Below are positions 1 to 64,000 of a stretch of 64,000 nucleotides of DNA, one piece after another. Each line of letters opens with the position of its first letter. Position 1 is the first letter of the stretch. The notes under the pieces are model-generated. The model was not told the DNA's origin, ran no database searches, and worked only from the letters and a program-made list of their open reading frames with translations. The DNA is from Isoetes taiwanensis (Eukaryota; Streptophyta; Lycopodiopsida; Isoetales; Isoetaceae): positions 7,025,645 to 7,089,644 of the forward strand of contig JAJEKV010000062.1 in NCBI GenBank assembly GCA_021234155.1. The letters are read 5' to 3'. The translations under genes and the position numbers were made by a program.

Positions 1-483
1 GAGTGGTGATCGGCAGAACTCAATCCCCTGGGCACTTGTAGGCCGGAGCCACCTCTACCTCCTCCCCAGTAAAGTGAATGGGAAGTTTTGGTCACTGATG
101 ATGCATCATGACACCCTAGTTTTGGCCAAGTTAACTTCATGCCCGTGAATTGGCAAAAAGTGTCAAGAGCATCCGGTGACGTTGCATGTCCCTCCCGGAG
201 TATAGGCCATGAGGTTGACATCACAAGATATATGAGATGCCTTAATTGTGTGATGTATGAGATGTGTGCCCGCACCTCCATGTTCGAGAGCCAATCTTCC
301 AACCGATCAATGTATAGGCCAAAGAGTGTGGGGGAGAGGGGGGCAACCCCACGACCCAATGCTAACATCAATCGGTTGTGCCTAGCGTGATACGCCTCGA
401 AAGCATGCCCCGCATGCCTATATATAATTTATCGCAAGTCCGGAGGGTCCCCAGCCCAAATCGTCTCCCAAGAAGAACATAAA
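1..483. other. Unassigned left edge
   Basis: No reading frame, RNA or repeat boundary could be recognised here. An open frame of 83 codons starts at 139 but shows no family motif and its composition looks random. The stretch may belong to the 5' part of the LINE that follows or to older flanking DNA. Confidence 0.3.
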
Positions 484-525
484 TCAGATATTGGCATCAA
501 CAAGAAAAATGAAGAAGTTAAAGGT

Positions 526-1320
526 TTGACTACTAATAATGAATTTGGTATATTTGCTAACATCTCTGATAATATTATAGATTCTATAGAATCTAATGAC
601 CCTACAAGAGAAAACCCTTTCTATTCTGTACGTGTGCCTCCTCCTAATAATATTAATCTCCTTTTTGAACCTATGGAAAATATCCAAAATCAAGCATATC
701 CATCTGATCTTATTGATCTCTCTTCTCCCATTGAGTATATTTTACCTTTTTTTACCAATGACTATGTTCATGCAATGATCGAAAAATAGTTAGCTAGCTT
801 GCAAGAAGATTTATTCATAGACAATAGTCCGATGGTGCAAAACTCTACGTTGGTGTTGGAAAGTAAGTCTGTCAGTGACTCTGTGGTCAATAGAGCAGAT
901 TTGGATCATGACTTTATAGCAGATGGAGATTGTGACTTTGTTATGGACACCCCTGAGAAATTGGTTAATTATGATATAGGGATGGACAATCCTTTCTTGA
1001 AGAGTCTAACAACTCCCAAGCAAGTTCTCTCTCCAATTCAATCGCCTATTGTTGCTAATAATAATCTAATGTGAAGTCCATGGATAATCAATTTGAAGAC
1101 ATGTGTTAATAAATGTTTGAATTTGTCTCTGGAGGCCTTTCCTCTTTTGATGAGAATTGCTCTTTAAATGTTCCCTCTTCTGCGATAAGGAAAATTGGGA
1201 TAATGATTTATACCTCTTAGAGCCTTTTCATTTCAGGCCTGTTGGTAAATCCAAAGGTAGGGGTAAAAAGAAATATAGCCTGCTGCCAATATCAGAAGTA
1301 GCAAGAAAAAAAAAAGAAAA
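526..1320 (+). pseudogene. LINE-A ORF1-like remnant
   Basis: Two acidic open stretches (526-789 and 799-1074) are followed by broken sequence that reads into a basic segment with GKSKGRGKKK near 1245-1275. Plant LINE ORF1 proteins commonly end in a basic Gly/Arg/Lys segment just before ORF2, and the endonuclease of ORF2 begins about 50 bases further on. No zinc knuckle or RRM fold could be recognised, so the assignment rests mainly on position. Stops at 787-789 and 1072-1074 and later frame changes make it non-functional. Confidence 0.4.
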
Positions 1321-1371
1321 ATCTCGTTAGGCCTCTTCCTTCTGTCTTCTGATTCTCTGTCATCTACTTTA

Positions 1372-2250
1372 TCCTGGAATTTAAGGGGTCTTAAGGGTGC
1401 ACTTAAAAGGAGACATGTTATCTCCCAGATTAAACCTTATGATGCTGATATTATCATGCTCCAAGAGCTTAGATTTCCTATCTTTGAAAGCGCTAATTTA
1501 GTTGATTGGATTTACCCTGGTATCTCTTCTATCTGGATTGAAGCTAATGGTACCTCTGGAGGTCTTTGTATTATTTCGAAATCTATCTCTTAATCCCATT
1601 TTTATAATAGTGCCAGTAGAATATGGCAGATTGCTATTTTTGAACTCAATAATGCTTCCTTCAGAATTATCAATGTTTATGCCTCCAGTAATTCCTTCAT
1701 TGGAAAGGATCTCTGGGAGGAGATAAATATATCCATTTCTTCTCAAATCATTGACAATTGGATAATAAAAAGGGACTTCAACAATGCTCCTAATTGGGAT
1801 CAGAAGCTTGGTAATAATCTGAACATAAATTCGTTTGAAAGGGACAGATAGGATTCTTTGTTATCTGATAGTTCCTTTCACATACTGCCTTTCTCTACTG
1901 CAAAGTTTACTTAGTTTAATAAAAGATTAGGTAAAGATAGGATCTTCTATGCCTTGGATAGATTTTATTTGTCAAATCCTGCTAATGTTCTTTGGGACAA
2001 CTATTATGTTACAAGTGATGAGGGCACTTCCATCTCAGATCGCCAACCCCAATTTCTCATCTCTGCTACTCTAGTCTTCTTGCCGAGATCTTCCAATATT
2101 CCTTATAAATTCAATTGTTCTCTCTTGAACTCTAATTCCTTTTGTGCTGACTTTAGTAAGTTCTACTCTGATCTTCCAAGGGTTCAAGTGAGAAATTCTA
2201 TAAATTCCTTCTATGCTAAGGCAATCAAGCATTGGATAAAAGGTTGATCA
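1372..2250 (+). pseudogene. LINE-A ORF2 endonuclease (APE-type) remnant
   Basis: The + strand reads SWNLRGLKGALKRRHV from 1372, the usual start of the apurinic-like endonuclease of plant LINEs, followed by DADIIMLQELRF, which carries the conserved metal-binding Glu. The frame stops at 1591. It continues in other frames with FRIINVYASS, then IIKRDFNNAPNWDQ (normally a GDFN motif, with Gly replaced by Arg), RIFYALDRFYLSN and SDRQPQFLISATL (normally SDHxP). In an active LINE this enzyme nicks target DNA to prime reverse transcription. Here several stops (1591, around 1850, around 1912), frame changes and lost catalytic residues show decay. Confidence 0.75.
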
Positions 2251-2619
2251 AAAGCTAAATATCTAGAAAGAAAGCTAGTAGGTCATCAGATCCGCCCTCC
2301 AAGATGAAGGTCATCTTGGAGGTCATTAGATAAAGCAAATGAAGGTCATTAGATCCACCCTCCAAGATGACCCTTTCAATGTGGACTTACAAGTGCATGA
2401 GGATAGATTAAAAGCTATAAAAAATATAGAGGAAACTAGAACTAAATCTGCTACTATTTGCTATAAGACATTAAGAATCTGGATCATCGGAATTCAAAGT
2501 TCTTTTTCAGACTGGCCAAGAATAGAATTTTTAAAAAAAGCATCACTCAGATTCTTGATGACAATGATGCTTGTAACAGCAAATTTCTCGTTTCTTCCAA
2601 TCTAAATACAATGAGCTTT

Positions 2620-2624
2620 TTTCT
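2620..2624. repeat. Left target-site duplication of Copia element
   Basis: The five bases tttct directly before the left LTR recur directly after the right LTR at 8508-8512. A 5-bp duplication is typical of Copia integration. Confidence 0.9.
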
Positions 2625-3459
2625 TGTTGAGAATTCAGCTAATAAGTCATCTGCATAGTCTACCTATGAGAAGCAGTGGCAGTAGGTTAGACCAACTTGT
2701 TCATTAAGTTATCTGCATAAGTTATCTGCATAGTTATCTATGAGAAGCAGTGGCAGTAGGTTAACTTGTAGATTATCATGTAACCTAAAGTACAGGAGAG
2801 ACATTGAGTATATGTTAAGATGAGTAAATGTTGAAGATTGAATGTTCAATGTTAACATGGATGTTAAGGAAAAAGGAGTATTTTGTTAACATGGGAATTG
2901 TGGAGGAAAGTTTAAATGGAAAAATATGTTCAATGGTCGAAAAGCCGATTTCCAGTGTTTGTCCTGTGGGATATTATCGAAGAGATGACAAACCGAGATT
3001 GGAAAGTAAATCCAATCCCATAACTGCCGGATTCATGCGTATAAGACTGATGAACTAGCAGGAAATGATTAGGTAGGTTGGATCGAGCTGTAGGTTCCGA
3101 AGTGGAGCCATAATCTCTCAGTCAAAGGATCTACAGTAATCAGGTCAATGCCCAATGAATAGTGCTTTATCTGCTTCAGTTTTTAATGGTTTAGACCATT
3201 GCAATCATTATTGACAACAAGCTTATTGTCATAGGATATCTTTGAATGTATTCATAAGCTTTGATTGTAGTCATGAACTTGAAGTATGATCATGAAGTAT
3301 ACATGATGATTATGATGTATACATGATCTAGTGAAAATTAGTGACCATATCTTGGCTTTTCACTAGATCATTATTTGTATTCTATTGTTCATAAGCTTGA
3401 AGAATCTTGCTAGACATCAATATTATATTTATTGAGTTTATTATTCTCAAGATCTAACA
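2625..3459 (+). repeat. Copia left LTR (835 bp)
   Basis: It begins tgttgagaattc and ends gatctaaca, with the same boundaries as the right LTR. It contains a near-perfect palindrome (3212-3231) and a 14-bp inverted repeat (3324-3337 with 3357-3370) around a 19-base loop, both also present in the right LTR. A 76-codon open frame (2828-3058) is kept in both LTRs, but this is expected from their youth and does not imply a protein. Confidence 0.95.
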
Positions 3460-3460
3460 G

Positions 3461-3472
3461 TGGTATCAGAGC
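3461..3472 (+). other. Primer-binding site (initiator tRNA-Met type)
   Basis: The sequence tggtatcagagc begins two bases after the left LTR. It is the standard plant Copia primer site, complementary to the 3' end of initiator tRNA-Met. Confidence 0.9.
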
Positions 3473-3479
3473 TAGCATT

Positions 3480-4496
3480 ATGTCTAGCAGATTTGGAGCA
3501 AGCTTGCTCAACACTGTAGATGTGTATGCTGGAGGTCCTGGTTTCCAAATCTGGAAGGACGCTATAGTACATATCTTGGAGGTTGAAGACTTGTGGGATT
3601 TAGTGGATCCCCAAGGAAATGTTACTGCAGGGGTGCTGACCAGGTTTGGTTCTAATTCAGCAAGCTCTATTAATGCTGCAGATGCAGGTCAGACTTCACA
3701 AAGTGCAGGTGCAGGAGGCACAGCAGTGGGCAGTAGCTCTGGAGGTAAATCCTTGTATGCCAAAGCTAAGGAGGCTCAAGGAATCATATCTTGCAAGGTA
3801 AGTCCTACAATTAGGTTGAAATTGAGAGGGTTAAGTCCACGAGATATGTGGAAGTATATGCTTAAACACTATGAAGATAAAACATCCTCTCAAATTGATT
3901 TACTTGAAAATGAGCTAAGAGGATTAAAATTAGGAAAAGATGAGGATGACTCAGGGTTCTTTGATAGCTTTGATAACCTTGTAGCAGACCTTGCTGGAGC
4001 AAATGTAAATATCTCAGATAGAAGTCAAGTATTGCAAATATCCAGGGCAGTGGATAATGAAAATCTGGCCTTGTTCATTAGAAATACTTGTAGGTCAAGA
4101 GAGGAAGCAGAAAATTGTTTGAGAACCGAATGGGAACAAAAGAAAATATCAAGGCAACAGTCTAATGAACCTGACGTATTAGTTGTCAAGAAGAAAGTGA
4201 CTTGTTATCATTGCCATGAGCAAGGTTACTATAAAAATGAATGTCCCAAATTGAAGAAAGAATTTAATTGCTATACATGTGGGGGAAGAGGTCAGGTAGC
4301 CTCTAAATGCCCAACTCCAAAGAATTATGGGAGGGGAAGAGGAAGATCTGATAGCAGAGGTGGCAGGTCTTCAAATAGAGGAAAAGAAAGAAGCTATAAA
4401 AAAGCTTTTGTAACTGAAGAACATGAAGAAAAGTCTAAGGCAAATTCTGAAGATGAAGATGATGAGGTATTTAATGAATTTGCTATTCTTGACTAA
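3480..4496 (+). CDS. gag: Copia Gag (capsid/nucleocapsid) protein
   Basis: Gag forms the virus-like particle and packages element RNA. The ATG at 3480 lies eight bases after the primer site and is preferred over upstream in-frame codons inside the LTR. The protein is about 338 residues. A UBN2-type capsid region includes MWKYMLKHYEDK and DLLENELRGLKLG, followed by two zinc-knuckle positions, CYHCHEQGYYKNEC and CYTCGGRGQVASKC, and an Arg/Gly/Ser-rich tail. Both knuckles have lost the zinc-binding His of CX2CX4HX4C (Tyr in the first, Gln in the second), which should impair RNA binding. The frame ends in TAA at 4494 and the same frame resumes as protease, so one in-frame stop separates gag from pol. 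Confidence 0.85.
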   Translation: MSSRFGASLLNTVDVYAGGPGFQIWKDAIVHILEVEDLWDLVDPQGNVTAGVLTRFGSNSASSINAADAGQTSQSAGAGGTAVGSSSGGKSLYAKAKEAQGIISCKVSPTIRLKLRGLSPRDMWKYMLKHYEDKTSSQIDLLENELRGLKLGKDEDDSGFFDSFDNLVADLAGANVNISDRSQVLQISRAVDNENLALFIRNTCRSREEAENCLRTEWEQKKISRQQSNEPDVLVVKKKVTCYHCHEQGYYKNECPKLKKEFNCYTCGGRGQVASKCPTPKNYGRGRGRSDSRGGRSSNRGKERSYKKAFVTEEHEEKSKANSEDEDDEVFNEFAILD

Positions 4497-7400
4497 ACTA
4501 AATCTAACAAATCTGATTATATGGTAGTTGATAGTGGAGCTGAACGATCAGTAGTGCAATCTACTGATCTTCTGAAGAATCTTACAAATGCAAATTCAAG
4601 AAATATACAAGTTGGTAATGGAGCTCTTCAGAAAATTCAGAGTAGGGGGTTGCTGCAGCTTGAGGATCTGAATGGTGACATTGTAAATATACAGAATGTG
4701 TTTTGTGTGCCTACAATAATCAAGAACTTGATTTCAGTTAGTCAATTGGTTGACCTAGGTTATAGGGTCACTTTTGACTCAATGCAATGTAATATTTTCC
4801 TCAAAGATGAATTGAAATTTCGTGCTACCAGAATTGGAAATCTATTTGCAATGAATAATGTTGTGAGCATCAATACAATCAAAGAAAAAGGGCTAGAATT
4901 ATGGCATAATCGTCTGGCACATACTAACAACAAAAATCTCAAGCATTTGATCAAACAAGGCTGGATATTCTGTGACAAAAACTCAGACCATTTTATATGT
5001 GAAGGATGTGCCTTGGGAAAGCTAAATAGATTACCTTTTACCAAAAGAAAGACCAGAGCAACTCAAGTGCTTGAACTGGTGCACACAGATCTTTGTGGTC
5101 CTTTGAATATTAAAAGCAGGACAAATAAAAGATACTTCATTACCTTTACGGATGATTACAGCAGAAAATGCAAAACTTATGCATCAGCAACCAAGTCATA
5201 AGCACTGTAAGCATTTAAACAGTTTGTAGTTGAATCTGAAAGACAAACGGGAAATAAACTAAAATGTATTAGATCAGATAGAGGTGGAGAATACCTATCT
5301 GATAAATTCAGTTTATATTGTTTAAAGCATGGCATTAAAAGACAATTAACATGCAGACATAGTCCTTAGCAGAATGGTGTGTCAGAAAGAAAAAACAGAA
5401 CAATATTGGATGTTGTAAGATCTATGCTGAAGCAAAGTGGTCTACCTAGCAACTTGTGGGAAGAAGCATTAAAAACAAGTGTGGAAATTCAGAATAATTT
5501 GCCCTAGCATTGTTGGAAACTTGCCTTGTTTGTTATGGAATCCTAATACAAAAGTCAATTTTGACAAGTACAAGGTATATGGATGTTTAGCATATTCTCA
5601 CATACCCAAAGAACTGAGGAAAAAATTGGATGAATTGGATGATAAGGCTGAGATTGGCTTTGTAGTAGGGTACGATGAGGAATCCAAGGGATACAGAATC
5701 TACAATCCAGAAAACAAAACAATTACTATTAGTAGAGACGTCTTGTTTAATGAAAATGTAATCTACAAACATAGATATAAGAAAGGGCATAAGGTTAAGG
5801 AGGAACATACTGAAAATAAGGGTGTGAAATTTGACATTGAAGAAGATGCTGGGAATAACCAAGATGTTGATGTGCAACAAGAAGATGTACAACAGGAAAT
5901 TGATCAACCTCAGCAGATTAATAATGAGAATCATGACAATAAGGAAACAACAGTCAGAAGAAAAAGGAAAAACACAAGTTGAAAGACTTATAGAAGAAGC
6001 AAAGTTAGGAGATTTACCATATGGCAGGGATGAACAAGGGAGGAGTAGAAGAAATATTACTAGTGATGAACCTGAATTTGAACAAATAATGGCCCTGCTA
6101 GAAGATGAAGATTTACCACAGATTTTTGAAGAAGTTCAGCAGAGTGCAAATAAAAGCAAATGGATAGCAGCTATGAATGAAGAGCTAAAGTCATTTACAG
6201 AAACAAAGACATATGAACTAGTTGACCTTGATAGCAGTAAAAATGTGATTGGAAGTAAGTGGTTATTCAAAATCAAGGAAAATCCTGATGGCAGCAAAAG
6301 ATATAAAGCTAGATTAGTAGCACAAGGGTATACTAAAAAAAAGGGTAAAGATTATGAAGAAACTTACTCCCCTATTGTCAAGCTCACAAGTATTAGAATT
6401 TTGCTTGCTATGGCTAATGAAATGAACATGGAAATACATCATATGGATGTTAAAACAGCTTTTTTAAATGCTACTTTAGAGGAGGAAGCATACATGAGAT
6501 AAGCTCCTGGGTTTGAGCAGGGAGAAAATAAGATTTGGAAATTGCACAGGGCAGTTTATGGATTAAAACAGTCAGTCCCCTAAGGAATGATATCTCTGCA
6601 TGAATCAGTTTCTACAAGAACATGGATTTGAAAAATTAAAAAATGATGGAAATCTTTATAGATTCCAACAGGAAGAATAATTTTGCATTATAGCACTTTA
6701 TGTTGATGATTGCATAATGATTGCAAACACCATGAATATTCTTAATGAAGCAAAAAGGATTCTGAAAAATAGGTTCCAAATGTCAGATTTAGGAGAACTA
6801 AAGAAATTCTTGGGTATAGAAGTCATTAGAGACAGAGATCAGAAATATATAAAGTTGTATCAGAAGACTCACATTGATAATATGGTGAGAAGATTTAATT
6901 TAGAGGATGCTAAAGTAGTGAAGATACCTATGACACCTGGACATGCACTTACAGCAAATTCACAAGACATGCCAAGTACAAACATGGAAAAAACACCATA
7001 CATGGCTTTAATTGGATGCTTACTGTATCTGGAAAATAACACCAGACCTGACATTGCATATGCAGTTAACATCTTGAGTAGAAGATGTCACAACCCTACA
7101 AAGAATCATTGGGAAGCAGGAAAAAAAGTGTTGAAATATCTCAAGGGAACATCCACTCAAGGTATATGTTATACTTCAGAAAAGTTAAAACTAACTGCCT
7201 ATAGTGATGCAGATTGGGGAGGTGATCTAAGCACTAGAAGGTCAACATCAGGGTATGTCATATTCTTAGGGAACAATGCCATAACTTGTAGATGCAAGAA
7301 ACAAGCAGCTATAGCAATGAGCTCTGCAGAAGCAGAGTATGCTGCTTCGTCATTGGTGGCTAAAGAATTAGTCTGGTTAAGGAGATTATTGCAAGAATTA

Positions 7401-7658
7401 AATTGTGCACGTGATGGAGCCACTGAAATCATGACATACAGTCAAAGTTGCATAGCTATAGTGAAAAACCCTGTTCATCATGATAGAACCAAGCACATAG
7501 AGTTAAATATACATTTCATACGGGATTTGGCAGTGCAAGGTATTATTCAAATGAGATATGTTGATACTAACAGTCAAATAGCAGACATATTTACTAAGGC
7601 ACTTGCAGAAGTTAAATTCAGTAAATTTAAAGAGAAACTAAATGTGTTGGACTTATAA
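4497..7658 (+). pseudogene. pol: Copia Pol polyprotein, broken
   Basis: The domain order is diagnostic of Copia. The aspartic protease has DSGA near 4527. The integrase has an HHCC zinc finger (HNRLAH... CEGCALGK, about 4900-5025) and the catalytic DDE residues in HTDLCGPL, RSDRGGEY and the SERKNRT segment. A linker follows, then reverse transcriptase (KWLFKIKENPDGS, HHMDVKTAFLN, YVDD at 6699-6710) and RNase H (SDADWGGD, AMSSAEAEY, HDRTKHIELN). Breaks include stops at 5199, 5208, 5367, 5505 and 6500, a frame change near 5490, another near 5970 and another near 6580. Several stops look like C-to-T changes of Gln codons. The last 942 bases (6717-7658) remain open. Confidence 0.93.
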
Positions 7659-7671
7659 GCTGAAGGAGGAA
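7659..7671 (+). other. Polypurine tract of Copia element
   Basis: The purine-rich gctgaaggaggaa immediately precedes the right LTR, as expected for the primer of plus-strand DNA synthesis. Confidence 0.85.
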
Positions 7672-8507
7672 TGTTGAGAATTCAGCTAATAAGCATCTGC
7701 ATAGTCTACCTATGAGAAGCAGTGGCAGTAGGTTAGACCAACTTGTTCATTAAATTATCTGCATAAGTTATCTTCATAGTTTACCTATGAGAAGCAGTGG
7801 CAGTAGGTTAACTTGTAGATTATCATCTAACCTAAAGTACAGGAGAGACATTGAGTATATGTTAAGATGAGTAAATGTTGAAGATTGAATGTTCAATGTT
7901 AACATGGATGTTAAGGAAAAAGGAGTATTTTGTTAACATGGGAATTGTGGAGGAAAGTTTAAATGGAAAAATATGTTCAATGGTCGAAAAGCCGATTTCC
8001 AGTGTTTGTCCTGTGGGATATTATCGAAGAGATGACAAACCAAGATTGGAAAGTAAATCCAATCCCATAACCGCCGGATTCATGCGTATAAGACTGATGA
8101 ACTAGCAGGAAATGATTAGGCAGGTTGGATCGAGTTGTAGGTGCCAAAGTGGAGCCATAATCTCTCAGTCAAAGGATCTCTAGTAATCGGGTCAATGGCC
8201 GATGGAATAGTGCTTTATCTACTTCAGTTTTTAATGGTTTAGAGCATTGCAATCATTATTGACAATAAGCTTATTGTCATAGGATATCTTTGAATGTATT
8301 CATAAGCTTTGATTGTAGTCATGAACTTGAAGTGTGATCATGAAGTATACATGATGATTATGATGTATACATGATCTAGTGAAAATTAGTGACCATATAT
8401 TGGCTTTTCACTAGATCATTATTTGTACTCTATTGTTCATAAGCTTGAAGAATCTTGCTAGACATCAATATTATATTTATTGAGTTTATTATTCTCAAGA
8501 TCTAACA
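7672..8507 (+). repeat. Copia right LTR (836 bp)
   Basis: It is nearly identical to the left LTR, with TG...CA ends and the tttct target duplication following at 8508-8512. Its palindrome tgacaataagcttattgtca (8260-8279) is perfect, whereas the left copy has one mismatch. Confidence 0.95.
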
Positions 8508-8512
8508 TTTCT
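8508..8512. repeat. Right target-site duplication of Copia element
   Basis: tttct, identical to 2620-2624. Confidence 0.9.
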
Positions 8513-8639
8513 ATTCAACCTAAATCTCCTTCTGTCTTTGAGAATGCTGAAATTTTGTACCTTGATCAATGATACTTCAGCTTGTCCTGATCTTATGGAT
8601 AATAACATTATTGCTAGTTCTACAGAAGGGGAAGCCTTT

Positions 8640-9482
8640 GCTATTATTAAAAGCTTTTTCAAAGGTAAATCTTCTGGTCTGGATGGTCTTCCTCCTAAAT
8701 TCTAACTTCACTTCTGGAATATCTTAAAGGATGACTTTATTCTGTTTATTTTTTTTTTTTTGGACTACTAATCACTTGCATACCTCTATCTCAAATGGTT
8801 TAGTCTCTCTCATCCCAAAAGTCGACTTCCCTTCTCATTTCTCTGATTGGAGATTCACCTTTCTATGTAAGGCCTCCTATAAAATTTATGCCAAGATCAT
8901 TGCTCTGAGAATCAGGCCCTTCTTGCAAGCTAATATAAGTTTGAATCGATCTGCCTTTCTTCTTAACAGATTCATTTTGAACAGCTACATTCTTGCCATA
9001 AAAGGATTACATTGGAACAAAGTAAGTGGCCAAGACTATGTTCTTTTTAAATTGGATTTCAAAAGAGACTTTGACACTATTTCTTGGGAGTTCATTGACT
9101 TTGCTATGACTAAAATTGGTTTTGCTTTGAAGCTCAGGCAATTAATTATTGGTCTCAATTCTAGAGCCAATTCTGCTATTTTGATTAATGGATCCCCTTC
9201 CAACTTCTTCCGTCTTCAAAGAGGTGCGAGACAAGCATGATCTTTAGCTCCTTATCTCTTTTTAATTCTTGCTGGGCTTCTAACCAAATCAGTGCTATAA
9301 CATAAACATCATGGTAATGTTGAGTGTCAAAAGTTGCCAGATTTTGATATCTCTCTCTATCCTTCAATATGCTGATGATACTTTCTATTTCCTCAAGACT
9401 GATGATGCTAATATGAATTCCTTCATGGGTATCCTCAATCAATTCTCTAATGCTTCTGGTGTGTATATGTTGTCTTCACGCT
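8640..9482 (+). pseudogene. LINE-A reverse transcriptase, N-terminal and palm region
   Basis: An open frame from about 8731 to 9240 reads GLVSLIPKVDFPSHFSDWR, ASYKIYAKIIALRIRPFL, LFKLDFKRDFDTISWEF (carrying the first catalytic Asp of the palm), ANSAILINGSPS and LQRGARQ. After a stop at 9238 it continues as SLAPYLFLILAGLL and, in another frame, QYADDTFYFLK with the catalytic YADD at 9368-9379. These are hallmarks of plant L1-type reverse transcriptases. Stops and frame shifts make it inactive. The palm region is cut by the solo LTR just after the YADD block. Confidence 0.85.
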
Positions 9483-9487
9483 GTTGC
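9483..9487. repeat. Left target-site duplication of solo LTR
   Basis: gttgc, repeated exactly at 11087-11091. Confidence 0.85.
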
Positions 9488-11086
9488 TGTGATGCTCCCA
9501 GAACATATACGGCACCCGGCCGTATACATACGGGGACTTTCCCCTCCCATGGCCACCATTCGCCATGAGCAGGGCCCTCCGTCTAACTCGGGCCATCTAT
9601 GGAAAGATGCTCGAGTGAAGGACACAGAGGGATCATTCGGCCCACGCCTTCAATGGGGCTCCTATGTCGCGGAAGCGTGAATACAAGGTTAGCATACAAC
9701 ATAATCATATCATAAATACCACCACGAAGAGTGGCACATCCATCCAACTGATAACAACAGAGAAGATACATTTAATACTAGAGAAAACACCCCCCAAACC
9801 CGTGGTTCTACCCCTACCTGGACTCGGTGAGGATCGATTGATCTGGCTAGGTCTCAAGAGATCGCCAGACCGAAGCTTGACATGGCGCTATCGGCATAGA
9901 ACATCTACTAGGGTTGTCCACTCCATCCGCCCCTTTTGTGCACACTTTGCGGTCCGGTCGAATCATGCTATGGCATCACTATAGCCTTCCTCCGAGACGC
10001 AGACTGGGTATCACCCTTCGAGCCCGCTCCGGGGTTCATGAAGCCCCGTCCGATGAGAGGTCGTGGAAGTGTCCCCTTCCGGGATCACGGCCCATGAGTG
10101 AGCTAGAGAATACGTGCCGCATCACGACCCCCGCATCCATACGGAAACTTACTCACCCTAAATCTACTCAAAGCACAGGGGTGCCCCATACGGGTCACAC
10201 CTCTCAGCACCCGTGGAGTGTCGGACCCATACCCGCCCTCACGTGGACCCGCCTATCGGGCCTAGCCCACTGTAGGAGTCCCGGGAGCCTTGTATGTTCG
10301 TGCAAGACCCCACCCCCACTTCCCCCACCCGGTCCCTTCTCGGTGCTAAGCAATTTCATAGCATCCACGACTCGGTGGTCTCTTGTGTGCATGTGCCACT
10401 TTAATTGGGAATTAAAGGAGCTACTAGGAGCATACTAAAGCATAAGGCATAGGGGTCTCTACCCCTCTAATCCCCTCAACTACGGAAGGCTAATTGTAAA
10501 TACTTTCATAGATTCATCCATCCATAATAAACATAATCCATAATTGAAATGTAGTCCTAATTATCAAAGAAGGGTTAATCCTAAGCTAGAACAACCAGAG
10601 AAGACTCAGAGAACTTGACTAAAGCGCTAGCCTTAGAGATATCAAACTAGACTGTCTACTAACCCGAATTTCGACTTGATCCATTATCATGGGGTGGCTC
10701 CATCTTCTAAGGCTTGGGTGTTTAGCAAACTTGGGCACTCACAAACAGCCTTGACAAACTTGGGCGCCAAATTGCTCCTCCCCGCTCGATTTTGGGGTCA
10801 AATGGGACAAGGTTCAATGTTGATGCCCCAAGTTAGCATCCCCATCTTTGGCCAATCGAGTTTGGCCAAGTGGCTGTTTCCTAATCCATCCATTATCCTA
10901 ATTAATCCAATTAGAGATTAATTCCTTAATTATAGGTAATTAACCTTTAATAATTAATTTAGCATAGCTAAATTAATCCCTTTTAGGTCAACCCCCTAGG
11001 TTAAAATACCCCATGGTGGTGTACCTCTACTGGGTGACGTGTCCGTATATTTATGCGTATACCGTATAAATACTTGGAACGTCACA
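9488..11086. mobile_element. Solo LTR (1.6 kb) inserted in LINE-A
   Basis: The 1599-bp unit starts TGTGATGCTCCCAG and ends GGAACGTCACA. It is bracketed by the exact 5-bp duplication gttgc, and LINE-A reverse-transcriptase sequence resumes directly after it. TG...CA ends, a TGTGAYG/CRTCACA border pair and a 5-bp duplication are typical of plant LTR retrotransposons, often Gypsy. No primer site, gag or pol is inside, so recombination between two LTRs most likely removed the body. The 174-codon frame at 9914-10438 has no recognisable motif. The short inverted similarity of the two ends (CTGTGAYG... TATACGG) is noted, but a DNA transposon is less likely. Confidence 0.85.
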
Positions 11087-11091
11087 GTTGC
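11087..11091. repeat. Right target-site duplication of solo LTR
   Basis: gttgc, identical to 9483-9487. Confidence 0.85.
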
Positions 11092-12460
11092 AAATGCTTC
11101 TTTCTCTTGATCCCAATCTCAAAAGTCTATGGTCTCCTATAGTTGACAAAATTAGGAAGAAGTTAAATCATTATAAAGGTTGCCTTAGTTTTGCTGGGAG
11201 AAGTATAATTGCTAATTTTGTTCTTGCCAGTTCTCATGTCTTCTATTCCTCATCTATGATTGCTCCTAAGATTGTTTATAATAAAATAAAAAAAATTATC
11301 AGAAACTTTGTTTGGCTCTGGTTAACTAGAGTACTACTACTAAAAACAAAAGGAGTGGTGGTATTGCTTGAAAAAATCTTCATGCTCGAGTTTGTGCTCT
11401 TGGTGGTAAATATATTTGGAGAGCCTTGATGTGTCTTGATATGCCAATGTCCTATTTTATCAACCATTGATTGAAAAAAAAACCATGTGGCTAATCATCC
11501 TTCTATTGATCACTCTCTGCCAAACTCTATTTTCAACAACATTTATCCAGCCAGTAATACCTCTCCTATCATGAGAAATCTAATCAAGGCTTGGAATCTT
11601 ATTCATCCCGTCGTTGATTTCACTCATGTGACTGATTTGCACTTGATATTTCTATTTTCTGGAGCCCTCTTTTCAAGGATCATCAATATCACTGCCTGGC
11701 TATTAGGCATCCTAGAATTTATAAGAAATGGTCTACTAAAGGTATCTCTTCCATAGGGATAGATAAGTGTCTTGGACTGCTTTAAGAAGATTGGTTGCTG
11801 GTGTTTCTACAACACTTATTTGTATATTATGAATATTATTCAAAACCTTGTCCCTAAACATATCTATTTGACTGCTCTAGACTAGAAATTGGATAATACG
11901 AGCTCTTATATGGTCAAGAAGATTTACAACTTCCTCAACAACTCAGATACTAGAGGTGTCTCGAAGTGGAGACTTTCCAATAATAATATGCTTAGATTGT
12001 TCTCTAATATCTGGAACTCATACTGTCATCCTAAGGTCAGTTACTTTATGTGGATCATTTCCCTTAGCAAGAGGAACCCTGCTATTTCTCCCTTGTGTCC
12101 CTTCATTGTAACCAAGGGTAAGATATGGAGCATATTTTTTGTTGTCCTAAACTTGTCTATTTTTTGCAGTGGTTTGATTCTAACTTCAATATTATACATG
12201 GCAACTCTATTTTGAGTTATATTCAAAATGATGATCCTTTCAAAAATACCATTATATTTTTGGCCATGTGAAATATTTGGAAAGGTAGAAATAGAGTGCT
12301 TTATAATAGAAAAAACCTTTCCATTATATGGATGCTTCATTTTCAATTTGATGTTGAATTGCTGACCACGGCTCATAAACGAGAATAGGGAGACAAATAT
12401 GATAGAAAATGGAACTAGCATGGAATTTTTACAGGTTCCTTTCAATTATACAAATCTATT
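11092..12460 (+). pseudogene. LINE-A reverse transcriptase C-terminal part and zinc-binding tail
   Basis: After the solo LTR the + strand reads LDPNLKSLWSPIVDKIRKKL, SFAGRSIIANFVLASS and KIKKIIRNFVW, the thumb/connection block that follows YADD in plant LINEs. From about 11890 it gives SSYMVKKIYNFLNN, SNIWNSYCHPKVSYFMW and, across frame changes, a cysteine-containing zf-RVT-like segment (EHIF...CPKLVYFLQWF near 12130-12180). The block that normally lies between YADD and this point seems partly missing, so a small deletion may predate or accompany the insertion. Many stops are present. Confidence 0.8.
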
Positions 12461-12654
12461 TAAATGTTGCTGGTACTAATATTGATTTTTTTGCTAATAG
12501 AATACCTGAATTCTTGTAAGTGCAAAGGAAAGTTGAGCATAAAATTTAGTACATATGTCCTAAGTATTTTCGTGTTTTGGACGCCAATTTTTTTTATGGT
12601 GATCGGAAACTCATTTTTGCCCCCTTTTTTTAGACAAATAGTTTTTGTTACCTT

Positions 12655-12740
12655 TAGGTCGAGTGCTTTTTTCTTTTCTTTTCTTTTCTTTCCTTTTTCT
12701 TTTTTCTTTTTTTTTTCTTTTTTTCTTCAAAACGAGGCTG
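12655..12740 (+). repeat. Pyrimidine-rich low-complexity tract
   Basis: Imperfect (TTTTC)n repeats. There is no coding signal between here and the MITE at 13050. Confidence 0.8.
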
Positions 12741-13049
12741 AGCTTTTTTTAGAATCTATCCCCTAATATAAATTCCCGAGCTTTTTTAGAATCGATTCTC
12801 TCTTTTTCAGATAAACATATTCTAGAGCTTGCTTTTCATGCACTAATCTGAGACTATTCTATTCTAATGTTGCAACTGCAGAGCTTGAACAGGTAGAACA
12901 TGGTATGGAAATTTTCTAACTGTAGATGTGGAAATTAGGCCATCCAAGGGTGTTTGTTAATTTAGGCTCACGTGGCAGAGCATGTGAATTGTTGTGGGGG
13001 GTTGGGCAAGCCTCCTAAAAACTAACACTCCGTTGGAATCCCTCCCTAA

Positions 13050-13194
13050 GGTTGGGTTCACATGCAGCGCTGCCTTTAACGGCTGTGTTACCCTGTGTAA
13101 ATAGAGCATAGGCTGTGATGATGCTCGAAAAATGGCAAGCCATGTTGTGCGACTTCTAGTTGGACGGCTCTCGATGGCGCATGTGAACGGAGCC
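13050..13194. mobile_element. Tourist-like MITE (PIF/Harbinger), 145 bp
   Basis: A 145-bp unit is flanked by TAA on both sides (13047-13049 and 13195-13197). Its ends form a 16-bp terminal inverted repeat ending in GTTCACATGC, with four mismatches near the outer end. A 3-bp TWA duplication with such ends is typical of Tourist/Harbinger MITEs. It lies about 285 bp upstream of the nuclease start codon, so it may contribute promoter sequence. Confidence 0.65.
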
Positions 13195-13478
13195 TAATTG
13201 AATCAAACGAACTTGAGATAAAACGCACATTGAAACAAGGCAATGCTTATTGAAACAAGGCAATGCTTCCTAAAATGGGCATTTTCCTGGAATTAAATAA
13301 AATTCCTTACACTAATATGACGTGGCATCGTGGCAAGGTTCGTTATCGGCCAGGTCAGCGATGCCAGACCAATTCCCGTTTCCTCCTGCTATGGCTATGC
13401 TGCCGATATACGTTTCCTTCCAATCCGGATCCAACTCTGTGCAGATTTCTGTGTTGCTAGCACATTTTTTCTTTTGAA

Positions 13479-14528
13479 ATGAGGACGATTTCGGTGGGTT
13501 CATCGATCGGCACGTCTTTCTCTGGCTTGCCTGTTAAGTTCCATCGCAAATGCGTAAGTTTTTCCATTTGTTCAGTTTCTGCTGGATCTGAACCTCCATT
13601 AGGCCAAAGCCATGGTAAATTAGACATCTCCATTGCCTTTGGTAGATCGGGCCCTCCAGCTGAGAACGAAGGAGGCCCTAAATCGTTGCATTCTAAGCAG
13701 AATGATATATTAGATAGTAAAAATTCTCCTGTGGAATTGGTTACAAGTAAGGTAAATTCAGGCCTTCATCAACGTAGTGAGGAATGGTATGCCCTTAGAA
13801 GGGACCGGTTGACTGCTAGCATGTTCGGAGATGCTTTAGGGTTATGGAAAGGGAGAAGATTACAGGTTTGGAAGGATAAAATAGGGATCCTTGGAAAAGG
13901 GTTTGAAGGAAATGAAGCTACAAGATGGGGCGAATCCTTAGAAGGTGCTGCCATACATAGATACAAAAGAATAACTGGAAATCAGGTAAATCTGCTTGGC
14001 TTCAAAATATACAAGGAAGAAGATGTACTGCAATCATGGATAGGAGGATCTCCTGATGGCCTGATAGATGGCAATGGAACAAAATCTTCTGAGAATGGAG
14101 GCATTTTGGAAGTAAAATGCCCCCATAATAAAGGCATGCCATTTTTAGGTACACCTTGGCACAATGTTCCATCTTATTATCTGCCTCAGGCACAAGGATT
14201 GATGGAAATTCTGGACAGAGAATGGATGGACTTCTATGTGTGGACCATGAATGGAAGCTCAATATTTAGGATAAAGAGAGATAGAAAATACTGGGCTTTA
14301 ATTTATGCTGTATTGAGTGATTTCTGGTGGGGCAATGTCGTCCCTGCAAAGATGGCTCTTGAAGAAGGGCAACCTTTTGATCAAGTGCAAATTAAGTATG
14401 CTCCAGGTCCTGATCATCTACTGACTCCAATTATCAAGAAAAAAAGCACAGAGCTTGCTTTGACATATCCTTTGATTCTAACTGATTCAAGGGGTGTCGT
14501 GAAGAGGCATTGTATACCAGATTCCTGA
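13479..14528 (+). CDS. YqaJ/lambda-exonuclease-type nuclease, probably organelle-targeted
   Basis: This 349-residue intronless frame belongs to the YqaJ viral recombinase family (PD-(D/E)XK fold), which in phages resects double-stranded DNA ends. Visible motifs in order are QRSEEWYALRRDRLTAS (98-114), RWGESLEGAA (149-158, with Glu152 and Glu155), GGSPDGLI with Asp193, ILEVKCP with Glu211 and Lys213 as the ExK motif, and YYLPQAQG (233-240) with Gln237 and Gln239. The nuclease core spans roughly 95-290. Residues 1-90 are rich in Ser, Arg and Gly with few acids at the start, resembling a plastid or mitochondrial transit peptide. Land plants encode proteins of this family annotated as restriction endonuclease type II-like. 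All catalytic positions are intact, and I infer a role in organellar or nuclear DNA end processing. Confidence 0.88.
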   Translation: MRTISVGSSIGTSFSGLPVKFHRKCVSFSICSVSAGSEPPLGQSHGKLDISIAFGRSGPPAENEGGPKSLHSKQNDILDSKNSPVELVTSKVNSGLHQRSEEWYALRRDRLTASMFGDALGLWKGRRLQVWKDKIGILGKGFEGNEATRWGESLEGAAIHRYKRITGNQVNLLGFKIYKEEDVLQSWIGGSPDGLIDGNGTKSSENGGILEVKCPHNKGMPFLGTPWHNVPSYYLPQAQGLMEILDREWMDFYVWTMNGSSIFRIKRDRKYWALIYAVLSDFWWGNVVPAKMALEEGQPFDQVQIKYAPGPDHLLTPIIKKKSTELALTYPLILTDSRGVVKRHCIPDS

Positions 14529-15480
14529 TGTTTATTTTGTTTATTGTTGTTGGCTCTTGATGGTCAACTGTCAAAGATTCTTTGTGGCAGGGTAGTCTTC
14601 TGGACAAAGTTTACCATATTCATTGACAGTAACATGTCTCTCAACTTGCAAAGCTGGTTGTGAATATGTTCACGTGTTTTGATTTCATGCCAAAATCTAT
14701 GAATTGTTATCAATTTCATTGCCACTGGATACTTCGAATGAAGTAGTTTGGCTAAACAATCTGGTTTGGATGCTTGTTGAAACTCTCTAGCAGAAACAAC
14801 CTTACTTACCATCACTATTTATATGCAAAACAATTCTATGAGATATGCTGGAAATGCTCGGATTTGCATCTGTGTAGCCATGGAGGAATCAAAAGTCTTG
14901 TCTACGAAATGGTTTTATACACCATTCCAAGTTCCGTTGGCTTGTTAGCTGTTTGCAATCATGTTAACCATTTGCAAAGCACTTTTGCAAGGGAACTTTC
15001 CGTTTGTGTTAGCTGTTTGCAACTCATGTTAACTATTTGCAAAGCAGTCTTGCAAGAAACTTTCCTCCTCCTGTAGGATCAGTTGTGGTATTTTAATTTG
15101 GTTTGCATCCATGTCAGGGTAATTATTTGCAAACCCATATTAACTATATGAAAAACATTCATAGTACAGGGAAATTGATATCTCCTCTAAGATCAATTCT
15201 GGTATTCTTGGACTCCAAGCATTATGCTTATCAACACCGATTCTTTAACATTGCACCTGACACAATGATCTGCAATCATCATTCATTCTGTGACCGGAAT
15301 GTAGACGTCAGTTGGCTATAGGACAGGTCAGCCATAGTACATACATATATGTTGTAGGATGGACGCTATAAGAAGCGTGATGAATCTATTTTTTGGTAAA
15401 TATAACAATGCACATATTGTTTCAGATAGGTAGGTAGGACAAGGGATCTAGATCATTTATAAGTCTATGTATAATTTCAA
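14529..15480. other. Intergenic, nuclease 3' flank
   Basis: No gene or element recognised. Around 14950-15140 the word ttgcaa recurs several times with phrases such as agctgtttgcaa and gttaactatttgcaa, a loose short repeat of unknown meaning. Confidence 0.4.
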
Positions 15481-15483
15481 GAA

Positions 15484-15500
15484 GTATATAAACACAACAA
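15484..15500 (+). promoter_or_regulatory. tRNA gene upstream elements (TATA-like and CAA)
   Basis: tatataaa followed by cacaacaa lies directly before the tRNA. Plant nuclear tRNA genes often have a TATA-like motif near -30 and CAA motifs in the last ten bases; the spacing here is somewhat compressed. Confidence 0.6.
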
Positions 15501-15584
15501 GTCAGGATGGCCGAGTGGTCTAAGGCGCCAGACTCAAGTTCTGGTCTTCGAAAGGGGGCGTGGGTTCAAACCCCACTTCTGACA
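15501..15584 (+). tRNA. trnL-CAA: tRNA-Leu (anticodon CAA)
   Basis: The 84-base sequence folds as a class II tRNA. The acceptor stem is GTCAGGA with TTCTGAC plus discriminator A, with one G-T pair. The A box is GGCCGAGTGG. The anticodon arm is CCAGA-CTCAAGT-TCTGG, giving anticodon CAA for Leu TTG codons. A long variable arm follows, and the T arm is GTGGG...CCCAC with B box GGTTCAAACC. There is no intron and no encoded CCA, as expected of a plant nuclear gene. Upstream TATA/CAA elements and a downstream T run indicate a working Pol III unit. It stands alone, not in a cluster. Confidence 0.97.
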
Positions 15585-15589
15585 GAATG

Positions 15590-15596
15590 TTTTTTT
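15590..15596 (+). terminator. Pol III terminator of tRNA-Leu
   Basis: A run of seven T residues starts six bases after the mature tRNA end. Confidence 0.9.
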
Positions 15597-16025
15597 GGCT
15601 CCCTTACCTCAAATTTTTTTTTGGCTTCTTTTCTCTTAATCTGTGCAACTGGCATCGCGAAAAAGGCTATATCTGTAATGGTCGTTTACTGTATCGCGAA
15701 CAAGGCTATAGCCATCCAGATGCATAAACTTTGCTCACTTAATTTGTTGGACGAAAAAGGTTGCAGCAGATCTTTGAGCTGAGAATCACATTTGCGCCAG
15801 AATTAATGGCGTTGTTGCAGTGGTTTTCTCGGCTGGAAAGATCTTATAGGTATCACTGCAAAATCCTGCGATATCCATATCCTTAACCGGCAGGCGTTTG
15901 GATCCAAGCATTCCTGGCCATTGATTCATGCCCTGTGATAGGGCATAACAGGCAATCAAAACTTCTGGGAGGCACAACAGCGTGCACAACGGTGGACAGG
16001 GCAAGCAGACTTCTGGGAGGGACAT

Positions 16026-16140
16026 CCCCGAACCTATGATAATCGATCTGGACAGCCCCGAACCTCTGATAATCGAGCTGTGCAGCCTCCCAAACCTCTG
16101 ATAACCCATCTGCTGCCTGCCCGAACCTCTGATAATCCAG
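16026..16140. repeat. 30-bp minisatellite, about four copies
   Basis: The unit ccccgaacctctgataatcg plus about ten bases repeats at 16026, 16056, 16086 and 16116 with a few substitutions. Some pieces of the unit also occur just upstream. No coding role is apparent. Confidence 0.8.
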
Positions 16141-16360
16141 CAATGGATGAGGCAGCTTGCCTGCCCGGGCTCGCCAGTTTATCTGAGGTAATGGGCTCTC
16201 AGGGGTGTTTATCCCCTTCATATACCTCCCTTTTTGGCATATTTGCTCCAAACATTTGATATGCTTTGAAGTAGCCGAGTCGTGAACTTGAACTGAGAAG
16301 TAGAACTGAGAACTGAGAACTGAGTCGTGAACTTGAACTTGAAGTAGCACGGGTTCAGTG

Positions 16361-16634
16361 GGCCATGGCTGTTGCTTTTGTATCTTCCTCCCTCGGTGAG
16401 TAATCGAACATTGAAGGGGTAGATAACGTCCTCCCTCGAGGCGTTATGGCCCAGGAAAATGGCTGAGTGGCCATGTGGGCTAGGAAATTCCGAGGCGTGC
16501 GGCGACGGCCGGGAATTTCCTCGCCACATGGCCACGCAGGCCATTTTCATGGGCCATAACGCCGGGGGAGGACGTTATCGACCTTTAACGCCCTTGGCCG
16601 AGGCATTTGGCGGAGAGCCATAGCCAAACTTGGC
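16361..16634. repeat. Long inverted repeat (hairpin-forming)
   Basis: The left arm (about 16409-16491) and right arm (about 16511-16589) are near-complementary over some 80 bases: ataacgtcctccc, gcgttatggccca, gaaaatggc, gtggccatgtgg and aggaaattcc occur in order in one and reversed in the other. The loop is about 20 bases. Weaker pairing (ccatggct, cctcgg) extends the structure to about 16361-16634. It resembles a foldback MITE or a small-RNA precursor. No clear target duplication was found. Confidence 0.75.
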
Positions 16635-16639
16635 GGCAC

Positions 16640-19600
16640 CGCCTTTGATTCCGGCAAGAAAAAATGCACTGGCGAAAATTTTTGTCCTCTCGTAATGTTT
16701 CTTCGGGCATTTTGGGTCTCAAATCCTCAAATTTGAAGATGCCTTTTGGATTTTCGTTAGGAGGCCTATAGTCCAAAAAGGGGGCAATATCTCATTTTCT
16801 TCGGGCATTTGATGCTCTTCGATTTTCATTAGAGGCCCAGAGTCCAAACGGGCAAAATCTCATTTTCTTCAAGCATCCAGAAGATTTCACTCCGTTTTCT
16901 CCGCGAAGCTTTTTACGCTCTGTTTTGTCGTCAAAATTATTGCTTTGTGCCTAACGGACAAGGCAACAAGTTTACTCGTTCAGCTTCTATATATGCTCGC
17001 CTTAAGTCAGATATGCAAAAATAAAGCTTAATCTCTTCGTTCAAACTAAAAGGGGCTCAAAGATTCTTCCATAAGCTTTTTATTCGACCAACAAAAGTAA
17101 CAGAGGCCCATGGTTTATGAGCTCTTGTTTAAAAATGCATGCAACAAAGACGCCTTACATCAAAAGCACCGACCGCTATCTTGAGGTATCCGCCTGCTTT
17201 TTGTTCTTCTACGTAAGTGCTTTGTAAATGCAGAGTTCGAAAGTTACACCATTGTAGACCATTTGCTTCCTTCAAAATCACCGCCCCCTTTGGGTCGGGT
17301 AAGCATACATGCAAATCAGATAAAAACGCAAAGTGTAAGCACAATTAGCACATCATCAAAATTCAGCCACATGAGAAGCCTACGCCTGGAGGTCTCAAGC
17401 TATGGCTTGGAGGTTCGGCTATGGCGGCCAGAGCGCTAAGGATCGACCACGAGGCGAAAGTGCCCGTAAAAATATTTCGTGGCAAAATAGAGGATGTCAT
17501 GGACATAACATTCTTGTTATGGTCATAACAGTTTTGGCCCAAATTGTTACTGGATATAACCTCTTAAAATAGACGGCTGGGATTTAATCCTAGGGCTAAA
17601 TGCAGAGGCCAAGGACGTTAAGGAAAAAAAACCCAATGACGATTGCTGAGGAAACTGCAAGGGCACTCCCACCCCGGTGTGGGGCCGCTCGGGTGGTGGT
17701 GGTTACTTCTTAAATGGCCAGAAAAAATTGAAAGCACAAGGCTGAAAAACCGTGATGCAAAGCATTTTTTGTTTTCTATAATCAAACAACAAGAAAAGAA
17801 TCTAAAACCATCAATGTAGAGTAGTTTTTGCGATTTGGCAATGTATAGTAGTTTTTGTGTTTTGGATCAAACAGGAAGAAAAGAAATGCTAAAGAATGGA
17901 TTTAGACATCAAAATTTTCGAGATTTGGATCAAACAGCTTCTAAAACAAATAATATTAACAGAGGGAGATGAATTCGTCCGGGGGGGGGGAGATAAGCCA
18001 AACTAGCCCAGAAAAAACAAAGTTTGAGAGCTTCAAATTAAAGAGATTTAAAATAAAAGGGTCCTGGAACTTACGTGAATGCCTTAGAATCTCTCCAGCT
18101 AGCTTTCAAAGCACAGTTTGCAATGGATTGTCTTGCTGTGACCATGAGGACCAGGGCCAGTATGGAGAAAGCCAGCCCCAAAATACGCAAAGAAAAAGGT
18201 TGCATGAATGCAGATATTTTGTCTTTTTTTCACACTGTGGTGCTATGGCACCACCAACTCTGTCTGTGTAGCTCTTCATTTTGGCCTTTGCCTCCTCCTC
18301 TCTACAAACTGCTTCTTCTTCTCTATAGAATTGCACTTACAAAACATATCATTTCTGTCATTTAAAAGCTTCAAAAGTCCAGCAGCCCCCCATGGTTCTT
18401 TTCACACTAGCTCGCCCTCAACATTTTTCGTCCTCAATTTTTTTTTTGTTCCCTTTAAAAAAAGGGCAAAAAAACTACATCAGCATTTGTATATCACCAT
18501 GGTTACCTATTATAAGTAGATATTACTTTTTACGTCATAACGATTATAAGTAGATATACTGTATATATAAAAGAAAAACATGTTTACTCAATATAATCTT
18601 TAAAGATTGTACAGTTAATTTTGTCTATCAGTCATAGACGCAACATTAATATTGCTCTACAAGTCCATGCCCTACAACTACTAAATACAAATACACAACC
18701 CCTGCCTTATCCATGCATAAAGTTCCTCAACATTCAGAAAGCAATAAAGTTTCCACCAGCAATTGTTTTCCCTTCTTTTCTGACTTTTTCTAGCCTCTTC
18801 ATTACTCGCCACAATCATTAGGGTTATTGTTCTATGTCTACAACTAGACCAAAGCTGGAGTTCCATAACAAAGTTATTGGATATTTGTTTCCTTAAATAA
18901 CGTACAAATACCTATACAAGCATGCAAAATTACACTAGACTTCAATGTGTAGATCATGTGCCAGAAGTACAAGAGCGGTGATAGCCTAGGGCTCAGCATG
19001 CAAGGAGCAGACCCTCTTCAATCACGTTATCTCTCCAATCATTTTAGAATTTTAGGTGTTGGGCTCTTTTGCAATTTACTTCTGTGAAACTATACATTAC
19101 ATTCTCGCGTCGTGTTTCTTAACTTGCAGATGATCACCATCTTAAATTCGTGGGTGAAAATATGTCAAAGCTTATAAAGGATGCAATCTAAAACATAGAA
19201 TTACAGGATTAAGAATTCAAATGGTATTTAGCTCATATAGTATTCATAGGATGATTTCAATTTTTCAAATTTGAATATCCAAACAAAAAAACTTGCTTAT
19301 TTCATATTTGCCAAATTTTCAATTTGAAGTTCCAAACTAAAGACAGACAAACTTAATTGCACATTTTGCCATAAAATCACGTGCAAAAGGAGTAAAAAGG
19401 TATCTTCTTATGTGTGCAGAATATTGCGACGTGGAGTAGCTAATGCTTTATCATTGACGACTTGCTTTATATTATTGGAACAAGAAAATAAAGTGAATAC
19501 AAGTAAGTTGCCTTGCACATCTATTCGTGCATTGTGTATCATTTCATTAATTGTTTTTGTGAATAGTAGAATTTGTGGATCAATGCCTACTAGAAAGCGA

Positions 19601-19980
19601 CTAGCTAGTTTAACCGAGAGACGTAGAGATAGACTGAGACAATATGTAGCACAGTAACAGGGGGGTTTTTGTGATTTTATACGCTTTTTGGCATGGTTTT
19701 CATATGATTTCATGGGCGTATTGCACGAGGCATACTAATCGGTACATCTAGAGTGCACCAAATTTTTGCATGGAATCTGTGCAATTTTTGTTTCATCCTC
19801 CTCAATGGTTAAGATCAGAGGGCTTACAAAGAAATCTCTCTTTTAATTCAAAAAGATCCAAGGGATTATAATAAAAGCCCTTTTCTCATGAGATTCGAGA
19901 CAACCGAAATTAGGGCACAGTTAGGGTTTGTGGAATCGATGATGGCAGCTGCTTACTTGGAGTCATGCATAGCCGATGGA
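16640..19980. other. Intergenic, no gene recognised
   Basis: Both strands were scanned. Only short open frames without motifs are present. A run of ten G (17979-17988) and A/T-rich stretches are the only landmarks. The 81-codon frame at 19412-19657 ends in a basic RKRLASLTERRRDRLRQY segment but matches nothing I recognise. Confidence 0.4.
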
Positions 19981-19987
19981 ATAGGGC

Positions 19988-20042
19988 AATCTCAGGGCCG
20001 ATTCTAACTATGGTGATCTCAGGGCCGATTCCAACTGTGGTG
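19988..20042. repeat. Short tandem duplication (about 29 bp, two copies)
   Basis: atctcagggccgattc followed by (t/c)aact(a/g)tggtg occurs twice in a row with two differences. Confidence 0.7.
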
Positions 20043-20418
20043 TTGCTAAATATTAGAAAAAACACAACATAGAAGTTCTGGAGGGTTTACAGCAAAAAAG
20101 TTTAGCAGATTTGGCTATGGCGGCCCATTTGTGTGAGGCAGATTCTGCAAAAAAAACAATGTGAATCCCTCAGGCTTTAATTCTTCCCTTTGTTCCACCC
20201 GGGTGGTCCTTCTGCAGAGTTTTTTGCAGTGTTTTTAAGCAGTTCGATCCAAGGGGGTAGGTCAGTTCCCCCGTTTTATTTTCCCATTCAGGTGTATTTC
20301 TGCTGATAAGAGCCAGGTTGGGGTTAAGTCGATCTGCCTCCTCCCGCCTCTTCCGAATGTATTAATTAGCTTCTTCTTATAAATTTGTTGAAAAAAGAAA
20401 GGAAATATAAGCAAGGAA

Positions 20419-21023
20419 ATGGAGCAATCTCCTGCTTGGGCTTCCAAAATCATACGTCTGCATTGTAAAGTATGCCGCATAGGCCACATGATTTATGAGA
20501 AGCAGTGCCTCTTGTTTAAATCCTTAATGGATTTGGCAGCTCAGTATGTGCGTTGGTGGATTGATATCTTTAAAGATGAAAGAGCTCAAAATGTGCAGAT
20601 GCAGTGGGAAGGGAATCGCTTAGTGTCTTACGGGCTGGAGATGAAATCCTGCAGAGCTGTGCTGCTAAAGACGTCAGTTTGATCATTCTAGGAAGTGCAG
20701 GTATGTATCGTGAGATTATTGATGATGTTAAAATGTATGCTCAGATGATGAACAGTCTAATCAGTAGTGTTGTTCCATCTGACAACGAACTGAGACGAAA
20801 TATTATTAATGAACTGAGGCAAAAGGTAGAATCTGATTGCAAAACTTTGCAGTCTACTCTTGCATGGGATTGTGCACAAGACAGGATTGCACTGTTAGAC
20901 TTCTTTGAGAAAGATGCTAGGACTAGATGGATGCGAAAGTATCCCACAAGTATTTCTACAGCTTTTCAATTGCTCCTTGGGTCAGAAGCAGCAAGGAGCT
21001 CTTTCGAGGACAAGGTACTTTAG
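20419..21023 (+). pseudogene. Unrecognised protein-coding fragment with frameshift
   Basis: Two overlapping frames (20419-20682 and 20604-21023) look coding. The first starts MEQSPAWASKIIRLHCKVCR and is rich in aromatic and charged residues. The second carries GDEILQSCAAKDVSLIILG and, further on, a helical Glu/Arg/Lys-rich region and EKDARTRWMRKYP. A single frame change near 20610-20640 would join them into about 200 residues. A TATA-like cttataaat lies at about 20370. I do not recognise the family. It may be a pseudogene, a gene with an unseen short intron, or a fragment carried by the Helitron nearby. Confidence 0.35.
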
Positions 21024-21239
21024 GACAAGATGCTTTTGGACTCTTCATGGGTCAGCACCGGGTAGATTTTTCTGCAGAAGTTTCTTCGGGGTCAGCTCCA
21101 ATTGTTTCAGGGTATAGTTGTAGTTATTTGCAGTGGTCGTTTGCTTAACTGACAGCTCCATTTGCTCACCAAGTTGCAATCAGATTAAAGCTGCAAGAAG
21201 TTTTATTGTGACCATTTGCTTGGCAGCGGCGTTTGTTTC

Positions 21240-21480
21240 TCAGTTGCAGCAAGAAGGCATCTTCGTCCTTGGCAGTTGAGATGGAGTCTTTGTTGCCCAA
21301 AACCTTGTTTTCAAGATTTTTGCTTTCGGTTCTTTCGTCTTTTTTTTTTATTGCATCTTCGTCCTTGCTTCCCAAAACCTTGTTTTCAAGATGTGCTTTC
21401 GGTTCCCTCCATTTTGATTGCATCTTTGTCATTGACAGTGAGATTTGAGCTTTGCTTCCCAACCCTTGTTCCTAGTTGGC
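21240..21480. repeat. Imperfect tandem repeat, about 85-95 bp, three copies
   Basis: gcatcttcgtcctt ... cccaaaaccttgttttcaag ... gctttcggttc recurs at about 21256, 21350 and 21420, the last copy being more diverged. Open frames here on both strands are by-products of the repeat. Confidence 0.7.
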
Positions 21481-21639
21481 TTTCTGGTTCTCTGTTTCGT
21501 TGCACCTTGCCCAGCAGGTTGCAAACTCGTGTGCGGATTTGTTGGCTGCGTAATCAGAGGTTCGATGCCCTCGGTTTTTTTAAGGGCAGTGACTAAACTA
21601 GAAAGACATCAATGTCTCAGCGACATCAGCAAGAGGTAT

Positions 21640-21960
21640 ATTTGCAACCTCGTCAAACATGGGATCTCAGGATATGCACAACAACAGGAAGGTTACTCTC
21701 ACGAAGATCACTCTGCTTTGCAATTCTTTGAGAACATGCAACAAGAGGGCATAATGCTAGACTAGATAACACCCTTAAAGCAGGGAGAGAACATCCATGA
21801 ACTTATTATTGGAAGGAAGTTTCAGGTCAACATTGTCCTTGGAAATAAACTTTGATAGGTGTTCCAAGTGTGCAAGCTTAGAGGATGCAGAGAGAGCTTT
21901 TTGACAAGTTGTTGGATAGAGATATAGTGTTATGGATTCATATGATTTCAGCACATACAC
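21640..21960 (+). pseudogene. PPR protein (PLS type) pseudogene fragment
   Basis: Pieces of consecutive pentatricopeptide repeats are readable in changing frames: ISGYAQQQEGYSHEDHSALQ then FFENMQQEGIMLD (up to a stop at 21763), a segment resembling the KQGxxIHELII linker repeat, CSKCASLEDAER, and FDKLLDRDIVLWIHMIS ending near 21955. The order matches PLS-type PPR proteins, which bind organellar RNA. About three repeats remain with several stops and shifts, so it is a dead fragment. No E or DYW domain follows. Confidence 0.75.
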
Positions 21961-22182
21961 ACATGAGCACTTTATGTGCCTTCACAAATGGCAAATGCTT
22001 TTATTAATAGGCCGTTGGTAGTGGAGACAAATTTTTGGAACTACCCAAGTAATGGCAAGTGTCGTTGTCATTAATTTTACTAAACTGTTGTTCATACGAC
22101 TAGGTTGTTTAACGATTTAGGCCTTTAAAGTTTATCTACGTTTGCTTTTGTTAGGGCCCGAAGGGCCCAAAATTTTTTTTAA

Positions 22183-22648
22183 TATAGCAATCAATACACA
22201 ACTATTATTAACATTATTAACACAAACCATTGCATTTAACACATTTAAATTAAAATCCCCCTTAAACCCCCTTTGGTTTGGGTGCACATTCACACGGGGG
22301 GTTACTCCGGGCAACGAGAGCTGTCGGATGGGCATATTTGCCCTTTATTCCAATATCTGGACCGTACATAGCGATTCTCGTTTGTGGGGTATGCATGTAC
22401 AAGTTTATGTATACTGTATATTAAGGTTTGCAAAATACTATAAGGTTTGAGAGAATGTACTTAATGGTGTTAATTTTGTACATGTATTGTAAATATATTT
22501 TTGGGGCTCTCGCTGCCCTACGTAACCCCCTGTGTGAATATGCACCCAAACCAAAGGGGGTTTAAGGGGGATTTTAATTTAAATGTGTTAAATGCAATGG
22601 TTTGTGTTAATAATGTTAATAATAGTTGTGTATTGATTGATATGCTAC
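22183..22648. repeat. Inverted repeat with arms of about 140 bp
   Basis: The left arm (22183-22322) and right arm (22505-22648) are inverted copies. Both contain acacaactattattaac, catttaaattaaaatccccc, aaacccccttt and ggttacg/ggttact blocks in matching order. The central 182 bases are unique. The outer end of the right arm abuts the Helitron remnant, so it may be part of that element or a separate foldback transposon. Confidence 0.8.
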
Positions 22649-22659
22649 ACGGATTGAAG

Positions 22660-25500
22660 AGGAAAGAAAAAAGAAGAGACAATGTTTTGCAAATTTATAA
22701 ATGAAGAGGATGAGAATAGAGTACGAAATAGAAAAAGGGAGCTTTATAGACAACAATTGTCTAGGCCAATAGAGGATATGCATATAGAAGATAGGAACAT
22801 GGTGTCTACTAAATTGAATACGGGCTCGACCATTAATGTAGATAGAGGTTCCCAGAATCTTAATAAACAGATTGTTGTAGATACGACGAGATTAGGCGCC
22901 ACGCAGGGTCCAGAATTAATTCATTGGCAAGCTTGTGCATGACGTATGAGTTTGGCAATAAATCGAACTTGCATGATCATGCACGTGGAAGAAGTGGTGT
23001 ACCTATTGCCAGATCCCACTACTTAACATTGAGCAAGATGGGTTTTGTTGTAATAATGGGAGATGGCAGTTGCCACGGTTAGCCCCTTTACCTCGAGCAT
23101 TAAATAACCTGTACAACATACCCGATTTTGATACAAAAGCCAAAGGTGAATAAATTATTTAGTGCGCTCGGAGTTGACGGTGGATTTGTAAACCTGGATT
23201 TTCCATCATCTGTTACGATTACAGGTGCACATACCATCGACTACTTCCTAAGGCAGACATTGGAAATCCTATGCATTGGTACATCTATGGTGAGTCACAA
23301 CGCTACATGCAGACATGAAATCAAAGGGTGCCATTCCAATGGATTGCAATTATCAGTTCAATCCTTGATCAGATAAATCCATTTATTCGAAACATCCGGA
23401 CTATGTATAGCTTACGCATGCCATTAGAATACATAACAATTGAAGGGGCAGTTGCAAGCGATGAAATTGCGGCCATTGCCAAAGTCGATAACACAGTCGA
23501 CATTAGGCCTCGAATCGCTAGTTTCTAGGTACAAAATCAAGGGGAACCAACCTTTATGAGCATTCTTGATTCTATGTATGAACCACTTCAATATCCCTTG
23601 TTTTACCTACATGGCACATTAGGCTGGGGACCTGAAAATGAGTACAATATCACGCAGTTGCAATGGTACAAGGCGAGGTTGTTGCATGAGGATCGACTCC
23701 TCCAAGTGGGCCGCCTGTGTAGGGGGTACTTGGTAGAGATGTAATCGAGGGTGGGGGATGCTCGGTTAAATTACTTCAGAAAGCCAAACTTTCGAAACAG
23801 GAGGATACAATATGATGAGAATTATTCCGAGCGGGAAAAAGATGGCCAGAATGACATAATCTTACCTGCATCATTCTTGGGGTGCAAAAGATGGTGTTCT
23901 GTACAAGTAGCGGATGCATTATCACTCTCGAGTGCAAAAGGTCGTCCTACACTATTCATCATGATGACGACAAACACAGAGTGGCCCGAGATATGAACTG
24001 CACTTAAACCTGGACAAAACACATATGACGCCCCTATAATTGTTGTTCGTTGTTTCTATGGTAGACTGCAACAACTAACGGAGTTGCTCAAAAAGTTTTT
24101 TCAGCGTATATCATACATGATGCATGTAGTAGAATTTCAAAAACAAGGATTACCTCATGCACATTCTTGCACAATCTTACCTGCATCATTCTTGGGGTGC
24201 AAAAGATGGTGTTCTGTACAAGTATCGGATGCATTAGCACTCTCGAGTGCAAAAGGTCGTCCTACGCTATTCATCATGATGACGACAAACACAGAGTGGC
24301 CCGAGATACGAACTGCATGAGGATTACCTCATGCACAATCTTATCTGCATCATTCTTGGGGTGCAAAAGATGGTGTTCTGTACAAGTAGCGGATGCATTA
24401 GCACTCTCGAGTGCAAAAGGTCGTCCTACGCTATTCATCATGATGACGACAAACACATAGTGGCCCGAGATACGAACTGCACTTAAACCTGGACAAAACA
24501 CATATGACGCCCCTATAATTATTGTTCGTTGTTTTCATGGTAGAAGACTGCAACAACTAAAGGAGTTGCTCAAAAAGTTTTTTCAGTGTATATCATACAT
24601 GATGCATGTAGTAGAATTTCAAAAATAAGGATTACCTCATGCATATCTTGTGTTACGTACGGAGCCTGAGATACCATTGGATTGCATCGATCAGAACGGG
24701 TCCACTTCTTCAAGGACAAGTTCAAAAGTTCATAATACATAGACATACAGAGAGATGCTCTCCAAATAACGCTTCCTGCTGCTATAACTTTTCTAAGCCT
24801 GTTAATCCCATAACATACCTCGATTCAAGGGGTTATGTACATTACAGAAGGAGAAATGTAGAGGACATGTAGGTCGTTCCCTATAATGCGTTATTGCTCC
24901 ATGAGTTGGATTGTCATATTACTATTGATATTGCATCTATTGTACATGTGTTTTCCTATCTCTATAGTTAAATATACAAAGGGTTCGATATTGCCAATTT
25001 TCGAAAAACCCAAGAGAGCTAATCTATGATAATATCGTCGTCAAGGAATAATTAACAGACACATCATATGTCAGAGTCTGTATTAGCAAATGTAGAACAA
25101 AGAACATGAGCAATAAGAGAAATATCTGAAAACGTACCAACAGAGCAAATCGCGAGACCACCTACTAGAAATGAGACACGAGACTATGTGGATGCACGAT
25201 ATCTTTCTGCCACAGAGGCATCGTGAAAGATAATATCCCATCACATAACGGATAAATCTCCATCCATCAACTGCCTCCCATTACACCTACAATTACAAAA
25301 TACAAATTCACTCTTGGACCGCTACTTTTTACGGCCTATAAATCCCCAGTTTGGCAATTTGATATACATCCAATACCACGAGCAATTTAGATTAAGTGCA
25401 TACAATGGAACATTTAGAGCAAGAAAGAGCAGGATACACAAAAAACAGGCGAAGCGTGTTTGCAGGGAACATATAAACAGGTACGTCCTCCTCTACGTGT
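22660..25500 (+). pseudogene. Helitron Rep/helicase (N-terminal half) pseudogene
   Basis: Despite many breaks the + strand follows the Helitron_like_N order: a basic NRKRELYRQQLS start (22705), THY-like and DQINPFIRNIRTMY (23355), a LQYPLFYLHG block with QWYKARLLHEDRLLQVGRLC (23590-23720), RLNYFRK, ILPASFLGCKRWCS, RPTLFIMMTTNTEWPEI, LKPGQNTYDAPIIVVRCF, VVEFQKQGLPHAH (the HUH catalytic motif, 24147-24164), LRTEPEIPLDCID, YRRR, VVPYNALLLHELDCHITID and DYVDARYLSATEAS (25177). This protein nicks and moves Helitrons by rolling-circle replication. The helicase half is absent. The 23860-24650 interval is a triplication. Stops throughout mean it is inactive. Confidence 0.9.
23860..24650 (+). repeat. 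Internal triplication of the Helitron Rep segment
   Basis: Three copies of the same coding segment lie head to tail: copy A about 23858-24171 (full, about 310 bp), copy B about 24172-24336 (truncated, ending after the NTEWPEI block) and copy C about 24337-24650 (full). Differences are few, so the duplication is young compared with the decay of the gene. In copy C the Gln before GLPHA is a stop and the second catalytic His codon is TAT (Tyr), whereas copy A keeps both. Confidence 0.9.
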
Positions 25501-25789
25501 TTCTGGTTGCACAGGGGCGGTGGCGAGTTGAGCGGCTTCTGCAAGCAGGGTGTGATGCTTGGCTCTCAAGCAAGCTTTGATTCTGGCATCAGAGCAGGTT
25601 TTTGGGTTGCCCGAAGGGCAAAACCTAGGAATGGGGAGTGGAATGAGAATATGCCACGGAAATGTCAAGTGGAGATTCGTGGAGGAAGATATTTTGAGGG
25701 CTGGGATAAAATATTGAGGAGTAAGCATGTCAAAGCCATATTGCATCAATATAAACTCTGGTCTTATTACGTATAGTTAAAAAAAAAAT

Positions 25790-25835
25790 TGAGGGAGGGG
25801 GTGGGGGGGGATGGGAGGGGAGGAGAGGAGAGAAA
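25790..25835 (+). repeat. G-rich tract, possible quadruplex
   Basis: Four or more runs of three to eight G occur within about 45 bases on the + strand, which meets the usual intramolecular G-quadruplex pattern. Confidence 0.6.
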
Positions 25836-25839
25836 CCAC

Positions 25840-26690
25840 CTAGAAGTTTGATAAGTACTTGATGAATTTGAATGTTGTGTATACAATGCAGATATGTGTA
25901 ATGCATGATGTTTGTCAATGGATTTATAATTTGTGAATCCTACGATACAACTTTTTTCCTTCTAATGATACATGCATCTTTCCTGCTTATGACACCTAGT
26001 ACTTTGGATGAGTGCGGTTTGGATTAAGTTTTTCAGGGTTTTGCTTAGCATTCCGTGAGGGCAACCCTCTATGCAATAGCACCTTATTTATGTAGGGCCA
26101 TGTTTCTTGCCTTGTGGAATTGGGAAGTGGATGCGGTTATGCTTCTGGATACAAGCAAGCTTCGATGCTAGCATCAGAGTGGAGTCTTTTTTTATGTAGG
26201 ACTATCATTTTTTCCTATGTACAGAAGCAGAAGTGGCTGAAGTTCTTTCTTCTCATCCCAGCTTCAGATTCCGAGCAGCTTCAGAGTTTTGCTTTTTATC
26301 AAGATCATGATAGAGAACTGAATTTAGCACTTATCTGTAGAGATTGCTATGTTTGAAGCTTGTAGATTGTGCAATAATAGTGACAATGATCTAAAACTAA
26401 TTACGTAAGGATTTATAAATTTGTAGTACTTGGAGAAATGAGAGTTCGAATTTGCTATATAGTCTGTAAAAATTTTGGTAAAGTTTAATGTAGGTCTGGC
26501 ACTGGCTAACGTTGTGTGTTTCAGATTGGGTTTTGAACATGGACCTTTGGTGAATACTGCCTACATTTTGAATTTGGCTATGTTTTTCCTCTTCAATCCT
26601 TTGTTTGAACACTCAATGGTATTACTCAGGTTCGATTCATGAGGAGCAGCATTGTTTCTGTAATCATTGTGTATGGGTTATTATAAATTC
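25840..26690. other. Intergenic, nothing recognised
   Basis: Short open frames only. One at 26114-26356 shares scattered words (tacaagcaagcttcgatgctagcatcagag) with 25561-25600 (caagcaagctttgattctggcatcagag), hinting at a diverged duplication of unknown nature. Confidence 0.35.
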
Positions 26691-26696
26691 AGGGAT

Positions 26697-27005
26697 TTAA
26701 CATATTTTATACGTTCGGTATTCCACAAGATGGCCTGTCAACCCGTAACCAAGCTTTCTAATATCCAGATACGTGACGGTATAATGGCCCACCACACCAA
26801 ATGACATCAAGTTACTGATACACATAACATTGTAGCCAAATGCCATTAAAGTATCTCTACACACCTCTGTTTGATAGAAGACATCCACAAGAGGCAATTC
26901 AAAATCAAGTTGACTCTCCTTTACCTGAAGCTCACTAAGCAAACTACCAATATCCTTCCTGTTATTCTGAACCATCATATCAATAGAAGAAACTGTTAAA
27001 GACAT
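26697..27005 (-). other. Unrecognised open frame on the minus strand
   Basis: A 102-codon frame begins MSLTVSSIDMMVQNNRKDIG and contains ELPLVDVFYQTEVCRDTLMA and HYTVTYLDIRKLGYGL. The frame is open further upstream (RERFCEWIKKD), so it may be an exon or gene fragment. Composition looks coding, but I do not recognise the family. It ends about 65 bases before the LINE-B region and is antisense to it. Confidence 0.35.
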
Positions 27006-27169
27006 GTCTTTCTTAATCCACTCACAAAATCGCTCTCGTGTGTTTCTGTTGGCAGTGGCAATTGCTCTCTAATGTAAGGCAGGCAGAGAGGCTAAAGGTG
27101 GAGGAACAGGGGGAGTGAAAGCATTACCAGAAGATGCAATCTGACCCGCAGTAGAAACAATAGGTGCAG

Positions 27170-27599
27170 ATTGCAAATGATTCAAGAGCAGCAGGAACGG
27201 CGTGAAAGAGCTACAGATGGCTGGACAAAAGTTAATTTGAAGAAATCTGCCCGTAATAAATTTGCTCAGTCTGCCTCTTAGGCAGCACATTCTAGTGGAG
27301 ATAGTCATGGTAGTGCACAACAGCATGCCATCATTCCCTTATCAGAGGATGAGGTACTCCGTGGAGGGCTAGAGCAGAGAGGAGGCTCTTCCTTACCACA
27401 ATCTGCACATAACATGGAGAGGGTGGAGCAGAGCGGCGGCTCCCCCCTGCCAATTGTTCCAGGACACAATGGAAGGGTGGAATAGAGAGGAGGCTCTCCC
27501 TTGCCACTTACTCGCACACGATGGGCAAACCTCTTAGATGCAGTTAATCTTCCTGGGGCCACTGAGATGGATGTGGAGGACCCTCAACTGCCCACATGA
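27170..27599 (+). pseudogene. LINE-B ORF1, C-terminal part
   Basis: In one frame the + strand reads QMIQEQQERRERATDGWTKV, a DGWTKV-type motif common in plant LINE ORF1, then a Ser/Gly/Gln-rich region with the repeated GGSxLP theme and TRTRWANLLD, ending DPQLPT and stop TGA at 27597-27599. Stops at about 27280 and 27484 interrupt it. The upstream part with RNA-binding motifs was not found, so ORF1 is probably truncated or too diverged. ORF1 would coat LINE RNA. Confidence 0.65.
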
Positions 27600-30500
27600 A
27601 TATTCTTTCTTAGAATGTTAGGGGAGTGGCTTCCAAAAGAAGTAGGTGTCCCTCTATCTATCTAAGTTCTCCATGGATTTATGTTGTTTTCAAGAGCACA
27701 AGTGCGGTAAAGGCGATGTTCAAAAGTTGGCTAACATTTTGGGGCGTGATTATAATGTGCTTGTGGCGGCTGCTGATTCTGCTAAAACAGGTGATTTTAC
27801 TGCATGGAAGCCCTCTTTGAATGTCACTTTCAATCAAGTGCAAAGATTCGGTCGTTGAATAATTGTTAAGTGAAAAGAGCGGGGGCAAGAATGTGGTTTA
27901 GTGAATGTTTATGCTCACAATTATCCGCGTCAAAAGGGAGCTTTGTGGGCCTCTCTTCGTCGCAAAGTTCTCAGGCTAGGCAATAATGTGGCATGGTTGC
28001 TCATTGGTGATTTCAATATGGTTGAAATTGAGGCAGACAGGTGTGGCAGGGGATCACAGGTGGTTCAAGAATTTGAACGGGAGCAATGGCAACGCCTCCT
28101 GCATGATTGTGGCCTTGTGGAGATCGAGGGTGATCAATCCTTCACATGGTGCAATGGATGGATAGGCAACGATAGAGCTTACGCCGGACATGATCGTGGT
28201 TATTATAATGCAATAGCTACTGATTTTCTTCAGTTGCAGAGAACTAATTTGTTGGATAGTCCAGTCTCAGATCATAATCCACAATGGTTCTCTACCGGAC
28301 AACCTCTATGGCGAAGAGCTACAAAAACTTACTTCAAGCTCAATACTAAACATTTGAAGGATAGTGAATTCATTGCAGGTTGATGTTCTCATGAATTCTC
28401 CGTGGCATGGCCAGTATTGTTGCTGCTCTCAGGGCTGTTAAATCCTTTGCAAAGCAGTTGGGTCATGCACAGGTGGTCCAGACTAGAAACCACTTAATCG
28501 GGTTGTATCAGGAGTTACAGAGATGTCGCACTCTTGCCCCTTCTTCTGGTATTAGAGATAGCAATATTGACATAGATTAAAGCCATTGAGACGGCTCATG
28601 TGAATCAAGCGTGGATAAAGGCTGGACTAGAATGATTATCTGGTGATAGATGGTCTCACTTCTTTTTTTGGGTCGTTAAGAGAAGGCGTATGATGGCCTC
28701 TATTAACTCCCTTATTTTGCATGATGGTTTCAGAGTGTTCTGATCCAGTTCAGTTTGAAGCAGTATCTTCATGACCACTTTTCCTCATTTTTTTCCACAC
28801 ATCAGTTGCCCTTTCAGAAGGATATGCAAGCTACAGTCTTGTCGAAGGTCCATCCCATCGTGGCAGCGGAGCAACTTGCACACCTAGAATCAAACATCAC
28901 CATCAATGACTTACATTCAGCTGCTTCTCTTTTAAAGAAAGACAAGTGCCCTGGCCTAGATGGTTTTCTAGTGGAAGTTTTCCAGGAATATTGGGATTGA
29001 TTGGGTTGCGATCTTTATAATGCTTTCTGTGAGTTTCATAGGTTCAGAAGTTTAGATAAGATCCTCAATACTGGCTGCATTTCTCTTATTCCCAAGTGTA
29101 AAGAGCCGAAGACAATATCTGACTGGCGCCCTATCATATTATTGTCTTCCGTGTATAAAATCTTTGTGAAGGCCCTTGCAGACAAAGTGCATGATGTCTT
29201 GGCTGTATCAATCTCTCCTACTCAATCTGGATTCTTGCCAAGGAGGAGCATTTTAGACAATGTTGCTGCTTCTTATGAGGGTATGTATTGGGCCAGATTG
29301 AAAGGTCAACGTATACTCTATCTTAAATTAGATTTTGCCAAGGCATAGGACAGTGTGGATTGGGAATTTTTGGAAAAATGCCTCGTCTTAACATTGGGCT
29401 TTGGTCAGCAATTCACCAGTGATGTTATGAAGCTCCATATCTCGACACGGTCTACTGTGTTGTTTCAGGAGGAACCCTCCACTATTTTTTCGGTTGGGCG
29501 GGGTCTTCGCCAAAGATGCCCATTAGCTCCACTTTTGTTCACAATAGTAGTTGAGGTCCTCTCACATCTATTTGCTAAGGCCGTGCAGGATGGGATAGTG
29601 CAGGGGTTGAGTATGGAGGACGGTTCACAGGAAATTTGTAACCAGTATGCTGATGACACGATTCTCTTTCTTGTTGCTGATGCGGATAATCTTCAGAATG
29701 CAAAGCTTCTTCTTCATACTTTCTCTTTAGCATCTGAAGTTCTTGTTAGTTGGCCAAAGTGTTCTGCATTATGGATGCTTGATGGGCTTGTGCCTCCTTG
29801 TGTTGTGGATTTTCCTTAGAAGGTGCTTCCTCATGGGAAGGCTACTAAACTTTTTGGTATTCCTGTGGGCATTCATATTTCTACCTCCGATGCTTGGGGT
29901 ATTATCATAGAAAGGTTGCGAAAGTATTTGTTTTGGTGGAATACTGCTAAGCTCTCTCTGCCAGCGCGAATAACTGTTGCTAAGCATGTTTTCAGTAATT
30001 CCCACGACTATATGACCTCTGCCCTTGTGGCTTCTCAATCAAAATTTCAGGTGATTGTTATCATTGTCCGTAATTTTATTTGGGGTGGGACTGAGAAGCA
30101 TGTTGTGGTCAAGATTGCATGGTCCAAATGCACCAGACCAAAATTTGCAGGTGGTTTGGGGATGACAGACTTCCATCTGCAGAGTAAGATTCTAATTTCT
30201 AAGTTCATTTGGAGGATCCTTAAGGATATGGTTGATTCACCTGGAGTGCGGTTGGTGAAGCAGTCACTTGCACATTGTGTTCCTTTTGAGAAAGCTTCAT
30301 TAAAACTGCTTCTTTCTTGGGGTCTCTTTTATCAGCTATGCCCTTTTCCTAATGCCTCCCCTTTTTTGAAAGGCTTGCTGGAGTCTTGGGACACAATATG
30401 GACCTTATTTCGTCGTATTGATCTTGCTGCATGCCATCAGTTGAGTGCCCTTGTTAATGGATACCTGTAGAAAATAATCTTTCACTTTGTGCCTCAGTTC

Positions 30501-31133
30501 ATCCATTAACTCAACGGTGCTGGAGGTTAGCAGGAATCTTGACAGTTGCAGCATGGTATGATTCTAGCCAGTTAGCGACATGGCAAATCTTTCAAACAAA
30601 ATTCTCATTGTCTCGATGGAACAGACCGATTTGGCAAAAGGTTGCTAGTACTCTGCCATTGGTTGCTCCAGAGGCTATTGAAGGGTGCATGTGGCATTCC
30701 CACTAAAAGTGTTCACGAGCATAGGCTTGTGAACTCTATGTATAGGCTGCTTGTCAATGGTGATATCCTTCCGCCATCCACTTCCATTCAGCTCTCACCT
30801 CCTAGTTGGAGACATATGCGGACTTGGGCTTGGGATAAACTACTCCATCCTAAGGTAGTTGTGCTTTGGTGGCAGATTCTTCACAGATGACCTCGTGTGA
30901 ATGTGCTTGTCCATAGATTTGATCCTCGAGTGTCAGCACTCTGGCCACTGTGCAAGCAAAGGGACAAGACCATTGAACATTGTTTCTTTTTATATGATCA
31001 TCTCCAGCCTATTTGGTCTTGGTTGCTTTCTGTTTTGCACGTGACATTGACAAGTCAACAAGTGCTTCTGGCTATTTATTCGAATACTTGGAATAAGTGG
31101 CGGAGCCAAGCATTTCATTTAGCATCAGGTTGA
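27596..31133 (+). pseudogene. LINE-B ORF2 (endonuclease, reverse transcriptase, zinc tail)
   Basis: The ATG at 27596 overlaps the ORF1 stop as ATGA. It reads MNILS then a stop where the conserved Trp of the SWNVRG motif belongs. Endonuclease blocks follow: FLQEHKC, LVNVYAHNY, LLIGDFNMVE (27998), SDHNPQW (28267). Reverse transcriptase blocks are KKDKCPGLDG (28938), GCISLIPKC and SDWRPIILLSSVYKI (29070-29163), LYLKLDFAKA (29320) with a stop at 29347, GLRQRCPLAPLLF (29502) and YADD (29646-29657). The thumb region is 29820-30470, and the zinc-binding tail spans 30640-31133 with ALWPLCKQRDKTIEHCFFL. About ten stops or shifts are visible. The first stop and others fit C/G-to-T/A transitions. Confidence 0.9.
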
Positions 31134-31427
31134 TTGTTGTGTGGTCCATCTGGAAGCGCGGAAGATTGTATATCTTTCAGGGTTTGGATGATCCTCCTGC
31201 AGTTGTCCTCCAGGACGCACAAGCTAGAATTGCTAAGGCCTACCATTGCTCTTCGCTTGGTCTTGCCAAGCGACAGTTGATATTTGAGTCCTATCTGAGT
31301 GTGTTGTCTTATGCAAAGGCTGGTGGTTCTACTCAGTGGATCATGATTATCCTCCGAGATTTTATTCCCGCCTCTGCATGTGTATTTTGCTTTTGGCTTG
31401 GAGTTTCAATGAAGTTTGTCGTTCTTC

Positions 31428-31454
31428 AAAAAAAAAAAAAAAAAAAAAAAAAAA
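31428..31454 (+). repeat. LINE-B poly(A) tail
   Basis: Twenty-seven consecutive A residues mark the 3' end of the retrotransposed copy. Confidence 0.95.
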
Positions 31455-32260
31455 CTTCCAATTGGGGTTTTCTAATTGCGGAACCAACTTATTTAATTGG
31501 TGAATAGTATCACATCCTTCCAAGAACAATGAAAACAAGCAGAAGGCGTCCATTGACTACGCCCTTAAACGAGAAAAGTGTTGTAGCATTGATCTAAACA
31601 TCTTGCAAGCCATGCATACCACATGGCAACGTGCCCCATCTATATTACAAATTTTGTTGCATTTCATGGTGGCCACACTATTTCAACTTTTGATGTGCCA
31701 AATTGGTAGAGGTATTGGTACCATCAAGACTAGTGGGTAGCCACATAAGCATCAGGATGATCATTTAAGGTTGTCGTGCAAAATTGTTCAGTTTATTTAT
31801 GACAATAAGGGTTAAATCTATGTTTCAAATAATATTCACAGCTGAAACATCTACCAAGCTTATATCTAACAAGTTTGATGAACAAAAATCTTAGTTGGAA
31901 TTCAGTAAATGTGGATCGAATTTAACAAATTTGTTTCACATTGGAATGCATGATCTAGAATATTCATGAAAATAACTGCCTTGAAGATCGAGCATCGAAG
32001 ATCGAGCATCATGCAGACATACGTATAAACACATAATATTGTATCATAAGTTGCATTTTTCATTAATTTTGCCAGTAATTAGAGCATATTACAAGTCATT
32101 AATTGGATGGCCATACAAAACAAACCTGTCATATAGATGCTCTTGCACATTATTATCAGCTTGGTCAACAGCGCTTGCTGCCACATCCATTATAGGAAGA
32201 ACTATTACAATGTCTTAGGTAGCATTCACTTGTTGGACATATAAAATGGCGCGTACAATT
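31455..32260. other. Intergenic, nothing recognised
   Basis: A/T-rich DNA without coding signal. gaagatcgagcatc is duplicated in tandem near 31985. Confidence 0.4.
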
Positions 32261-32700
32261 AGATAAGGTAAGATAAGATAAGATTTTTTACGTCCACGGA
32301 AACCCAACGGGTTATGGGACGGCACATGCAAGGGCAACAGCCCATCTAAAACCAAATATTAAAAGGCTACTAAGAAACATAGCTCTTAAGTCTACAATGG
32401 TGCATATCAAAGAAGTCTCTATTCGGGCGTAAGCCTCTACGTGTTCATAGTGCAGTCGCAGCCGAGACATACGAGGAGGTGCCGCACGTGAAACCTACCA
32501 AGCTAGTTGCAAGTAGAGTGGTAGGTGGGCCGAGTCCACCTCCTCATCTCTACTTTTTCCTACTTGGAAGTGCTCGACGACATGCATATCATGTTCCGCC
32601 ACCAATAAATAGTCCAACACACTAGGCCTCCCCCTGGTTCTCCCGCCTGCAGGTGTGGTTGCGAGAGGAGGGCCGGTACGCCAGTCCATTGCAGATTACC
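32261..32700 (-). mobile_element. Minus-strand LINE remnant with (TTATC)n tail
   Basis: On the minus strand an endonuclease-like end is readable (SVLDYLLVAEHDMHVVEHFQ, then VDSAHLPLYLQLAW, resembling the SDHxPL block of LINE endonucleases). It is followed by about 200 bases of 3' UTR-like text with ccgttgggtttccgtggac and a tail of cttatcttatcttac units at 32261-32284. The direct jump from endonuclease to tail suggests an internally deleted or chimeric copy. It belongs to a different family from LINE-A and LINE-B, which end in poly(A) or unknown. Confidence 0.45.
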
Positions 32701-33290
32701 CGGTCAAATATACTATGCAGTAGCAACAACTATCTACCATAGTGCGTGATCTGATTGTCATGTGATACCCGTGGCCAAGCTCCTTATGTAGGCTGCAATT
32801 GTGACACATTGTTAGCCAGGGGATCAAATCTCATGGGTTGTTCTGTGCCGGTGCGTGCACTGAAGTCTCTGAAGAGCGTGACCCTACCCAACTGCTTATC
32901 TTCTTTTTTATTTTGGGATGGTGTTGGTAGTTGTGCCGGGAAGCCGCATGTAACGCCGCATGCGGCGTTCCCTTGCCGCTTGCGGGTCCCCTTCCGGGAC
33001 TATTTTGAAATCCGTCCCTCCCTGGTTGCGATTTGAATTTCGTACTTCAAACTGTTCAGACTGGATGGTGGCTGTGGCTATGGTGTCTGGCCGCATTCCA
33101 TCCTGATTTTTTGGATTTTCGGCCAAAATGTTTCCTTCACTCTATGTTTTGAGTCAAAAATTTTAGGCAGAGAGAGACATCTTTTCGATGATGGCAAGCA
33201 GTATTCTCCTTTTCGCCACAAGCAGGTTTATTTACTTTTCTCTCCTCCGGCTACATGGGTGGAGCTTGAAGCGTATTACATAACTTATCT
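32701..33290. other. Intergenic with a short GC-rich palindrome
   Basis: No gene recognised. A small palindrome cgccgcatgcggcg sits at about 32954-32967 in GC-rich text that differs from its surroundings. Confidence 0.4.
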
Positions 33291-35830
33291 CCTTTTCTTT
33301 TTTGTTACAGCTTAAAGAAAACTCTGTAGTACAAAGACAAGACTTGAAGAGTTCTTTGCCGTACAAAGACAAGTGTTCTTTGAACGTTCAAATCAAAGGC
33401 AAAAGCACCGTTTTTGGAGCCCGCAACATTCTGTTTCTTTCACGGCACATAGAGGTTGGTCTTATGATAGAGCCGTTTCTATTTCTTCAATGGCTCCAGT
33501 TGAATAATGGTACAAAGCCTTGCTTTATCAGGCCTGAATTCTTGCTTCGCCAGTTCTCTGAATTTTGCCACGAGCATGTAAATCCTTTCTTCAGATGCAT
33601 TCTCTGTTTCTTCCAGCGTGTTTTTTCAGAGGTCTTCATTCATCTAGAGAAGAACGTTTTGCTAATCTCTTTCTATTTTTGCAGCTTCAAGAGTTCGGCA
33701 AAGGGCTTAGGCTATGAAAAAATGTCCAGGTAAATTCTTAGATGTTTGTTTTTTTGATAACTTTTGTTTAAGATGTTCTTCAAAGAAACGCCAAGGAATA
33801 GCCAAATTGACCTCAAGGAGTAGCCAAATCGACCTTAAAGAATAGCCAAATCGACCTTTTGCTTCCAAGTCTTGTACCAGAAAGCCTTGAAAATCCAACA
33901 ATCTGTCCAGTTGAACCCATGTCAAACAAACCTGCAGAGCTCAAAAATCCTGGTAAAATCTTGCTTTATCTCTCAAAAAAATAGAACGCAGATCTTTGTT
34001 TGCTTTGTCTACTTTATTTCATCTGATGCTATAATATTTCTGGATTTTCACTTTTTTAAGCCTAAGCCCAGTGGTTTTGACAGTGATCTTTTAGAGAATG
34101 TTTGATCGGCATCTCTATCGCAGGTTCTCTGTTTCTTTAAAAGCTTTAGAGCAAGCAGAGCTCCGATTGTGTAATGAGTCTTTTGAAGCATCGTTTAAGG
34201 TAACCCGTCATCCAGTTCTCTTTTTAATCTTATTTGATTTTCCTTATATATGGAGTGAGATATTTGAGTTCAGCTCTAATACACTTGCAACTGAAATATT
34301 CGTGCAAGAAGACTAATTAGCAAGAAGTGCTTCTCAATTGCGTCATAGTTCCAGCTGGAAGCATCATGCAATGTAATCCATCTTTATGTTTTTTTGCTTT
34401 GTTGCCTTTTTCTGTTGTCAAATAGCCCTTTTCTAAGTTTCTTTGTTTGGATTGCTCATCTTGAATAAGTCCATCCTGCATGCAAAAAAAAAAAAACAAA
34501 AACTCTTGAGAGTTGAGCAGTTGATCTGTGTAGAAGTAATCTAACATTTTCTATGTTTCAGATAAATCTTCATTTGTGAACTGGAGCAACAAATTGATTT
34601 ATGAGTTCTAAAAGGTGTAAAATGCAACCACATATTACCGCCTTCTATTTTTCTCTAATATTTGATTTTCCATGTTGTTTTTCTTTTTCTGTTTCTCTAT
34701 GCGGATTGCTCATGCTTGAAAAAGCCCACTATTCATTAGTTTTAGAATTTGCAAGCACCTACTCTTAGAAGCAATATTGTCATACCATACATATGTTGAT
34801 TGCAAAGAACAAATCGAAGCTTCATTGCATATTGATCTATCTTTCATTCCGCAATAAGGTATACAGGATCTCAATTTGGTACCTTAGAGCCAAGTTGGTG
34901 AAATAAAGTATGTGTGATTACAGATAACAGCAGAGCAAACATGAGGTTTCTTATCATTTGTCATCGTTAGAAGCAAAAGCACTTCACAAGCATTATTCCA
35001 CAATATTTTGAGCAGGGTTCATTGTGTTAGACTTTATTCCACAATATTTTGAGTGGGTTCATTATGCTAGACACGAGGTCCTTTTTATTTTAGACCTTGG
35101 CTTCCCTTCACAATTGTGCAATACTGTATTTAGTGAACTTCGCAATTAAAAATGCAAAATCTGTAAAAAAAAAGTGTTCCCACTTTGATATTGGAGCATG
35201 CTTTAGATCTTGGCTGAATTTAGCGTCCTTATCAACGTGTTCAGGATAAGAACCAATTTCTCTTGCATGGCCCAATTTAGCATTGTCCTTACCAATGCGC
35301 AAAAGGTAAGAACGATTTCTTTTGCATGTTTTTGCTCTTCTACATTAATGTTCTAATGATCTACATTGTTGGTCCATGTGTACAGGTTATGAACAATGGA
35401 TTTGTTACATGTTTTCAGGAGTTGAATCAGCAAAAAGAGTAACTAAGAGATCTGGTTTGTTCTTGAAATCTATATGTGTGCCCTTAATTTAAATATATGG
35501 CTATGTCAACGTGGTATTATGATATGTGTGTAAAACTCTTCTTTCTATATTCCTCTTTTTGTTCATGATTTGCTCTCAGGGGCTTCATTTTGCTGTTATA
35601 CTTGTGTTCCAAACTAGGGCATGGCTTAACAATCACCTACTCCACAAGGTACACCTTCATTTTTGGAAGATTTCTTAGTTTATTATATTATTTTCAAAGC
35701 CTTGGGATATATTTTTATGTAGTTTTCATAAATTCAGAGAAAAGACGAAAATGGAGCCGGAGTGAAAGAGCATAACGAAGCTTCTTGAAGATCCTAATAT
35801 TAGGGATATTTAAAAAGTCCAAATATTGGA
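33290..35830 (+). other. Exon-like islands of an unrecognised, probably broken gene
   Basis: Several short segments are bounded by plausible splice signals. A block after ttacag at 33311 reads LKENSVVQRQDLKSSLPYKD. Another after ttgcag at about 33683 reads LQEFGKGLRL and ends at gtaaat. One at 34124-34199 (RFSVSLKALEQAELRLCNES..., ending at gtaacc) and one near 35418 (ELNQQKE) follow, then TKLLEDPNIRDI near 35778-35813. Some contain stops. The pattern suggests an old many-exon gene copy, but I cannot name it and the exon calls are weak. Three copies of a 23-bp word (aatagccaaatcgacc) lie at 33793-33857. Confidence 0.25.
34993..35072. repeat. Tandem duplication of about 40 bp
   Basis: attccacaatattttgag followed by (ca)gggttcatt(g/a)tg(t/c)tagac occurs twice in a row. 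Confidence 0.7.
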
Positions 35831-36273
35831 CTTAATAGCATGCTGATGCATTGTGGCATATCCATGTCACAATGTTTCATTTTGAATTGTGCTACATGTG
35901 CCCGAAAGGTAATCAACTAGAATTTATGCTAAGATTCTACAAGAAACAAGTACAAGTTTTCTTTTCTCCTTTGTTTCTTTAATTTAGTAGTTGTGTTTGC
36001 ATCCTTACTTTTCCACACTCCCCATAACGGGGCAGAGTTGTTGCTTCTTATTATGCAAGATATTGAATTGTATAGACTTGCATGAATAACATTTTTAATA
36101 AAAATGCTTATTATTATGATACAACTTCTTCGTTACTGATTATTATTTCCTCTTAATTGTAATTTGGCTTTAGTCACGGGAGAAAACATTGCACATGCCA
36201 TTTATATAAAACATTCACAAAGAACTCGCATTGGTTATAAGCATAACATAAATTTAAGTAAGTGCACAAAAGA
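35830..36273. other. Intergenic, nothing recognised
   Basis: A/T-rich. The last 65 bases are a diverged partial copy of the 111-bp repeat that follows. Confidence 0.4.
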
Positions 36274-36494
36274 GGCAATTGTGTAATTTCTTTGTACAAG
36301 ACACTCACAAACAACTCATATTGGTAGCGCATAAAGGTTGTGCCTAAATATGCCTATACTACATGCACACCCATACATAGCCAAGGCAATTGTGTAATTT
36401 ATTTGTACAAGACACTCACAAACAACTCACATTGACAGCGCATAAAGGTTGTGCCTAAATATGCCTATACTACATGCACACCCATACATAGCCT
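36274..36494. repeat. 111-bp tandem repeat, two full copies
   Basis: Copies at 36274-36384 and 36385-36494 share ggcaattgtgtaattt, gacactcacaaacaactca and cataaaggttgtgcctaaat with only a few differences. A diverged partial copy precedes them. Confidence 0.9.
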
Positions 36495-38030
36495 AACATT
36501 GTCGGGCACCTCTACCCAATAGACAACCAATGGAATAGCTAAAGCTTTTAGTTTAGGTTTAGGGTTTATAGATTTAGGTTATAGAGTTTATTATATCATC
36601 CAATTCAACAATGGAATTTTTAAGATTTATCAAATGAAAATACAACCGCTAATACCCATTAGTTCAGAATTAAAGGTGACACAACCATTAACACCCATTA
36701 GTTCATAATTAAAGGTTTAGGGATTAAAAAATAGCAGATTTAGGGTCTAATATCATTATCATCATGAATTACGAAGAACTAAGAGGGTGTAACATACATC
36801 TCATAGATCGAGTATGCAATGGTAGATATCCATGTCTTCACATCGTCTAATATATGTTTCTTAGAAAAATTGGATGGGCGTAGACATGAGTTACATGGAT
36901 GGCATGACTATGCATAATTAAAAATAACGATAAAATCATATTCTATTCTATTCTTCTTATGGAAATACAAAAAAGTAGTAAGTTTTGCAGTAAATCGAAA
37001 CATATGATTGAAACTTCATATCTCATATACTCGCCACACTGAAGTCTATGTTCCATTACCCATTCTATCTTACAGCATGCGTTCCATTATTCCTACCACG
37101 CACCCAAGGGTATTGCTCGACATATCTAAGCCAAATCTTCACATTTTCACCTAATACATCCACTTATTCTTCCACAACTATGCCCGGCATCGCCGGGCAC
37201 ACGTTTCTAGTGCTGTTGTATGTCATCATATAGATCGACATAGGGTTCACATCTAAGTGGGTGTGATAGAGTTTCTATCAGCATGTGGGAAGTAGCAGGC
37301 TGCCATATAGAGAGGGTTGCCACTGCAGTGTTGTACGCACACCTATAGGTACCGGTTGTGCTTCTCTGTCTTGTACAGGTAGACTGATTGTGTCAAAGCC
37401 ATCCAGTAGTAACAGGTGACCCCCCTCCCCCCTCCCCGGTCTTCTCTTTCCAGTGCACTCATTGAAGATTAGCGCTAGTATCCTGGCAAGTCGGATAGCA
37501 TGTGTCCTGCGTTCTCCCAAGTTTCCATAAGGAAGATAATGTTCGTATTGGCAGCAACCAAGTTCAAACTATTGCCCTTTTGACATGGGGAGCAATTCTA
37601 GGAGACGATGCATATGCACAACCCCAATTTGCTATTAGAAGTTGCAGCTGCAGATTCGGTGGATGCAACACAAGAAGGGGCTAGAGGTAGAGGCAAAGAT
37701 GCAAAGTGTGCATGCAAAGTGTGCATGCAAAGGCGTGTGAAGCAACAGAGGCGGAATGTGCGCTTGTAGTAGGTGCAAAGGCAGGGGGCATGGGTCAGCG
37801 GTTAGGGCCACAATAGGAGGGCCCACGAGAGTTTACTGGCTAAATGAGTAGCGTTTTGGCGCTTGGAAGCTTGTGATTAATAATAAACTCACTATTGATT
37901 AGATTTTGAATATTTTTCTCCATGTGTACACGCATGGGAAGTCCTTCTCTAGAGTTTTGTACATTGATTCTAGAAAAGCTACCGTATATATTTTACTTCC
38001 CACTTAAGTATTTTATTATTTATCTCCTGC
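36495..38030. other. Intergenic, nothing recognised
   Basis: It contains single telomere-like words (ggtttagggttta near 36555) and a short duplication of tgcaaagtgtgca near 37699-37730. An 80-codon minus-strand frame at 37278-37520 has no recognisable motif. Confidence 0.35.
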
Positions 38031-38039
38031 CAGTTCTCC

Positions 38040-39000
38040 ACTTTATCAGAGTGCGTATTAGTATAAAGCACCCTCTACTGCAAAAGCATGGTTCGAACTA
38101 AAGCAAACTGCAAGGATTTATCTAGCTAGTGTTAGGTCATGTGAATATATTCCTTTTCCTTCTTCGAGTGCATGTGAAGCTTTTAATCATGATTCACCTT
38201 TCTCAAACAATGCCCTCGTGGAAAGGCTAGAAAAGGAATTTTGCATGAGAATAATGGAGAAGGAACTTCATTCTTGCAAAGAGCAGTCTCCCGATAAAGA
38301 GATGGAGGTGGAAGAGCTTCCAATCGCAAGATCGAACAACATATTATGATGTCCGACAAATGCTTGGGCAAGTGTCTTCAAAGGAATTCATCGTAGTCCA
38401 CCAATGAGCCCTCCAAGGGCAAAAGCTCAATCAAGAAAGAGCAAAAGTGAACAATTGCCTATAAATGTTAAGAGGCAAAAAGGGCTCCATTGGTGGTAAA
38501 AGTCATTGATCAAGGTTCAATCCATCTCGAGAAGATCAAGAGCCTCATCCAAATAAAAACAAAGAAAGACTCTATGGTTAAGTTCAAGGGTAGCAAGAGC
38601 CGCAACAGCCACCAAAGCCAACAAGGAGAACTAAGTGGAAAGTGAAACTTGGGATTGAAGCCTCCGTGAGATTAAGAAGTATCAAAAAAAACATTAAATT
38701 GTTTACCATACCTCCATTTGTCAGGTTAGCCTGAGAGGTTCTAGGTGAATGTGGAAAAATTTTTTACACCTCATATTGATGCAGAGGCGACAACCTTGAA
38801 TGCTTTTCAAATGGCCATGATAATAATTGCGATGGGTTTGTTTGAGGACTCGCAACTTGCAGCCATACATTTCAAGAGAGTCCATATCTTACCCAAGGAT
38901 ATGTGCTTGGTCTTATGCATTAGAAATTCCAAGTACTATGGTCATAATTTAGAAGATAAAGAAGCAAAAAAAAAGGGAGCTTCGAAATTAATTTAGCATG
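38040..39000 (+). pseudogene. Histone H3-family pseudogene, copy 1 (with 5' flank)
   Basis: Near 38662 the + strand reads LREIKKYQKK, matching the conserved ALREIRKYQK of histone H3. Further on, in other frames, it gives PFVRLA and then GLFEDSQLAAIHFKRVHILP followed by KDM (38835-38905), matching [20 protein letters not shown] KD. The segment between is shortened and has stops and shifts, so it is dead. Whether the parent was canonical H3 or CENH3 cannot be decided. About 600 bases upstream (from 38040) are also shared with the copy at 62165-62935, so a genomic segment rather than only an mRNA was duplicated. The H2A gene lies 1.7 kb downstream. Confidence 0.75.
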
Positions 39001-40500
39001 CAACTTCAAAATTATAACCATTCGAATCTTCTTTTCTTTTGAAATGCTTGTAAATGTTTTTATTTCCCAACATATGTAATGTGTTTTTTTTCATAATGTC
39101 TTCCTATGAATTTAAAGTATTTCATAGATCTTGCGTGGTATTTGGTTGAAGATAAGATAATACAAGTAGAGAAGATACATTGCTCTCATAAACAACAAGC
39201 TTTGAGTGGTGTAAGCCTCAGCGTCGTGTGCTCAAACCCTAACCCTAAAGCATATGAAGGAATATCTTAAACGACTTTCATCTACTCTATTTCTAAAACC
39301 ACAATCGTTGTTTTCTTTTGCACTTATACGCATCATTCTAGATCTTGTATCACCTTGTATATCTTGTGTCGCCTTTTGATATGGATTGTTTTGCGAAGCT
39401 TTTGGAATGGTATTCATTATCTCCACATGCAAATGAAGAGTTACATAACATTTATCCTTTCTATTTTAAGGAGATGAACATGATCTTCAATAGGCATCAG
39501 CTCAGATGCTATGACAATTTTGTTTTTGTACTGTTTATATTCAAGCGACAAGTTTTGGGGTTATTTCATGCCTTTTCCTAAATCTGCATTGGAGAAAGCC
39601 ATAATGCATTTGCCTCCAAAACCTTTTTGAAGAATGCGTTCCGCACAACATCAGCACAACACGGGGTTCCGAGGAAAATTATTTAATTCCAATTGTTAGT
39701 GTCTGTAATTAATGTTAATGGTGGTTGTATGTCATTTATTAATGGTTATATTGTATGTTGATTGTGAATTATAGCTTCTTACTCTGACATAGTCTGTGAA
39801 ATGTTGGCGATATAAAGTTGTGCATCTATCTATCAATACTGTGTCAAACAGTTCTATCTTGTTGTGCATTGGTCACAGTTCTAAGGGGTGTCTTCATTTG
39901 GCCTGATTTTTTTTATTCAATGTAGAACATTTTTGGTCAACATTACTTCAGTAGGCAAGTTAGCTGTGTTATTTATATAAACGGCGAATGGAGAAACTAA
40001 TAAGTCCACTAGTTAAGGATTAAAGGCCTTTATTAATAAGGTGATATATCGTGAAGACATTGGCTGAATGATTAAGCTGTGATCTAGCAGATTGATGTTG
40101 GCGTGATAAAAGCTTTAAGACCCTGTCCAGAATATGGTTTTTTTACAACTAATTTTCCTAGAGAAGTATCTTTGGTACCATTATATTCTGAATTGGTTGT
40201 TGCATCATGCTAGTGGCAGGGGCCAGGGACTCCCAATGGTTGAGGCAAAGCATGCCTTGATTTAATTTAATTTAGTAGTTTAACATCATACCACTTTGGC
40301 AGCATCCCTTCTGGGGACTATGCCGATTATGACGAACATATGATGAGACTCGCACTAACCTATGCACACACATTACATATGATGGCTTAGGAATGCTGTG
40401 GTGACAAAAGTTAGTAATCGATAGGGCACTTAAATAATTAAATTAAATGTGCAAAAGCCGAAAAAAAAAAGGTGGCCATTTATAAAGACCCGTATGGAAG
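39001..40500. other. Intergenic upstream of H2A
   Basis: No gene recognised. Two telomere-like units (ccctaaccctaaa) occur near 39237. The 78-codon frame at 39345-39581 has no family motif. Confidence 0.35.
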
Positions 40501-40522
40501 GAAGCGTGAGAATGTGTTTCTT

Positions 40523-40618
40523 TATTGGCACGTCAGCAATCCAAGGCGGGAGTACACGTCATCGATCCGGGCCACTCCCCCGCCATTTTCTAATTTGAAC
40601 CTGCCCTACTATTTAAAC
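40523..40618 (+). promoter_or_regulatory. Histone promoter: two hexamer/octamer elements, CCAAT and TATA
   Basis: gcacgtcagcaatcc (40528-40542) and acacgtcatcgatccgg (40554-40570) match the plant histone type I element, in which an ACGTCA hexamer is joined to the reversed octamer GATCCGCG. The second is closer to consensus. A reversed CCAAT (attgg, 40524-40528) abuts the first, and a TATA-like ctatttaaac is at 40609-40618, about 100 bases before the ATG. Type I elements drive S-phase transcription, so replication-dependent expression of the H2A gene is likely. Confidence 0.8.
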
Positions 40619-40714
40619 CTCTGCATTCGACATTCGTTTACTCTGCGCTTGCCCCCTCTACTCCGTCGATCGATCCTGAAAACCCAAGTATTTTCTCCAC
40701 ATATCTTCATTTCC

Positions 40715-41293
40715 ATGGCTGCCGGAGGTAGAGGAAAGACTGTTTCCCGCAAGAAGGCCACCTCCAGGTCTTCCAAGGCCGGGCTTCAGTTCCCCGTCGG
40801 AAGAATCGCTCGCTTTCTTAAGCTCGGGAAATATGCTACCAGGGTCGGATCTGGCGCCCCTGTCTACCTTGCAGCAGTTTTGGAGTACCTTGCAGCCGAG
40901 GTAAATTTATTCTTTGCTTTCTTCTTAAATCAGCATTAGGCTCTGCAATTATTTAATTCGGAATCTTGCTTCATATGGTTGATCTTTGATGTACTGGTTC
41001 TTCTTTGTTTTAATCGCTTTCTGGTACTTGATTTTTTCATTTTTCAGTTTTTGTTATGACCTAACTAAAAAGGACATTTGCTGTTGCAGCTTCTTGAATT
41101 GGCTGGAAATGCTGCCAGGGACAACAAAAAGACTAGAATAATCCCTCGTCATGTTCAACTGGCTGTCAGGAACGATGAAGAGCTGAGCAAGCTGCTTGGT
41201 TCTGTTACCATAGCTAGTGGAGGAGTTCTCCCCAATATTAATGCTGTGCTTTTACCCAAAAAGGTATCCCACTCCAAGGACGCTTCAGAGTGA
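40715..41293 (+). CDS. H2A: Histone H2A (two exons)
   Basis: H2A pairs with H2B in the nucleosome core. Exon 1 is 40715-40900 and exon 2 is 41090-41293; the intron starts GTAAAT and ends TTGCAG. The product is 129 residues. It has a basic N-terminal tail ([14 protein letters not shown]), the signature AGLQFPVGR (22-30), the fold through [15 protein letters not shown], then [30 protein letters not shown] with the acidic-patch residues, and the docking segment. The tail ends [11 protein letters not shown]. It lacks the SQEF end of H2A.X, the SPKK motif of H2A.W and H2A.Z-specific changes, so it is a canonical-type H2A. Plant H2A genes usually have an intron at this exact place. The usual Val after AAE is Leu here. 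Confidence 0.96.
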
Positions 41294-42031
41294 TATCTTT
41301 TTTTGAATTATGGTGTTTTTTAACACCACCTATAAAAGAATTTTTCTCTCCTCTTTGCTTAGTCTATTTGCTTGAGAAGTTGGAAAGGCTTGCAAACATA
41401 CAAAATCATAGTCTGCAATTGTGCTTTTTACTCGCCCTTTTAATTCTGTACATCTGTTGCGAATTGAATCAATTTTTATATTGCAATGTTTAGAAATAAG
41501 TGATCAGAAAATAGTACAAACGCTTTTTGCAGCAAGCGGCGGTTTCTGTTTTGTTTATAAACTTGTATTCATATATTGCCTTCTAATATTTGTCTATCAT
41601 GTTCAACAATTTTTTGTGGACTTCTAATAACATGGCATGTCGGCATAGTGTGTGGTTTATCGCAAGGTAATGGAAGTTGGATATTGATATACTTTTTTGA
41701 CAAAATGGGTTTTTATTTAAAATATAACTTGTGAATGTAAGTTGGAGATTGATATACTCTGTTGACAGAATGTGCTTTTATTTAAAGATAAAAACATGCT
41801 TGAGAATGTAATATGGATATTGATATACTTTGTTGACAAAGTCTATTTTTTTTTAAATGATAAAAAAAATAATTCGTACTATGTTTTGTAGGTCGAACAT
41901 CTTGTGTAGGTCGTGGATTGACAAAGTCAACAGCAGATATGTAAGTAAATAACAAAAGCATGTGAGTATTAGTTTAAAAAGTATAAACATGCATGATTAG
42001 TAGAAGACTGAAAATATTGGCATTCTAATGT
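41294..42031. other. H2A 3' flank and GDSL upstream region
   Basis: The early part is presumably H2A 3' UTR. From about 41670 to 41850 a phrase (gatattgatatacttt.ttgacaaaatg...tttatttaaa) recurs three times at 70-85-bp spacing. Confidence 0.5.
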
Positions 42032-42042
42032 CTATATATATG
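42031..42042 (+). promoter_or_regulatory. TATA box of the GDSL gene
   Basis: tctatatatatg lies 35-46 bases before the start codon, giving a short 5' UTR. Confidence 0.6.
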
Positions 42043-42076
42043 GAACTGTGTTAAAGAGAAATCCATTGTGTTGTAT

Positions 42077-43483
42077 ATGGCGTTAAAGTTGCTGGCCTTG
42101 TTGATGGTGTTAATTGCCAGGGGAAGTTGCCAAAATGAGCTAAATGTGCCTGCTATGCTTGTATTTGGAGATTCAACAATGGATGTGGGCAACAACAATT
42201 TTCTCCTCACCCTTGTGAGAAGCGACCATGCTCCCTATGGCAGAATTTTCCCAGAGGGAAAATCCACTGGAAGGTTCACAGATGGAAAGCTCTCTATTGA
42301 CTATATAGGTTTGAACAAATTGAACTTTTTTTTTTCGTGTTGATGTTCCTCCTGCTTTCTTATGATTGTAATATTTTTTATGCGCAGCGGAAAAGTTGAA
42401 TTTGTCTTATCCATTACCCTACCTGGACTCAAGAGCAAAGGGCAAGAACTTATTAAATGGGATCAACTTTGCCTCCTGCGGATCGGGTCTGCTGGATTCC
42501 ACAACAAATATACTTGTAAGTTTACAGAAGATGTTGAGAGAGTATTCTTTACAGAACATTTGTAAGTTTATAGAACATTTACATTTTTAAGAGTAGAAAA
42601 TTTGTGCAGAATGTCATAAAATTCAGGGAGCAGTTAACCTGGTTTGACAAGTACAAAGCCCAACTGGTGAAATTAGTGGGAAAACGCAGATCTGCTTCAA
42701 TTATATCCAAAGCATTATATGTGGTAGGCACTGCAAACAATGACTACATCTACTACAAGCAAAATTCTGCAGTCTATCCCAAATACAACACTGCTCAGTT
42801 CACAAGCCTGCTGATCCAAAATATGTCCACATATCTGGAGCAAATATACGCAAAGGGAGGACGGAAAATTGGTGTCCTTACCGTTGGTCCATTAGGCTGC
42901 CTTCCAGCCGAGAAAAGTGCTGCAAACAGACCACTTGATCCAAAATGCTTAGATGATGTAAACGCGGTAGTTGAATCATATAATTCTCAGCTCCAGGATT
43001 TGCTGCAGACTCTTACATCCAAATTGAGCGGATCTAAGTTTGTATATTTGGATAGCTATAGCATTCTTCTTGATGCAACTCTAAATCCGGCCAAATATGG
43101 TACTTCACCTCTCATCTTATTCTTTGCTGATATGTTGAAAGAAAAAGCATAGAACTGTACTATGTCAACTAGTTATTGCTAACAAAAATAAATTGGTAGA
43201 TGGACAATGAACCTTTAACGCTTGCAGATAACTTCTATTATACTTCGTACATGATGTTCACTAATTATTTGAGCTTTTTGTTCCAGGATTCAAGATTTCA
43301 AATAAAGCCTGTTGTGGCACAGGCCTCACCGAGTCCGGTCTCACATGCAATTTTCTCTCTCTAGGCACCTGCAATGACTCGTCAAGTTACGTGTTTTTTG
43401 ATAGCTACCATCCCACAACAGCAATGGACAAGATTATAGCAAATAAGTTCTACACTGAAGCAAAATATAAATTTCTAGGATAG
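42077..43483 (+). CDS. GDSL-type esterase/lipase (four exons)
   Basis: The inferred exons are 42077-42308, 42388-42515, 42610-43099 and 43287-43483. All introns are GT-AG and the joins keep frame (phases 1, 0, 1), giving 348 residues, the usual plant GDSL length. Residues 1-19 form a signal peptide (MALKLLALLMVLIARGSC), so it is probably secreted. Block I is FGDSTMDVGNNN with the catalytic Ser. Block II is GINFASCGSG. Block III has GTANNDYIYY, with Asn-Asn in place of the usual Ser-Asn or Asn before Asp. Block V is FFDSYHPT with catalytic Asp and His. Conserved CCGTG and the C-terminal Cys residues are present. The family hydrolyses acyl esters in cutin, wax or other wall lipids; the substrate here is unknown. 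The codon at 42077 is the first ATG after the TATA box. Confidence 0.93.
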
Positions 43484-44250
43484 TAATAACTTGCTTAAGT
43501 CAATTATTTACTATTTTGTCTCTTTTCTTGGCTTATATTTGGTTATTTATTTCATTGTGGGATCTTAGGGTCTTGTTTATGAGGAAATAAATTTGAAGGG
43601 TGTACATTCTTTTTTCCTTCAATTCACGGTTGGGAACCTTTTAAAGAACTATAACCTAGGTTTGCTTTTCTTTTCCCTTTCAATCTCTACCGTGGTGGTA
43701 GCAAGATTATAGAATATTTAGAGCAAATTCAGAGGCGGGAACAAATGATAAAAATGGATTAGGAAGGCTTTGTACTTTGAAAAGCCATTTGCGAGAAAGG
43801 TGCAAATAGCTACCTGCCTAATTTTGTTAGCATCTACAAATGATGCCATGATTTGGATCCATCCTATTGCCCACATCACAAATCCATTAGCAAATCTATG
43901 GTCTCTATCCCCAGCAGTTTTACAATACACACCAGATCTATGGAATGTAGTCACCACTTTGACCAAGGCACCTTACCATCAACATATGTCAATGTCTCAT
44001 ATCTATACCTTGTGTTATATCTACAAGAAACTTATCGCGGCGGCCTAATGTCCTAACCTGTCCAATTGGATCTATTATAATGTTCTAACGGTCACAAATT
44101 CCCCGCCGGGCAACTAACTTTTGGACCACATTTTGTTAGATCCGTAAGATCTTTGAGATTCCGTAAGATCGTTGAATTTGCCATGTTGTATGTATTATGT
44201 ATCCTCTATGTTAGCATCGCAATATATGATATGAGTTAATAAATTATGAC
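43484..44250. other. Intergenic, GDSL 3' flank
   Basis: Overlapping frames on both strands (43718-43966 minus, 43770-44048 plus) have no clear family. The minus one (WIQIMASFVDANKIRQVA) might be a decayed kinase C-lobe belonging to the next entry, but this is not convincing. Confidence 0.35.
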
Positions 44251-44257
44251 ATACCTG

Positions 44258-44537
44258 GAGCCGCAGCCAAACGTTCCAGCAAGAACGGTGGTCACATGGG
44301 ATTCAATCTCCTCCAATAACTTGGCTAGTCCAAACTCTGATAATCTTGACTTTAGATTCATGTCAATTGATACTCTTGGCTTTAAACTCATGTCAAGAAG
44401 TATATTGCTTGATTTAATGTCATTGTGTATGATTCATGGATTGCATTCATGATGTAAATAAGACAATCCTTTTGCAGTTCCAATAGCAATTTTTAATGGT
44501 GCAACACTTCATCCTTTCATAGGACTCCATTTCGAAA
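44258..44537 (-). pseudogene. LRR receptor-like kinase fragment (FEI-like), antisense
   Basis: On the minus strand the text reads LKIAIGTAKGLSYLHHEC, then [16 protein letters not shown] (the catalytic loop, with HRD changed to HND), a duplicated segment of about 9 residues, [19 protein letters not shown] (DFG changed to EFG) and LAGTFG. The wording is closest to FEI-type LRR receptor kinases as I remember them. Loss of the catalytic-loop Arg and the DFG Asp, the insertion and surrounding stops show a dead kinase or a processed fragment. It spans only kinase subdomains VIa to VIII. Confidence 0.8.
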
Positions 44538-45725
44538 TACGACTTAGCTTCTCATGCACTTAATAAACAAATCAAAAATTTATGTTGTTTTTAAAGCCAT
44601 CATTAGGAGTATCATTATTCCACTGAGCCTGATGTTGAGGGATTTTGGATGCCACTACATTCATCCATCATGAGTCTGAGTCGTGCCTCTTTATTTAAAC
44701 GCTGATATTACTACAATCTCATGGCAAGGACATGAAGCTAATGTTTTCAAAGAATAATTCACACTTCCTATAGTCAAATAGGCCTTCCTTCGATCGCTAT
44801 ATATGCCTAAAGAGATGCATCCTCCGGGCTTCCCTAAATGAACTTTAGTTTCAAAGACATGGCACTTTCTTTTGCACTCGCTCAAAATCAATCTTCCATT
44901 CTCTGCCTATGTAACTATAAACGCTTTGCAATGCGTTGAGAAAATGGCAAGATAGAAGCAAATTGGCATGAAAAGGGAAAATTTAAACAAATTTGCAGCG
45001 AGGACAAAGAAACGGTTCTCCTTTGTGCAAATTGGGATACTAACATATTTATGAAGCTCAACAAACACATCATTTTAGTTTCTCGTTAAACATGGAGAGC
45101 CTAAACAGAAAAAATGGCCGTGTACTTTTGTCCGCATAAGTTTATTCCAGGTTCTCTTTAAAGGCATCGGTCTTCACAGATAATTCACAAGTTGGGCCTA
45201 CATATAGCATAGTCGGTAGCGGCGATGACATTGATATCGCCAAAGAAACAAACCGCAGCAAGAAGAACCAACCACACACTTATAACAAAAATCATCAATA
45301 TCCTTAAAGTTACCATATTCATTTATTTGATGAGCCACTTTTCCGGGTCCTAATAAGGTATGTATGTATGAGCACCCAGGTAGCATTTGGATTTTCCCCG
45401 CCAAAGCCCATCTTTTAGCTTTATCCGTGGTGGCTTCCATGCCTCTTCCGACCGATGGTTGTGCTAACAGAAACCCTCGTAACCAACTTTCAGGGTGCTC
45501 ATATTCTACTATTACAAATCGATTCATTTCAATAAAACGATCCTTCAAAAAATTCCAAGAAATATACTTGCTCACGGCATGAAAGTCCAATTAGGAGTGC
45601 ATCTATCAATTTTTGATGGGTTCCTGTGATGTATTAGAACAAATAATTGGGAAGTTGCAAAATTTAAATACAATTCTGAAAATATAATGGTTATGCTAAA
45701 AGAAAACCTCTCTTGCAAGGGCATA
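44538..45725. other. Intergenic with unassigned minus-strand frames
   Basis: Minus-strand frames at 44691-44891 (66 codons) and 45198-45590 (130 codons, MDFHAVSKYISWNFLKDRFI...) have plausible composition but no family I recognise. They could be further decayed exons of an antisense gene. Confidence 0.3.
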
Positions 45726-45731
45726 TCGGCC

Positions 45732-45789
45732 GGTAAATGGGTGAACTATGATGATATCGGGTGGTAAATGGGTGAACTATGATGATATC
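45732..45789. repeat. 31-bp tandem duplication
   Basis: ggtaaatgggtgaactatga followed by tgatatc occurs at 45732 and 45763. Confidence 0.85.
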
Positions 45790-45894
45790 TGCAAGAAAAG
45801 AAATCAGAAGTAAGTGCATCATAATATATAGCACTTAAGAAACACACTTTCTTTTCATATATATACCTTCGTCCCCTTTCGGATTGATCAAGAA

Positions 45895-46640
45895 GGTGAA
45901 ACTAATTTGATAATTGTTGCTTTCAAAGCCGAAAGAGCAAAGAAACAAAATCTTCATATTTGTATAAGAGCAACATCATCCATGATGCATATCTAGCATG
46001 GCTTGTCTATGAATAGGCATGTATGCCGCAGCCTCCCATAATAGCAATTGACTCTATGAATCTAAAAGCCGAATAGTCTTTAGATGCATTAGCGATGCAT
46101 CAAAGATCCCGCATGGCACATAGCAACACACAACGGTTCTCAAGATAAGCAGGAGACTATAGTGGTGTCCGAAATGGAAAATAGAGATATAGTTAAATAT
46201 CCCTATTGATTACTACCTAAAGCAAAAAGAAATTTTCTACTCTTGCATCCGTTCCAACTCACGGGTTAAACTAATTTGACGATTGTTGCTAGATTGTTGC
46301 TTGCGGCAGGCGTAAAAACACCAAATAAAGTCTTCATAACCAGAAGAGCCCCATTATCCATGATGCATGTTCGTCATGGCTTGTCTATAAATCGACATGT
46401 GTCGCGTACTGTGTAACAAAGAATTGACTATATAAATTTAAAGGCTAGAATACATTCTTTAGATGCATTACCAATGGATCAACAACAGCGCATTACATCA
46501 TAACACACAACGATTGTGCAAAGGCAGGAGACTATAGTGGTGCTAAACATAAAAAAAATAGAGAGACAATTTACTATCCCTTTGATTTCTACCTAGAACA
46601 AAATGAATTTCCCTACTTTTGCATCCGCTCTACCTCACTT
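45895..46640. repeat. Tandem duplication of about 370 bp, diverged
   Basis: Two units (about 45895-46262 and 46264-46640) share aaactaatttga, atccatgatgcat, catggcttgtctat, tttagatgcatta, caggagactatagtggtg and gcatccg in the same order, with moderate divergence and small indels. No coding role is visible. Confidence 0.8.
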
Positions 46641-47345
46641 GTTTTCTCACGCAAGGAGACATGCACAAGAATATAATATGATATTTCAATTGAATGGTAA
46701 AGGGAGCTTTCGCAAGACCGCACCGCATGCTTGGTTGAAAGAAACTGCTCATTTGAATAGCTCAATTAAATACCGGAGATAGAGACTTGAAAAGAAGCCT
46801 TTGAGTAACTACCTATGGATGCCATCATAGTTCGAACACAACAGTATCTCGCACCCATATCCTATCCAAAATCGTTACATGGACCAGTTGTTGCAATTGC
46901 CATTAGCATGTAATACTCGAGCTCTAAGGCAAAGACGACTTCCATGTTTTTTAGAAGATGCGCAAAACACCGATCCTTATTGCATGTTATAACCCCGTCC
47001 CAAATTCGAGTAGTAGAGCTTCACATTTCCAAATCAAATGTTCTTATTCGCTTGTTCCGGACCATATAAAACCAAAATAATTCGATGATACTAACCCGCC
47101 TGAAAAAAAAAGTGAGCTGCGATATGAAAAAGGGGAATAAGAAGCTCCAAAGGCGAAAAGCCATGGCGGTCCCAAAACGCATTCTAGGGTCGGAGTTGCA
47201 GCGACAATGGGATTGAAGACAAACAAAGGGGCCAACAAATATTGTTTAAGGCAAATCGGCTGTTTTGAAATAGACCTGACCATGCCGATATAACCTAATA
47301 ATGACCCTTCCTCGCGGATTTGCATGTGGCCAGCCGAATCGAGAA
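46641..47345. other. Intergenic, nothing recognised
   Basis: Only short frames without motifs, including a 93-codon minus-strand frame at 47044-47325. Confidence 0.35.
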
Positions 47346-47897
47346 TTTATCTACATTAGGGATTTTTGAGATCATAAAAGGGCCTTCTAAGAATCATTGA
47401 TTAAAGCTATATGAACTACCAATCGTAAAACAGAACTGATATTCAAGTTAGGCTATAACTAACTCATTGATCACATTTTCTAAAGAGCAGTGTTGATAGA
47501 AAAGTCCAAATGAGTTTTTGTTTGGTGCAATAGATAGATCTCATTGAGATCTTTCTAATCTTGGGTGGTTTGCATATCTTTTAGCCCCGTAGGATAGTAA
47601 AAAGTGGTAAAAACCATATTTTTTGGAGTTTTGACAATCATAAGTGGTTAAAATATGTGCAAAGCACACAAGATTGGAAAGATCTCAACGAGATCTATCT
47701 ATTGCACTAAACGTGAGCTCATTTGGACTTTTCTATCAATAGTTATGCTAGAAAATGTGATCCAGTGAGTTAGTTATAACAGCTTTTGCCGACCGACCCG
47801 GGAACTCGGGATTGGTAGTTCATTTATCTTCATTTGGCTTAGTTGGCATGTTTTGAAGGCCCTTTTTTAATCTCAAAAAAACCCTAATGTTTATCTG
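47346..47897. repeat. Long foldback element (arms about 240-270 bp, almost no loop)
   Basis: Reading inward from both ends gives the same text: cattaggg, tttttgagat, aaagggccttc, atgaactaccaatc, tataactaactca, gatcacattttct, tgatagaaaagtcc, gtgcaatagatagatctc, ttgagatcttt. The centre of symmetry is near 47620, and some pairing continues there. The whole region could fold as one hairpin. It is either a long-TIR foldback transposon or a recent inverted duplication. No certain target duplication was found. Confidence 0.85.
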
Positions 47898-48170
47898 CCA
47901 AGCTTTGAGAAGAATGATCAAGCCAGGAGCTAATTTTGAAAGAATCAGGGTTATAGCAGGCGGAGTTTGGCCGATTTGAGGAGATTTGTGCAAGTCGGGA
48001 CTTGGCCGGATTTGAAGAAAAAACCATGGCTGCCTGGTGCTGTTTGATGGGAGCGATTTGCTGAAGCTTTGAAGCACGCGACAGATCCAGAGCAGAAGTT
48101 TGCTTCCAAGGCAAGAAATCCGGAGCCCGTCAAATTTTCTTTCTTATTTTCATTTTTTCTTTTTCAAAAA

Positions 48171-48309
48171 CACGTGTCGCCCCCAGAATTTTTGCTGGCG
48201 AAAAAATATTAGGATCAAACAGAAATCCCTTGTATTAAGGCATCCATCCACGTGTCACCCCCAGAAATTTTGCTGGCGAAAAAATATTAGGATCAAACAG
48301 AAATCCCTT
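48171..48309. repeat. 78-bp direct repeat containing a G-box
   Basis: cacgtgtc(g/a)cccccagaa, ctggcgaaaaaatattagga and tcaaacagaaatccctt occur at 48171 and 48249. CACGTG in each copy is a G-box, but no gene start follows nearby. Confidence 0.85.
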
Positions 48310-48559
48310 TTGCTTTATATATGTTAAGATACCAAAACACAAGGGGTTGCAAAACATACAATGAATATAAGATCATCGGAAAGAAATTTTCATGTCTGCT
48401 GACACCACACAGGGCCATGAGACGACACAGAACAATGATCAAGGGCATGAAAGCCCCATCATAGAACTAGGGCAAATGCCCAATCAAAACATAACAAAAC
48501 AAATCATAATAACAAAATAAAGGGAAAAAACCCCAAAGAGCACTACGTGCAATCAGACC

Positions 48560-48562
48560 ATG
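48560..48562. repeat. Left target-site duplication of the CACTA element
   Basis: atg, repeated at 57871-57873. Three bases is the size made by CACTA transposases. Confidence 0.8.
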
Positions 48563-48816
48563 CACTACAAGAGAAAGGTATCTATAGTGTCTAGTGTAAT
48601 GTCAACTTTTTTGACACAAACAGAACCTGCCAAAACCCAATTATTGTCACAACCTTGCCACTATACTTGTCGTATCATTTGTCACAAACATGCCACAATA
48701 GTGTCAAATGTTGTGTCAAGCTTGCAGCTTCAATTTATGACATAATATTGACACAAAATCAATTTGAAACTATATGGCAGTCTAGAAAATGGCGAACTTG
48801 TGACAATATTTAACAA

Positions 48817-49125
48817 CATTGTGATAAATAAATAAAAGTCCATATGACTATTACATCAACATTATCGCAAGCTAGTGACAAAGTAGTAGCTATAATTCAT
48901 CCACAATAAGACAGCCAATAAGAAAATTTGTGACACATTTTGTATCTAAAAAATAGCTAGTGTTGTGACCACATTGTGATAAATAAATAAAGCTTATACC
49001 AACTACACAGCATCAACATCATGGCAATGTAGTGACAATATAGTAGCTATAATCCCATCCACAATAAGACAACTAATAAGAAATTTTGTGACTAGTTTGG
49101 TGTCCAAAGAAACACTATTTTTCAT
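48817..49125. repeat. 155-bp subterminal direct repeat of the CACTA element
   Basis: Copies start at 48817 and 48972 and share cattgtgataaataaataaa, tagtagctataat, catccacaataagaca and aataagaaa. They contain the TTGTGAC words that may bind transposase. Confidence 0.85.
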
Positions 49126-49399
49126 TGTTGTGACCTTAACAATTTCTATGAGTTTTGTGTCTAGGTAATAGCTAATTTAAGACAATTTATGCATTGTATC
49201 TTGTGTCAAAAGGATAAACATCTAAGTATTTTTTTGCTTGAATAACAAATATTCTGATTTCTGAAATTCGATAACAAAAAAGTCAAAGTAATAAAGTTTC
49301 ATTGATCAACAATGAATTTCCAACATAACAAATGCCCATAAAAAATGAGTTGAGGCAAGGGTATTAAATATTAATGTCAACAAAAATAATCAATATCAC

Positions 49400-52131
49400 C
49401 AATTCAAGGCTCGCTATTTGCTGGTTCATCTCCATAACTATTCTTTTCTTGAATACCTCGTATCCACGTTTTTCTAATATTTCTTTCAGCATGTCATCGG
49501 TAGGCATCGAGCCCCAATCTCGAAACTACGTCAGCTCACAATAGAGTAGATTGAAATACAAGCCCAAAAAAGGAAAAATTCAAGACAAAAGCATTAGAAA
49601 GAAAGAACAACTTCTACTTACAAATTTAGTTTTCAATGACATTATCCCTCCTGAACTAGTGCGTTGTCGCTTTTCCCGCTTGGATGCCGATACTTTTGAC
49701 GCTCATAAGTTTTTCCACATGATTCTACAAACCTCTTCCAAGATTCCTCGCCCACATGCATTGTTCTTGTACCATTACCAAAGACGAATAATGTTCCTTC
49801 AAAAGATTATCCCTACATAAAAAGAAATTCATATAAAATCACAACTAGAAAAATAAATCTCAATATCTTTTCTTCAAAAATCGTATAATATCCATCTCAC
49901 TAAGTCCATCCCCAAACTGATCATAAATGTACTTCAACGTCTTTTATATGTGGCGAGGCTTAATTTGTTTGAAATGTTTGTCCACATCCCGCAATATGTC
50001 TTCATAGCATCTGAGGCTTTCTGCTCAAATTCTTTACCCGCATCATCTCTAAGGAGCTCCCCTTTGCAAAAGCACACCTAATTTAATATCTTGTTAGCAG
50101 CAACACTTAAGATAAACAGAGCTGCTGTAGAACAACACCTCCTAGCAGCACTACCTCTACCCAATGAATTGGAACAACCCCAAACTCTACAAAGGCACCA
50201 CTAAACTATGCTAAAACTGGCATGCAAGCCCCCTGCACTATCTTCTACATGCAGCCGAGAACCTAAACAGGCCTGCAAGCGCCCTGCAAACAGGCCCGCA
50301 ACAACAACCTAGAGATATAAAAGAGGTTTTTCCATCAAACCTGAAATCGAGAAACCTAAAAGTTCAGCATCAATCCTTAATCATTTGTGAAAATAGAATA
50401 CTGCTGATAGCAAAAATCGGGCAGAAGAAGGCATGCTCCTAATATGAACATCCTTTGGAAAAGCATACCTAGATTAAAATATCTTGTTAGACAAAAAAAT
50501 AGCAAAAAGACGGTCTCCTCCTATATGGACATGAATGAGAGAGGACATGCTTTCCTGTTATCTGTTCACTTGAATTCAGAGGAAAATATCCCTTAAAATC
50601 TAGACCATAAATTTCACTTTACATTACTTTTATAATGTAATCCACCTACGTATTTCTACAATGCTTATGGACATCGAGATGCAAGAGATAGAAAATTAAA
50701 AACTTAGGGATGCTTGCACAAATTACATATCTCAAATTTAGATAAGTTCATACCTCAGATTTAGATAATTTCCTGAATCGCATCGTAAGAAGAGAGATCA
50801 ACCTCAACCGCTTGGTCTTCGGTTCAACATTAGAAGAGCGAGAGTCTTCACCATCACTATCATCCTTGCTACATGATGATGAAGCACTCAATACCACATT
50901 CCTGCTTAAGATGATATGACCCGCATTTTTTTTTCCTTTTGCCTCCTTGTTTTGAAGTTTCTGCTTCTGGGATATTGCAGGAACTCGATGAGCGTCGATG
51001 CTCCTCCAACCTAGAAAGAAAGTTCAGCAAACAGTCCAGCAAAAGGTTCAGCAAAAATCCAGCAAACACTTTGAGCAAACGATCCAACAAAAGGTTCAGA
51101 AAAAATCCAAAGCAAACACTTTGAGCAAACATCCAAAAAAAGATAGCAAAATCCAAAGAAACACTTTGAGCGATTCCCTCGCCTTCATACACGTTTAGTC
51201 TATCTTTAATACCATGGTTGTACAAAAAGACCATCAATGTAGAATTTCTTATAAATACAGTAGCTGAAATTACAATTCCTTGCGAAGAAAGAAGACTTTG
51301 AAAAGTTATAAGAAAGAAGGCTTGTCTACCTAATGAAATTCCAATTACAGTTCTCATTTCAAAGGATTTGGCATTCTTGGCTGTCCTCCTAATAAATACG
51401 ACGAGAGGAAAGATGAAGTTGTGGATATAGGTAGTGCCCTTAATCCAGCATACATAGCACTGCCCTTTAGGAAAGAACCAAGTATATCATAACAAGCAAA
51501 GTTCTACAAGTCATACATGGGAAATCTTTCCAGAGATATGCTTCTAAAGAAAAGATATGTGCTAATTACGCAATATTTGGAGTTGAAACGTCTCAGCAAG
51601 TAGACCTATTTGCAAATTCTCAAGGAAGCAAAGATGCAGATTTTCAGGCAAAATCTTAATGAGCTCAGAAACTTTTTTAAGAAATAATAGCACCAACAAT
51701 ATTGGTTCGTAGCTTCAAAAAACATGAGCAAGATCAATACAAACTCAATATTAGTTCATAGCAATCAAATTCTCACAGTTCGGATGTCAGAAGCAAAGTT
51801 GAAAGATGGATAAATGAAACGTATAATTTACCTTCCCTTTTCATTCTTTTTCTTGTGCAACTCCTTTCCAAAAGTCATCATTTTTGTCTTCAATATTTCT
51901 TCGAATACTCTTCTCCAATTCTGTCATTAGGGCAGCCAAAACATCTTCTGGCACATTGGCCACGAAATTTTCCAGCGTACCTCCATTAGACTCCTCCGTA
52001 GATACACTTTTGCCCTTGTCGGATCTGTTGGAAGCCACTAAAGACCAGAAGAAAGAAAAAATTAGAAACTGACAACGATATAAATGCCAGCAAATGAGGA
52101 AATCTAAAAACAAAATTTTTTTTGCCAGCAT
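49400..52131 (-). pseudogene. Possible second CACTA gene (TNPA-like) on the minus strand
   Basis: Exon-like minus-strand stretches are present. One (52035-51841) reads VASNRSDKGKSVSTEESNGG then TLENFVANVPEDVLAALMTE and ends KGVAQEKE. Another (around 51000-50880) is SRLEEHRRSSSSCNIPEAET then SKQGGKRKKKCG. Around 50060-49390 there are helical, basic pieces (EQKASDAMKTYCGMWTNIS, SASKREKRQRTSSGGI). CACTA elements usually carry a smaller DNA-binding protein gene beside TNP2, and the KRQRTSSGG-type phrase resembles plant transposase (Ptta/En/Spm) proteins. The opposite strand to TNP2 is unusual. The exon structure is not resolved, so this is tentative. Confidence 0.3.
51018..51176. repeat. Tandem repeat of about 50-55 bp, about three copies
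   Basis: Words such as aaaggttcag, aaaatccaaagcaaacactt and tgagcaaac recur with drift. Open frames across it on both strands are by-products. Confidence 0.75.
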
Positions 52132-52954
52132 TTTTGTATTCTGCTTGAGATTTCAAGATGCTTACTGATGGTGCTTTGCGACTTCGAACGAAACCTAAAA
52201 CTGCAGGCGCTACTCAGGAAGATTCAATCAAGATTTATTGGTGCTCGACATGAACCAAGGTAATCCATCCCATTTTTCCTCGCTCCAAATGAATCCTTGT
52301 TTTTCCATTTTTTCATTTTTTCTTGCCATTCTTAAGAAGTCGCCATTGTGTTGTTCATCTGACGATGTTTCATTGATCTCTAAGTCATTATTGCCCTCGA
52401 TATTGAAATCTTATTGAAATCTTGAAATTCCTTAACTAGTGTAGAATATACTAGCCGCTAATATAACATATGGTGTGTTAATGTGTCAATGGTGTCTAAT
52501 GGTGTCAATGGTTAGTGGTGTTCGGCGGTGATTAATGTATTGTGTTAATGGTGTCATTTTTATTTTCATTAGTCCGGCCCCCATTTAACTTTATATAAAT
52601 CATCAAATCTTTGAACAGTAAAACAAGGTCGGACTCAAAGCAGGGACGGTGGAGGCAATTGCTTACACATCAGACCGTGAACAAAACCATCATGCTCATC
52701 GTCTGATGTGGGATTATCAAAGTCATCTCATCAGTTTTGTCATCTCATCAACCAAGCAGCAAATGGCTAGACAAGGCCCAAGCAAAGCTTTCTACCTCCA
52801 TCGACGCAGCTTGTTGGTGCAACAATTGTAAAGGCAAGTCTAGTCGTCTTTAATTGATTCACAAGACATGAAGTGAGATTTGGTCTTTGTCGAGCCAACC
52901 AACCCAATTTGATGAAGAACATTATTCAACAAAACAACTCCCCGCGTTTTACGC

Positions 52955-53105
52955 TGATATTTGAGTCCTATTTGAGTGTGTTGTCTTATGCATAGTCGGT
53001 TGTTCTATTCAAGGATCATGATTATCCTCTGGAATTTTATTCCCGGCCAGATTTATATCCGCTTTTGGCTTGGTGTTTCAATAAAGTTTGTCGTTTCAAA
53101 AAAAA
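52955..53105 (+). mobile_element. 5'-truncated LINE-B copy inside the CACTA element
   Basis: This 150-base segment matches the last 150 bases of LINE-B (31278 onward): tgatatttgagtcctat, gtgttgtcttatgca, ggatcatgattatcctc, attttattcccg, cttttggcttgg. It ends tttgtcgtttc plus eight A. An AATAAA (in tttcaataaag) is present here where LINE-B has AATGAA. The truncated 5' end and A tail show target-primed insertion after the CACTA element was already in place. Confidence 0.92.
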
Positions 53106-53379
53106 TTAAGATAAGTTGTCTCCTCTTCAATAGATAATTCATTTTAACATTATAAGTAAATCCCAAAGGGTCTCCCCCATTAGTTTTTATGGATTGCCAT
53201 TCTATCTCATTAATTTTTATAGTTGCTTTGATTCCCAGTGATTGTGGTTCATGTAGTCACTGATCAAGCTGCCCGCTCACATGTTGCATTTGTTGGTGAG
53301 GATGTGATCCACAAACTATTATGGATTTTTTCCGATAAATGAAACAAACCAATGGTTACCAGATAATGATGTTGAGCAT

Positions 53380-56300
53380 ACCTGCAATGTGGATGACTTA
53401 ATCATGAGAAAAAGGCAAATTTCATATCTCTATAATGAGGCAAGCACACCATTGTTCCCTAATGTTCGTGAGCCGCCTGCAACATGTATGTTGATTCTAA
53501 ATCTCCAACATAAAGTTGGTCGGAGCAACAACAATGTGTCCGAATCCCTTTTCGATATGTATACAAAGCAAGTCATCCTTTTGTTTTGTGTGGACGGAGA
53601 ATACATATATATAAGAAGGACGCATTTGAATTTTATAGCTTGCTTGATAAGATATTACCGTGACGGACACCTGCCTTCAAATGACTACGCTCTTTGACCG
53701 AGTATAACATTGCATGTATGTATTAATGATTAAGGCCTTTATCTCCTCAAGTAGCATTCATGCAAATCGTGAATCATGTCCAAAATGCAAGGAAGCACGG
53801 CACTAAGAAGGTAGAAAACAAAGGTGGGTAAGAAAAACATTACGCCACATGCCTATAATCCTCGTGATTCGGCCATATATTCCGATCACAACACTTCAGG
53901 TAACTCATGGATTATCATATACACCATCGTAGCACCGATGGAAAAAATGAGAATCCTCGCAGCATGGAGCCTTGTGGAAACAGATTGAAGAAAAGTGGCC
54001 CATATTTGCCTTGATGCTTGGCTAGGAATTACGATGTTTGTCCATGGGGTTCTAGGTCATCCTCACATAGTGTGTGGCTCTATGGTCAAGTATCACTATA
54101 ATATCCCACCATGGTTGGACATGCATAAAACCCCGCTATATTATATTTGACTTTGATTACCTAGGTAACGCGATGCATATAATTTTATATATACTTTATA
54201 TTAAGCATAAAATAGAATATTGCGTGAAAATAAAGTTTCAATATGGACGTTTCAATTCGAAACTCCTCGTGAGAAGAACTTGAGGTTTTATGGAAGGGAG
54301 TGTGTATAAAGACATTTCTAGAACTCCACATGACTTTACTGCCCATGGGATGTTATGCTTTACTCTCTCTTCACTTCATCATCCAAGCATTTCTAAAGCC
54401 GTGTATGGTATAATGTATAGTGCGTAATCATATAATTTCAATTGTTATTTAAATGCTTCTTTCTTTTATTCTCATTACTGGGTGTGTCTACAAACAAGTG
54501 GTGTATGTGGATGTCCATCTTGTGGGACTAGCTTAACCTTTATATTCAAAAACATTTGAAAAAGCAACATATTTGGGGTATATGGCGTGATGGCCATTCT
54601 CAAGACGTGGCTTTGATAAGATACCAAGGCCAAAGCGATGGACACCCAAGGATTGGGTTGATGCGTATGTAAGAAGAACCTGATGTGGATTATTTGATTT
54701 ATTATAAGGATGTCAATGCAAAAGTTCTCCTAAAAATGAAGAGGTTATCTATTTTCTGGCTGTGTTGGAGTATTGACCCGGGACTTGGAGTTTGTCCATT
54801 TACGGATCCTATGTAACATTTTCAAAATGTTGCTCTATTCCTCTCTTTGGCAAAGATTTAACAGAGAGTGGGAAACCTGAAAGCGCAAAAAATAAAAAGA
54901 AATATTGGCCCATTGAGAGGAAAAAGGCAAGAAGACTTTACATGGAAACAAGGTGCATGGGTTTGGGAAAGAAACACCGCATTGAAGTGAATAAGAGGAT
55001 AAAAGGTAATGACACCAACCTGGATACATGAAGCATCTTTGAGAAAAGCATTTACAAAAAAGGTAGCCTAACGGATTAAAGCGACACATGATTGGCATAA
55101 GCTCTCCGTGTATGCTTTGATTCTTACTCGCTTCTTGTATTGGGAATTATATTGCAAAGTATACAATGATATTACATGGATTCTTTATAAAGATATACTT
55201 CCCATATGTGATAGGGGACTTCTTTGACCCCACAACCAAGGAGCATTATATTTCGATTGATAAATTTGCAAGGTGGGTCTCCAAAGAAATTGAAGTGGTC
55301 ATATCCCAAAGGTGGAGGAGGAAGTGATTATACCGCTTTGTGGCATTGAAAAGGAATCTCCCACTGCTTTTGTCCCACAAAAATTACTAATCAAATTCTA
55401 TGCAATCATGTGTAATTTTATTTCTAGCAACTAGAGGTACAATTAACAATGTGCTTATATACATATGTACATCCGTTGATACATATTCCAAATGAGATAT
55501 AATATGGACTCGGCTTCAGCAGATGGATGTTTTTCTAGAAGGTGCTCTAAAGATTTTAGCATCAAATGGCAAAACCAGAGGGTTGTATTGGTTGAAGGCC
55601 ATCTGTACAAGAGATTAATCGCTTTATCTAAATGATGCCACTATTCTAGATGCCATCCTAAAGGTCCTACCAGGGAGACTCAAGAGCCCAAGGAGATTTT
55701 CTACTTCCGTATATTATAGGGTAACGGAGTAGAACTAAGTCCGAAAGGATGATTACGCTCTCTTGGCAGAAGCACATTTGTTCTTGATAATACCGCAAGT
55801 TTAGCACAATGGAGTGGATTTGTATGAAACTACCAAGGAGGATGCACAAAGATCAACAGTAATGCATCAATAGGCCAATTCTATCTCCCGCATGTTTTCA
55901 TGGATAATGCATCGTTGTTGGCTCGCATGGGACGGCTAGGTATTCATGGGCTGGCATTCCATGATGATTATAAGCTTGCCCCTTGGTTGTAGCAAGAAGG
56001 TATAAAATTATAAATCTTTTGATCATAAGCCCATTCCCTTTATACTATATTACTCATAATTAATGTTATTTTGATCTAGGCACGATATTATTCCCTCAAT
56101 GTGGGCATACCGCAACATTTTCACATCAACAAGGTTGGATAAGTCTAGGGTTACACGACGGTATGGATCAGCCTGAATTTGAACAAAAGAGTCAATCTAG
56201 CAAAAGCATTTGCAACCGAGAGTAACCGAATTACATGGGAATCTTAATATATTATTGAGTTGGATTATCGTAGCTGTGATAAATGTCAGTGAAGGCAACG

Positions 56301-56510
56301 ATGGTTCAAAAGTTATATACAAAGGTCGTGAAGTAAGACAATTAGAACTCATCCATCAGGATTTCCGTATGGATTGTTCAAAGGTAATACGGAAATGAGA
56401 ACCTTTTATTTTCCGCTAGGTCGAAAGCGTGATATTTGTTCATGAGAATCCTAATGAGACAAATTGGTGGATTGTCATACATTGTCATCCAAGAGCTCTA
56501 CGCAGTAATT
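53380..56510 (+). pseudogene. CACTA TNP2-type transposase remnant
   Basis: Scattered blocks follow the TNP2 order on the + strand: LWKQIEEKWPIFAL (about 53970), LWS with YNIPPWLDMHKTPLYYI (about 54085-54150), LELHMTLLP (about 54320), VYGCPSCG (about 54503), IIELDY (about 56253), and EPFIF with VIFVHENPNETNWWIVIHCH then PRAL (about 56394-56500), the DUF4216-like region. TNP2 binds and cuts the element ends. Nearly every block is in a different frame or near a stop, so it is long dead. The catalytic residues cannot be assigned. Confidence 0.75.
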
Positions 56511-56602
56511 GATCTTATCCAGAAGGTAACAATATGGAAGAGCTCTCCCATGACATCTATGCTACCGATGATGATGATGCTAATCACTTAATTTTAATGC
56601 AT

Positions 56603-56622
56603 GTTGTTGTTGTTGCTGTTGC

Positions 56623-56656
<34 letters not shown>

Positions 56657-56776
56657 GCTGCTGTTGGTTGCTGTTGTTGCTGTTGTTGTTGCTGTTGTTG
56701 TTGTTGTTGTTGTTGCCGTTGCTGTTGCTGTTGTTGTTGTTGTTGTTGCTGCTGTTGGGTTGTTGTTGCCGCCGCT
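56603..56776. repeat. (GTT/GCT)n microsatellite
   Basis: About 170 bases of TTG/CTG triplets encode poly-Val, poly-Leu or poly-Cys on the + strand and poly-Gln or poly-Asn on the other. All long frames here are artefacts of the repeat, though it lies just downstream of TNP2 text. Confidence 0.95.
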
Positions 56777-57870
56777 GTCACCGGGCCGATGATGATGATT
56801 GTGGCAAGGGGAGGGCGATGACCCATTATTGCATGAAGCGTATGAGAAATCCAAGAAATTGTCATCAACGCTGCGCAGGAAGGTGCATATCCGGGGAGAA
56901 GTTGCTATCTCAAGGTGGTTTGTTTGAGGATGATATCGATGAACATGTTCCTTGAATCTCCATTCATGGAACTTTCACATAGAGAGGAAGTTGTCAAAGA
57001 AGTGAATTACGCCAACCGGGACTTCCATTCAATTCACTCAATTCACATTCGTGGGACATAATGAGGATTATATAGAAGATGAAGAGATTAAATCCAACAT
57101 GGAAAATGATCCATCCTAAGCAATTAGGGGATTTGACTCTTCGCTATATCTGTGATGATGATCTAGATAGAGGATATCGAAAGCACGATCTTAATGAAGT
57201 GGTTACATATGATTAATTAACATTGTTAATCTTATTGGATATGACACGGCGGTATGATCATTTGGTATTGAGCTGTTGTTTTTTATCTTCCTATAAATCT
57301 GCTTTCCCGTCAAGTTTTCGTGTATTCACACCATTATCTATTCCCTTATCATAATTTTATCCAAAATCATTCTTTCTACCAAGTAATAATTTCGTGCAAT
57401 ACTAAATCTTTTATTGATGTATATAAATACCAAACACGATTCTACTAACATATTAGATACAAGTTGATGGCATTATATTATAAGTCTTATGAAAATGTTA
57501 TAAATGATGTAGTCATAAATTGTTTAAAAATTGTTGCAACATAAATTGTAATATAAAGTTGATAAAGTTCTCAAAATCTGCTAAAATATTAGATGAAATT
57601 TTGATAACCTTTTGTTATATGTCTTAAGAAAAGGTTGCACAAATTTTAGTTTAAATATTGCTTAAAAGTCGCTGCAAAAAACCTACTTAATATGCACAAA
57701 AAGTTGACAAAAGGAGGTTATTGCTTGACAACATATTTGACACACCACGACAGACACAATTTTGACACACATACAATTTGTGTCAAGACGGCAAGATTGA
57801 CAATAAATTTGTCACGTTTCTAGGGTTTGTCACAAGGGTTGACACTATACCCCTCTATCCTCTTGTAGTG

Positions 57871-57873
57871 ATG
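57871..57873. repeat. Right target-site duplication of the CACTA element
   Basis: atg, matching 48560-48562. Confidence 0.8.
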
Positions 57874-57992
57874 GGTAATGCATTATAAGTCACTCATCAC
57901 TTATAATGGTTGTTCATCCAAGATAGACAACCCATTTACCTTCTTAACCGTGACTTTTTGAACTTTGGCTAATTCTCCTTATTAGGGCGGAT

Positions 57993-58726
57993 TTGGGATC
58001 CCAAATGGCTCATAACTTGATTAAGAATTCCATGTCATATTTGGCTTCACTCAAATGTTTTTGCATTTTTTTTATATTAAATCAGATATTGGCAATAATA
58101 AAGGAAGGAGCAGTGCTCATTTTGCATCCCATGGCAGGTTTTCATATGAGATGGATGCATTTATTAAGTACCACATTAATGACCCTCATTTTACAAAATC
58201 ATTCAAGGGACCAAAATGTTGGCTTTGTCTTCCTATTGTGCACGCACTCCATGCACCAATTGCTATTATCAAATTTTACTTAAAACCCTTTTTAATGCTC
58301 ACCCCAAGGTCACTAAGACTCATCCCTCTCCTCCTTCACTTTCTATTCATTCCAACTGTATGTTTCTATTCATTCCAATTCTAGGTCTCCTATAATGTTT
58401 TGTGTTTTTGCCCCATTTACAACACTCTCTGCTGTCACCGGAGGTGGGACATTATGTTCCATAGGGTCGTAGATGAGAATGCCGCCATTGGCAAGCCACA
58501 ACGACGGCTGGCGTGCGCATGCACCGGATATGGGAGAGTAAACGAGTCAAAATTAACCAGAGAACATGATGATTGTGATGAGGCTATTAAACTAAGCGGC
58601 ACAAGGAGGATGATTATATTCTGTATGGGTGGTTTTGCTTATGGACTATTTCATCCCCTATGTCAGCGATCCCCTTGTATGTATCTTGATTTTCCTTGAT
58701 AATAGATTGTCGTCATTCAAAAAAAA
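57993..58726 (+). mobile_element. Possible truncated LINE copy with A-tail
   Basis: Frames near 58055-58384 read KSDIGNNKGRSSAHFA and EMDAFIKYHINDPHFTKSFK then GPKCWLC. The KSDIG.NK start resembles LINE-A at 484. The segment ends gattgtcgtcattc plus eight A at 58719-58726, similar to the tttgtcgtttc plus A end of the LINE-B family. This suggests a retrotransposed or internally deleted LINE-like copy. The family link is by eye only. Confidence 0.4.
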
Positions 58727-61700
58727 GTTGAAAGTACCAATACATCATGCATATACTCCTTTGATATGGTAAAAGAACTAATTTCAACAATAACAACATT
58801 TCAAAAATTGCCCCCAATGGTAACCTCTATGGATATGATTTTCTTGGCATATGGTTATGATGCATTTGCTTGAAATACATATGCCAATCGCGGGAAGAGT
58901 GCGTAGATTTTCTCTATTGATGTCTTTCTCATCTGAACTGCTGATATAAGCTTGGAAATACATTGACCACCGCAGAAGATGGCATTTCAAGAAGGTAATT
59001 CTTCAAACTGCTCACAAAATATGGAATGTCTGGGAAAACATGCAATGATCGTAGACTTTGTAATGAGTATTATCCGCCACCCGCATATAAAATGGGTCAT
59101 GCAGTTAGCTAAGTTGGTATGCAAAGCATTACTTGTTCGCTTAGCCATTCACACAGAAGGACGCTCTATTCAATTTTGGATTGTTGCATTCACAATGTTC
59201 AAAACTACAAATGCTATCTTGAGAAGTCAAACTTAGAGCATGAAACTTAAGCTTGCCCGCAAAATACCGTATAGAAATAGTACCGGACGATGGCCAATTG
59301 AAGTGGCTCACAGGCCAGATGAGCACATTTTCATGGCGGCCCATGAAACTATTGTCGCTACTTCTAATTTCAAAAATATGCAAATGATAATCGATTAGTC
59401 GAAATGTATGAGAAACTAGGCTTACAGAGAAGTTATGCATAGCTTACCAAGTCACATGCATGTTGATGGTTGCCACCGTGTTTGTTGCATAGTTTATGTC
59501 TATAACGATGGATGTCATACAATAATCAAGAAGGATCCACACTTGAAGAAGACCTATCGCACATGTATCAAAGTGGACATCCCATCGATCCGGAGCAAAT
59601 AATTGCCAAGAAATATTTCAAATTTCTGACCGCCAAATAAATGATAGCTCATGTCAATATAAACGGTACGTCGTGCTCTCCACAACTCTTGTTGAATTTA
59701 AATGGTATGTTGGGCTCTCCATATTAGCCAAGCCTCAAAGATAATCATCATCAAGTAATATTAATTGAAGATGACACAATACCTAGATCATTTTGAACTT
59801 CGAGTTTGATATATGACGTACAAAAATTTTATGATAGACATTAATGGAACTTCAGCTTGCCAAGCATAATAGATCTCACTTCAGATAACATGGCAAAATC
59901 TAGAGAAACAGAAAGTAAAGATAGATATCTTATCATCATATGTAGCAAATGAGTTTGATCTATTCCATTAGTTCTTTTTTCTGCCTAGTTCTATTCCATT
60001 TGATTAAAGCAACCTCGCTTTTTTCTCATATAAACCACCATGTACAATGCCTACCTAAATCACATCACCACTACAACATGCCTACAACAAACGACCATCA
60101 CCCTAATATCCCTAGCATCTCTTATTTAGCTAAGTGCACTAAAGGAGCATTGCATGTCCCTAGATACCAAGAGCACTAACCCGGAAAACGACAAATAAAC
60201 CCCTTAAGACCGCAACACAACCGACATCTTTGACAAATCGGGCTCAAACTAGAACACATGCTCCTTCTTTGCCGCTTTTAACAACATTGAAGCATTGATA
60301 AGAATGATGAGAAATGTCCCAATATTGTAAGTCAGTGGGTATACAATTCATCAACAAGCTATTTTTTGGTCCTCAGAGTGTGGCTTTTTACTCCTTTGAA
60401 TTTCGCCTTGTTCAGCTTCCCAGAATAAGGAACATCATATAGTCAAGTATATCACCTATGTAACATGTTCATGCAATAAAATCGCTTCAAAGACACAAGG
60501 ACATGATATTTCGTGTCGTAAAGATTGCTAAGGTCGTCTCGAATACCTCGTAAAGCAAGCTATACAAACTGTTCTCGCCCAGCAAGGTTCCTAATTCCAC
60601 GTGGATTGACCACTAAAATGGTTATCATTCAACACCGCGACCCTCGAAATTCCGCTACATTAGCAAAATTCGCCCCAACATATTTTGAATGCCAATACAT
60701 GTGCATACTCTTACAGTACTATAAACATGCCAAAGCCTCCTACCAAGGACTAATGCTCTGTGACAATGATGCTTCTTGAGGAAGATATCTAAAATTTATT
60801 TCAATAAAATTAGCCCATTCTAGTTGCTATCCTAACTAAATTTGTCGCAATGAACTTACATGTCTTATCATATAGCCTTCTAATCGCCATACAAGTAATG
60901 TGAAACCAATTACATGGGGTAACAAGAGAGAAACGGCCCTAGCTTTCCACCATTGAGAGGGATCATTACTTCGAACGCTTGAATCGGGTCGAAAGAAGAG
61001 GTGCACAAGAAAAATAGACCGCTTGGTACGAAAATCAGAATGCCATTAAGCACTCGACACAAATCCTTGCTTTCTTGGCCAAGTTTAGGGACCGCGATTC
61101 CACATCCAAACGTATTTCTGTTAGAGCCTTGCAAGAAACCAATCACCGAACTGGGTAAAAATACATGCAACATGCCAAAACGAAGAGATAGCTGCATATG
61201 CAAAATTTGAGAAGTTTAAAACTTTCTCCGTCTATCACATTACGTTTTATATGGAATATTATTGTGAACCCCTTTGATCGCCTAGAAATGATGCCGTGGA
61301 ATGAGCTTCACACCTCTTGGGTATTTACTTACATATTACAGATGGGCAATTGGCATGCAAGGCTCCAAAGACATGCACGTGCTTTTTGCCCCCTTGATTA
61401 TGTGGATTGCATATTTTAAGTTCCTCTCAGATATTCATATCCACGCATCTTTCACTCAATGAATGGAGTGCTGTATTTTTAAATCCTGTTTTAAGTTTAG
61501 ATATTTTTTTCCAAAATAGTATCTATATGTAAATTGTCAACCTGAACAGTTGAAACAAAAGACGTAGGGCTTCCACATTACATTGCATCCATTTGAAGAT
61601 CATACCGCATATTAGATCGCATTTCCAAATATTCAAGTTATGAGGTGAAGATGTTTTTATATAGCCAAGTGGGAAGTCAAATGGCCATTGTTAAAATCCA

Positions 61701-61770
61701 AGATTGTTGGTGAGACGAGGATATTGCATCCGACTCTTCACTACTTCTTAGGGTGGGTATAGTAAATTTA
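58727..61770. other. Intergenic, nothing recognised
   Basis: Several frames of 60-100 codons exist on both strands (for example 59141-59440 minus and 60910-61203 minus) but none has a recognisable motif, signal peptide or splice pattern. A stretch at 60280-60800 has gene-like composition on the minus strand without a name. Confidence 0.35.
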
Positions 61771-61771
61771 G

Positions 61772-62002
61772 AAGGATAATAGATGATAGATAGTATTTTA
61801 GAATGTCAATGTACCACTAGGCAGCATCCAACTCGACAGACTACACACCACACTACATTGCTCGCTTGGGCTCAGCTTCAACCACCTTTACATTAAGGCC
61901 TCGTTAGGATTTGACCCCAACAAGCACTGAAAAGTGATCAAGGCCTCAACTCGAGACCACATTGTTAGTGAACCAGTGCTACCACTCAGACCAAATGTAA
62001 AC
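61772..62002 (-). mobile_element. Probable tRNA-derived SINE, copy 1
   Basis: On the minus strand the unit starts near gtttacatttggtctgagtg, with an A-box-like TGAGTGGTAGCACTGG and a B-box-like TCGAGTTGAGGCC. A body shared with copy 2 follows (gcaatgtagtgt, gttggatg, tgcctagtgg). It ends in TATC/TATT units (61771-61800). A box, B box, length of about 230 and a simple-repeat tail fit a SINE. Confidence 0.55.
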
Positions 62003-62164
62003 TTTTAGTGAGTTTGGCGATAATAAGATATTCTTTATTGCTTAACTTTTTCTTGTACTTTTTGTGTGTCAAGTTCTTTCTAGTGCTCCAACATTTGGTT
62101 CAAAAATTACCAAAGATATTTTCATTTTAATTCCATTGTTATTTATCTCTACCAAATTCTGGCC

Positions 62165-62940
62165 CATTTTGCCAAAGTGTTTGTAGTATAAAGTGCCTTT
62201 TATCGAGAAGCAAGCCATGGTCTAACTAAGCAAATTGAAAGGTTCACCTAAGTGTTCGTGAGGGTCAAAGAATACATTTTCCCACCTCCCCTGCTGGGAG
62301 GAGACACACACACACACAATAACACACACACACGATAGAGAATAAATGGCATTTTGATAATGGCCAACAAGATATTTAAAAACTCAAGACAAGGAATGAA
62401 ATGGAAAGGAACTACATCTAGTGTACATAGAGAGGTCTCTCACGGTAAGGAGAGAAGAAGAAAAACGAAAGAGCTTCTGTGAGATTGGAGCTGCATTAGA
62501 CACGAATACATTTCTAAAGTACATGGCTCTTACATCTAATAATTACTGGCCACATATATATATATATATTAGAGGGGTGAGGTCACCAAGAAAGAGAAAG
62601 CTCAAGGCTACGAAATGTAAAGGAGGCACCAAGTGGCGAACAAAAACGCAGGGAAGTACAACATGAGGAAGCGAAAGAAACAAGTGCCCATCGTGGAGTT
62701 TGTAGCATAAAGATCGTGAACCACCAACAAGAAAAAAATAAGCGGTGAGAAGAAACTTGGTATTAAAGCCCATCCCAGAAGATTAAGAAAACATCGAAAG
62801 CTAATCGAAGTTGGTTATCATACTCGTACAACATTCAAGCAAATTTCTGAATGCTCTAGATGGCAAAAGAAATAGCCGCGAATGGGTCTATTTGAGGACT
62901 TGCAACTTGGTACCATACATGCCATGGGATGATTATGCAT
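62165..62940 (+). pseudogene. Histone H3-family pseudogene segment, copy 2
   Basis: It is homologous to 38040-38900 in the same order: gtataaag(t/c), agcatgg/agccatgg, a poor middle, cttggtattaaagcc (cttgggattgaagcc in copy 1), and MGLFEDLQLGTIHAM at 62883-62927, matching copy 1 and the GLFEDTNLCAIHA of histone H3. A (CA)n insert at 62304 and many changes make it more decayed. It lies between the two SINE copies. Confidence 0.6.
62304..62334. repeat. (CA)n microsatellite
   Basis: acacacacacacacac interrupted once by aata. Confidence 0.9.
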
Positions 62941-63054
62941 AAGCATGCAAGGTTTTGATTCACGCAGGGCCAGATCGGCGTTACTGGCCCTAATTTGGAA
63001 AATGACTGATCGAAGCCCACCAGGAAATAAAATGACTAATCAAGCCTACTTTGA

Positions 63055-63265
63055 GATAGATAGATAGATAGTTATTTTAACATCACGCCATTAGACATCA
63101 TCCAACCGACAAATGACCACATTACACTACATTGCTCTATTGGGCCTCACACAACCACTTTTACATTGCATCTGGGATTCGATGCCCAAATACCGTGAGT
63201 GCACTTAGGCCTCAACTCTAGACCCGGTGAGAAGCTGCTAGAACCAAAGGCGCTACTACCACTAG
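63055..63265 (-). mobile_element. Probable tRNA-derived SINE, copy 2
   Basis: The minus strand begins ctagtggtagtagcgccttt, has a B-box-like TAGAGTTGAGGCC, shares the body of copy 1 (caatgtagtgta, ggttggatgatg) and ends in a clean (CTAT)n tail at 63055-63071. Orientation is the same as copy 1. Confidence 0.6.
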
Positions 63266-63275
63266 AAAATGTTTC

Positions 63276-64000
63276 TACCGGATGCTTCGCTTGATAGAAT
63301 TTCATATAGAGAGCTCTAGCCATGCACTTCCAATCATGTCAAAATCACTTCCTTCTTTCCCAATACTAGGTGCTCCAACATCGAGTACTTCCAAACCTCG
63401 AGAGATAAACCCAGTGACCATTATTAAGACAACTTTAAATCAATGAAAGTTTTAGTTTATTGGAGTTTCTATAGCAGGTTCAACCCGTGTATGAGGATAT
63501 CCTATTTGATCTTTTAAAAGTTTTTTCTTGTAGACCTTTGAAACACATTTGCATAAACCAACTGCTCATGCAAAACATAACGCCTTGGCGCGGGTTTGGG
63601 CTTCACATTTAGTGTAACTCATTGCTTTGTATTTCCATTGGCCCCCTTTAGTCGATATAGGTGGAAACAAATCATCGGCCTATTTCACTCTTATTATTGT
63701 CACCAACTCTGTCCCTTTGTCTTTGAATGGCAACTAATTGGCAAAGCACAATAGATCTTGTTAGTCAAATTTGAACCGCTTAAACTCACTTAGCTTATAG
63801 ACAAGTTGTTACTACCCCACCGCATGTTGGCAAGGAATAATATGCTTGTTGAAGGGGAAACTCATTGATGATAGAGAGATCAAATACTTATTGAAGTGGG
63901 AGGTTGATATACCGAGTCAGGTGCGACGAGGAGAAAGGCAAGGATGAAGGCATGGTCGCATTGAGGCTAGAGTAGTACGTAACTGAACGAAGTACAACAA
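63276..64000. other. Unassigned right edge
   Basis: No gene recognised. A phrase near 63872 (EIKYLLKWEV) recalls retroelement chromodomains but is too short to call. Confidence 0.3.

Follow-up and report, generated by a model that had tools for sequence, protein, structure and literature searches.

In rice, slippage and unequal exchange have been described inside Helitrons, and the Mothra elements vary in their internal repeat units (PMC4683698). The Mothra repeats are non-coding blocs of a non-autonomous family, whereas the locus described here has a repeated coding segment of the Rep gene, in a single copy. For transposons, the repair routes that may lead to such structures have been reviewed, and tandem repeats derived from transposons can form small arrays by end joining and subsequent unequal exchange, as is proposed here (PMC9659126). 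Unlike those repeats, the present locus has only three units and forms no satellite. A literature search at the level of titles and abstracts revealed no published case of a triplication inside Rep, and one on plant tandem duplications arising from paired single-strand breaks yielded nothing of direct use.

The locus lies in a stretch of 64,000 nucleotides of Isoetes taiwanensis contig JAJEKV010000062.1, hereafter the window. The published assembly of this species is a Nanopore draft of 1658.30 Mb in 204 scaffolds and 909 contigs (PMC8566536), and the assembly searched in this study comprises 1,658,258,908 bases in 1110 contigs.

Three Copies of a 315-bp Unit in a Helitron Rep Pseudogene

It was found by repeat search, TRF, and alignment that a 315-bp unit is present in three head-to-tail copies at positions 23855-24650 (Table 1), in agreement with the initial annotation, which had described three such copies of a Rep segment. 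The TRF score of the B/C pair is 607 against a threshold of 50, and thus a chance origin of the repeat is excluded. The end of copy B overlaps the start of copy C by a few bases. Alignment of the copies for divergence, which had been suggested along with that description, gave 12 differences in 306 sites between A and C, 6 in 160 between A and B, and 5 in 160 between B and C.

Table 1. Positions of the Helitron pieces, the repeated units, and their motifs and stop codons in the window
Feature	Position	Strand	Remark
Upstream piece of the Helitron copy	19138-19642	+	split off by an insertion of ~3 kb, 19643-22640
Main piece of the decayed Rep gene	22641-25416	+	contains all three copies
Copy A	23855-24164	+	full length
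TGA stop in copy A	23994-23996	+	upstream of GLPHAH
GLPHAH in copy A	24147-24164	+	
A/B junction	24165-24179	+	CATGCACATTCTTG-CACAATCTTACC with short filler
Copy B	24170-24338	+	151-bp internal deletion at 24317/24318
TGA stop in copy B	24318-24320	+	directly before GLPHAQ
GLPHAQ in copy B	24321-24338	+	Gln replaces the last His
Copy C	24334-24650	+	full length
First stop in copy C, TAG	24458-24460	+	
Second stop in copy C, TAA	24626-24628	+	directly before GLPHAY
GLPHAY in copy C	24629-24646	+	Tyr replaces the last His

When stop codons were read as X, all three copies matched PF14214 (Helitron_like_N), with E values of 1e-27 for the stretch with copy A, 8.4e-8 for B, and 2.5e-21 for C. Homology to all close paralogues stops by 25416. 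The triplicated part had been called the catalytic segment. It is not the whole domain; the repeated unit corresponds to the C-terminal half of Helitron_like_N (about residues 82-190 of the 191 in the profile) and holds the HUH motif only.

The motif had been reported as kept in one copy, missing from the middle copy, and changed from His to Tyr in the third copy, which also has a stop. Copy A does keep GLPHAH, behind a TGA stop of its own. Copy B is not devoid of the motif, since it still ends in GLPHA and has lost the final His, while copy C has the Tyr residue and two stops instead of one. No intact HUH motif was therefore found in an open frame. Copy C has a 3-bp insertion (AGA), and no frame lesion is common to the three units. 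Since the HUH motif is both intact and open in none of the copies and the regions flanking the array carry further frameshifts, this Helitron Rep copy is a pseudogene, as originally assigned.

Occurrence of the Array in the Genome

The Helitron family is large in this genome, with 366 DNA candidates and 1813 candidates for PF14214 at a first look. I scored 40 of the 366 for unit number. A search for other Helitrons with the same triplication, also suggested at the outset, found none among the 39 other scored copies, each of which matches a single unit only. No second PF14214 match within 4 kb was seen among the best 150 of the 1813 candidates, which were read by eye, and the 1.66-Gb assembly has a single instance of the A/B junction. 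The closest scored paralogues (L031-L035) are 87-90% alike where they match, and copies A, B, and C resemble one another more than they resemble any of the other scored genomic copies. Among the copies scored, the triplication occurs only at this locus. A considerable share of the 150 best PF14214 matches have long open frames, some of more than 1000 amino acids.

Timing of the Triplication Relative to Decay

Changes were polarised against paralogues, five of them close and about two dozen more distant. Five derived changes are common to copies A, B, and C and absent in the relatives, and are thus older than the triplication. All five alter an amino acid, against 72-74% expected without selection, which is suggestive only but may mean that the Helitron copy was already unselected before the triplication. 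After the triplication, copy A gained five changes, its stop included, and copy C about nine, including both stops and the change from His to Tyr. The Arg codon before GLPHAH is CGA in the relatives and CAA, TGA, and TAA in copies A, B, and C, respectively. Thus, the CpG was present when the copies were formed and was lost later. The stops and the motif losses postdate the triplication, several of them via CpG decay.

The copies had been thought far more alike than the overall decay of the gene would suggest. This does not hold once the duplication is dated. The derived changes total 10/309 (3.2%) in copy A and 14/309 (4.5%) in copy C, and those derived in the window come to 39/1211 (3.2%) in the upstream flank and 31/763 (4.1%) in the downstream flank, by a stricter count. 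Since the totals per copy match the decay of the flanks, no special conservation is needed. The triplication falls roughly midway in the private history of this Helitron copy, and the copies are alike because they separated at about that time. Their likeness requires neither selection nor gene conversion. In a decayed transposon, the similarity among internal repeats tells when they were duplicated and is no indication of selection.

Junctions and a Possible Route to the Array

Both inner boundaries of the array carry CACAATCTTA, whereas the outer flank carries CATAATCTTA instead. The B/C boundary is identical to the A/B one except that it lacks 10 bp between two GCACA words. The second boundary looks as if it was copied from the first, as would be expected if a single tandem duplication had grown through unequal crossing-over or slippage. 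The pairing of B with C is suggested by few sites, namely the common junction and one further derived base that the two copies have in common (synonymous, at 23951). Against this pairing, copies A and C both have an A at 24145, for which either gene conversion or homoplasy at a CpG would be needed.

Very probably, the array is the functionless product of a local tandem duplication, growth to three units, a deletion in B, and independent decay. This was one of the two explanations first offered, and it is supported by the privacy of the array to the locus, the mutual closeness of the copies, the copied boundary, and a date relative to decay that places the lesions after the duplication. The starting point would be a Helitron Rep gene copy already free of selection, in which 315 bp, a length divisible by three by chance, would have been tandemly duplicated via an illegitimate joining event, with a short filler remaining at the joint. 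Two units would have become three via unequal crossing-over or slippage, the first junction being copied into the second; the order of these first steps is read from few sites. The middle unit would then have lost 151 bp by a deletion at a microhomology of about 2 bp, and the three copies would have decayed independently. The proposed repair route follows the general behaviour of end joining. The array shows no sign of function and is ordinary genome wear.

A 9-bp perfect hairpin at the deletion point of copy B, TGCATGAGG-ATTA-CCTCATGCA, could have pointed to template switching. This reading was set aside since, given that the relatives read CGAGG, a plain deletion that joins GAACTGCAC to CGAGGATT at an AC microhomology, together with one CpG transition, produces the identical sequence. 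The paralogue L020/L034 was rejected as a source of copy B. Its break lies at A-position 24020, about 18 bp from the B deletion (24003), and is followed by unrelated sequence.

By inspection, each junction lies inside the Rep gene and shows neither Helitron ends nor a CTRR. This speaks against the other explanation first offered, in which the element was triplicated in part by slippage or re-initiation of rolling-circle replication as it transposed. In favour of this explanation, the sequence that hosts the array is itself a Helitron Rep gene, and a duplication at transposition is conceivable; however, no scored sibling has the triplication, and the five earlier changes suggest a copy that was already unselected. 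Rolling-circle slippage is unsupported and very unlikely.

Since each copy bears private substitutions and indels and is nearer to the other two than to the remaining scored copies, it is highly improbable that the assembly falsely expanded the locus or merged reads from paralogues into a mosaic, even though it is a Nanopore draft and was the sole basis of the assessment. Besides, the array of 0.8 kb is short relative to long reads.

Is the array a relic of a Rep protein that was still active when its HUH segment was multiplied in frame? The period is a multiple of three, and the absence of a common frame lesion indicates that the segment was open when copied. However, one duplication in three is in frame by chance, the earlier changes, all nonsynonymous, hint at a copy already free of selection, and no other element with such a Rep was found among the scored copies or by the junction search of the assembly. 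I regard this origin as most improbable, and it is scarcely conceivable that a Helitron lineage with an in-frame three-HUH Rep was active for a while and left this locus as its only surviving relic.

Comparable Duplications

Is local tandem duplication common in these elements? A scan of paralogues (29 loci, 52.8 kb) revealed one case, the Helitron paralogue L030, in which about 410-419 bp were independently duplicated head to tail, with units 98% alike, at L030:2164-2998. Like the present array, it lies inside the same decayed coding region, but it concerns another segment (homologous to ~25007-25447 of the window), has two units, and has a step of 416 bp, which is no multiple of three. The window also holds several other short tandem duplications, and local duplication is background here. 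The significance of the array is mostly confined to this locus, a small and clean case where a single sequence, compared with its paralogues, reveals in what order duplication, deletion, and inactivation took place.

Other Repeats

The insertion of about 3 kb that splits the Helitron copy has a long inverted repeat at its end (22184-22321 and 22506-22643; 138 nt, 95% complementary), and its start and its fold-back end both have relatives in the L035 locus. L035 has a tandem array of units of about 440 bp (L035:3209-4899), which ends exactly at the start of the Helitron homology. Outside the Helitron pieces, the window has a 111-bp tandem duplication with 96% identity at 36273-36525 and three 38-nt repeats with a 54-nt step at 27362-27507. 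Downstream of the latter, from ~27600, the sequence reads by eye like a decayed LINE-type endonuclease region.
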